64,000 nucleotides of DNA from the NCBI RefSeq assembly GCF_019649055.1, contig NW_026570240.1, forward strand, positions 310,001 to 374,000, given 5' to 3'. Position 1 is the stretch's first letter; the number at the start of each line of letters is the position of its first letter. Below are positions 1 through 64,000 of the stretch, one piece after another. The notes below the pieces were generated by a model. That model was not told where the DNA came from. It was given only the letters and a program-made list of their open reading frames with translations, and made no database searches. The stretch comes from Paramacrobiotus metropolitanus. Taxonomy: Eukaryota > Tardigrada > Eutardigrada > Parachela > Macrobiotidae. Position numbers and translations under genes: made by a program.

Positions 1-1672
1 AGACGATCCAGTCTGAAAACATCACAAACCATTTGCGGACAAGCAATCCCTAACGGTAAAAATAAATATTTTCAAGTAATACTGGAAATCCAAAATTATG
101 CCTTTGTTATGCCGATTTACAGTTACAGAAAATTGCAGACATGTGCAAAACCTGCACTCGCTCACGGTTTGTATGCTGTTTGCACGATGAAGAACTGAAA
201 TGACGGGCGTGACTCATACAGGTGTCCTAATGACTACCAACGGCATAAGTCATAACAAGGCAGATCTCAATACAGGCAACCCCACTGAGGGCGGGATCTG
301 CAATGACGGAAGCGCTAGAGTAGCCCAAATTGCCGAAGAACACCGTAAAAGCCAGAGTTTTTTAAGCTTTTCAAAGCTTATTTGTGTTTCTTTAGTCGTT
401 TTCACTCTTTTATTGCAGTTGGGATTTTATTTCTAATATAAAATAAGCCATAGGAAGAGGCAACATGATTAAGTACGGTGCGGCAAGTTGCAAAGCGGCT
501 GTTGGCAACTTGGTTTCTACCGGTATATGGCAAAATTATTACTGCACGAGTTGGTTTGTTGATTTATTCCAACGAAACTTCTCAAAACCTAAGAAAAAAA
601 TAAAGCAGATACTAAACTGAACAATGTGCAAAATTAAAGAACTATTGGGACTAATTTACATGGAGTCTGATGGAGAATACCGAGATTGTATAATTACGCA
701 TCGGTGATTTAATATGAACAGTTGCACACAGTACCTACCGCACAGTGCACATTGCATTCGTATGGGGAAAATTATTAAGAAATAGTGGGAAATTGATTTT
801 ATTAAGAAATAGTGGGAAATTCATGCACGTTACATATTTAAAGGTTTTTTTATTTTTAAAAATAGAGGAAGTTAATATGCATATTTTGCAGTTCGAATCC
901 CATTCAACAAAAACAGAAAAAGGGGAGCAAACCGATTTTTCCCAGCATTTTACTATACGAGTAGCCGCGCTAATATGCGAGCTACTCTACTGATGACGTA
1001 ATGAGTCAGTGGTATTGCCTGTATTGAGATCTGCCCTGGTCATAACAACTTGACCTAAAATTTTCTGTGCACGGTGCACTGCGCTTTACCGGAATGGTCG
1101 GGAAACTGGAAGGTGTGGTTTCATTGACCGTGTTCCAAAACTACCAAAACCCAAATTTCTGTTTATAATAATTTTGCTGTGATTTCTCACATTTTTTCGT
1201 TTGGGATGTGTAACAGTCGCTACACCTCGCATTTTTGCATTCTTATTATTTTTGCGTGCAATCTTAATTTTTAATCCGAAGTTTTCATGCAACCTCTGCA
1301 CTCTTGGATCGGTGATTTGTGGTGCAGTTTTAGTTTTAACCATTTTAAACTTTTAAAGTTGCCCTGACAGATGTTCTAACAGCCTAACTGTCGTGTTTTT
1401 ATCGTCAAGAATCTTGAGCCTTCTGCTTTGTCAGTCTTTGTGTGTTATATAATTTTGGTTGTTCTTGCAATCTTGCACTATCTGTTTGTCTGAAAACGGC
1501 TAAATGGTGGGCCGTTGCTGTGCATAGTCGGCAAATGTACTGATCCATGAAGCATCTTGGTGCTGACTTATTATCTGTAATACTTTTTCAGCTTTACTTG
1601 TGAATACAGTAATTGGGATCGTAAGCGGTAAGCAGTACTTCGCTGCTGTTGAAGAATTTTAGTGCATACCTG
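1..1672. other. intergenic / possible 5' UTR, no supported gene
   Basis: No conserved gene is visible. A 78-residue ORF at 200-436 (+) ends in a hydrophobic stretch, and an 85-residue lysine-rich ORF lies at 1086-1343 (-), but neither has a recognisable family or splice support. The last part probably holds the 5' leader of the bHLHZip gene at 1673. Confidence 0.5.
774..821. repeat. 21-bp direct repeat, two copies
   Basis: The 21-base word beginning attaagaaatagtggg occurs at 774-794 and again at 801-821, separated by 6 bases. It looks like a small local duplication. Confidence 0.7.
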
Positions 1673-3664
1673 ATGGATAGTAGAAGCAGCCCTTCGATTA
1701 TTCATTCTCTTCCTATCCAAGCAACAAATCTCGAGGTCGTGGAACAGACTGCAATCCACTCATTTCATCCGAACGGTCCGAACCCTGAACTGAACACATC
1801 CATAACCGACTCTGATTCTGTAGCATCGTACAGTGAATCGGAAGTGGGCAGTCAACTAAGTGATCAGCTCAGTTCTTCGTCAACTATTCGCCCTGTCCCA
1901 CCTTCGCAGCAGCCAACGACGGTTGCCACTGTTAATGTCAACCGCGACAGTAATGTAGAGATCCGGGCTGTACATAACGTGTCGGAACAACATCGACGCA
2001 AGTACCTCAAGAGTTGTTTTGATAATCTCCAAAAAGAAGTTGTCCCCGAGTCGACCACTAAGGCGTCGCATTTACTGATAATCACTTCGGCTCTCGAAGC
2101 TATACAGCGAGTTCGGGAAGAGGACTTTCAGTTGAGAAGGTAAGTGAGCGCTAAATAAGCCTGAGCAAAGCATCTTGGACTTTAAACTGCAGTTGTGGCA
2201 AATCATAACGCTCTGTCATTTTCAAGTTCGCATTATTTTCTCTAATTTCCGGGTTTGCAGTCACGACTCACAACGTTTCTCGACTTCAGCATCATTTAAG
2301 TACTTACTGTAATTTTCAGTATTCTAAACAACTTCGCAAAAACTTAATTGTTTCTATGTAATTTCATTGGGATCGTTTTTGCAGAAAATTAAAAATTATA
2401 ACTCAAAAAGTCAAAACCTAAACGTCGTTTTTGTGAATTAATATATTTCTTATGGATGTATGTTGTATAATGTATGTTTCAAATGCGATCAAATTTAGGG
2501 ATAGCGAGCGTGCTCTGGACGAGCATCGGCAGCTGTTGAAGAAATTAGACGACGTTGTGCGGGAAATTCTCAGTACGGATCCTGCATTTGACGTCAACGA
2601 CGTCCTGGTCCGCGCTGATCTCGCCAACCCGGAAGGATTTCACCCGTTGACCGCATTTGACCGACACATCGATCCCTTCCAGATCGAGGAAACTGTGGAA
2701 ATTGTGTCGCCCTCGGGAGCACAGAAGCGGCCTTGCTTGGACGTGTCGGACGAAGGAGAAGCGCAGAACGTCCGGAAATCTGCCAAAATGCCCGCTTTGA
2801 CCAACTCAAAGAAAAAAGATAAACGAGGAAAAAACAGGTAACTCAATTTTACTGCTAGCGAAAACGGGTTGCTGCGCTATCCATTTTGTAGTGCATTCTT
2901 TAGTTGATTTTGTAAAAGGTGTCTGTCTGAAAGTGTTAGATTGTTAATGCTGCGGTTTTTTCGTTTATATTTTCTTTTGCAAATTCTAACTAGAACGCTT
3001 TGAAATGCTTGGTGCGCGCGTATGAGCCGCTTTTTTTAAGTCTTTGGTTTACAACTTGATCACGCTTGCTTGTTGTAAGTCCAAGCGAGCGCTACTAAAC
3101 AAGAGCGGTGATTCCCTTTCCTATTTTCACAAACTTTAGCCCTTTTCTGATTGTTTATAGTTGTTTTGTTGGCTTTATAGAGTTGTCGAAATGGAGGATG
3201 GTGGTTCTGCTGCTGAGGATACGGATCTCCCCTCAACAGACAGTGCCAAACCGGAAACTAGCAGCATGTCCAACGGAATTATGCTTAGTAGCAAAGCGCC
3301 ACGTGAACCCATCCCTTTGCGAATGATTGACGAGCCTGACGAAAGCCTGGCTGATCCAGATGTGCCGCTGCCGATATTGCGGAGGAATATCTACAACCTC
3401 AACCGTAGCACCACGTTGACAACGGTGGACAGGCGGAAACTGGCGGCGGAAAGAGGCTTGCCTGTCCATTTGGCCGAGGGAGTGCCCGCACTGCCGGGCT
3501 CGAACTACTGGCCACAGTCGTTGACCATCTTCCCGGCATTTGTGAGTCGCAGTCGACCTTATCGTTCGAGCAGGAAGTATATTATTGGACCCGCTAATTT
3601 AGCTTATAGTGATGTGAAGAGTGGTGCTTCCGATGGAAGCGTTGGCGCAACGCCTGTGCCGTGA
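1673..3664 (+). CDS. bHLH-leucine zipper transcription factor, MXD/MNT family
   Basis: Three exons in frame: 1673-2139, 2499-2837 and 3181-3664 (429 residues); each junction has GT-AG ends and matching phase. The basic region HNVSEQHRRKYLK keeps the H..E..RR contacts that read an E-box, followed by helix-loop-helix (FDNLQKEVVP, then a second helix with IITSALEAIQ) and a zipper-like helix (RALDEHRQLLKKL) across the first intron. In this family such proteins pair with MAX on CACGTG sites and usually repress MYC targets. The C-terminal exon is acidic then proline-rich and has no recognised domain; it is joined because the donor at 2838 overlaps an apparent stop and restores frame. A good-looking donor (GTGAGT) at 3541 could end the exon early. 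No clear SIN3-binding helix was seen, so which family member it is stays open. An acceptor-like site at 1662 means an upstream exon is possible. Confidence 0.7.
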
Positions 3665-4625
3665 CTTTTTCTTTTCCTGGACGTGGTAGGCTTAGAGGTT
3701 GATGAACGCGCTACATTTGCGTGGGTTTGCCACCGTTTGAAATGTTATTAGAGGAAGGCCTGATCTCTTGTTCACAGTATTGAAGTGATGTTTTACGCAA
3801 GAATTTTTACTGGACAGTTTCGCGTGGCTCTTGTTTGTAATTTTGTTGTTTTTTCCGGTTTATAATCACGCATTGGCTGCAGTGAACTGGAAATAGCTGA
3901 TCGAAATTTTATTTGAATGAGTTGGGCTGGTGAGTGAGCTGTGGAAATGCCTGGTACAACTGCTGCCCTTGGAAATCGAACCATTAGAAAGGGATGCTTC
4001 CATTAGACTGTATTTTATTAAATTCTCTCGTGTAGGATGGCTAGGAGTATCGTCCTTTATTGACTCTCTCCGCACGTGATATTCCATCGCTCTATCTTAA
4101 AATACAGTACAAAATAGCAACTAACAAGTAAGGTCCATTATCCAGGCTTGCACTATCCCACTCATTACAACTTGGATACTCACATTTTAAAAAATAGCTC
4201 CACATTCTTTTTAATTAGCAGTTAATTACAAAGGATAGAAATAAACGAAAAAATAATAGCAATTCTTGTAAAAGCATGTTGCGATGGCTATTATTTGAAC
4301 CAAATTTATGGACGGCTGAGTAAGTCATAACTGTTGGCCTTATGAACATCAGAAATAGTTTACTGCAAATAGGTACCAATTACCGTACATAAAAATTTAG
4401 TTTCGGAGAGAGAAATTTGATTCCACCATTGAAGATGTTGCAGTTATCAAAATTCTATTCTGCCTTCCATGGTGCGTATAACTTCTTTTACCGCCAAATA
4501 ATTCTGTATGTTCCACTTACGCGTTCGATCCACTCATTCCACTGTGCATTTTTTTTGGAGCGGCACTTTTCAGACTGCCGATCCGTTGTTGAACGGCGGA
4601 TGCACGCCCATGCGCAACTTCCAAT
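3665..4625. other. intergenic, convergent gap
   Basis: AT-rich sequence between two converging genes, presumably their 3' UTRs. No ORF with recognisable content on either strand. Confidence 0.5.
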
Positions 4626-5228
4626 TCACTGCACGGAAAACGCTACCACCACCACATCCACGAGCACCGACTCGTTCTCCCAGTGGCCTGACGTGAAGCC
4701 GTCCACATCCGGCTGACAATAGCCGCCCAGCACGACATTACCGCCGTCACCGCTGTTCTGCATGACCGATACGTAGAAGCAGTACTTAAAGGGCCGTTCC
4801 AGGCCCATGACCTTCCGCACGAGATAATCCTCCACCAGCGAACGCCACACTTTCACCCGCCCATTGTCGTACTCCTCCTTCTCGCACTCCTTTTCCACCA
4901 GTGTAAAGGCCTGCTTAATTAGCTCATCCATTTCCTCAGCGTTGAAGGGCACAATTATCCGTGGTTCGGATTTTTTTTTCTTGGTCTGCGCCGTCGCCTG
5001 CTCCGCTCCAGCTTCGCCTTCTGTGGCGTCGCCTTCACTGGTCGCCGCCGCATCTTGACCGCCTCCGCGTGCACCCTCGGCCGCATTGTCCGAAGGACCG
5101 TCGTGGCTGGCAGCTGGTTGCACGGTTACAGCGCTCTCCGATGCATTAGTCGCAGTGCCGTGATTAGCATCCAGCGCTGTCTCAGATGCAGCATCCGGTT
5201 GGACGATGACTGGGGGCGCTTCTGCCAT
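4626..5228 (-). CDS. DYNLT: dynein light chain, Tctex type
   Basis: Single-exon gene of 200 residues. The C-terminal ~105 residues (from about residue 93) form a Tctex1 domain: IIVPFNAEEMDELIKQAF opens the first helices, FKYCFYVSVMQ is the first strand, and FTSGHWENESVLVDVVVVAF ends the fold with the family's W-E-N triplet. Light chains of this type dimerise on dynein intermediate chain and help attach cargo to cytoplasmic or axonemal dynein. The first ~85 residues are an extra, Ala/Glu/Ser-rich, probably disordered extension with a lysine run (KKKK) before the domain; classical DYNLT1/3 is only ~113-116 residues, so this copy is closer in layout to the longer TCTEX1D-type proteins. The start at 5228 is the only upstream Met in frame. 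The lack of introns, while the other well-resolved genes here are spliced, could mean retrocopy origin. Confidence 0.85.
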   Translation of the reverse strand: MAEAPPVIVQPDAASETALDANHGTATNASESAVTVQPAASHDGPSDNAAEGARGGGQDAAATSEGDATEGEAGAEQATAQTKKKKSEPRIIVPFNAEEMDELIKQAFTLVEKECEKEEYDNGRVKVWRSLVEDYLVRKVMGLERPFKYCFYVSVMQNSGDGGNVVLGGYCQPDVDGFTSGHWENESVLVDVVVVAFSVQ

Positions 5229-7301
5229 TCACCGCTATTCACAATCCTCAATGCGGTACATGATCCCGTAAATAATCTACGGTGAATCAGGGACAAACCC
5301 AGGCCAATTATTAATGATTAAGAGAATGTTGAAAAGATAAATTCGCCTCTGATACTATCGACAAATGCCTGCAGCTACGGCATAACGATAATACGGACAC
5401 TTGCGAGAGATCATGGGTTGCCCAGAGACAATAAAGGTACGATCACTCGTTACTCCTCTTTGCGTGCTGGATCCGTAGCATTGCGCTTGACAAAGCGTTA
5501 ACCGATGCAATCTACAGATATGCACACATCTGCCAACTGTTCCCACACATCGAGAAACACTACTGACCAGTGAGTAGTAATAAATTTACCACACGAAAAA
5601 AGATTCATATTAATTATGTTCATACAGCACACCTACTCTGGCACTGGTGACAGGAGTCGAATTCGGTAGCGAGGCATCGATAAATACAATAAAAGGGCGC
5701 CTTTCGTTTGAAGTCAGTAGGACTGTTTCGTTTTTGGTAACTCACATTGCTTGATAATCGCGAAAAGATGTGTTTTACTGTACCGCACGCACATACACAT
5801 ACTAAAAAGGTAATAAAGCGGCATTATAAATGTAAATTAAAGCTACTTAAAACGTCCAACATGGAGAGTTAGGAAGTCAGCCGGAAGCAAGGAGGTGCAA
5901 GCCTCTTGTACTTGAACCACACAAGCGCGCAAGCATCTATCAAGCAGTACTAACCGTAAGGTAACAAACACATTGTTAAGATTATTGTCGAACGAAATTT
6001 GCGGAAAACTGGAAACGATTTTGAAAAATATAAAAATCTTTCTTATATTTAGCAACGAAATTGTGGCTACGGTACAATAAAAACTGAATAAGGGTGGTGT
6101 CACAAACTTATATTCATATTGATCAGAGTGCCGTTCGCGCCCACCTCCAATCCCGTTTTGCTCCGCTACCAACTAAAATTGTCAGCGGAATCTTTTTATG
6201 CCGTATACCTATTACATATACAAGTGTTTGTATATATTTGGCAATAGCCCGTCCATAGTCTGCGCTGGTAGGCGCTTATTAAATACACACGATGTGTTAT
6301 TAATGTTGCAGTTCTGAACTCCTACCTATGAGCATCTCGTGTAAGCTGTATCGGTATCCACGAAGTATTCTGTGAAGTTTTTTAGTAATTCGAAATAGTT
6401 TCTCAGAAAACATTTTATGCAAGAATTCGAACCTATTGTACGGGATATTACACGACATCATATTATACGATATCGGAGAAAAAAGTGCAGGATGGATAAG
6501 GAAGTAATTTATGGCATTCAAAAGTTTTTCTGTGGCAATTTTTTAGGGAATGACCGAAGTTAGTAGTACGAAATCCGAACTTATTAAGCGCAAACCGGTG
6601 CATTACATTGCCGGTTGCGTATTCTATGTACACGGCGTGTAGCAGCCATTCCCGGCCTGCACAGGGTAGGGTAACGGGAAATTTGCATTTTCAGCTGGAT
6701 GGTCTATCTAGCTGAGTTTCCGGGAGGCGGATCACCGGCTACGCTTATCCATCAGTTAACGGCGTTGTTGTTGACTGTATTTCACCACGTCAAGTGATGA
6801 ATCCAAGTTGACACTCTAATGCTCCAACTAACGCAAGTTCCCGACGCAGGCGCTTTTTGGGATAAACTATCAACACATATGCACATGCGACGTATTCACC
6901 TCTGCGGATGCGGATGGGAAAGTGAGAACGCGGGATCGAACACCCAGAACTGACTCTTCGCAGACGTTTTTCCCGGCCACGTGATTGTACTGGTGCAGTT
7001 GTGGGATTGTCGTTGGCAGTCTATACCGAATAAGAATTGTGCGAATCCAACTCGTTCGAGAATGGATTTCCGTTGTTGGCATTTGGGCAAAATTCGTTCC
7101 CCTCATGAATACATTTCACGTCGTATTAAGTTGCGTGCGCGCCGCACATGAGGAAGTGCAGTGCAGTAACAGCCACCGGAAACATTTATTTTATTCGGCG
7201 ATTGTTTTCGTCCTACCGTTGCTTTATATTATGCAATCGTAATCATCCGCGCATGGACTGATCTTTTGACCGCAACATTTACTGCCGCACTAAGCCGCAC
7301 T
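5229..7301. other. intergenic, divergent promoters
   Basis: Space between the dynein light chain (leftward) and the guanylyl cyclase (rightward). It should hold both promoters and 5' UTRs. No supported ORF, RNA gene or repeat was seen. Confidence 0.5.
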
Positions 7302-10300
7302 ATGTACGGGTTAGTTATTGAGAGTATTGTGGCCTACGTGAGGAAAGTGTATGGCGATGAAAAATGGTTGGAAATTCGGCGACTGGGTAAAATTGATCAG
7401 CATTCCTTCAGTACGCATCTTATCTATCCGGAAACAACTATCCCCCGACTGGTAGAAGTCGCATCGGAACTGTTGGGCCTAACAAAAGATGAAATGCTCG
7501 TGCATTTTGGGAATTTTTTTGTGGAATTTGTCAGCCAATATGGATATGACAAAATTCTGAGGGTGTTGGGCCGACATATGCGAGATTTTCTGAATGGCCT
7601 TGATAATTTGCACGAGTGAGTCGAAATCGGCAATTTTTCCTGTTAACAGGAAAATGCAAGTTTTACACAATCTACTATACAGCTTTACTTACACAAACAT
7701 AATGTTAAAATTATTTTTTCTGCTGCCGCCGTTCATGTACTTTGTATTAATTACATATAATAATTCGTGTTGCCGTTGACAGGTATATGCGCTTCAGTTA
7801 TCCAAAGGTATGTTCACGTCTTTTGTGCACATGTTGCAGTATGTTAATATTCTCGAAACGCGTTGCAAACGGCAAGAAAACATGTAGGCTGACGAGCTTG
7901 AATTTAAGTTTCTTAACAGATAAAAACTGAGTACAACGTACAGTAGTTGGCATTTGACTTTAAAGTTGTGACACAAGATAATTGGCTTAGCAGCGGGTCC
8001 TGGATTGAGTTTCAAAACACAAGAAAATGCTGTGCGAACATTCTAATCAAATTTTCATTTCCTTCACGATAGGATTGACTGGCGTTAGTGCAAATAATTT
8101 CTTAATGCGTGTGAAATATAGATATCTCACTTTAAGAAAGCCGCGAATGCTTCGATATGTCATTATCCACGTCGCACTTAAGCCTAATTTTCTATGACCT
8201 CGATCAAATTACGTTAGCATAAAATTTTAAAGTTTTACTTCCATAATTAAAATTATTTTGACGCTGAATGTAAAAAAATTGGTATGATACAACTTTAGTT
8301 TGGAGATTAAATAAAGAAATGCATTTGTTGCGCACACTTTAGTTGTTTTAAGTATATAGCCGGCTATCGTTTTTTCCCGCTTTAGTATAATGGCGGAACA
8401 AGCGTTGTATTACGACGTTTTGCTGTTGGAATGTCGACACTATACCATCTTTCGTTGATAAAATAATAATATTATTTACCATTATAAGAAGTTGTTTTTG
8501 TCTTGACAAAAACCGGTAGCTGTCTGAGAATAAGTACGAGTACAATACTCGCATGCTGATCCACACAGCTGCATTCATATTGTGCAACGCGGGTTTTGAC
8601 AGGAAGTCGCGATGCATAAGCTATCGAAGCCTATCTCTCTGACACTGCTTTTATGCAATTCAATTAAAATAACGCCAACAGTATCATTACCCACTGGAAT
8701 ATTGTTGGAAGCCAGGGCAATTTGGCTCGCGGGAATACTTGAATATCCGTATCCGGCATTCCCGTTTACGTAGGTGAAAATATCCATGAACCCTGTGCAT
8801 GGGTTTGAAATTGCCGTTACGGACATGCCGTGCTGCTGCAGCACTTATTAATGTATTATAAGAGTCATTAACATTAATAACGAGACAACATCACGCTTTA
8901 CGAATTCAAAACGGCAACTAATTGGACAAATTTTAATTTGTTTTTTTGGGACTAATGCGACGAGCTGCTTAAATCTGCCGACAACTCAGATTTGACCCTA
9001 CATAATTTATCAGGCTTTGCCACTTTGGCAATTGTCACAACAAAGGCGTTATTAATTGCTGGAACCGTATATGTTTGATGGATTTACTTACCATTAGACT
9101 GCCATCAAGTGAGCCTATCATATAATAATTCCCTAACTTAATTTTCGCCAACAATTTAGAATCAAAATTAGCTGTGAAAACCTGCTTGTTTTGTGTTTTT
9201 TGCACCAGGTGTAGATTTGTGTTAGTAAGTACACTTATCTGCGTTCCCATTTCCCAACGGGAATATTAATGCAGCAGCATGGAAAAAAATTTTAACGTTT
9301 TTTTAGCTGAAGCCTCCGTCGTTTTTCGTTGAAAAAGAAAACGAACACGGATTGATGCTACATTATCGATCCAAAAGGAGATACGGAGGTACTTATGGCC
9401 GGTTTCTTAGTGTTTAATCCGACCTGATTAGCTCCTATACATAAATCATAATATGGAAACGTGCTCGGTGATCCATATTGGGAGCGCATTTGTTGTACGT
9501 AATTGGATATTATGCTGATCTGGCTGCTTCCGTAGGTTACGTGCGGTACGTCATGGGCCAGATTAAGAGCGTTGGCGAAATTTTTTACGGACTGGACATC
9601 GATATTGAGCTCGTGAAGGAGGAATTTTTGGGGAACACTGTCCACGTAACGATGCAGCTTCGATTCGATAATTCAGCCTTTTGACCGATGGTCACTCCGA
9701 ACAAGACATTGTTATGGAAGATATGAAGATCGACTCGGAAATGTTTTTTGAAGCCTTTCCTTTCCATGTCGTCTTCACTGAAGATATGACGATAAAGTCG
9801 GTCGGACATGGGCTTGCCAATGTGTGCCCAAATACCGAAGGTAACATACTCGTGTATTGTACTCTCGTGAACAAGTGTAAAGAGCCGCACGGCAAACGGC
9901 TTTAAATCATTTTACAGTTACAAATGTAGAAGAAAAGAAACCAGAAGTAAGTTCACATACCTTTATAATTATATAAAAATACAAGTGCGTATTATATATG
10001 TTATATAAAGGCACCTGGTGTGTCTGTATCATGGGTCCGTAACTATGTAAATTTTATGATTGCCAATGCACATTATTAGAAAGACTGGGAACAGGTGGTT
10101 ATTTCCGGTTTTTTCCATTCTGGCGGTGTTGTTCAAACATCACCGTCTGACCGTTGTAAACCTTATTTGTCCGCATGCTGAAACGTTTACAAGCATTTGG
10201 TGAAAGGAAGATTTCGATCATTGATTTATTACTGAGCAAATATGCGTAAAAATCAACTAGCCATAACGTTTCTTAATCATTGCAGGTTACGATATTAGCC

Positions 10301-13300
10301 ATATTTTCAATTTGAAACGTCCGATGGTGGAATTCACATGGGACCAAGTAAGTCCAATCGCCAGTGCAGTACCCATTCGCGTTTTTGTCTGCCGAGGCGA
10401 ATATGAATATTGCATGCCAGAACAATTCATCTGACTTTCGAAACAAAAAGAATGAATTACTAGACCTGTATGATTCATGGTGTGAAATGTGTGGCGCTGA
10501 TTAACGTATTGACGTTGATATAGTTAATGTTGCAAAATTTACGCAGTAATTAACTGTAACTTAATGGACTTTGCTATGAAGGATAATTACTAAGAACAGT
10601 TTTTAAATTAAGGCCTGAATACAATCTTTAACAAATGTGCAATGATGCGGTAGCGTTGTGTTATCAGTAAATAAAGTCAATTTTCATCACAAAAGTGGAG
10701 CACACTTTTGGGAACACACACAAAAGGGGAGCAAATCACACTTTTGGCTAGGTAGGGGTACCAGCAGTTGAACTTGAACAAATCAAACAATTTTGAAAAA
10801 AAACTTGCAAAAATAAAAAAACTAGAAATGGTATACATTATTATTACGGATAATTTTTTATCTCCGTGTATCTCCACAGATGCAAGAATCTTATTTCAAT
10901 TACTTGGGTTTCTTAATCCAGGTAATGAGTCATACCAATAATGTGTTCGAGATGGAATCTGTGGATAGCGTTCAAAAGAAACCGGATATGGATTTTTTAG
11001 CCGATGGTGATAATCGGCATCGATATGATATAGACGGTAAATTGGCTGTATCATTCTTAGAAAATTGAATTAATAATCGTTGTAACCTATTGAAATTTCA
11101 TATCTTCCAGTTGATCACATTTTCAATAACGGTTTTTTCACAGACGATATCGACCGCACTGAAAGTGATATTACCGACTTTCTCAGTGAGGGAATGAAAC
11201 TGCATCTCAAAGGACAAATGGTGAGAATTTACACCGAACTTGACCTTTTCGATCCGTCCAAATGTGCGCTGTCAGAATATAAGCACATGTGCATCGATTG
11301 CTCTTTGCTTAAGTCGAATAATTTATTGCGCAACAGCCGTACGTTCTCCTTGAGCCCGAACAAATAGTGACCTTTGTCCGCTAGATGTGGGTGCCCGAGT
11401 GGCAAGGCATGTTATTTCTTGGAACCCCCGTGTAAGCACATTTGCAATATTCATCTGTGAGCTATACCTTTAAATCATCGTCGTATTTGTAGACTGCCCA
11501 ATTTGACAGCCATGTTCGATACGGGGCTATTCATCAACGATTTGAGTTTACATGATAACTCCAGAGATCTCGTACTGGCCGGCACGCAGACTTCCGCGGA
11601 GCTGAAGCTGGCACTCGATCAGGTTGGATGTCATTACCCTTAATGTATCCAACAAAATGCAACAATAGTCTGGCTATAGGTTGCTATTTTTACCAAACGT
11701 TAGTGCAAGTCCCATAAGTGACCTAGCGTTGCCTATTGCTGCGATAATGTATATGCACCTGCAGTGGCATACTAATCGATGTCTGCGTTTTTAATGAGAA
11801 ATATTATACCTCGCTGTACACCGTCAACAGCACTAGCAGGTTTTATTATGCTTTATAAAGCCATCTAGCGACTGAAATAATAAGCAATGTACAACATGGT
11901 TCTAAACTATATAAATATATTTCTAACCATCATAATTATATGCTGGTCTTGTTTTATGCACACCTTTTTCTAGGAGCAAGTAAAGAGCAAAAAACTGGAA
12001 GAGAGCATGCGAAAATTGGGTAAGTGCGCTCAAAGCATCGTTTAGCAAAACGTACAGAGTACACTGCAAATTTTTGTGCAAATCTGTGTTAGTCATAAGG
12101 CCGTGCAAAACGCAACCTGTTTGTTGAGTGATATGTTATATCAAACGTCGTATACCGCTTCAGTAGTAGCTGTTTGTTGGGCTGTCTGATTTAATTTTGT
12201 TTCGGGCGCTGGATTGACACGAATTGGACGGTTTACGCGCTCATCTTTACCCAACTGTATAATCCCATGACAAATCTTATCGAACAATATTATCGAGATT
12301 CATGAACCTAGAGTCAATGGGATTTAATTGATTACTTCTGAGAAAAAACATTATTGATGCACAACAGAGGAAGGCTAGAGTACAATCCTGGAGCAACAGC
12401 TAAACGATCGATTTCGCATGATCGGTGAAAAATAGGTTTTGCCTTCTCGCAGCCTAAATCTAAGCATTATCAACCGCAAGTAGCTCTCATTTGCATAACT
12501 GCAAGTCTAAGATTATCCTAAAATGCTAATTAGGAATTTCATTATATACACTGCTACCGACAGGAATAATAATTTTTTTATAGCTGCACCTTTACTGATA
12601 GCACATTGTGTAGCAGGTCAACAAACTTAATTCTGAAACCCCTTGTGACATGTAGAGTGGGAAAATCTAACAGCTATATCCTATAGATGTGTTAAAATTG
12701 ATCGCGAGTTTGACTAAAATTATATAAATGATAACTCGTTAGATTACACGATGGTTAAATAAGTTCTGCTGCAACATACCAATCAAATTTCAAATGTGCT
12801 AAAACTCATAGAATGTGTATACGGAGTCATAAATTTAATTGTGCGGCAAATATCTAAATATTAAAATACATACCTGTAGGCTGTAGTATGCAGAAGCAGA
12901 TGTATTTACAATGTTTTTGCAGAAGTTAACGTCGAAAAGCATAGAAAATGCTCAATGTTTTGAAGATCTCATACCTGCTCACTTAAGGGCGGCGTCTTAC
13001 GCTTCTGTTACATTCCATCCAACTTGCCCCTTTTAATTAATAGATGAGGAAATGCGTCGCACTGATGAGCTACTCTACCAGATGATTCCGCGCACGATTG
13101 CCGACCGTTTAAGAGCGGGCGAACCCGCACTGGAAACCTGTCAGGTGGGATGCCACATTACGAGATCACGAGAGCCGTGACCTTTCCTCATTTCTGACTT
13201 CACAAGGATAACGCTTCGATGTTATTAGGTTTTCAACGATGTAACCGTCCTCTTCAGTGATGTAGTGGGTTTTACTATGATCTGCTCCCGTATCTCTCCA

Positions 13301-16300
13301 CTCCAAGTGGTCACAATGCTGAACATGATGTACAGGTGAGCAATCAACTCCATTTCTCATCGACCAGGACCTTTTCAATTTCCAAGCCGCCTGCTGCTCG
13401 CAGTGGTGGTTAAGGTTTCGTTTAATTACGCTTTCAGTCATGTAATCATAATAAATTATTGCTGATTAATTAGAGTACTAGTGGGGTTGATTAGTTGACT
13501 GCTGGCAATATGCTAAATTACCCAAGTGCTTTTGTTAAATAGCCGTAATATTAGGAGTACCGACTACCGAGTGATATACGGTTCTTTGTTTTTTAGCAAG
13601 TTTGATCAGCTGTGTTCAACAAATGATGTATATAAAGTTGGTAAGTTGCAGTGTACTGATTTTCGTACTGCCCCTGTGAGGTAATCATGAGCATCAAACT
13701 GCCACAGAGACAATCGGAGACGCCTATGTGGTTGTCTCGGGTGCACCGGAAGAAGTCACCGATCACGCGGAGAGAATTGCGGATATGGCCATTGGAATGC
13801 TGGAAACAATGCCAACACTGGTCGATCCTTCTACCGGCGCCCACCTGCAGATTCGCGTTGGTACGCCGTCAATTGCGAGGGTCATTCACTGACGCAGTAC
13901 TGCAACCGAAAACATGCTTTATATAGCTGTGCTGCTACTGACTGTGCGCGTCTGGTTTCTTATTCTGTCGTATTTTCAGGACTTAATTCCGGCGTGGTTG
14001 TCGCAGGTTAGTCGATAATAATGTATAAAGGGATATCCAAGTGGTTAACGCTAACATTTGGCGTCACACTATATATATTAATCTTCACTCCTTGAAATTT
14101 TAAAACAAATTATGTTCATGAACCGCGTTTATATTTGCTTTGGAGTCAAAAATTAAGCTTTAAATTTGAATTAGCCATTAAATCACTATTGTACAACAAA
14201 ATGTTCTCTATGCACATCTCTATGCAAGGTATTAAGTTATTAACCTTGCATATTGCACATTTGAGATGGAACGAGAAGCTTTTGTGCTTGAATTAAAATT
14301 TACACGAATGTACCTAGTACGGTACTTTTAGTAGATTACAACGGGTTTAACATTTTTAGAAGAAGGTTGTAATAAAACCTTGCTTGAGGGTTTGATGCTT
14401 GTCTTGTTCATATTATTTTTAAAAATGTCATGCAGGCATATTGTGCATAGAGAATTCTTTGATGACATTGTCCTTTCTGCGAAATCAATCAGCGTATGCG
14501 CTTTCTGTCGTTGTAGGTGTCGTGGGATTAAAGATGCCGCGCTATTGTTTGTACGTTTCAAATTATTTCACTTTCTCAAATCAAACAAAAACTGGGAGGC
14601 CTGGATGCAACAATACGTATGTGATTTTACTTTTGCATTGCATTGCAGATTCGGTGATACAGTAAATACAGCTGCAAAAATGGAATCTTCCAGTCAGGTA
14701 ACGCCAATAAAACAGTAAAAAAAACCAGTGACTCATTTATACTCGTACTATGTAGTAATAATTCTGTATTACAAAGCACAGTTTTCTAAGTTAGTGATGA
14801 AGTTGGCGCACAATTTCCGATACAACAACACAACACATTATTATACTTACAAAATAATCGTTTAGACAGCTAAATAACCCATAAAAGCTACAAATTATTG
14901 TGTAAAAAGATCGCTGCAGTACAGCAAAAGCAACCCACGCAGTAAGATACCAAAAAATCTTATGACACTGATCATGAGACGGCACCACTACAAATGCAAA
15001 ATCCAAAAAAAAGCCTCACTATACTTCTATCATTTTCTTATGCGCTATTTGCAGAGCATGAAAGTACAGATGACAGAAGCAACAATGAAGCACCTGACCG
15101 GAAACCCCAAATACGTCACCTCCCTTCGGGGGCTAGTTGATGTGAAGGTCAGCAAAAGTGTCCCGTTTAAATTTTTCTTCCTTTTCAAACTGATGCATGC
15201 ATATGGCACGAGCTGTCAGTGCAGCTATTCTAATCACATGGTAAATCACATTCTTGCCGCAGGACAAAGGGAAAATGAATACATACTGGTTGGGTAAGAG
15301 CGACGATTACGAGTCGCTGCGGATAATTAGAAAGATCGCCGTTGCACCGCCGCCCGGACGGATACGCGCGGCAACCATGAGCCGACCGCCTCCGCCGAAG
15401 CGCAATTCTCTGAGCAAATCTAACAATGCTGAAGCGTCGAAAAGCCTGAAACGCCTGCCGCAGCAGCGAATCCGGCCTCGCCGAAACCAGTGCCTGCTCC
15501 ATCCCCTTCCAAGGCCGCGAACGCCAAAGAAGAGGAAAAGCATAGGAGGTCCTCCTTGGCTAAAAGTGATTCCGGTTATGCTAACTCCGTCAAATCCGAT
15601 CTTCCCACCGATAAAGATCTTCCACGTGATGCTGATAAGCAGAAAGAGCGCAAGCAAACCGGTGTGGGCAATGCTTCCCGTACGCCCAAAACCGGTGCGA
15701 ACACGGTCCCGCCCCCTCCTTCCGCCATCCAATCGCAGTTAAGTCCCAACACCAGCAGCAAATATTCGTTTCCGATTAAGCCACGTTTCACCGAACCGAA
15801 GGACCTTTCCTTAGCTAACAGTGATGTCGATTCGGCATCGGAACTCGATTCCGATGACAGTCGCAGAAATTCCCGACAGGATATAAAGCAAGCACCGACC
15901 AATAGTGAAAAACCGCCAGCGAATCAGCCTATTGACCGGTCACCGCAAACCCCGCCGGCGAAAGAAACCATCAAGAAACCCAATAACAGTCTCTCCAATG
16001 GGATATCTGATTTTCGGGAATGGAAGCGCTTGATCCAAATTTCGCTCCACGCCGACCGCCACCCACGAAGCAGTCATCGATGGGAAAGCGCGGAGGTCGG
16101 AAAGAGTCGATTGAATCGATGGACTCGCAAAACCTCTCTCCGTTCGATAAACGACCGGCCCCGGTGTTCGACTTCGAATTACATCCGGAGATACCTGTCG
16201 CTGAAAAAAAGAAGCCACCGCAATCTCCAGCAAAGTTCAATAACGCGGTTATCGATACTAAACAAAAGGAAACTAATTCTGCATTGAAATCAACGATAAA

Positions 16301-17107
16301 AAATGGCGAGCCCTTGTCACCACAAGAAAAGGTCTCGCCGAAACCCCCGAACCTGTGCAACTACAGTTGAGCAGGAAAGGCGTTAGACTATCCGAACCGG
16401 TCGAGACAACTGTCAATGGTGTCGCAGAGACCGAGAAAAACGGGCTGGAAAGAAGAAGCTCTGAAAACAGCAGTACGGAATCGAAGGTCATCAGCCGGCC
16501 GAAAGACGAGCTAAAGGTCAAACCCAAGGCACCGCTAAAGCGTAGCCCGTCACCGCGGTTAATTGAACAGAGTCCAAGAAAGACTGCGGAAGTGGAGATC
16601 ATTAAGCAGTCGTTCGATGCACCTGATCCCGCACTGACTGAGCCGGCAAAGGCTGTCGTTACCGCCACGACTGCCTCGCAGACGTCACATCCAGATTTGC
16701 GAGCCGGTTTACCGCGATCAGCCATGACAACAAGCATCGGCACCGACGCCCAACCGGAACTGCTGCCAGTGGTTAAGGAAGAAAAAACGACGGCCAGCGC
16801 CGATAAGGAGAAAGAAGCGCTGTCCAATGGCAATAAGGAAATGAACAATTTAGCCGTTCCAGTGCAGCCTGATCAGCCGTCAGTTAATTCTTTTGATGCG
16901 GCGGTCGACGACTTAATCAGCAATGAATTCCACAGTTTCAAGGGCAAGAAAGCGGCCAAAGTGTCGATTAACGGTAAAACCGGCAAAGATGGGTCGTCCG
17001 AAAAAATCAACGGTCGACGGGATACTGCGACTGGAAAAGCTGTGGTCATAAATGAAACAGAAACGCAACGCCGATCCATACGGAGCTGCGCCTGCGTTAT
17101 CAGTTAA
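7302..17107 (+). CDS. Gyc88E-like: atypical soluble guanylyl cyclase (Gyc-88E / GCY-31-35 type), CaaX-terminated
   Basis: Makes cGMP from GTP; relatives of this type bind O2 or NO through heme and work as homodimers or with a partner. Nineteen exons: 7302-7615, 7783-7807, 9307-9388, 9536-9840, 10286-10347, 10880-11036, 11144-11220, 11385-11431, 11493-11622, 11974-12019, 13044-13144, 13229-13335, 13597-13640, 13708-13860, 13980-14006, 14517-14550, 14649-14697, 15055-15147, 15263-17107. About 1233 residues once four one-base slips are allowed for (runs at 9679, 15440, 16011, 16344). Order: H-NOX with heme-ligand His in LDNLHEYM and the Y.S.R motif (YRSKR); HNOBA/PAS region; signalling helix ([16 protein letters not shown]); cyclase domain with both metal aspartates ([20 protein letters not shown]) and the guanine-binding Glu and Cys. 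The usual catalytic Arg of the NxAxRME motif is Lys (NTAAKME). The tail, about 600 residues, is Ser/Pro/Lys-rich and ends CACVIS, a prenylation box. Confidence 0.93.
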
Positions 17108-17874
17108 AGGAGGAAATTATACAAAGAAAGCACACGGTATTCTTCCATTTACATACAAGTGGCGGAAAGTTTTTCCTGAGTAACTGCTGCAGTAAAGAAC
17201 TGCAGAATAATAATTGCCCGATTTAATTATCCATCCGTACTACAGACACTGGCTAACGTACAAGATTACAAGTACTGTATCCGATAAGATTTACAGAGTA
17301 TCTTTTAGTTAACACAAGCTGTTTATCCACACAACGCTGGCGATCTCAGAATTGCTTATTTTCATGCAGATTTGATTACTTAATTTTGCCGAATTATCTG
17401 GGATATTCGTGGGTCATGAATATTTCATAACCAGCGAACTATAGACTATTAACAATTATGCTCGTTATTAAAGTGCAAAAACATGGTAAAAAGAGGTTGC
17501 AAATTAATTAACGTAGGTGTTAAAATTTGAACTAGCAGTGTGCAGTTGTGACTTATGTTTTGGTCGTTGTTACTTGTGTCTTGTAGTATGTTTAATAAGT
17601 TCATAACAAACACAGACACCGAATCCATTTTTTATAAGATACAGGTAGCTCCCGCCCTGATGGTTAAATTCGTACAAGACGATTCTTTCTTCTATTGTAA
17701 ATGCGAATTTGTTTTACCTTTATAGAGATCCTCACGCTCTGGAAGTTAATCCTTCTAACCACCTTAACCTTGACGGAACTAACTCGAAACAACGAAAATC
17801 AATAATAATAATAATAATATATAAATCACCAAACCTAGTGCAGGCGTATCGATATGTCTACGGTTACACTTTTG

Positions 17875-17880
17875 AATAAA
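17875..17880 (+). other. candidate polyadenylation signal (AATAAA)
   Basis: AATAAA about 770 bases after the guanylyl cyclase stop, in AT-rich sequence and followed by more A-rich words. It would give a 0.8 kb 3' UTR. Position and strand fit, but the word is common in such sequence. Confidence 0.35.
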
Positions 17881-18070
17881 AACATTAAAATAAACTCCAT
17901 CCAAAGTCGATTGTGTTCCTAAATCACGGCATCTGCTGATAGATGATCATAATAACTGTGCGAAAAAAAAGCTCCAACTACTTGTTTTGCTGTATGGAAC
18001 AATTATAAGAAAATGTATGCTGTCATACGTATAACTTTGCCGCACATGGCATTGGTGGCGAGTATGATGA

Positions 18071-18131
18071 ACAGTAAAATCTGTACAGTAAAATCTGTAC
18101 TGTATAAATGGCGAGTACTGTAAAATCTGTA
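18071..18131. repeat. three copies of a 14-base word
   Basis: The word cagtaaaatctgta occurs twice in tandem near 18072-18100, and a third near-copy lies at about 18118-18131 after a short spacer. Confidence 0.6.
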
Positions 18132-19026
18132 GGGTTGCTAAACTGGAAAATTCCATTTGTGTTTCTACTAACCTCGTATTAGCGATACCGCTAATACTTA
18201 ATAACGTTCTAATACATAATAATGCTAGTCTAACCTAGTTTATTAGCAAGAGCCAAAATCTACACAGTGTGCCAGTGACGTTTTTGGTGCGAGCCGGCCA
18301 CTGACGTTTTTATCCATAATCCTCGCCTAGTATAGTACCTAATACCTTTACGTATTAACATATTAAACAATGTCATAATGCTGAGTTTAGGAATATTATG
18401 GTATTAGGTATGTAAATTGCCATAACAAATTGTTAGCTGCAACTGGAGTGCGATTTATGTCCAAAAAACAAAGAGTGCAAGATTCAGATTAACATAAACT
18501 CGAAGAAACTACTGATTTGTTAAGGGTCAAAACTAAAACAACAAAGTAATTCATGTTATTGAACTAGTGCCAATTGCGGGTAAGCGTCGACGGACCGTTC
18601 TTCCGGCGTTCCGTGGAACCTTTTACTGCAGTTGATATGCTTCTTCGAAAAAACGGCCCATCGACAAAGTGGCTATCATTAACAGTTCTTGCTGGTACTA
18701 CCTACAGCACAAATACACTAACACCCATTCCGGCACTGAATTTTCGGCAGACGCCTTGTTCATGTGTTCTGTTTTGAAGATCGCGCGTCTGGCATTTCCG
18801 ACCAAAATGAGCGTAGAATTATCTTACTGCTTATAAGGACTGACGCGATTAGTAATTTTTAAGGATTTTTATACGTGAAATCAACACTTTCAACCAAAGC
18901 CTTTCTGTAGTGATTAACAGGTGTAGGAGTACTGATTGCTACTTTAATTTCTGCATAATGTTTTTTTCATATGTCGTCGGTCAGGTATTCGATGGTGATT
19001 ATTATAGAGGCATCATAATACACGCA

Positions 19027-19061
19027 CATATGTACAATATATATACATATGTACAATATAC
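19027..19061. repeat. short AT-rich direct repeat
   Basis: The word acatatgtacaatata appears twice in about 35 bases; it is partly palindromic (CATATG, TATATATA). Confidence 0.6.
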
Positions 19062-20262
19062 AATCGAAAATTTTATGTGTGAAGTACCAAACACGAGCCA
19101 ATTAAGCTTTACATTAGTTCTGCTTGTTCTGGGTAATAGCGACAGTGTGTTATGTCGTAACTGCAGTGTTTGGAATTTAGGGCTCATTTAATGAGAAGGT
19201 AATTTGCCAAAAAGCCTTATTAGCCAAAAAAACAAATTTGCATTCTTAAGTATGGGCAATATACTAGAATGCCACGCGCATAACTGGATCATTTATCCTA
19301 TGCGTATGAGTCGTTCGGGAATGTTATATTATGTCACGATTAAATAAATGGGTTTACATTGGCTCTGTACTAACAAAATAAGAACATCGGACCACAAATT
19401 TAGTTGTTAAGCAATGCTGTTATTAACACAATATAATAATAGAATGACCCATCCTGGCGCGGGAAATAAGGTTGTAATATCCGCACCGCCGCTGCATGCC
19501 ATAATAAAGAAATCAATGGACGTAAAAACGCGGTGGACGCATGCGGCGATGTATTTCAATACCGCAGCTGGATGCCCATGGATAATTTTCGGACTGATGA
19601 CGGATTTCACGGTTTGTTGCTCATACAATGATACGGTCTTATGATGGAAACCAGCCGCACCACCTGCACCATACTGTTCCAACGGGCAGAATAACGTCGT
19701 CAAAATCCTTTGGAAGGCGGCAAAAAAAGAACGACGCAAAACGACATTGTCACAACGACCAGAGTGAATGGATAGCTGGATACTTGAAGCTGATCCACTA
19801 CCAGATTCCATCGTCACCATTGTCAAGCATTAAGTCTACACCAAAAGATTGCGCAGGTACAGACGCCACCAATAAATTGGAGAAATTGGTGGCAATTGTA
19901 TTGTTAACCGGGGTAGAAGGCCTTTGAAAGCCATCCCAAATCGTCTTATTAGCAGAAAGGGAAGGCGCTGGCCAGCCGGTTGACTGGCTATGATTGAGTC
20001 ATCGCATTCCCGTTAGTCGGGCGAAAAGGTCCGCGCTGTGCTAGCGAACGGAAGCGAACGCCATCTAAAGAAGGCTGATAGAAAACAGCGGGTTGTTGGG
20101 AGATTAAACGTCATCGGGAAGGAGGATTGGCGTTATGGGCACAGTGTCCTTATGCTCCTGCGGGGAGCCAATAAACACCAGGCTTTCGTCAGCTCTGAGC
20201 CAAATGATGCATATTAGGATGCGTACAGAGATCCTACCGGCTAAGGGATCCACGATAAACAC

Positions 20263-20269
20263 TATATAT
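20263..20269 (+). promoter_or_regulatory. TATA box candidate for the neuropeptide gene
   Basis: The heptamer TATATAT lies about 200 bases before the ATG at 20466. Transcription starting about 30 bases downstream would give a leader of roughly 170 bases, with no intron needed. Inferred from position only. Confidence 0.35.
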
Positions 20270-20465
20270 GGCTAGACATTCGGCTTTGTAGTTACTCGGT
20301 ACAAAGTTTTCAGCGAAGCAGTGGAAAACTCTCAGTGGAATTATTTTTGGAAGTCCTTCTCGCTCCTTATTTTACACTGATAGTTTAATCTATTTCAACA
20401 ACGCATGCGCAGTAAATATAGGCTGCGTAGTTTCATTAACGACACCTTATCTGTACACTGCAAAA

Positions 20466-22261
20466 ATGGTAATACCAACAGCTCCATGGATTTCACGGAT
20501 GACCTTTCTGGGAGCCCTGGTGATGTGCGTAACATATCAAGGTAAGCTTAGATAAATTTTTATCGAAGACAACTATATAGAAGCACTTAGTTATTTTCGA
20601 TCCTCACCTTCTTATATGGGAATTAATGTTTATGTGAAATCATCCAGCTGTAGCGAAAGCCGGCACTTAGTTCTTTGTAAGTTGGGATGCTTTTGGCATA
20701 CCTAAGTGAATATTGGGTTAAATAACGTGGAGTTGCCGAATTACAACTATATATCAAAGCCCGTACTGAGATATTAAATGGTATGCCGGTGCAATGTGGT
20801 GATTTTAGCCAGTTAACCTTTGCACAGCATTTTATACTGTATTAAGCACGAAGGAACTGCGCTGTGAGGTTTCTCTGACAAACGGTTGTAAATATAAAAG
20901 CAGTTGTATGTAAAGCTCTAATAGATGTTAACTTTGATCTTCTTTCCGCACTTTCGCTTAGCTCTTGGGAAAAATGCAGTCCCAAAAGAGAACCAGCGAT
21001 CAGTCTTTGCCATTACAGTGGAAAGCCATTGCTAACACATTTCGAAATTATATTCGAAATTTAGCCCACATTTTGTATTTGATCCATTACAAGTATCAAC
21101 AAAAAGTGCACATAAACAATACTTTTTGAACAACTTGTCCAAACCATTATGGGTAATTAGTATGTCTGTAGGTTAAATGATACACTATAAACACGGCTCA
21201 GTATTTGTTTAGCAGTTAATACTGCATGTAGATTTACTTCATTTGCGTAAATGGAAACTAACAAAATATTTATTTATCGGAGAAAGAAAGCGTATGGCGC
21301 AAAAGCAAGGAAAAAGTATGATTTTGTAAGAATCAACAATTCAGATAGAAGTATCGAAAAAGACGAGCACTGTCGCTATATCCGGGTTTAATGTTTATGC
21401 AGTATTCACATACTTCGTTTTAACCAACATTATCTGAAAAGTGTAAGATTATGTAATAACGCACATCGCCTTATAATTACTCGAGCTCTATTGTATGTGA
21501 CATAGGTAGTGTGTGCCTTTTATTCCATCTTCAGAGTTTATATGGAAAATGAATACAGTGTTTATGTTTGGCAACAGCCACATGCGTGCTTTAATTAATC
21601 ATTAATGGCAGAAATGCTGCAGATTTGCTCTCGCCTAGATAATTCGGCTTTAGCTGGACTACACGCAACAGTATAAATAACTACCGATGTACCAAAACAT
21701 TTCTCCGATGTCGGTTGTGGAATTATTTCAACGCAGCAATTTCCTTTTGTGTTTCTAGTCAGTCCTGCCCTCGGTCAGCTGGAAATGGATTACGACGGTG
21801 ACCTCGCGCGGGACGAAGAAGCACGGGAATTCATGATACCCCATCCGCGTCTAGGCCGCTACATGGATTACGCTGTTCTGAAGTTTCTGGCCAATTACTT
21901 GAAAGACAGTTACGCGCTTAATGATATGGTCCCCGCTGAGGTCAAAATGGAGCCGCCTCCCGATGTGCTGCTGCAGCGCGAACTAAGGGATATGAAGGGC
22001 AAAGGCTACGGCATTCCCATTCCTCGTGTGGGGAAGCGATCAGCCACGGAAACTGTCGATCTTCCGCCGGCTAGGTCGGAAAGTAACGCCGATGTGCGCA
22101 ATATTCTGGCCGCTCTGCATCAGCTGGATCATAAGCGGACGCAACGACAGCAGCCATCTGTGCGATCCATCGGATCGCTGTTTAAGCCACGGGTGGGACG
22201 TGGCAGTTTAGCTCCTCATAAGTACAAGGCCAACTGGGCACCGGTGCCTCGCGTGGGATAA
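20466..22261 (+). CDS. Capa-like: CAPA/pyrokinin-like neuropeptide precursor
   Basis: Two exons, 20466-20541 and 21759-22261 (192 residues). Exon 1 encodes a secretory signal peptide (hydrophobic core MTFLGALVMCV) and the junction restores Val before SPALGQ, a likely signal-peptidase site. Four amidation-ready peptides can be read: one ending IPHPRLG before Arg, one ending YGIPIPRVG before Lys-Arg, one ending SLFKPRVG before Arg, and one ending NWAPVPRVG at the very C-terminus. After cleavage and glycine-directed amidation these give PRL-amide and PRV-amide peptides, the signatures of pyrokinin and CAPA/periviscerokinin peptides, which in arthropods act on GPCRs controlling Malpighian tubules, visceral muscle and related targets. 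The region between peptides is poorly conserved spacer. Strong call on family; the exact cleavage points are predicted. Confidence 0.88.
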
Positions 22262-23365
22262 AGCGCAGCGCTATGGCTGCTTCATTCCCCTCTTTCATTT
22301 TTTCACCGTCGCTATGCGCAACTGATTTTAATTTAATGTGACCCTTTAACCGTTGTTTCGGAATATTAATTATAATTACAGGTAATTCGATAATTTTACC
22401 TACTGTGAATGGGCTTAAAAAAGCGGGGCTACGCGTTTTATTTGACTGGTTTCCGTTTAATTCTTGGTTTATGATTAAGTAGTATGTCTACTGACTATGA
22501 TCATGAAAGTTTTTCTGCACGTTGTAAATAATCGTGTTAACAGGATTCTGCTACAACGATTGATTCTGATTAAGTTGCTGTACCATTAGATCGAAACTAC
22601 TCAGTATTGTGCAGAGCGAGCTTCCGAGAAGCTGATACTGCTCAAATTGTGCACGGCCTACCGGCTGCACTGACCTTTAGGTCATGTTGAGCTTGAGCAG
22701 TGATAGAGATGATAGCAAGTGGCAAATGCATGGAGCAGATTATTTTCTGTTTGGGCATGATATCGATACAATTAACATTGAAGACGTTTTGTTACATTTC
22801 GGAGTCGCAATATCAAAACCTAAACTAAAACTTTCTGCATGCTGCACGGCGAAGACATTTATAATCTGCACCTGATTTGTAGACAGCTATTCAGTTTGGA
22901 CGTGCATTAAATAATCATGTGACCGCTTGTAATGTGTACTTATTGTTTACACTTTAAAGTACTCTTCACACACATTACTGCTAGAATTTTTCCAGTTTTA
23001 TGTAATAAATTCGCCGCATTAATTGTGGGGTTCTAGAAACGTGCAGTACCGTAGGTCCGGCGTAGGACACGAATTAGCCGACTTATTTAAGACCCGATTG
23101 AACAAGCCCATAGACTATAAACCAATATATAAGAAATAAGCCTTATCCTTATGCAGGGTGCGCACCGCATGAAATTCGCCAATAATTGAACAATAAATCA
23201 GACTTCCAAGTTTTTTACACGATTATTCTTCGAAGCTGCTTAATTACTTCACGAAATACACCGTCCACATCCATCCTATTCCGCCACTGTTAATGGTTTG
23301 GGAACAGAATTTCATTTCAAGGACTTTGGGTAATCCCAGTCGAAACGTTAACTACCACGCACCGC
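22262..23365. other. intergenic, convergent 3' regions
   Basis: 3' side of the neuropeptide gene and of the selenoprotein gene. Apart from the candidate SECIS element listed separately, nothing coding is visible. Confidence 0.5.
23265..23335 (-). promoter_or_regulatory. candidate SECIS element (weak)
   Basis: Downstream of the MSRB1 stop, the minus strand carries ATGA at 23315-23312, then 12 bases, then AAA at 23299-23297, the spacing expected between the SECIS quartet and its apical adenosines. A GA follows in GGAAT, CTGTT can pair with AACAG around the loop, and GTCCT with AGGAT as a basal stem. It is the only ATGA between the stop codon and about 22920. The upper stem is short and imperfect, so this is only a candidate. 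Confidence 0.3.
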
Positions 23366-24148
23366 CTACTGCGTTTGATTAGTATGCGTTTCCGAAGCTT
23401 CCAGTGTTGGAACAACTAGTTCGACTGCCGATTTTTCTTGTCTCTGTATCGCGTTTGACTGAAACGCTAATGTGTCTGAGTATATTCAGAATCGTGACAG
23501 CTGTCCATCCGGTCCATCTTTAAGAAACTCATGTCCCAGAAACTGTTGGCATTTCCCACAGGAAACCTGCAGTGGAAGAAAACTCCATTGTAGCGTTAAG
23601 GTTAATTTTGCAGGATGCAGCAACAAACTGGCTACTGAAACATTTCGAGAAAGACCAGCTAGCTATAATGCATTGATAATGAAGCAACCTTATAATATTG
23701 TTAACACAGTGCATTATTAAACAAGTTTTAACAATAAAGTTATGGCGCTACACTTACACGTAGTGCGTTTGGTTTACTTTGTGGAACTGTCTCAATTTCC
23801 TTTGTTACGCTGTCATCGTGAATCGTTTCCGTAAATGCCGGCCACACCGACGAGTGGGCATATTTGCTGTGGCTGGAAAATAGTTCATACCCGCATTTCG
23901 AACACGCGTAGATCCCTGAAATCATAAAACAAAAAAATTAAACATAAACTGGCTTGTCAAATTCGCAGAGGTATACGTAGTCTGCTTCCTATTACTCAGA
24001 TCTTCCTTCCTGACGTAATGTTTGGAAATCTATGGAACTATGGCTAAAAAGTCTCAGACTTTGGTTGTAATTACCACTTGCTGTAGCACTGACCTGGCGT
24101 AAAATGATCGCGATACTTTTCAGCGCCTTGTATTGAGCAGAATGACAT
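23366..24148 (-). CDS. MSRB1: methionine-R-sulfoxide reductase B1, selenoprotein R (UGA = Sec)
   Basis: Reduces the R form of methionine sulfoxide in proteins, using thioredoxin. Three exons on the minus strand: 24148-24094, 23915-23758 and 23566-23366; frame and GT-AG ends agree (137 residues). The N-terminus MSFCS and the block [17 protein letters not shown] followed by WPAFTETIH are close to vertebrate MSRB1. Two CxxC pairs (ACSKC, SCGKC) bind structural zinc. After GHEFLKDGP and LSRF comes TGA at 23488-23486, exactly where MSRB1 has its catalytic selenocysteine (residue 98 here, 95 in human); the frame stays open for 40 more codons, beginning IYSDTL like the IFSSSL of MSRB1, to a TAG at 23368-23366. 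So the TGA is read as Sec, not stop. Ordinary gene finders would end the protein at SRF and lose the active site. Confidence 0.92.
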
Positions 24149-25428
24149 TTTGTTTGTCACACTAGGTAAGGTACATTTGTATTTATCGTTAGTGTACGAA
24201 CTAACGGAAGTTAATGTGCATACAAATAATTATAAGGTGGAATGGCCAAATTATTTAAAAACAATTCGATAATTCGCACTACATAACCTGTAAATGGCCC
24301 TGACACATGGGCCAAAAATTTAGCAAATGGTGCCGCGAAAATCAACTAATAGTTCTCTAATTTAAGGAATAGTTCTCTAATTCTCTAATAGTTCTCTAAT
24401 TTAAGGAAAACCACAGTATTCAACATTTGCAGTGCAATAAACACCTTAATGCGCTCTTCGGAAGTTCAGAGGTCAGACTTGTAGATAAGTAAAATAAACT
24501 GCGGCACATACCCTGCCAACGTTTGTCTTGCTTTGAGCGCCGTTGGTGTTAGAATTCGTTGTTCATTAGTTATGATTGTCGAACGACCGACCTAATTTCT
24601 TCGTATACCAAATTATTACCTTGTAATTTTACGAGCGCATACTTCGCAGTTTGCACAATTCACTGTTTGTACACTAACAACTGTAAGTACCGATAAAGCG
24701 CACATATTCTAGAACTTATACTTGTACCATATCTACTCCATGCCGCGATCGATATCGGATATTGCATGGCAAACAATTTCAAATCAGCAAGGCAAATTCG
24801 ACGTTTCATCAGAAACAGCCTTCCTTTTAATAATTTTAAGGAATATTTGTTAGCTTTTACAGATACTTACATACTCACAGCCACAGCCACAGGTAATTGT
24901 ATATTTTTCATTACTGTACGACGTATTCAGGCCCACAGGGGTTAGTTATTACGGCTATTTTTTCGGAATTGGCTTTCGTATTTCGTAATACGTAGCCAAA
25001 AAGTCCATTTGTCGTTAATATGGTCATCGCTAAATAAAAATTTTAATTAACGAACAGAAACCGACAGCACTGAGGGATTATCAGAAATCATTGCTTAACA
25101 AATGCAGGATTAACTTAACAATGGATAAAATAACAAGCACTCAATTCAAACTTTAGCTCATGACCTCGGTGCATTCTTGAATAAAACTAACTGGGAATAA
25201 AACAGCAGCAAATCACGGGTATAGTTAGAGACAACGGGACAAGCTTATGAAGAAAAATTCCACAACAACGGTGCAACAAAATCGAGAAGACTTCTCAAAT
25301 TAACTGACAGAGCACGCATCCGCTACCAACAACAAAGAGCTCCATACTTGTTTCTGAATACAGATCTCAGGAGATCTGTATCCAGATTCCAGTTATACCC
25401 ACAGAATTGCCTTTACCTTCCCCCCACA
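24149..25428. other. intergenic
   Basis: Between the MSRB1 start and the end of the next minus-strand gene. Apart from a short tandem repeat nothing was recognised; the part next to 24148 should be the MSRB1 promoter. Confidence 0.5.
24351..24407. repeat. tandem repeat of agttctctaatttaagg
   Basis: Three imperfect copies of a unit based on agttctctaat with or without a ttaagg ending. Intergenic and of no evident function. Confidence 0.65.
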
Positions 25429-26120
25429 TCAGTCGTGGAATCCCAGAATGTCGTCCGAAGACCGGAAACGCCATTCGTCTTCCTGCAGCACCTTATTGGC
25501 CAAGATGCGCAGTTCGCTCATAAGATTCTCAAACTCCTTATCCTCCATCTGCTGACACGCTGCCAGACTCTTGGTCAGATCGGGTCGTTTGGACGCCTTG
25601 TTCAGTCCGTCTTCGTCACCGGAGCTGGAATTAACGTCCACTTCCGCTGGTTCGTCGCCCTCCTCAGGCGAACTAGAAAATAAACGGCGCCGCGGATCCA
25701 TCAGTTCCGATGAGGCTCGAGATCGTGCACTGGTCGACGAGCTGGTCTGCGTCTGAGTCGGAGTCAGAGCAGAGCCTAAAACAGGACCAGGATTACCAGT
25801 TTACCACATTACATTACAAAAATCACCAAACGCTCCACTGTGTACAACAAAGCCGAAGGCAAATAACGGAAACAAACATTAAAATTCCAAAGCTAAAACT
25901 CAAAAAGTCTAAACGTTTGTCACTTCTGTTTGTATCAACAATTAGTATCAATTACGAAAAAGTAACCTTAAGACAAAAAGCAGATGTATTATTACCTTGT
26001 TACCAGCGTTCTACTTATTAAATTTAAATATAAAGTATTATGTAGTTTCAAATTTTGTTTTTAGGGAATAGCGACAATCATCATACCACTGGGACCAGGA
26101 CTTGCTGCAGAAGACGGCAT
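25429..26120 (-). CDS. unrecognised 126-residue protein, acidic and helical C-terminus
   Basis: I do not recognise this gene. Two exons on the minus strand, 26120-26087 and 25775-25429, join in phase (GT-AG) from ATG to TGA. The first 45 residues are Ser/Thr/Pro/Ala-rich (MPSSAASPGPSG and a TQTQTSSSTS run), then a basic spot MDPRRRLF, an acidic stretch (SSSPEEGDEPAEVD, SSSGDEDG), and a predicted amphipathic helix of about 40 residues holding DKEFENLMSELRILANKVL and EDEWRF. That pattern, a disordered charged head and one conserved-looking helix, suits a small nuclear or adaptor protein, but no function should be assigned. The coding case rests on the matched splice phases and the amino-acid composition. 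Confidence 0.5.
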
Positions 26121-28137
26121 ACTGGGTTTGGAGCCCAAACTGGCTACAGGAACATCGTGTAAGTTTCAGACTGCCGGGGATTTCCTCCAGTTTCGAGTGC
26201 TCCTAGCCCCTTGGAACAGAAATATATGCTACTATCCACGGCAATCAACCTATTTAAGTCAACTAAACACTAGAACCTGATAAAATTTCTGCAATTTCGA
26301 AAATGCACTGACACAATATCCCTTTATTCCCCGCTTCCGAAAGAATTTATATTACAGTAATTTGCGTCTCTTTACTGCAACTTGCAACTGCCTCCTCCGC
26401 ATGCTGTGCTTGTTGTAGGGCTGCGAAAGCGATCAAAACTGCCACTTCGAGCGGACGGAAATGCTGCAACATTTTAAACGTTTACGACTTTTTAAACGAC
26501 TTGTTTTTACGTTTAAATGACCTTTTTGTCTCTAAAAACCTATCTACGTACCGTTTAACATTACATACAGTACTCATAAATTTAGTCAATGTATGATTAA
26601 TATATATTTCATGTATAGCCGTATACTTTTTTAGGGCAGAATATTTTTGTCATAAAAATTTTGATGTTTTGAATCCAATACCTACCAGGCTACCAGTCAA
26701 AATCAGCTGATGTCCTTCGTCTTATGATCCTCATCATCGAAAAACTGAAGTACAATACAGTACATACAGTACACTGTTGCATGTCCGCTCCCCCAATGAC
26801 GCATAGGTTTTATTAGAACCACCGCGCTTTGTGAACGCTATGGATCAGTCATCACTTTTGTTTTTTTCACCCAACGCAGTTTCCGAACTGAACCTCTTTC
26901 AATTTTCCAGATAAACTTTTCGATGATTTCTTTGCTACGCGTACAAAATTAATGAAAAGCGGTATTTTTATTCATCGAGATGCCGATGCCGTAGAGATGT
27001 CTCAGAATTTGTTGACAGATTCATAATACTGCGCAGTACACATGTATGCTACTGCTTTAGGATTGGCGAGATACGCATCTCTTGAAAAATACTTCTATAG
27101 TTGCTGTCAAATATGCTACGTATTGGGACTCTGATGCGAATTGTATCTAGGTCAAAACTCTCGAGTGCGCAGCAACTCACGCACTGATTTGTGAGTCAGA
27201 CAGATTCACTGATAACGCCGCGCGCATTGGTCAGATGGCGAATCAGTTGCTGAATTAGAAAACCGAGCTGTTGAGCTCGGTTTTATAATTCGCGCTCACA
27301 TTCATGACCGCTTGTCAACTCTTTAAAATTATTCTGCGCTGCTAATAAACATTCGTAGTGATCCAGGCTGCATTAAACTGTATGTAATTACGCTGTACTT
27401 ACTGTAGTTCGTCAATAAGTTTTAAGATAATGAGGTTTAATTAATTAACCTAATAACTAGTAACTGAGCGAAAATATGAACTACCTACAGTAGAGTCATT
27501 GACGCCTAATTAGCACATTTACAGCTAATTAATTAGCGAATCTGCCCCTAATTAGTAATTTCGCACCTCGTTTTTTTAGCACCTAATTAGCAAATTTATT
27601 ACACATGAAGAAAAAATTAATTACATGTTATTAAGCTATGTGAGATTATTTTTCTTAACAAGGTTGCGCTTGTTGTGTTGCGTTGTCCATGGTAGTGAAT
27701 GGCACTGAATGCAGATTTATTGCAGAATTCACGGTGCTGTCAGATTTGGTGTTTATTTCTACGAGTGTATCCGTTATCAGTGGTGGGAACATGTTTCACT
27801 TTTTTTCTCTTAGTCATAGCGGAAAAATGAGTAACCGATACGTGCGCAGCAGTCGTGCCGCAGATACAAGCAGGCTGCTGATATTTGACAGTCCTAATAT
27901 CTATATATCTTGAATCATTGGGATAGTGTTCGCGTTTCTGTGTTCGGGGTTGCATTCAACATTGCGATTCGTGCGATCTTTTATTTTATTTTTGTTTGAT
28001 TACGTCTTGGGAAAGCCGAGCAACATATTGTAAGAAGCTCGAGATTCAACGCAGCCTTTCACTTCTTATCGATCGTGTTTATCTGTAAGCTGAGAGATTT
28101 CCTGTGCGGAGTTGTTTTTAAGATCGCATTGACGAAA
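26121..28137. other. intergenic, divergent
   Basis: Between two genes that point away from each other. Holds a strong 18-base hairpin (27252-27291) and a cluster of ctaattag words at about 27500-27600. No supported gene. Confidence 0.5.
27252..27291. repeat. near-perfect inverted repeat (18-base arms, 4-base loop)
   Basis: Arms 27252-27269 and 27274-27291 pair at 17 of 18 positions around the loop gttg; the inner 11 pairs (aaaaccgagct with agctcggtttt) are perfect. It resembles a bacterial terminator by shape but is in an animal genome, and is too short for a usual microRNA precursor. Confidence 0.75.
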
Positions 28138-30479
28138 ATGTCGCGCCGCGATGAATTACAAATTGGTGACCAGAACGGAATATTACTGGTCAATTCTCCG
28201 GACATTCAAGTCAGAACTGCTCACGATTGGGAGTATTATCGACAGCGACAAGCTGTATACGACGATGGAACAGTAACTTTCTTTTGGTGAGTCGAAGAGG
28301 CGTTGTTTTAAAGTGAATCAATCGTATGCACTGAATGCGCGCACGATCTCGCAGAATCCGGAGTGTTGAACCATGCAGTCGCAGATGATCTTATCCCAAG
28401 TTATTAGGTTTGAATATTTTTTTGCAGGCGCGCCCACACATTGACGGTTTTGTTCATTGCAACCTGTGTTCTGATTTACGTGGCGCTTTTTGAACCAGTT
28501 TCGCTTGATTCTGATTACAATCTCAAGCGTGGCATCGTCTCAGCCTGTGTAGCCTTCCTTATTATTGGCATTCTGCAGACGTCCGACGGTCCTTTTCGAA
28601 GACCGCATCCTGTATTTTGGAGGCTGATCTTCAGTATAACAGTTCTGTATGAGCTGAGTTTGATTTTTCTGCTTTTTCAAGTAAGTTGTAACATTATATT
28701 ATTAATAATATAGGTGCCAATGCATATTTTGTGATGCAGTTTGTTTCTCAAAGCTGCAATAAAATTCTCTACCAATAAACGGCAATGCGCAAAAATTAAT
28801 TCTGCATGGAACGCATTATTGAATTTTCTTCTACAGCAAAAAAAACATTTTAGCTTTTGCCGAATTTTACAAATTCGTTTAATTTTCAAATAGTGTTTTT
28901 AGTCTGCAGATGACGCCCGGCGTCTTTTGAAGCACATCGATCCCACTCTGGGTGAGGTGTTACCAGAAAAGGATTACGGAGGCAACTGCAAACTGTACGA
29001 TGAAAATCATACGGATCCATACCACAACATCTGGGTACGGATTCAGATTTTACATCAAAAACGATCACTTGTATGGCGGGTTGACGACACTAATTACGGC
29101 ATGGATTTTTTGTGTCATGCAGGATAAGATGGATGGATTTGTTCCCACACATTTTTTTGGATGGTGGCTGAAAGTAATCGATTGCATATTCTAAGTATTT
29201 GTTGTCGAATTTTGGGAATAATCGATTTCTTTCCCCCAGACGTTGATTTTGCGCGATTACTGGCTGTGCATGGTTATAAGCGTCATGTTCGAAATTCTTG
29301 AATACACTTTGGAGCATCAGCTGCCCAATTTTAGTGAATGCTGGTGGGACCACGTGAGTATAGCTAATAATGTTGACGTCTGGATGACATGCCACAATAA
29401 TGTGCTTATATTACCAATATTTTATTAGTGGATTATGGACGCTCTTGTTTGCAATGGCCTGGGTATTCTTGCGGGAATGTTGACGCTGAAGTATCTTAAC
29501 ATCCGACCTTATTTTTGGCGAGGGTTATGGAGAATTCCTACGTACAGGTACACAGGATTACTGCCACTGTTATTTCTCCTACATTTCGGAATAGAAGTGG
29601 CACCTTAAGGAATAGGGAAATACATATAAGGAAAATTTTTTGAGCTCGTATATTCCGTAAATTAATAATTTTGGTGTTTTTCTTTATTTGTTGATTTCAA
29701 TAACATTAACTGTTTTTTTTGCAGTGGAAAATTGAAGCGAATGGTGTCCCAGTTTACTCCTTACAGTTGGATTGAATTTGACTGGAGGCCGTTTTCAAGT
29801 TTCAAACGATGGCTAGCTATGATGGGATTAATTGTCGTGGTGCGTACTGCATAGTTGTTTAGCACTTGTGCTTGCTCTAAAAAATTTTTCATTTATAGTT
29901 TTTGGCCGCTGAGTTGAATACCTTTTATGTCAAATATGTGTTATGGATTCCTCCACCTAATTCATTGAATCTTATTCGTTTGGTGTTCTATCTGCTTGCC
30001 GGTGCGGTGGGAATGCGAGAAACGTTTGAGTATTTCGACAATCCGTAAGTCTGTGACAACTTTAGGTGCTTCCGTTATTATGCCGGCCATGCGATATTCT
30101 GAAAATTATGTTCTGCAGAAATTGCAAGAAGTTTGGAAAGCAAGCCTGGCTGGTTTTAGCAGTGATCATAACCGAGTTGTTGATCGTTTTGCGATTTGAT
30201 TGGGACCTCGTGACAAAACCATTACCTTCGCGCATCGCCGCTTGTTGGTTATTATTTTTTGCTTGTGTAATTATCTGGACGTGGTGGAAATTTTTTTACC
30301 GGAATACGTTGCGGCTGGGATTTGGAGGGCGACCGTCCCACGATGACTCTGGCGTGGATGTGAGCTCGTTGGGAATTAGTAACGTAATTGGATCCATTAG
30401 TGATGACTTGTGTGCGGCGGATGAAGGATCCACTGTTTCATTTAGTTTGAAAGATCTTCTTGAGAAAAAGACAGATTAA
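28138..30479 (+). CDS. PTDSS2: phosphatidylserine synthase 2
   Basis: Base-exchange enzyme of the ER that swaps ethanolamine of phosphatidylethanolamine for serine. Nine exons, all in phase: 28138-28286, 28428-28680, 28903-29034, 29123-29173, 29240-29353, 29429-29547, 29725-29839, 29899-30044, 30119-30479; 479 residues against 487 in human. Family blocks in order: [99 protein letters not shown]. About nine or ten hydrophobic spans. These blocks follow PTDSS2 rather than PTDSS1 (for example the DYGGNC block). The last ~55 residues are a Ser/Asp-rich cytosolic tail. The start at 28138 (AAAATG) fits the family better than an upstream non-ATG extension. No lesions seen. Confidence 0.95.
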
Positions 30480-31023
30480 GGGGACGCGAGAATGCAGGGC
30501 TGATCCATGACTACCATTTTCGTATTGCGGCAACAAACCGTCTGCAGTTGCACTGTACAGTGTACAGGAAATTTTCATTTTTGACAACTCGCATCGGGTG
30601 AACTCTTTGTCAGTATTCCTATGTGGCTGAAATTTGAATTTGGCACTAGTCCAGGATTAATTTTGTTATTTCTTTGGTTCGAAATCCAGATTCAGGACTG
30701 AAAATCTGGCATCCGTTTTAGTTGTGTTCTGCATACGTGTGCACATGTGGTTTTGTTTTGTTTGTTTCATACATATTGGTCTGATAACAAAAATTGACGA
30801 AATACTGTTTTCGCATGTACATTTTGGAACTGTTGTAAAAAACCAAAACAGAGATAAATCCACTAGGGCTGTTTTTTTATTACACTGCTTCTTTAACGTA
30901 AGATCTCATCAGCGAATTACACTACAAAAACAGCAAAAACCAAGCATCGATGCATTTATTTACAGGAAGAAGCTAAACAGCCAAATCCACTTTTCTGCGG
31001 AAAGCCACGAAGTGAACATCCCA
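30480..31023. other. intergenic, convergent 3' UTRs
   Basis: 3' sides of PTDSS2 and cactin, which converge here. No supported gene. Confidence 0.5.
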
Positions 31024-33224
31024 TTACCGTCTATACCGATAACGCTTGAAATGGAACCAGAGCTGGAAAATATTGTTATGAAACTGGCATCTAAATCCAC
31101 GTTTATACGAATATTCCCATTCTCTGTTTACAATTTTGAAGGCTATATCTTCGTATGGTGGTCCGGCACTAATCTTCAGCACAGCAAAATCGGAATTGTC
31201 ATTACAGGGAGTCACTTTATACTTCGGTGTGACGCTTTTATCAATCAAATCCGGATAAAATATATTAAACTTATAACCCTGAACCACTTTGGGCGGAGGA
31301 TTGTCCAAATCATAATGCGTCTGATTATACTTGTTCCATTCGAACCCCGTATGCACTCGATTGAAATACCGTGGCTTGCGTGGGCGATATTTTTCCGACC
31401 AGACGTAGAAAGGCTTGTCCACTTCGGCTTCTACGCTAAACTGGGCCTCATCCTCACCCATACCTTTGCGCGCTTCACGCTCAAACACATGGTCTTCGGT
31501 GGTAACGATGGCAGCCGAACCCGTCTTCAGCACTTGCTCGCGAGCTAACTGCAATTTCTTTTTGTCTTCTTCTGGTTCGATCAGGTGCATACCGACATCC
31601 ACGTCATCGAAAGGAATTAGTCGCGGGCTATACTGGCCAGTGTCGTAATCAGCGATTCGCTGTTCATCCTCATCGGAAACATGCCGTTCGGTATTCGTTG
31701 TGCTGGTAGAGGCAACAGGTTCTTTTGGAGGGGGCATCAGCAGGCGTTCTTCTTCATCGCGAATCCCTTGCTCTTTTTTCAGTTCATCCAATTTTCGTCG
31801 TAAATTCTCCTGGTGTCGTTCTTTGAGTCGTACGCGGGCAATGTACGCACTGGCCTGCTGTAACAGATTTTCCCAATAGGACACATCCACGCCTTCCTGT
31901 CCGTCCACTAATTTTTCCGCGAATCTGATTTTCCAGCTCCCTCAGCTGCGGCAAAGTCTTGCCCTTGAATACCGATCCTACATCCGCACTAACAACGGCG
32001 TTGATGCCTTGTCGACCAGCTCTACGTTCCAACTCGGCCTCACTCGCTAAAATTTTCTGCAGTTCATCATTGACGACGATTGTTATATCGTTCCAATAAT
32101 CGTCGTTTAAGTCCCGGTCTAATTTCTAGAATAAGAAAAATCACAAATTAAAACTGCCAAATAAAAATTTCGAATTTTTTCGAACGGTCAATTTTCAAAC
32201 TTAAAAATTTAAGATCGGTATGCGCACTCTTGCAGATAATTTCCGAAACATCGATTACACAATTTTATATAAACATGTTACAGTGTTACTTTAACTGTAA
32301 GTAACAAGCAGCACTTTTACTAAGAGAAAACCAAAATTGATCGTCTTTAAAAACAATTCAAAAACGTACCTGGTAAACTGCGATGTCTTCCAATAAATCC
32401 TCAAGATCTCGCTTTTTGAGTCCTTCAATGTACGTCGACGGTTCATGGATATCAACGCTTAAATCCGATTCCGAGCTGATATATTTCGCCAGTAAATCCA
32501 CGGGCTTTGCTCGACCATCTCGGATGCGAATTTCCGAGCGCAACTGCGCTTGTTTCAGGTGAAAACCATCTTCCTGCGACTGCCATTGCTGGAACTGCGC
32601 GGCTTCCTTTTCTCTCTGAATCATCTGCACTTCCTCTTCGCGGGCTGCTCGTTCGCGCTCATATTGCAGTCGTCGCTGACGCACTTTTTCTAGCTCCGCC
32701 CGGGACGCCTCCTGCTTCTCCTTAGTCTGTTTTTTAATATCATCCAGGGTGTAGTCCGTGATGCCTTCCTTCTGCAGCTTTTTGCCCCAGATAAACACTT
32801 CATGGATCTGTGGATCACCGAAAGGATTATCATCCATAACATCAACGCTTCCGGCCCGTCCACGCTGTCTCTGGGCTTTGGCTAACTTCTTCGCTAGTCG
32901 TCGTGCTCGTTTCTCCTCCGGGGTTTCACTGTCCTTATCCACCTTACGGTTTTTACTGGCAGGGACATCCGCAGAACGCTCCCGACTGTTTGATCGTTCT
33001 TGTTTCGGCTTGTGGCGTCTGTCATTTGGCGACGAACTTTCTGATCTGCTTCGATGTCTTTTCGCTTTCGAGGATGGATCTTGACGGCCTTCATAGCGCG
33101 GTCGCTCCTTCGTACGGGAATCGTCCGCGCGTTCATGTCTACCTTCTCGAGAGGCGCTGTGAAATCTTTCCCGGTCATCCCAGGGCGATCTTGATGAACG
33201 TCTACTACGACAACGAACGTTCAT
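31024..33224 (-). CDS. CACTIN: cactin, splicing-associated protein
   Basis: Nuclear protein of late spliceosomes, first known in flies as a Cactus/IkB partner. Two exons on the minus strand, 33224-32370 and 32125-31024, about 651 residues. N-terminus is RS-rich (RSRRSSRSPWDDRERF, RHRSRSE), then a long charged coiled coil (EKVRQRRLQYERERAAREEE), the middle domain (NPFGDPQIHEVFIWGKKL, DVGSVFKGKTLPQLRELENQ, VSYWENLLQQASAYIARVRL) and the strongly conserved C-terminal domain (KYRPRKPRYFNRVHTGFEWN, FNIFYPDL, ending in the FHFKRYRYRR tail). The frame slips once at an A-run (31912-31916): one A too many separates ENQIRGK from LVDGQEG; I treat it as a sequence error. The Met at 33224 (MNVRCRSRR) is preferred; another at 33308 would add 28 residues. 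The promoter may be shared with cyclin B. Confidence 0.92.
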
Positions 33225-33655
33225 TAAAGAAATCGCGTCCGGATGATTAACAAAAGCATGTCTGCGTCTTTTTAAAAAAAACGAACACGGTACAGTAAAA
33301 TTAAACAAATCTGAAAAATTTTAGTATACGAAATGAACAAATCTGAGAAAACCGTCCTTATCAACGATTTTCAAATGTTTTTTAGAATTTTTCTACTGTC
33401 TTACCTTTCAGTGCGAGGCATTTTTACGCTGCTCGGACTCAGAGACCATAATCTATCTCGTTGCCCTTCAATAAAGTTTTTTATGGAGTATCACCAGTTT
33501 TAAGGTACATAACGCTTTTATTACTTTTAAATTTGGCTGTGAAAAACCCAAAATGAAAAATGAAAACCCAAAAATGAAAAAGTCCAACAAATCTATGATA
33601 TCAGATTTTGAAGTTATTTTCATAAAGTAATGTATATATAAGCCACGCCTGTCTA

Positions 33656-33978
33656 TCATGACATAATCAAGCCCGGCCCCCAACCAGTTCCTAATGGATA
33701 AACCATTATAGCGAACCAATCAAAAACGGCCCACATTAAGCAAAACGTAAGTAAAGCCCAAGTAACAAGCCAATGATAATCATGATGTCCATCAGGGTTT
33801 TGGCGCTGATCATTTGGTAGCACAAGCGCCCATGTTTCTGCAACGTTTTTGGCTTCCACAATTTTACGAGTAAAATGTAAATTGTAAAAGTACGGTTGCG
33901 AATCGTCACCTCATCGGTCCTGGAAATTTTCGGGGTTATTTCGGTTTGTGAAATTGAAGTATCTTTGCAGAATCTCAT
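33656..33978 (-). CDS. possible small single-pass membrane protein (about 107 residues)
   Basis: Not recognised as a family. From a Met at 33978 the first ~20 codons run in one frame, and the rest, beginning GDDSQPYFYNLHFTRK, in another; a single missing base at the GG of 33909-33910 would join them. The C-terminal half has PNDQRQNPDGHHDYHW, a hydrophobic span (WLVTWALLTFCLMWAVFDWF, perhaps running on into AIMVYPLG) and a short GTGWGPGLIMS end. The composition looks like a real membrane protein. Against it: the Met lies only 17 bases from the cyclin B start on the other strand, so one of the two must have its true first exon elsewhere (acceptor-like sites at 33970 on + and 33922 on - allow that). 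Confidence 0.35.
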
Positions 33979-33995
33979 AAGTTAAGTTGAGGAGA

Positions 33996-36186
33996 ATGGC
34001 ATCGCTGCAGAACCGCGGCAATCAGCAGCCGCAGCGAGTGCTCGGTAATAAGCCTGCAGCTCGACCTGGCCTCCAGAATCCTTCCAACAAAGTTCTCCAA
34101 GCAATTCCCGAGAAAAAGATTGTCACGAACCTTCAGAACAAACAGGTAAATATTGCCTACTTAACTATTGTTACAATAGTTTTGTTGAGGTAGCAGGAAA
34201 GTAAAATGCTGAATGTGTGGTACCGTAACTAGTAAACGAAAGTTTCTAAACGGTGTTTGGTTTAGTCTTATTGTTAGCATTACTACTATTCGCGTCAAGT
34301 GTAAGGCTTTCATATCTTTTGAATTAGTAATTTAGTTCGTAAGAAAATCGTATTTATTGCTACCTGTGTTCGAAAATGTCTGGCCAGTGTTTTTAGAAAA
34401 CAGGTAGCGCACTCTTACCATTTCAGCACGCTGACCTCTTGGCACGTGCGTTGACACTGTGACGTCGTTGGCTATGAAAGCAGCGTAGCAATTTAAAGAC
34501 CCGCAAGATGAGAGTTGATTGGGAGACTGTTTTCTGTTTGTTTTTATATGCTTTTAAAGGTGCAAAAATTAAATTTATTATTTTATATGGTATATCTTCC
34601 TTTTGCAGCAGAACGATGCCAAATTCAAAGAACCAACGCAATCCAGACTGCCCACTCTGTCCACACTTCGGCAGAATATCACACTCGAAAAACGGCAGAA
34701 ACTGCTTCAAGATGTTGTGCGGACAGGAGGAAAAGAAAATGGTAATGGTCGCTTTTTGGTTTAGCGCTTTGCATCCGTGTGGATTGCTGTAGGCCATGTA
34801 CTGCAGGTTTCATGACGTACAAAGCGCGACCAGAGGACGTACCGGACATCTACGCAGACGATGTGGGAAACGAAGCGCTGGTGGTAGCATATGTGGAACA
34901 CATCTACACTTACCTGTATCACCGCGAGGTACGGATATGGACCGTCATCTTTCTACATTGCTAGTTAACCATAACTATGGCCTATTCCCTTTTACAGTGC
35001 TTTTTACCTTGCTGATTTTTTAACCATTCACGTGTTTATGTCATTTGCATATGCCGAATGTTTTGCAGCAGCATTCCCTTCTGTCGAAAGACTATATGGA
35101 CGGGATGTCGGTCAATCCAAGGATGCGGACAATACTGGTCGACTGGATTGTCAGCGTGACGCACAAATTTAAAATGTGTCAAGATACTCTTTTCTTGTCC
35201 CTGAACATCGTCGACCGATTTCTTTCTGTACGCGTCTTTACGCTTTGTGCTTGTACTGTAATTGCTTTGTGCAGTAGCTTTACCCGATCATGTACGCTGC
35301 AGATTCCTGAAATCGATGTCACGAAAGATGAACTGCAGCTGATCGGAGTGACCGCCATGTTCGTTGCCGGAAAGTTCGAAGAAGTCTATCCGCCGGATTT
35401 GGAGGACTATGTGTATATCTCGGATCAGGCTTGCACGAAAAACCAGATTCTGGACTGTGAGATGATGATGGTGAACGCGTTAAACTTCGATTTCACTCGG
35501 CCGTTACCCGTGCATTTTCTTCGACGCTGCTGTAAAGCTGCAAATGTATGAGTTTCCTGTTGCAACTCATCTAAAGGATGCGCTGTAATGTGTCTGATGT
35601 TTAGGCAAACCCGGACGAGTATTGTTCAGCTAAATTCCACTTAGAATTGGCACAAATGCACATCGATTTTGTGGAGGTTAAACCATCTCTCTTGGCTGCC
35701 GGAGCGCTGTATTTGGCTCTTCTGTTTCGTCGCAGGCTAAGTGATTTCTGGGTATGTTTGCGCTTAAAGAGGGTCGAAACTCGAAAGGCTAACGAAAAAT
35801 TTGGCCGGCATTTTCGGACTAGTCAACTCGATATGATCCATCTTGTACAAATATTTCAGGATTCCAAACTGACGTATTACAGTAGTTACGAAGAAGGAGC
35901 GGTGAAGCAGATGGCTTCGAGGTTGCTTGATGTCCTGAAACAAGCACGAACAGCTAGGTTGCAGGTAAAGTTCTGTAAAGCTAATATACGAATACGGTAA
36001 CTGTTGTGAACCGTGACGGTGCCATTCATTTGATCGCGCATTTTCAGATTACTGACAAAAGTAAAACTGGTAAAACGCTTGTTGCAGTGTATCATTAAGA
36101 AATACGCCACACCGAAAAACTTTGAGTCATCCAATATAACCGACCTGGAGCTGGATGAGGTCGCAAAGCATTTTGGTAGAAGCTGA
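33996..36186 (+). CDS. CycB: cyclin B (mitotic B-type cyclin)
   Basis: Activates CDK1 for entry into mitosis. Eight exons in phase: 33996-34145, 34609-34741, 34807-34928, 35069-35227, 35303-35545, 35605-35751, 35860-35964, 36088-36186; 385 residues. Residues 23-31 (RPGLQNPSN) are a canonical destruction box, RxxLxxxxN, for APC/C. The cyclin box starts at about residue 135 with MRTILVDWIVSVTHKFKMC, the MRAIL-type motif that grips the CDK, followed by LQLIGVTAMFVAGKFEEVYP, DYVYISDQACTKNQI and FTRPLPVHFLRRCCKA; the second box covers LAAGALYLALLF onward. The C-terminus has the CIIKKYATPKNFE block of B cyclins. Sequence follows B1/B2 rather than B3. Two acceptors (34608, 35068) are NAGNAG pairs. 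Confidence 0.95.
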
Positions 36187-38425
36187 AAAGACTGGACGTT
36201 CACTAGGCATTCCAGATCTGTTTACCACTGAATATTCGTTTTCGGATCGATTTGGAGTACTGATTCTGTTGTAAATACTTCCTAGTTGTGTTCTTAGTCT
36301 TTTCTACTCCATTTGCATATGCTGTTGTTTCTCTGAGTAGGGAATGAGTCACGCGTGTTTAATGTCTTGACTGCGTTGTTTAACATTTTTAAAGTGATTC
36401 TTTCTAAAGGTGTACTGATCTATGCGTACTTACCTTCCGTGATCCTGTTGGGACTTTGCACTTTGCAGACTGTCGCAGTGTTCAAATCACAATCCAAATT
36501 CTGCGTGCGTATTTCTGTTATATTGTAATATTATTTTGTATGCATGCTTGGCTAATTGGCTTTAGCAAATGGCAACTTGTTTAAGGTGAAACCTCATTCT
36601 GTGTCACTGATAGTTAATACTCGTACTGTAAAATTGTGCCACTGTTTAAAACTTCATCAAAAACAAAAAATTAATCTGATTTCGTACCTGAACATTTTTT
36701 ATGAAGTAGCCATGGCTACTGGCTTTATTAATATTGGTTGTCAGCTTAGGAATCATGCACTGGTGATGCGATCAACGGTTACAACGCGCTTCGTGTTGAC
36801 AAATCAGTGATGAAACTCTAAATTAAGAATTACTTACTTATACGATCGTGGTAAACAATATTTACCATGATGAATAATTACTAGTACTGTATTAATTTTG
36901 CGCAACGTGTCCTCCAGGAAACTAACTAACATTAGATACTTACTAACCTAAAATTGATATACATTTAGTACAAGCATTCTCAGCCAAAGTGCCGCTATAA
37001 AAGCATAATACAGAGATTCAAGTTAATTAACTAGGTCTGAGTACCCGTACAATTAAAAGCTCTGATCAAGATTTGTGAGACTAAGGGCATACCTCTTCTG
37101 TCGGTGCACACTGCACAGGAAATCATGCTCACGGATATTGCATACACGGTGATCTACTTTAACCTTTAACTTGCTAATTGAATATTTGGCTTGGGCGTAC
37201 GAATCATCTATGAAAAACTCTAACTGTTGCTGTTTTAAGTATATTATTTTTATCTTATTCGTGATTTATGCAGTGTTTTCGAAAACATGTGAATCATTGT
37301 GTTCTATGCAGATAAGGGACTAGTTTCTTTACATTGCACATCGACGCAAAGTTAACCACCACAATGCACTGTGCCGTGGTGCAATGGTTATCAGTCATTC
37401 CGTGCTTTACATAGTAAGTTATTAGTTCAAACTTATTTATTATTTTTATAATTATGCCTGGCTGTAAAAATTTCGCTTCCCGATATCCCCCTGTGTAAAT
37501 TTATGTAGTTATAGTGCACGATATGCAGAATAGCAATCGTGTGTAAAATACTATAACGTCATTGGTGTCACAATAGTGTGCAATAAAAAAGACAATGCAG
37601 CACAAAAAAGAAACATAATTATAACTTATATATATTTGTCAGCCCCGGATAGAATCGCCGATCGTTTGGTCCATCATGTTTAAAAGCGAATTTGCTGACT
37701 GTACACAAGCAACATAACATAAAAGTTAGAATAATACATATGTCGATTGTTAAACAGAATAGACCCTGTCGCTGCACACCTTCAAGTACTCTGTAATTTA
37801 AGGTGTGTTTTATTTTTAGCTAATAAATTTACGACTGCTGCTCGCTTAGTTTCGTTATCTTGAATGATCTCAGAGGGTTTCTTTCACTTACATCTACATT
37901 TTAAACTTTCATTGAATCTGTCGGCTGGTTTCTTTAAACCAAAATCGCACTTGAACTTAAGGTCACTTTAAAGGTGCGCAGCGAAAGTACTAATCATACA
38001 TATTATGACGATCGATGACGATTGATATGCTACTTTGTATACTTCTAATCATAATTATATTCTTCGTAATTATATTCTATATTACGATTTCAGGGTTTCG
38101 CACTTGGCCATTTCTTTGTGACCTCTCTGTGAGTATACTGTAAGTGGCATGCACTCACTGTGGCAGTAACGCCAACCACTCGCGATCATAAACCTAGGTG
38201 TCTAGGGACCAATGTCAACTAGTATCTAATAAGTTATTTTTACTTTTTCAGATTTTGGTCTTGTGCCATAGTTGGTTTTAGAAAGATTTATTGCTCATTG
38301 GTTATAAGGCTATATATACCACCGCACAACAAAAATTATTTTTTAATCTACCCGTAGCTGGCAAAAGTTTCGCAAGGTAGAAAAGATGAAGTAAAACACG
38401 GTACTGTTTTGTTGAGCAACAAACA
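36187..38425. other. intergenic, no gene seen
   Basis: Over 2 kb of AT-rich sequence downstream of cyclin B and upstream of the AGTRAP-like gene. A degraded tRNA-like stretch near 37371-37440 was considered and not accepted. Nothing else was recognised. Confidence 0.5.
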
Positions 38426-39609
38426 ATGTACTGCACAGTGATAGCACTGGTACTCATACTTAACGGATTTGCATTAGGATCCTCCTGGAAGATCTTATGC
38501 CAATTGGATACCTGTTTTATAACACCGCTTATATTGCCGGTATATGTTTTTATTATTTGTACTGACTCTCACATCTTGATTGCATCAACTGCAGTATATC
38601 ATTTGTAAAATGAATCTATTATCACAGGTTACCTTGTAAGCAAAGTTTTTCCCACATTGCGCATTTTATTTTTACTGGTTGCAGGTTTTGCTTGGGCAGG
38701 CTACCAATCAGAATCAAAAGAGCCGTTAATTATAGTAAGTAAGCGCATGCTCCTAATAATATAATATTATGTTGTTGTTCACGATTCTTCGGAAAAACTG
38801 CAACAGAATTAGGCAAGCAGTAGCAACTCACAAAATTACGCGTGCATGATATATTGCTGGCCAATAATTACCATTTAACAACGAATGTCAATTACGGCAT
38901 CAGGTGTTGATTATCTGCGTGATGGCTGTATGTTTGGATCTAATATCCGTTGTGGCGTACTTTCCAGCAGGTATGTACGAGCTGCAACATCCAAGAAACA
39001 GGCATCAATGGTTAATTTTTAAGGTTACACCCCAACGCGGCACACCGCTCCCTTGCTGTACATGGGTGGCCTCTCCATTTTCCAGCTTTTCTGTCGCTTC
39101 CTGGGAATGTACTTGATTTGTCGGGACTACTCATACCGGGGCGGAAATGTTCATGACCTGTTCCCATGTGCTGCCTGTATGTGCAGCCGGTACACGAATT
39201 ATGCACATTTTCTCGTATTCCCATTCATGTTCAAAGTAACAGACCCTAGAATTCTCCAACAGCTTTTTCACCAAAAACGTTATACCAGCGATTAAGTCGC
39301 ACTTCCGCCGATAAGGATGAAACAGATACCGCCCCCTCATCCAGCAGCGACACTAACCAAGCTGCAACTGCGAGTCATCCGGCGGCGGAATGTGGAACAG
39401 ACACCAACACCGACTACTACCAAAATGTACGGACTAGTAATGCTGAAAATCCTGTCAGCCAAACAGATGTTCCTCCTGTCTTTCCAGCAACATGTTCTTG
39501 CAAACCTTCGCCCCTGACAGCCGACCAGAATGATCCCTGGAGAGTGTACACCTGCAGTTCCGATGAACTGCCCTTTTGTCAACGACTGATCAATGGCACG
39601 GGAGATTAG
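38426..39609 (+). CDS. AGTRAP-like: AGTRAP-like multi-pass membrane protein
   Basis: Resembles the type-1 angiotensin II receptor-associated protein, a small membrane protein of Golgi/ER vesicles and the plasma membrane. Exons: 38426-38540, 38685-38734, 38904-38970, 39024-about 39236, 39289-39609. Hydrophobic segments: VIALVLILNGFALGSSW, IGYLFYNTAYIAG, VLIICVMAVCLDLISVVAYF and LLYMGGLSIFQLFCRFLGMY, then CRDYSYRGG, which lines up with the VYHMYRERGG end of the AGTRAP membrane domain; the third aligns with FLDIVHISIFYP without gaps. The last exon is a hydrophilic tail with TDTNTDYYQNV. In exon 1 the frame slips by one base near 38489 (AA where AAA is needed); an alternative is an acceptor at 38479. 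The donor of exon 4 is the least certain. The fold match is good, but the whole-gene call rests on remote similarity; the angiotensin link of the name should not be carried over. Confidence 0.6.
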
Positions 39610-40373
39610 CGTTAAGCACGTAACCCCAAGGAATGCAGCCTTCTGCATTGGCCATCAAACTTGACATTCTAAGCTTATGTGTTGTACGAGTGTGCTATGA
39701 TATCCAGATCATGGCGTTTCAACGATATTAAAACTTGCGAATAAGTGGATTTGTACATTTAAACAGAAGCACGATAACCACAATAACACAACTATGCCAA
39801 ATACCGATTGTGAGTACCAGAGCTTAAATAGCAGTAGCGCTATGCGCATTATGCGATGTAATCTCCCTAAAAGTGGCGCAGTCATTCCCAAGCAAAAGAT
39901 CCCGATGACAAGGCCCATAATTGTTCAATGTGGCCTAAGCCGAAAATGGAATGTCGCAGTTATATACTGCAGTTATGACACAAGAGTGGCAAGTGAACAT
40001 TCATAAAGTTAAAAACGCGGTAATAATTATACAGAACAGTAACTCAAAAGAAGACGAAATCGCCGAAACCGGTTCGTACACGTGGACAAAAAACACAACG
40101 TCCGCAAAAGCGTTGTACGAAACCAAAATAATATTTCCACTAAGGAAAAAAACGAGCAGTAAGCGAGATGTCAAAAAGCATCCGACAATTACGCACTAAC
40201 CCTAATACTAAAATTTTATATACTGTATGTGTACACATTCTACTTAATGATAACTGATAGACAAGCATGCTTTAAACCTGAAAAAAATATACGGATGATT
40301 CTTTTTTTTGAGTCGCCTTACGGGTCATACATAAAACGATTCCAAGGCTCGTCCAGTCTAAGCATGATTCTTC
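39610..40373. other. intergenic, convergent 3' UTRs
   Basis: 3' sides of the AGTRAP-like gene and of Argonaute. No supported gene. Confidence 0.5.
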
Positions 40374-43300
40374 TTAAACGAAGTACATGTTGTTCTTCCC
40401 CTTTGGATCCGTGAAGTTCTCGTGAATTTTGATTTTCTCGTTCAGCAGTTTGATATCGATGGAGGAACCAGATCCGGAACCAGAAGACGGAGTACTTATT
40501 CTGAAACACAAAATAACATTACTTATAGGAAAAAAAGATGCAAACTTTTAAAGTCTCTTACGTGTCTATTCCACTGTCCGAAAGATGGTGGCGCGCCCGA
40601 AAGGCAACATGATGCGCGTAATAAGCTGGGGCCGGAATAGAGACACTGCGATTGCAGCGCGCATAGCAGTATGTCAGATAATATGAGAATAATTCAATTT
40701 CGTTAGCACTGAAGTCCGAATCATCATACAGGACATTGTAGTGCGCTGGGCGAGATGTTCCCTATGAAAAATTTAAAAATTGGACACCCAACAACAAAAG
40801 ATAACTAGGAAGTAATAAGCAGATTTTTAAGATGCAGCGGTGCAGCCTACATTTTACACTAAACCATTCCTCAACTCAAAATCTTATCAATTCGGCCCAA
40901 ACTTGTACAGTAACGTTATACCGTTCCAGCATACGTAAGCTTAGAAGTTTTCAACTGACCTGCAGACCTCCATGACTGCACAAGAAATAATCCATTTCGG
41001 TGAAGTGGCAGATTCCCTTATCCACCACAGTGCCTATTAAATAAATGGTTTCAGCTAAATCGTACACAAACGGGAATTTGTTGCCAGAGGCAAACCGATG
41101 TCGACCGTCCTACCTGCTGGCACGTTCTCGCCACGACCAACTTCATCGTTCTTATTCTGACAGAAAAATCTGGTGTGATGACGTTTGCCAACAATGACGT
41201 ATGTGATGTGGGGTTGATAGCCCGGTTCCAGTTTGTTACAGGCACGCTGAAGGGCGTATACTTCCTGGTGCATGACCTGATAGCAAAATTCGTTATTTCA
41301 CCAGTGCAATAAAAAGGTAGTGACATATGTGAAACGGTAGTTGCGCTATGTCTACCTGCTCAAATTGCCCTTCAGAGACACCGTCCCGGTAGAAAATAAT
41401 CCTTTCCGGTTTGCGGCCACCATTGCGATTTCGAAATTCAATCAACAGTTCGGCAATCAAATCGCGCAGACAATCTGCCATAATCTCCTGTCGATGGCCC
41501 TGAGCACTCACGCGAGCACTGTATGATGTAAACGTCCTATTATGGCTGGCAACAACGGCCGCAATCGATGGTTTATCTTTGGACTCTCCTGGTGACGGAT
41601 GCGTAACATCAGCTCCAAATACTATGGTCGGCTGAATAAAATGAAGTTTATTAGCAACAAATAATACCAATAATTTGAGTAACATCCAAGCTCGGTATCA
41701 ACTGCTTCATCCGAGTTATCAAAAACCGCCCTTCAAGCAAAATGAGGACTTTCCACCCAAAAATAACCACTATACCTATACAAGAGATTTTAAGCGCGTA
41801 AGCTACTAAATTAACATACGTCCAGGTCACACTATTAAAACAAGCATGTACCGCAAATCATCTCAAGGTGCTCATACTGTTTCTCAAAACCATAAAATTT
41901 ACCTTTTCCACAAAACGTTTCAGGTGTTCGAACATCCTCGGGAGCGGTTTATCCTTCGCAGTTAAGAAATTAGACACATGTACGTTCACGCCACCAACTT
42001 TTGCATTGACTTTCAGAAGCACGTTCCCAACTAGTTGCTGTAATTTGGGACCGCTGTTTTTCTGTATCGTAAAGCCCTTGACGACCTGTGTTTGTACCCC
42101 CACAATCACGTCGCCGGCTTTTTTTACTTCAGGGTACTGTGTGTCCTGACTGATCAACACCATAATTAAATCCACTTTGACACTCCCAAAGTTTTTGACG
42201 ATCTGCCGCATAATTTGGACAAAGTCGGGATTTCGCCAGTCAGTAACTTTAGGTACTTTCTGTTGTTCCGGATAGTTTATGTCCATCCCCTAAAAATGTA
42301 ATCAGACATTTCCGAGTACGTCACTGACCAGGGCACTATCAGAGACTATAAGTTCGGAAATATTAGTATTGTATGTTTCTGTTTAACACCGAGTAACCAT
42401 AGCGCATGCTTAAAAATGTTGATGTCTGCCAAGGTATAGTCGGCGTGGCCGAACGTATATATAACAGGAAAAACTACTGTACACTGTTTTCAGAAATATC
42501 TTTTAGTATACGGTACTTGAGGGTGGCTCTGTCTTGAACAGAAATATAAGTTTTCGAAGTGAATAACACCGGACCCAGTCCGAGTGAGTAGGAAATGTAT
42601 AATCTCTCCAATCTCTCCCAGTTTACCTTTTGCTTTCCCATGTTAACCAGCGATTCGACGAATGCGGAAACATCAACACGCCGCTCATCCACCAAGCTAA
42701 TGATTACCCAATTTTTCAGTATTCCGGGAGTAGCGAATCTAATGTTACGGGGGTCGAATGTTCCTGCAAAAATGACGATCTGAGTAAAAATACAGCTCTT
42801 ATTTGTGTTAATTCTAGACTTGTCCGTCTTCGACGTTGTTAATCAGATCAATGTTAAGTAACAAATACGTTCTTAAAGCCAATATAATGCATACCATCAG
42901 CTGATTTGACTGTTACAGCTTTGTCTCCGGCTGTAATAGTGGGAGCATCCAACTGTCTGCCTTCCACTTTGGCCATATCTTTGTCAACCGTGATACCAAA
43001 TTCTTTCAAAGTCGGGTCGGTGTCATATTTAACACCATTTCGGCGAGTGTTCTCCACGAATCTTTTGCGATCATTTGCTGCAACGAAAACGTGTTAAAAA
43101 TCGTCAAACGTAGGAGGTCATCACAAGAAATTTGAGAATATGGTCACTCCAGTGCCATGGTTATTTCCATGTTACAGTTGTGGACAGGTTTTAGTAAAAA
43201 AAGTATACGACGAAATGTATATATACGAATGTTATAAGATACACATGGTTGATGTATCATGTACCAGTCTGTGTGCATTTTTTCACCATCGCCGCCGTCT

Positions 43301-46068
43301 GATCCGAAGTCATTCTTTTGTCGCATTTTTGCTCTGCCAAGCAGCAGACTTCAAGTGGTAAATAACTTCCTTTCGTTCCCACCTGCAAGCAGAATACAGG
43401 AATAAAATACTCGTACATAAGCGCTTGTAAGTCAAACTATATCATAACATTCCATAGTAGGGCGACTAAACAGCTATAAGATCGTTACGTAATAGGTACT
43501 CATTATCAGTAGCTACATTTATTCGTATCATACGAATATCCAGCCTGCAGTTTGACGCTGCCGAATACTGAAAAGAAGCCGCCTCACCTTTAAGCAAGGT
43601 AATCCACGATGTTTTAGCACGATGTTGTACTCAGACTTAAAATAATCTGCTACACTTTTTTGTTGTCCATTCAAGTCGAAGAAGAGTTTTTCGGCTGTCT
43701 GTTCGGTAACACCAGTCACACGAACGCGCCGGATGCCACCGCTGTGTTTCGTTTCCACCTTTAGCCCTTTGATTTCTTTTTCAAAGGTTTTCCGCTGGAT
43801 CACGTTTAAACTAGAGGGTGAATCGTTTAGTAATTGGGATAAGAATCCCAACAATTCTTGACGGCCATAGAAAACCGTGTGTGATTTATCCAAGTTTAGC
43901 ATCACTTTCCACTGCGTGGGTCGGGCACTCTACAAAAAAAGCGAATCAACTAGTTCTAACAAACGAGCTTATGTATTCGAGTCATCGAGTGAGAACGCCT
44001 TTGATTGTGCATCTGAAAACTAAAGGCTGAATGAACAAGAATAAAATGTCTTTAATAAAGCACGCCAGCGTGCCACTTTAATATGTCTCTGATCAACTCA
44101 TCCAGCCTTATTCTACAAAGCTTGTTATGGCAACTCGTAAGATACTGCAGCCTATTATCGACAAATTAAATTCTCTAATTGGGAAACAGAAAATAAGTGA
44201 GTCAATGCCCAGGCCATACGACTCTCAAATGAGGATGACGGTATTACACGCCTTTGTGCAATGCGAAGCCGAAACATACTGTACTGCACCGCACTTACGG
44301 AGTAGTATCCTGTCCACATGTCCCTTCCCTGACCGAGAGGTACAGGTTCCGCTAAATGTCGCGAGAAATATGATCGCCGAATAGCAATATTGGTTGCGGT
44401 TGACAAAGCTGCTTGTCGAAACACCGTGTTAATGCACTGAAGAATCTGTAACCGGAGCGCGTAATATAACACAAATGCGTGCTGGGACATCCAATTTTCA
44501 CAGGTTGGAACAAAATTCAGAACGAAACTCACAACAATAGGCATAGTATCGCGCTTTCCTGCCATACAATCGTAGAGTTCAACCCATGATATCGCCAGTG
44601 GTTTGCACTGCTGGACAGAAACCTGAAGAAAATAAATATTATCTATCAGAAATGATACGTATAATCTAGTTTACCATCCACAGTTTACAGCCCAAGATTA
44701 CGTAACTAAGATTTACGATACAAATGTAGTAATTTTTCACAAAACAGTAATTAAAACGTACTAACAATAAGTGTTGTTTCAAGAATAACCGCCTGCATAA
44801 CTGATGACGCACAGAATTTTCATAAAGAGTTCAAAGGCTTAAATTATGCACACCAAATTCCAGTATCAAGGGTTACTTTACCGTTTTATTTGCCTATTCG
44901 TTTTGTTTGCGAACACATTTATAGCGAAAACAATCAGATAAAAAATACTTTCTCCTGTACTTTCAGCCAGTGCAGTGAACATAGTACGCTGTTTGGTAAT
45001 CGAAACGAGTTCGAATTCGAACCGGACTGCATCACAATCACAACCTGCCACGTACGCAATAGTAATTGCAATTGCAAGATGTCAAGATTATTAAACATTC
45101 GAATTTTCGAATCAAAATGGCGAAAACATTAAGTATCAACTTTTTTATCGCAGAACAAAGAGCGGAGTAAAACCACAGTCTCAAACAGACCACAATGTTT
45201 TATCGTCTTATGGTATATTGGTACGAGTATGCGTGCAAAATTCAGTTCACAAATGCCCGAGAGGCAAAATAAAGATTAACTAAAATTGCTAAAACTGCTG
45301 AACTGACACTTAAAAAATTTACACAATCAGCTGCATATTAATAATATCATTACAATAACTTGCAGCGGTAAAATGAAAAATTATATTGATTCTCAGCCAG
45401 TTAGCGCAATCACCAGTGACTACTCGGATCATAAATACACTGCAGTTAAAATGAACCGAAATCATTTTCGAATATACGACAAAAAGTAAAATATCAATTT
45501 TCAATTAGTAAGACAAAGTTCTTTATGGTTTTCCCTCTGACATCGTTGTCAAAACAGTAAGTATGAATTATTCAATCATAATTTATGATAATTATATTAT
45601 TATAACCACAAGCATACACACCCGCACTAATCGTTCTCCACCTTCTTCGTCTCGGGGCACAGTCACCAGCTCCGAAAAAACATGATCTGGAGCAACCTTC
45701 AATTCCTTCACGGAGTACAAGTTTTTTTCTCCATCATAAGCAGGTTTGCAGCCGTTCAGAAAGGGCTGTGTGTTCGGTGCGCTCAGGAAAAGCGACATGA
45801 TCTTCTGCTTCAGCACTCTGGGGACCGCTTTGGGATCTTTAGCGGGCGCATTTTCCTTCTTTTTCTTCTCCTTTCTCTGGGTACCTGTCTGTGGTGCGTC
45901 TCCGGCGGCCGGGTCGCTTCTCTCGAACAGCATATCCACATCGTAATGATAAATGTATCCCGACGTGGGAGTTCTAATGCCATAATGGTTGGCATGCAGC
46001 GGAACTGGTCGTCCCAAGCTTCCAAATCCTTTCTTCGGATCCCGTTTTACAGCCACCAATGTTGCCAT
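40374..46068 (-). CDS. AGO: Argonaute, AGO clade, slicer tetrad intact
   Basis: Small-RNA-guided silencing protein. Thirteen exons, minus strand, all phases consistent: 46068-45622, 44622-44533, 44445-44299, 43929-43588, 43382-43265, 43077-42895, 42763-42627, 42289-41903, 41631-41356, 41276-41114, 41033-40960, 40761-40562, 40500-40374; 896 residues. N domain opens with [14 protein letters not shown] and [11 protein letters not shown]1 and PAZ follow ([20 protein letters not shown]); L2/MID starts at [23 protein letters not shown] has the catalytic residues in FGADVTHP (Asp), HRQEIMAD (Glu finger), [11 protein letters not shown] (Asp) and [11 protein letters not shown] (His), so cleavage activity is expected. 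It ends MYFV, as AGOs end MYFA. Compared with miRNA-class AGO1 it is divergent, with a lysine-rich insert ([17 protein letters not shown]) near residue 67 and a GSGSGSS stretch before the C-terminus; this suggests the siRNA-class branch. A MITE lies 310 bases upstream of the start. Confidence 0.95.
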
Positions 46069-48399
46069 TCTGACCAATCATGCAGAGAAGCTTCTGTAAA
46101 AATTATGCCTGGTTAGAAGTTTTTAAATTTTGAATTACAGAATTATGGTTAAAGACCATTAAAGTATAAAGTATAAACCTTCGTTTACATAATCTGATAA
46201 TCGTCTCTACTCTTGTCCACGTACCAAGCCAGCCAAATCACCAAAATAATAAAATGCTCACCTGTCACTGTACTGTACAGTACTCTATTGGAGAGTCTAT
46301 AGTAGAAAGCGATTAGAACCACAGGCTGCTGCGGCTTTAATACTGTACCATTATTAGTACAGCAGCCTGCAGCAGTGCAGTAGTACTACTCGACACGCAC
46401 TTTAAAAGAGTTCTGTAAGATACAGAGCCGGAAGTTCTGTAATATTTTGTGACCACCCCTTATCTCTGATTGGACGCCCGAGTTAAAGTGTTCTGTATCT
46501 AAAAGGAACTCTCCTGGCTCCGTTACGATACAGAACTCGTACTTTTACCAAGTCAAAATTATTTTTTGATGTGGATGCCCAGCCCCGTACGTCGAAAGTC
46601 CTGTTTGTTTCTATTGAAACAATATTCCAGTTCTGCTTGTTAACTGTTTTAGCTGCCTAAGACTGTGCATGTTTCATGATGTTTGAATTTGTATCGATGG
46701 CAACTTCGCCATAGCCGTCAGCGCAGAGCTGCGAGGAATGATAAATTCCACCTCACCGTACTTTCCGTGCGAAGTTGTCTTTCGCTTTTTCACTAGTCAT
46801 TTGATTTCTTCAACATACCACAACTTTGAAATGTCAGAAAAACAGAAAGGAACGGCTGCAAAATTGAAATGAAAAATACATGAATTGTTGGCAAATTCGG
46901 CTACAGTAACTGGGCACTGTTTGACGCTAATGGTCTCGTTGCTCTGTAACGCTCTATAAGATTCAGTGCTGTACCATTGGTAGATTCACTTTTACAGAAC
47001 TTCCGGTACTTTATGTTACAGAACTCATTTAAAGTGCGTGTCGAGTAGTACTACTGATGGTTAAGTATAGTTTCAAGTGTGTACTTACTTGTACAGTAGA
47101 ACAGGCTCGGTACACGGTAGTCGTTACGGTAGGCTCGCTCTGTAGGTTACGGTTGCTCACGACGCAAAATCTATGGAAAAAATATTGAAAAAATTATGGA
47201 TTACCGCATTTCGTTTACAATAATTCGTTACAATACGTAAGTCGAATTCGCAGGCTGCGATATTCATTAAAAAGAAATTTTGATTAATAAAGTACGATAA
47301 TATCGTACTGTATTTCCCTGTTTCCGTGCAAGAAAAAAAGCTAACAGCAATGCGCAGATGTCGTCAGTTGGCTATATAACAAGTAAAACATTAAACATTC
47401 TCTTGTTAGCCAGTTTACCACACGCCGCGAACGAAACACAACGAAGATTAATTCAGGAATTAAATGACAGAAAACTGATAGTTTTCGAGTACGTTTTCAC
47501 TATCAAGTAACTTCAGCTACGTACGTTGTGTGGATTCAAAAACTCTGGAGTTTTGCTTATATATGCCGAAAAGGACACCATTGGTCACTTTAAGCGTCCG
47601 TAAAACATAGTTTCTCTAATTGCAAAGTGTTAGAGGAATACTGGTTAGTACAGTTTTCATTATGTCTGCTTTTACCACTTATGAACTATTGGAACTTGAT
47701 AGAATGTTTAAATTAAAATGGGCAACAAACAAATAATTTCCATTTTAATTTTTAAAGTAAAGTACCTCTGGTATCGTTAAGAGCACTGCAGTGTGGGGAT
47801 GCCAGTAAGAGGAGAAAGTACTTACGATTAACTGCAAGTTACAACCGTGCATTCATCCAGCCTTTACAGATGACGGTACGTACTTACTTACGTACTGGCA
47901 GGAATAGTCTATGACATACCGGTACCGTAGAAATAAATTTTGCTAGGATTATACGCATACAACCGTAACTGCGCCTGTGATTTTTCGATGTCACACTTTC
48001 ATCCGACCTGCTTCGGCTCCTTACTGGAATTTGTACTGTACTTAGTTAATCGGAGATCCATCCGTACAAAGTTATCGATTTTTCAATTTAATTCGTCCTG
48101 TTATGGACCTGAGCGGGTTCGGATTAACCTTAGCTGTGGGATAAGCAACTGCAGAACCGGCAAATGCCTCGACCGTGCGCGACGTCGAGAGGATGTGCGG
48201 CGTGCGGGAATTGATGCATTTCCACGCGGATGCGGTAAAGGTTAATATTGATAGTAGTCATGCTCCAGTTGGATACGTAGCTCAAGTACTTACTTAACAT
48301 TCTGCGGGGTACGTGTCTGGGCCGAGCACTTGGTTGTAGCAAACTTTTTCAGCGAGTATATCCGCAACTTTTCATGTATCTCCTGCCAGAACGAACAAT
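46069..48399. other. intergenic, divergent (Argonaute / PDE6D)
   Basis: Should hold the promoters of Argonaute (leftward) and PDE6D (rightward). The main visible structure is the inverted-repeat element at 46378-47056. The remaining ~1.3 kb has no recognised gene. Confidence 0.5.
46378..47056. mobile_element. MITE-like non-autonomous DNA transposon
   Basis: A 679-base unit bounded by terminal inverted repeats of about 65 bases: the left arm (46378-46442) and the reverse complement of the right arm (46992-47056) share cagtagtactactcgacacg at the tip and agree at roughly nine of ten positions. Inside there is no ORF of note, only further partial copies of the arm word ttctgta. The tip itself is palindromic (agtagtactact), so the exact ends and a target-site duplication cannot be fixed. 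No transposase is present, so it depends on one encoded elsewhere. Confidence 0.8.
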
Positions 48400-49843
<1,444 letters not shown>

Positions 49844-51037
49844 TATAATGTGGAAATGTTCGGCTTCCGTATGGAAAGTTTATTATTGTCCACTCAAGTT
49901 CTGACTTTCAACGCGTTTCGATTTCACACACCAGTATCCTGTTACTATTCTAGATTTTAAAGATACGTAGCGACTTGTTATTGCGTAATATTAGAATAAA
50001 TCGAATTTGATGTTGAGTGGCATGTATCGCTGATTTTGCAAAATTAGTACATTTAGCGGTCGTATATCAAACTCCGGCTGTTTTCTTCTTATATAAAAAT
50101 AAAGTTTTTCTCCAAACTAAGAAATTCGAGAAATGTGTTTATTTGTTGATGTGTTGATTTGTGAGTTGTAAGTAATTATCGCTGTGCGCACAGTAGAACT
50201 TGTTGAGATAAAGTCTAGAAAATTAATGGTTTTGGAGCACTCCGGTAAAGCAAAAGTAGCATCATGCCAGCTGGTACAATTTTGGTTCTGCACGAATGTA
50301 AAGGATACCAGCCTGTCTCCAGTAAACTGCAATCAGCTTCCGCTTTCAGTTTGATAAGACAAAATTCGTGGATTGAAGGATTCTCGTCTAGAGTGCCCAT
50401 TCTACCAACGGAAATAAATCATGGAAAAGTAAAACGTTGTACAATACAAACATCAAGAGTATAATTCGCAGGTCAAGAGTGCAAAGGTTATAAATTTCGG
50501 ATTCTATTGTGTACAACTGAAAGTTATCGGCAATAACGATAGGGTAATCAAAATACAGACATTTTAATGTATCGTTTACTCAGTTTTGAGATCACCGAAG
50601 TTATTTATCTCTTATCCAAAGAAATCAGAAAAGTTTACTTTTGCTTACACACATTTTCAAACACGACTGACAAGTGCGCGTGCGGCGATTTCGTAAACGG
50701 TAGAAACCTACAATTAAGTGTGATGTTCCCAAAATTAATGCCCTGATGCGTTTGGGTCACTCAGAAAATAATATCGTTAGCTGTACAGCCTCTGTACTCA
50801 CACGTGGAAGTATCATCGCCAGTCACCATTGACAGTCCGACTGACAGACCGCGCTGTCAGCTGATCGATAAAATAAGAAAGTTCACTTGAGGCCAACACG
50901 GTTGCAGGCTGCAGTCAGTCACTGGATTGTTGTGGTTCGGGATTGCTTGCTACTCATTCATTTGATCTCCAACATTGTGCATTTGCACAAAGAATCCGGA
51001 AGAGTGTTTCTTTGATTATGTTAAATACTTTGTAATC
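49844..51037. other. intergenic
   Basis: PDE6D 3' UTR followed by the probable promoter and leader of the ZnT1-like gene. No ORF of recognisable content. Confidence 0.5.
50098..50103 (+). other. candidate polyadenylation signal (AATAAA)
   Basis: AATAAA 255 bases after the PDE6D stop, followed within 20 bases by a T-rich run. Likely the end of the PDE6D transcript. Confidence 0.45.
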
Positions 51038-53948
51038 ATGCCAGAACCGAGAAAAAGCCATGGAATTGCTCCGATTATTTATACCTGTTTACTGCTGATA
51101 CTGAATATAGCTTATTTTGGTGAGTAGCAATACATGAGCAGATTAACTGAGAGAAAATATTTGTGTGGGTAATCCTGTTTTAATTTGCTTTCTTTCAGGA
51201 GCGTCGTTGATTATCAGCTACACCACGCATTGTCTGACACTGCGTATGGACTCCAATTATGTGTTGTTTGTTGTGGGCTCGCTGATTGTTTCGCTGATAG
51301 ACATGAAGGTGCGTGAAAGTGGGTCACTGTGTCTGGCTGAAGTCTTCGACAACCGTACTGTCCGTACAACATTGCAACAAGTAACGCGGTGTTCTTTGCA
51401 GTTTCGCAACGTGCGCTCGCTGAAAAACACATTTGGATGGGCGCGGATAGAGTTTTTGGGCAGCGTAAGCCGATAACTCATACATGTGTAACTCGCTTGA
51501 AACTAAGTACTGATAGTATTGTTGGCTGGGTATTACTTACAGTTATCTACAGATAGTATGAATAATAAACTGTACAGATAGTACAGATAGTATGAATAAT
51601 AAACTGCATAGATAATCTGTACAGATAGTATGAATAATAAACTGCATCCATAATGTGGTGCAGCCGTGTAGGCTTTTACCATTTTATGGCACGAGTTAAT
51701 TTCTCGTGCCATGGAATCTGTAGTTATCTAATGAACTGAAAATTTTGAAAAAAACTGCACACAACAGCTGTTCATCTGGCTTTCACAATTCGCACTGAAG
51801 GAACGTTAAATGTTGTTTATAAGTATAAAACAGCGTTTGATTTTAATACTTTTAAGTTTAATGTTTGATCTATATAAAAATAACCGTAAAATAGTTCTTA
51901 ATTAAGGCAGCAATATTTTCGGTTTTCTTTTTGCTTTTGGATGATTTTGATGCGGGTATTGGAGAATATTCTGCATCGATTTTATAGCTAGCGATTAAGA
52001 TAATTCTTTCTTTATCAACGTACATAAAGCCAAAATAGGTCAGTCTAATTGATTCAAAATTTGCAGCTTTTTAATGCAACATTTCTGGCGTCGCTGAGCT
52101 TTTCGGCTGCCGTGGAATCCATCCAACAGCTGATTCATCTCGCTGGGCACTCTGGACATGATCACGGTGTGCATCAGGATGAGTACGTGAGCCGCTGAAA
52201 GGTGGAAAATCCGCTAATTTAACACTCACGCTCCAATTATTTTGCACCGGATATAATGATATTGTTGTGCAATTTGCGAATTCAAGCTAGAACAGGATAG
52301 TTATCTGGTGTTTATGTACATTCCGTTAGGGCGATGACCATTATCATATTTGGATTGATCAGATGTGGACTGGCCGTAATCACGTTTTCCGCTCGCATTG
52401 GTAACAAAAGCCAAATATTTGCGCTTAATCTGATTGGATTTAATGTCGAAAGCATACAGTGCATTAATTTCGAATTTTGTTATATTATATTTATAGGTAC
52501 ACCGCATATCTGTGTATTTTTTACTGTTTATTACTTATTGCTTTTAGCACTTTTTATTATTTATTTATGTGCGTTTATTATCGATGCCGAATCCACTTGT
52601 AGGATGTATTGTTTTCTAAATATTTTATTTTGTAAATTGCAGCTATGAAAGACACTCAAACAAAGATTGTTGTTAACTACACGCAAAATGCCGGAGTGGA
52701 ACTGTGCGTTTTGCAGCCGTCAAACAGTAATGGCGACCAAAACAGTGATTCAGAATTAAGGCATCTCCACAAATCCCCGGTATTGTCACCCAATCTTCCC
52801 GTGGCCGTGATACGGGAAACCGTTGGTCCTGTCACCATTCTGGCGTGTGGCCTGATTATCTTCTTTTACGGTGCCCCGGAAACGTATCGTTGGTACTTAT
52901 ACGTCGATCCCGCTATTTGCCTGACCCAGCTGTTAATTCTGGGACTGACACTGTTTCACAATGCCAAAGAATCATCCATGGCGCTCATGTTGACCATTCC
53001 ACGTCATGTGAATATTCTGGAGTTGCAAAAAAAGCTCATCCGAACGGTAATTTTATAGGTCTCGATTTAAAATCAAATTTTACGTACGTACGGTTATAAA
53101 CATTCATTTCGGATAGCATTATATCTCGTACACCTAAAACCTTGAATAAGTTGAGTAATTACAGTAGCATTTCAGTTTCCGCGGACAATTTTGGACGTGC
53201 ATGATTTTCACCTATGGCGCTCTTCTCGCGATCACTTAGTGGTTACATGCCATCTTATTTGCACTTCCCTGGCAGATTACGTTCGGGCTAGTGCAGATAT
53301 TGACTGCTTCTTTCGCGGCGAAGGTATCGAAGAGGTCACGATACAACCGGAAGTACTGCCGGTAAGTTGGATAACGGTATGCTGTTGATTATGAAAAGGT
53401 ATTTCATTAAAGATGTTACGGATTGCGAAATGTGCTCTTGGTTGTGCGCAAAACGTTAAAAGAGCTACTGAAGATGAAAGATTAGTTAATGTTACACTGT
53501 TTCTTTCTAATATTCTTGCAAAACGAGGCGCTAGTTTAAACTGTACAAGTATTGTACAATATGCAGTTGTGTAGACTGATATAGTTACTGTGAAACGTAG
53601 TGCAATTTAGCGTGTATTGCATTACAGGAATTAGCTTGTTTTGGTCGTGTATTGCTGTTTCGCGGCTTTCACCATTAAGGTGATCATTTATATAACTGTG
53701 TAAGAACTTTTCAGGATACTGATCCAGAAATCAATGATGTAATGACACCTAACGCGTGCGCCTGCTGCGAAGCCAGCCCTAAATGTTGCTCGTTAAAAGA
53801 AACAAGCCAACTGCAAGACATTCGCAAGAGGACTATTCACAAGCCAACGCCAGAGATGGCTGACCTTGAAATGGATCCAACTACCAGCGGCGATAGTGGG
53901 ACCGATGAACCGCAGGAAAATACCATAATATCTGTAGCTAACCCTTGA
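51038..53948 (+). CDS. SLC30A1-like: ZnT1/SLC30A-like cation diffusion facilitator without zinc-site residues
   Basis: Related to ZnT1, which exports zinc. Eight exons in phase: 51038-51119, 51199-51308, 51402-51464, 52067-52182, 52330-52400, 52643-53046, 53176-53361, 53715-53948; 421 residues. Six hydrophobic segments; family blocks LKNTFGWARIEFLGS after TM2, a short His-rich loop (HLAGHSGHDHGVHQDE), YLYVDPAI near TM6, TIPRHVNILELQKKLIR and VHDFHLWRSSRDHLVVTCHL of the cytosolic domain, then EEVTIQPEVLP and a Cys-rich tail (NACACCEASPKCC) like that of ZnT1. The membrane zinc site is HxxxD on TM2 plus HxxxD on TM5. Here TM2 reads MDSNYVLFV (His to Tyr, Asp to Val) and TM5 reads PVAVIRETVG (His to Ala, Asp to Glu). 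All four ligands are changed while the rest stays in frame, so it may not carry zinc. Confidence 0.85.
51549..51648. repeat. tandem repeat in ZnT1-like intron 3
   Basis: Three copies of a unit of about 24 bases, acagatagtatgaataata followed by aactg, with partial acagatag words between. Intronic, no sign of function. Confidence 0.75.
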
Positions 53949-54623
53949 TAAAATTCCAAATGCTCAAGATAATCAACAATCGTCTTTTGCGGTGTTCCAA
54001 AACAGGCAGCTTTCGGGATAAAGCACCTAGTATTGTAATGTTGCACCGTTTTACTCATCTGTTTTTATCATTGTGATTTTTTATCGATTTCTTGCCTTCG
54101 CTTTTACACTCTCCAAAAGAACGCAGCTTTTTTCCAAATCTGTTATTGTTTTATGAAGTTTTTTACTTTTTATGTTAAATTTTCCTACGAGTATTTGTTA
54201 CCGAATCCAGGTACTGTGTTGTGGTCTTTCGTGATCCGGTGCCTTGATAAAATAGTCCGTGAATGCTTTTAATAAAAATTATGAACATATTCGGACATTT
54301 ATTTCGCATACATATAGATATTAAGAAATAATTTTTGCAATGCTTTGCAATAAAGCATCAAAAACATCTGTAACATATTGTAAAATGAAAGACAGCAAGC
54401 AAACCACCACAATAAAACAACTAAAAGATTAAAAAAATTCAAAAGCACACAGTACTAGACAATAAAACACAAAAAGAAAATGAGGTACAACGATCACTTA
54501 CCACTAACAGTTAAAATGATTTCTTTGGACTAAATGGAAATGATCGGTTTTCCACGTGATAATCACAGAAAAATAGCATGAATTACTAATCAGCTATAAA
54601 CGACTACATCAAATTTATCCGTT
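53949..54623. other. intergenic, convergent 3' UTRs
   Basis: Between the stops of the ZnT1-like gene and of PIK3C2. Holds a likely poly(A) signal for the former; nothing else seen. Confidence 0.5.
54271..54276 (+). other. candidate polyadenylation signal (AATAAA)
   Basis: AATAAA 323 bases after the ZnT1-like stop, in AT-rich sequence before the converging PIK3C2 gene. Confidence 0.4.
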
Positions 54624-61482
<6,859 letters not shown>

Positions 61483-63034
61483 CTGAATGGAAACTTTCAC
61501 AGTGTACGTCTGCAGACATAACAAACGCGATCATGTCCGCCTTCCAGCTTTCAGATACCATAAACACGAAGACTTCCAAACACTCCCGTTTTCAAACATC
61601 CCCATTCAAAATGATTCACAGCTGTTCTGCAGAAATCTGGAAGAATTCCTCTAGTTGCAGTTCTCCAGAATCTTGGGATTATGTAGCCAATTGGATCAGC
61701 TGTTTATGATCCAGGTAAGATAGGCTTAGAGTCTTAGACAGCGTTGTTGCGCATGTCATCAGACATTAGCATTGAAACTGACTCTGGGTGTCAAATAAGT
61801 ACAGCACCACATCATTTATTTCAAAACCAAGAGAAATACAACCACTTTTAGTTTTATCATTTTGCATTGTTAGCATCTCATTCGATACGATTTAAAAGTC
61901 GTTTGACTGGTTAACTAGCATGTCTGTCTACGGTACTTATCACCTTTCACAGTCAGTGTAGTGGCTTTACTACTCTGTTTAATATGAGACTGGAAGCGAA
62001 TAGAGACGACAAGCTTGCAAAAATCGAAAACGTACACACACATTACAGTGCACAGTCACTTTGGCACGAGGCAAACTAAAAGAGGCGTGACCGCCGTGAC
62101 GTATTAGTGGTAAGGCGTGATCCAGGATTTACGTAACGTGGACCAGGATCGCGGTTACAGGGGACTGGAAGAGAAAGAGCTACACGTGCTGCACGAGACT
62201 GGAAATATTTTATTATAAATAAACATACGAGTATAAATGGTTCTGTCGTGTGACGAGTTGTGACCGTTACTTATTTGTTCAACTAGAAGTATTCAGTCTT
62301 TACAAATAATTAATTAATGAACAATATAATGGGGTAGCATCACCACCATGGAAAAAAACAAGACAGCTTGAGCAGCTTGAGCTAACACTACTCGTACTAA
62401 TCGTAAATAAAAGTTTAATCACATACAGCTGCAGAACGAGCAAAGCAAACAGCAAAAATGTATGGGTACTGTAGGATACGTAACATAAAGCTTATGAAAG
62501 GAAAACAATTTAAACAACACAAGTTTTCAGAGCGGTACGAAAACAATCCACAAACCGGCTTTAAATTAACAAGTAAGGGTGTCGTTTCCGGCACACTGGT
62601 TTACATTAGACGTTATTGAACCCTATTATGCAACGCATCGCTTTTTGTAAAAAGAATTCGAATGTACCGGCACATGAACTTACTTATTAATAATTATCAT
62701 TTTCTTAAACAATACATCAATCGTACACTCGATCAGAAACAATTTTTCACGGAACTTGTGGCTTACATACGTGTCGGCAATACCATAAAAACTAATGAAG
62801 TTACTGTATGAGTACACGTGGAATAATGTAGTATTCACTATTCAGTTGGATTAGTTTTTATTTTCTGTATCACTCCAATGAGATTGCAACGGGCTGTTAA
62901 GCAAACCAAATAAAAATTCTCTCAAAATGTTTTCCTGTATGGGCCACCTCTCGTTAAAAATGTGATAACCCATTACTACAACACTGGTAAAAATTAAATA
63001 TCAATTTAAAAAAAACGTACCAAACATCCAAAAA
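61483..63034. other. intergenic, probably holds the PIK3C2 first exon
   Basis: The missing 5' exon of PIK3C2 should lie here, but no ATG exon ending in the required phase 2 could be picked with confidence. The rest is the PIK3C2 promoter region and the 3' UTR of nucleobindin. A reading frame from 61560 toward the first listed exon is open but in the wrong frame. Confidence 0.45.
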
Positions 63035-64000
63035 TTATCTGTGCTGACCGCCAGCAACATTGGCACTGTGAACCGAGTTGGGATCGGTGTTCTTAGGAGC
63101 GACTGTGGAAGCACTTCCGACTGGTTGCTGAAACTGCCCTGGAACGACGGAATTATACCCTTGTTGGGATGGTGGATTTTGTCCGTAGCCTTGCTGATTG
63201 GTTTGCTGGTTATACTGGTTACTTTGTTGATTGTTGTACTGCTGGTTGGGCTGGCCTCCATATTGGCCACCTTGCGGCTGAAACTGCGATGGATTTCCCT
63301 GTTGTACATAAGGCGCTGGCGTACCACCGACGTTCTGGTAGTTACTATTCGGTTGTTGCTGATTGTAGCCCTGCTGCTGCTGGTTATTATACCCTTGCTG
63401 CTGTTGATTTGTATTGTAACCTTGCTGATTCGGGTTATAGCCCTGCTGCTGATTCTGCCACTGCTGTTGTTGCTGGTAGGGCTGCTGCTGCATATGTGGC
63501 TGATTGCCAGGATACTGTCCATATCCACCGGGATTATAACCCTGTGGCGGTCCTTGACCAGGATACTGACCATAACCGCCTCCACCCTGGGGATAACCAC
63601 CACCCTGAGGCCCATTACCATATTGCGGAGGGTACCGATAGTTTTGATCGTGCGAGGCCAGCTGACGTTCGTATTCCCTCAACGCTTCATCACTGTAAAG
63701 AGGCTGCTGATCCAAGGTCTGCCAGGTGCTGTCATCCTGAAATTCGGCCTTTTTCGCTTGCGTCATGAACTCATCCAAGCTGATCATTCCATCCCTGTTT
63801 GTATCAATCTACAGTACAAAAGTTTTCTTCACAGGAACGATATACCAAAAAAAGAATGCTACACAAAACAAACTGGTACTTTTTGTTAGTTCATTAGCAC
63901 GAGTAAGATCCCAAGTGCTATACCTCTTTCATAACATGTTCGCGCATTCTGGCCATTTCTTCGGACCGTTCACGCATATCATCTTCAGGTGCATTTGGAT
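63035..64000 (-). CDS. NUCB: nucleobindin, C-terminal part, prion-like tail (cut by window end)
   Basis: Ca2+-binding protein of the Golgi and secretory pathway. Two exons are inside the window: 64000-63924 (partial) and 63808-63035 with the stop; the N-terminal part lies beyond 64000. Visible: an acidic helix (RERSEEMARMREHVMKE) leading into an EF-hand whose loop DTNRDGMISLDE has Asp, Asn, Asp and Glu at positions 1, 3, 5 and 12, hence a working calcium site; then MTQAKKAEFQDDSTWQTLDQ and YSDEALREYERQLA, as in NUCB1/2. Vertebrate nucleobindins continue with a leucine zipper. Here about 185 residues follow that are almost only Gln, Gly, Asn, Tyr and Pro, with QQGYN repeated (63040-63660), a prion-like low-complexity region. 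Confidence 0.9.

What the first reader, a model, noticed from the sequence alone, without database searches (positions are those of the whole stretch)
16380..17107. Guanylyl cyclase ends in a CaaX prenylation box with a neighbouring cysteine
The last codons of the long tail read [12 protein letters not shown] then stop. CVIS fits the CaaX rule, with Ser at X favouring farnesyltransferase; the Cys two residues before could be palmitoylated, and basic residues precede it, as in H/N-Ras tails. Soluble guanylyl cyclases are named for being cytosolic, and I know of no Gyc-88E relative described with a CaaX end. It would tether an O2/NO-sensing cyclase to membranes. The final frame (16355-17107) is open for 250 codons, so the ending does not depend on a repaired slip.
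Basis: partly seen in the sequence, partly recalled or inferred. Interest (0 to 1): 0.85.

Follow-up and report, generated by a model that had tools for sequence, protein, structure and literature searches.

The report
Soluble guanylyl cyclase with CaaX end
A gas-sensing cyclase gene, probably from a tardigrade, ends in the same four letters that mark transducin for a greasy farnesyl anchor, so this supposedly free-floating enzyme may sit on membranes; one mammalian relative is already reported to carry a signal of this kind, and no experiment has been done here.

Summary
The last frame (16277-17107) ends S-C-A-C-V-I-S-stop at 17105-17107. The gene is an H-NOX/HNOBA/cyclase gene, closest among solved structures to sGC beta-1, without the two cysteines tied to NO sensitivity. 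CVIS is the listed 15-carbon box of transducin gamma 1. A strict farnesyl-type box precedes 23 of 10,194 stops in the DNA held here, C-x-box 2. The four tail pieces hold two Cys in 609 residues, both in the last six. Prenyltransferase and ICMT families have matches.

Cautions. The tail needs three homopolymer slips, and two further runs (17001, 17035) lie in the last 107 bases. Codon signal is clear to about 17023 and neutral for the last 27 codons; a missed slip at 17035, giving a stop at 17053-17055, is not excluded. No ortholog from another species could be reached; 0 of 7 other cyclase ends read in this genome has Cys at -4.

The novelty claim is too strong: sGC beta-2 is reported to carry a C-terminal isoprenylation sequence. 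Best reading: a farnesylated, perhaps palmitoylated atypical sGC, a new variant of a known kind.

The parts
7302..7615 (+). exon 1, H-NOX (HNOB) with proximal His aligned to the beta-1 heme His
   Evidence: Pfam HNOB 5e-27; alignment to sGC beta-1; donor GTGAGT
7783..7807 (+). small exon (EYMRFSYPK) of H-NOX
   Evidence: AG/GT borders and reading frame
9307..9388 (+). exon with the YxSxR heme motif (LHYRSKRR)
9536..9840 (+). end of H-NOX and start of HNOBA, with an inferred one-base slip at the T run at 9671
   Evidence: Pfam HNOBA 9.4e-11
11493..11622 (+). HNOBA exon (borders read by eye)
   Evidence: Pfam HNOBA 3.6e-12
13043..15147 (+). cyclase domain exons with their introns (outer borders approximate)
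   Evidence: Pfam Guanylate_cyc 7.1e-12 for one exon; alignment
15263..17107 (+). last exon: end of cyclase domain and a long low-complexity tail, read in four frames across three inferred homopolymer slips (15440, 16011, 16344)
17087..17089 (+). Cys at -6, possible palmitoylation site
   Evidence: the modification is inferred
17093..17104 (+). CVIS, CaaX box
17105..17107 (+). stop TAA
17875..17880 (+). AATAAA, possible polyadenylation signal about 770 bases after the stop (ATTAAA also at 17467, 17884 and 18362)

Best explanation
The gene codes for an atypical, beta-like soluble guanylyl cyclase (H-NOX, HNOBA, catalytic domain) with a long low-complexity tail that ends in a farnesylation box. 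Farnesyltransferase would attach a farnesyl group to the Cys of CVIS, VIS would be cleaved off and the end methylated; the Cys two residues earlier, in a setting like the end of H-Ras (its letters outside the box are recalled), could be palmitoylated. The flexible tail would then act as a tether that keeps the cyclase near a membrane, so that its cGMP is made close to its targets. Shown: the coding sequence as assembled, the domains, the box, matches to prenyltransferase and ICMT families. Inferred: prenylation, palmitoylation, membrane location and function.
For: The box is in the sequence. CVIS is the listed 15-carbon box of GNGT1, and CVIS was among the boxes built for an Arabidopsis farnesyltransferase study in which terminal Ser is appreciably farnesylated. 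A strict box precedes 23 of 10,194 stops and C-x-box 2 of 10,194. Two Cys in the 609 tail residues counted, at -6 and -4. Prenyltransferase beta-type matches on three contigs, PPTA repeats on two, one partial ICMT match. After the donor-like site at 16473 no further GT[AG]AG, GTATG or GTACG lies before the stop. An isoprenylation sequence is reported for sGC beta-2.
Against: The last 27 codons have a neutral codon score (-0.47 and -1.8), and against off-frame codons the last 33 score low, so they may be out of frame. 0 of 7 other cyclase ends that could be read in this genome has Cys at -4 (unspliced readings; nine loci gave no end). No ortholog could be compared. ICMT-type matches also ring in 5 of 14 prokaryote controls, and the protease that removes the last three residues was not searched for.
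Confidence: 0.6

Rival explanations
1. The end is read correctly but CVIS is a chance match: the protein is cytosolic and not prenylated.
Against: The exact box is a listed farnesyl substrate; a second Cys at -6 in a tail with no other Cys in the pieces counted.
Confidence: 0.22
2. A further missed slip or another 3' end: the true protein ends elsewhere, for example at the TGA at 17053-17055 after a slip in the A4 run at 17035.
For: Three of 24 runs of four or more bases in the tail appear slipped; the likely assembly is Nanopore R9.4 based. Codon scores do not separate this from the plain reading (3.72 against 3.44). The last 34 codons score -0.1, between the 1st and 5th percentile of coding stretches and between the 95th and 99th of non-coding ones; against off-frame codons another frame, which has a stop, scores 4.26 to -2.91 for the read frame. 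Sudden Cys after a tail without Cys also fits an off-frame reading.
Against: A slip at the A6 run is disfavoured (1.56 against 3.44); no run of four or more lies between 17038 and the stop; by the rate an off-frame end would give a strict box about 0.23% of the time.
Confidence: 0.15
3. The gene is a decaying pseudogene, so the end has no function.
For: Four apparent one-base slips in the gene.
Against: All four are apparent losses at runs of four or five, a usual long-read error; the domains and the borders checked are otherwise intact, and codon preference is positive across the last frame up to 17023.
Confidence: 0.03

Closest known systems
Soluble guanylyl cyclase beta-2 (GUCY1B2)
   Same: H-NOX cyclase of the beta type reported to have a C-terminal extension for isoprenylation or carboxymethylation (PMC8200204, passage); the letters CVVL are recalled
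   Different: Its box as recalled ends in Leu (geranylgeranyl type); the extension is 86 residues rather than about 600; a 2006 tree puts beta-2 beside a Caenorhabditis-specific clade and Gyc-88E in another group (PMC1435932 section 8)
Gyc-88E / MsGC-beta3 / GCY-31 and GCY-33 (atypical sGC)
   Same: beta-like; the two NO-sensitivity cysteines are missing, as stated for MsGC-beta3 (alignment); both metal Asp motifs present; long tails in the group are recalled
   Different: CaaX end (no ortholog tail could be read here); the catalytic N-x-x-x-R reads N-T-A-A-K
H-Ras / transducin gamma C-termini
   Same: CVIS is identical to the GNGT1 box and close to HRAS CVLS; Cys two residues before the box as in H-Ras (recalled)
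   Different: Unrelated proteins: a shared signal, not shared descent

Membership tests
Soluble guanylyl cyclase (H-NOX type) | HNOB, HNOBA and class III cyclase domains in one chain with proximal heme His | tested here: met
   Pfam on separate exons; spliced reading aligned to 6jt0_B (beta-1), E 3.7e-93, heme His aligned
Atypical sGC (Gyc-88E, MsGC-beta3) | Lack of the two Cys tied to NO sensitivity | tested here: met
   The positions aligned with beta-1 C78 and C214 (numbers recalled) read V and F; feature of MsGC-beta3 from PMC1435932 section 8
Atypical sGC (Gyc-88E, MsGC-beta3) | Catalytic residues for a homodimer: two metal Asp, base-recognition Glu and Cys, Asn and Arg | tested here: inconclusive
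   FSDVVGF, VETIGDAY, PRYC and VNTAA present, but the Arg position is Lys; motif roles recalled
Atypical sGC (Gyc-88E, MsGC-beta3) | Clustering with Gyc-88E in a tree | not tested
   No named invertebrate atypical sequences were at hand
CaaX prenylated proteins | C-a-a-X at the very C-terminus with accepted a2 and X residues | tested here: met
   CVIS; same box as GNGT1; holds if the last frame is right
CaaX prenylated proteins | Prenyl group on the protein in the cell | not testable with these tools
   needs an experiment
sGC beta-2 orthologs | Descent from the beta-2 lineage | not tested
   No beta-2 sequence was compared; the published tree separates beta-2 from Gyc-88E

The most novel reading that the evidence does not exclude
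An O2-sensing atypical sGC has gained an H-Ras-like double-lipid end (farnesyl plus a palmitoylatable, possibly redox- or NO-reactive Cys) on a tether of about 600 residues, making it a reversibly membrane-bound gas sensor, independently of the CaaX box of vertebrate beta-2.
Probability: 0.25. Interest if true: 0.55.

Novelty: new variant of a known kind. Interest (0 to 1): 0.4.

Why it matters
If true, an atypical sGC would be a lipid-anchored enzyme rather than a free cytosolic one, which would place O2- or NO-dependent cGMP at a membrane, much as lipid anchors place transducin in photoreceptors. It can be tested cheaply with one point mutant. The value is limited by the beta-2 precedent and by the lack of any relative to show conservation.

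Tried and rejected
Second copy of the tail in the own genome: one match only, itself. Relatives of the tail in genome contigs and viral contigs: 114 and 27 pattern hits, none confirmed; these collections are prokaryotic and viral, so this says little. Pfam on tail stretches: no family (two, two). The last 23 residues against PDB chains: no match. Tandem repeats at 15000-18000: none.

An intron from the donor-like GTAAG at 15294 into frame B was considered; it would remove the first slip. I read 15294-15469 as coding because it is 58.5% G+C against 33-37% in five introns of this gene. I first thought that the C20 paralog splices at the matching place; its DNA shows no GT there, so I dropped that argument. 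The C-terminus is the same either way.

Ends of other cyclase genes as a control: of 29 rows that a loose motif found I kept the 7 that read GKG...[YF]W (L001, L010, L011, L012, L013, L014, L017) and dropped 22 as chance, one of which (L014, 6283) ends CRWT. None of the 7 has Cys at -4. For L001 the frame ends ILGKSA; a 676-residue ORF 2.2 kb further on, ending YREFYEGI, may or may not belong to it. L003-L009, L015 and L016 gave no readable end.

Codon tests: two training segments (L007, L008) were in the wrong frame; they were re-framed for and left out. Training includes parts of this tail, and its reference distribution is not held out.

Literature searches for a CaaX or prenyl signal on a soluble cyclase (and 18 for Gyc-88E) gave the beta-2 statement and, in what I saw, no invertebrate case. 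I saw passages of six papers (PMC8277472, PMC8200204, PMC1435932 with one full section, PMC2576301, PMC3017772, PMC7674641); the rest only as listings, and two that hold both GUCY1B2 and isoprenyl were not opened. PMC1435932 and PMC2576301 hold no word beginning with isoprenyl or prenyl. Most subscription papers are not in the library.

Full report
What is there. The window lies in G000:C20:310001-374000 of a 169,799,020-base, 533-contig genome. Size and the length of contig C1 (4,484,719 bases) are close to, not equal to, the published Paramacrobiotus sp. TYO assembly (170,483,395 bases, longest scaffold 4,484,941, 684 scaffolds; PMC8277472, passages). That this strain is P. metropolitanus is recalled. 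I take the source as probable, not shown. That assembly used Nanopore R9.4 reads with Illumina polishing.

The gene. Exons from 7302 onward carry HNOB, HNOBA and guanylate cyclase domains. A protein spliced by eye from these exons aligns over its length with sGC beta-1 (6jt0_B, 3.7e-93, 316.5 bits), better than with alpha-1 (6jt0_A, 226.4 bits). The proximal heme His and the YxSxR motif are kept. The two positions aligned with the beta-1 cysteines tied to NO sensitivity (identified from memory) are V and F; MsGC-beta3 is described as lacking both (PMC1435932 section 8). Both metal Asp motifs are present; the Arg after VNTAx is Lys. The label Gyc-88E-like is therefore reasonable, but no tree was made.

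The tail and its end. The last exon begins at 15263 and is read in four frames, with changes at the homopolymers 15440, 16011 and 16344; a further slip lies at 9671. These slips are inferred from the frames, not from reads. All four would need one more base than the assembly has, at runs of four or five, as expected of the sequencing method. The last frame runs to 17107 and ends SCACVIS. The tail pieces of 59, 188 and 110 residues have no Cys; the last piece, 252 residues, has two, at -6 and -4.

Is the end read in the right frame? A codon score trained on 2,519 codons against introns and 3' flank of this gene is positive in each 15-codon step of the last frame up to 17023, then -0.47 and -1.8 for the last 27 codons. 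Coding stretches of 34 codons average 9.7 with a spread of 5.5 (1st and 5th percentile -3.1 and 0.7), non-coding ones -9.4 with 5.0 (95th and 99th percentile -2.1 and 0.6); the last 34 codons score -0.1, so this region looks like neither. The training set includes part of the tail itself. Against off-frame codons the last 33 codons of the frame score -2.91, and another frame, which has a stop, scores 4.26; in that test the true frame wins 83% of 242 known windows. A slip at A6 (17001) would be worse than no slip (1.56 against 3.44); a slip at A4 (17035) would be equal (3.72) and would meet a TGA at 17053-17055. Three of 24 runs in the tail appear slipped, so I put a missed slip or another end at about 15%. 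No run of four or more lies between 17038 and the stop. After the donor-like site at 16473 no extended donor of three simple types lies before the stop, and an AATAAA lies at 17875.

Is the box more than chance? A strict farnesyl-type box precedes 23 of 10,194 stops in six frames of the window and 17 loci, and C-x-box 2 of 10,194, this one included in both. CVIS is listed as the 15-carbon box of transducin gamma 1, an ICMT substrate (PMC7674641, passage), and CVIS was one of the boxes built for an Arabidopsis study whose farnesyltransferase accepts terminal Ser (PMC3017772, passages). Prenyltransferase beta-type domains match on contigs C5, C45 and C18, PPTA repeats on C1 and C100, and one partial ICMT match lies on C45, as expected of an animal. 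ICMT-type matches also occur in 5 of the 14 prokaryote controls, so that match alone is weak. The CaaX protease was not searched for.

Relatives. The tail has no second copy in the genome. A paralog on the same contig (C20, H-NOX exon at 836,290-836,613, minus strand) has a frame that ends ILGKSA just after the cyclase domain. A 676-residue ORF without Cys lies 2.2 kb further on (C20:827,362-829,392) and ends YREFYEGI; whether it is spliced to the paralog is open. Neither end is a CaaX box. Six more cyclase ends could be read; none has Cys at -4 (unspliced readings, nine loci gave no end). So the box is a feature of one gene so far.

Known context. sGC beta-2 is reported to carry an 86-residue extension for isoprenylation or carboxymethylation (PMC8200204, passage); the letters CVVL are recalled. 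In one tree beta-2 is sister to a Caenorhabditis-specific clade, and Gyc-88E lies in another group. The finding is therefore a new variant of a known kind: a farnesyl-type box, perhaps with a second lipid site, on an atypical cyclase with a long tail.

Verdict. Confirmed as sequence, probable as a prenylation signal (0.6), unproven as biology. Interest 0.4.

Noticed in passing
window 21677-22261 (+): ORF with several peptides ending PRVG or PRLG, some before basic residues (IPHPRLGR, GYGIPIPRVGKR, SLFKPRVGR, ANWAPVPRVG), like a pyrokinin/CAPA-type neuropeptide precursor (family by recall).
   Followed up: no
window 14640-14696: In the cyclase domain the transition-state Arg position reads Lys (VNTAAKMES), as recalled for alpha subunits, while the C20 paralog keeps Arg (VNTASRMQS); this may lower homodimer activity.
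   Followed up: partly
G000, whole genome: 200 exon matches to the cyclase family PF00211, a lower bound with 150 of 849 candidates scored, suggesting a large guanylyl cyclase expansion; 22 matches to HNOB.
   Followed up: no
L003 and L004 (C16:1352000-1368000): Tandem pair of H-NOX cyclases whose H-NOX resembles the window gene (MYGILLESIV) but whose cyclase motif reads FGQTVATA, so they may be catalytically dead.
   Followed up: partly
window 15294: A donor-like GTAAG lies just after the end of the cyclase domain; possible alternative intron into frame B that would remove the first slip.
   Followed up: partly
L001 3363-5393 (-): A 676-residue ORF without Cys, rich in Pro, Gln, Ser and Asp, 2.2 kb after the paralog's cyclase domain; a second long tail or a separate gene.
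   Followed up: partly
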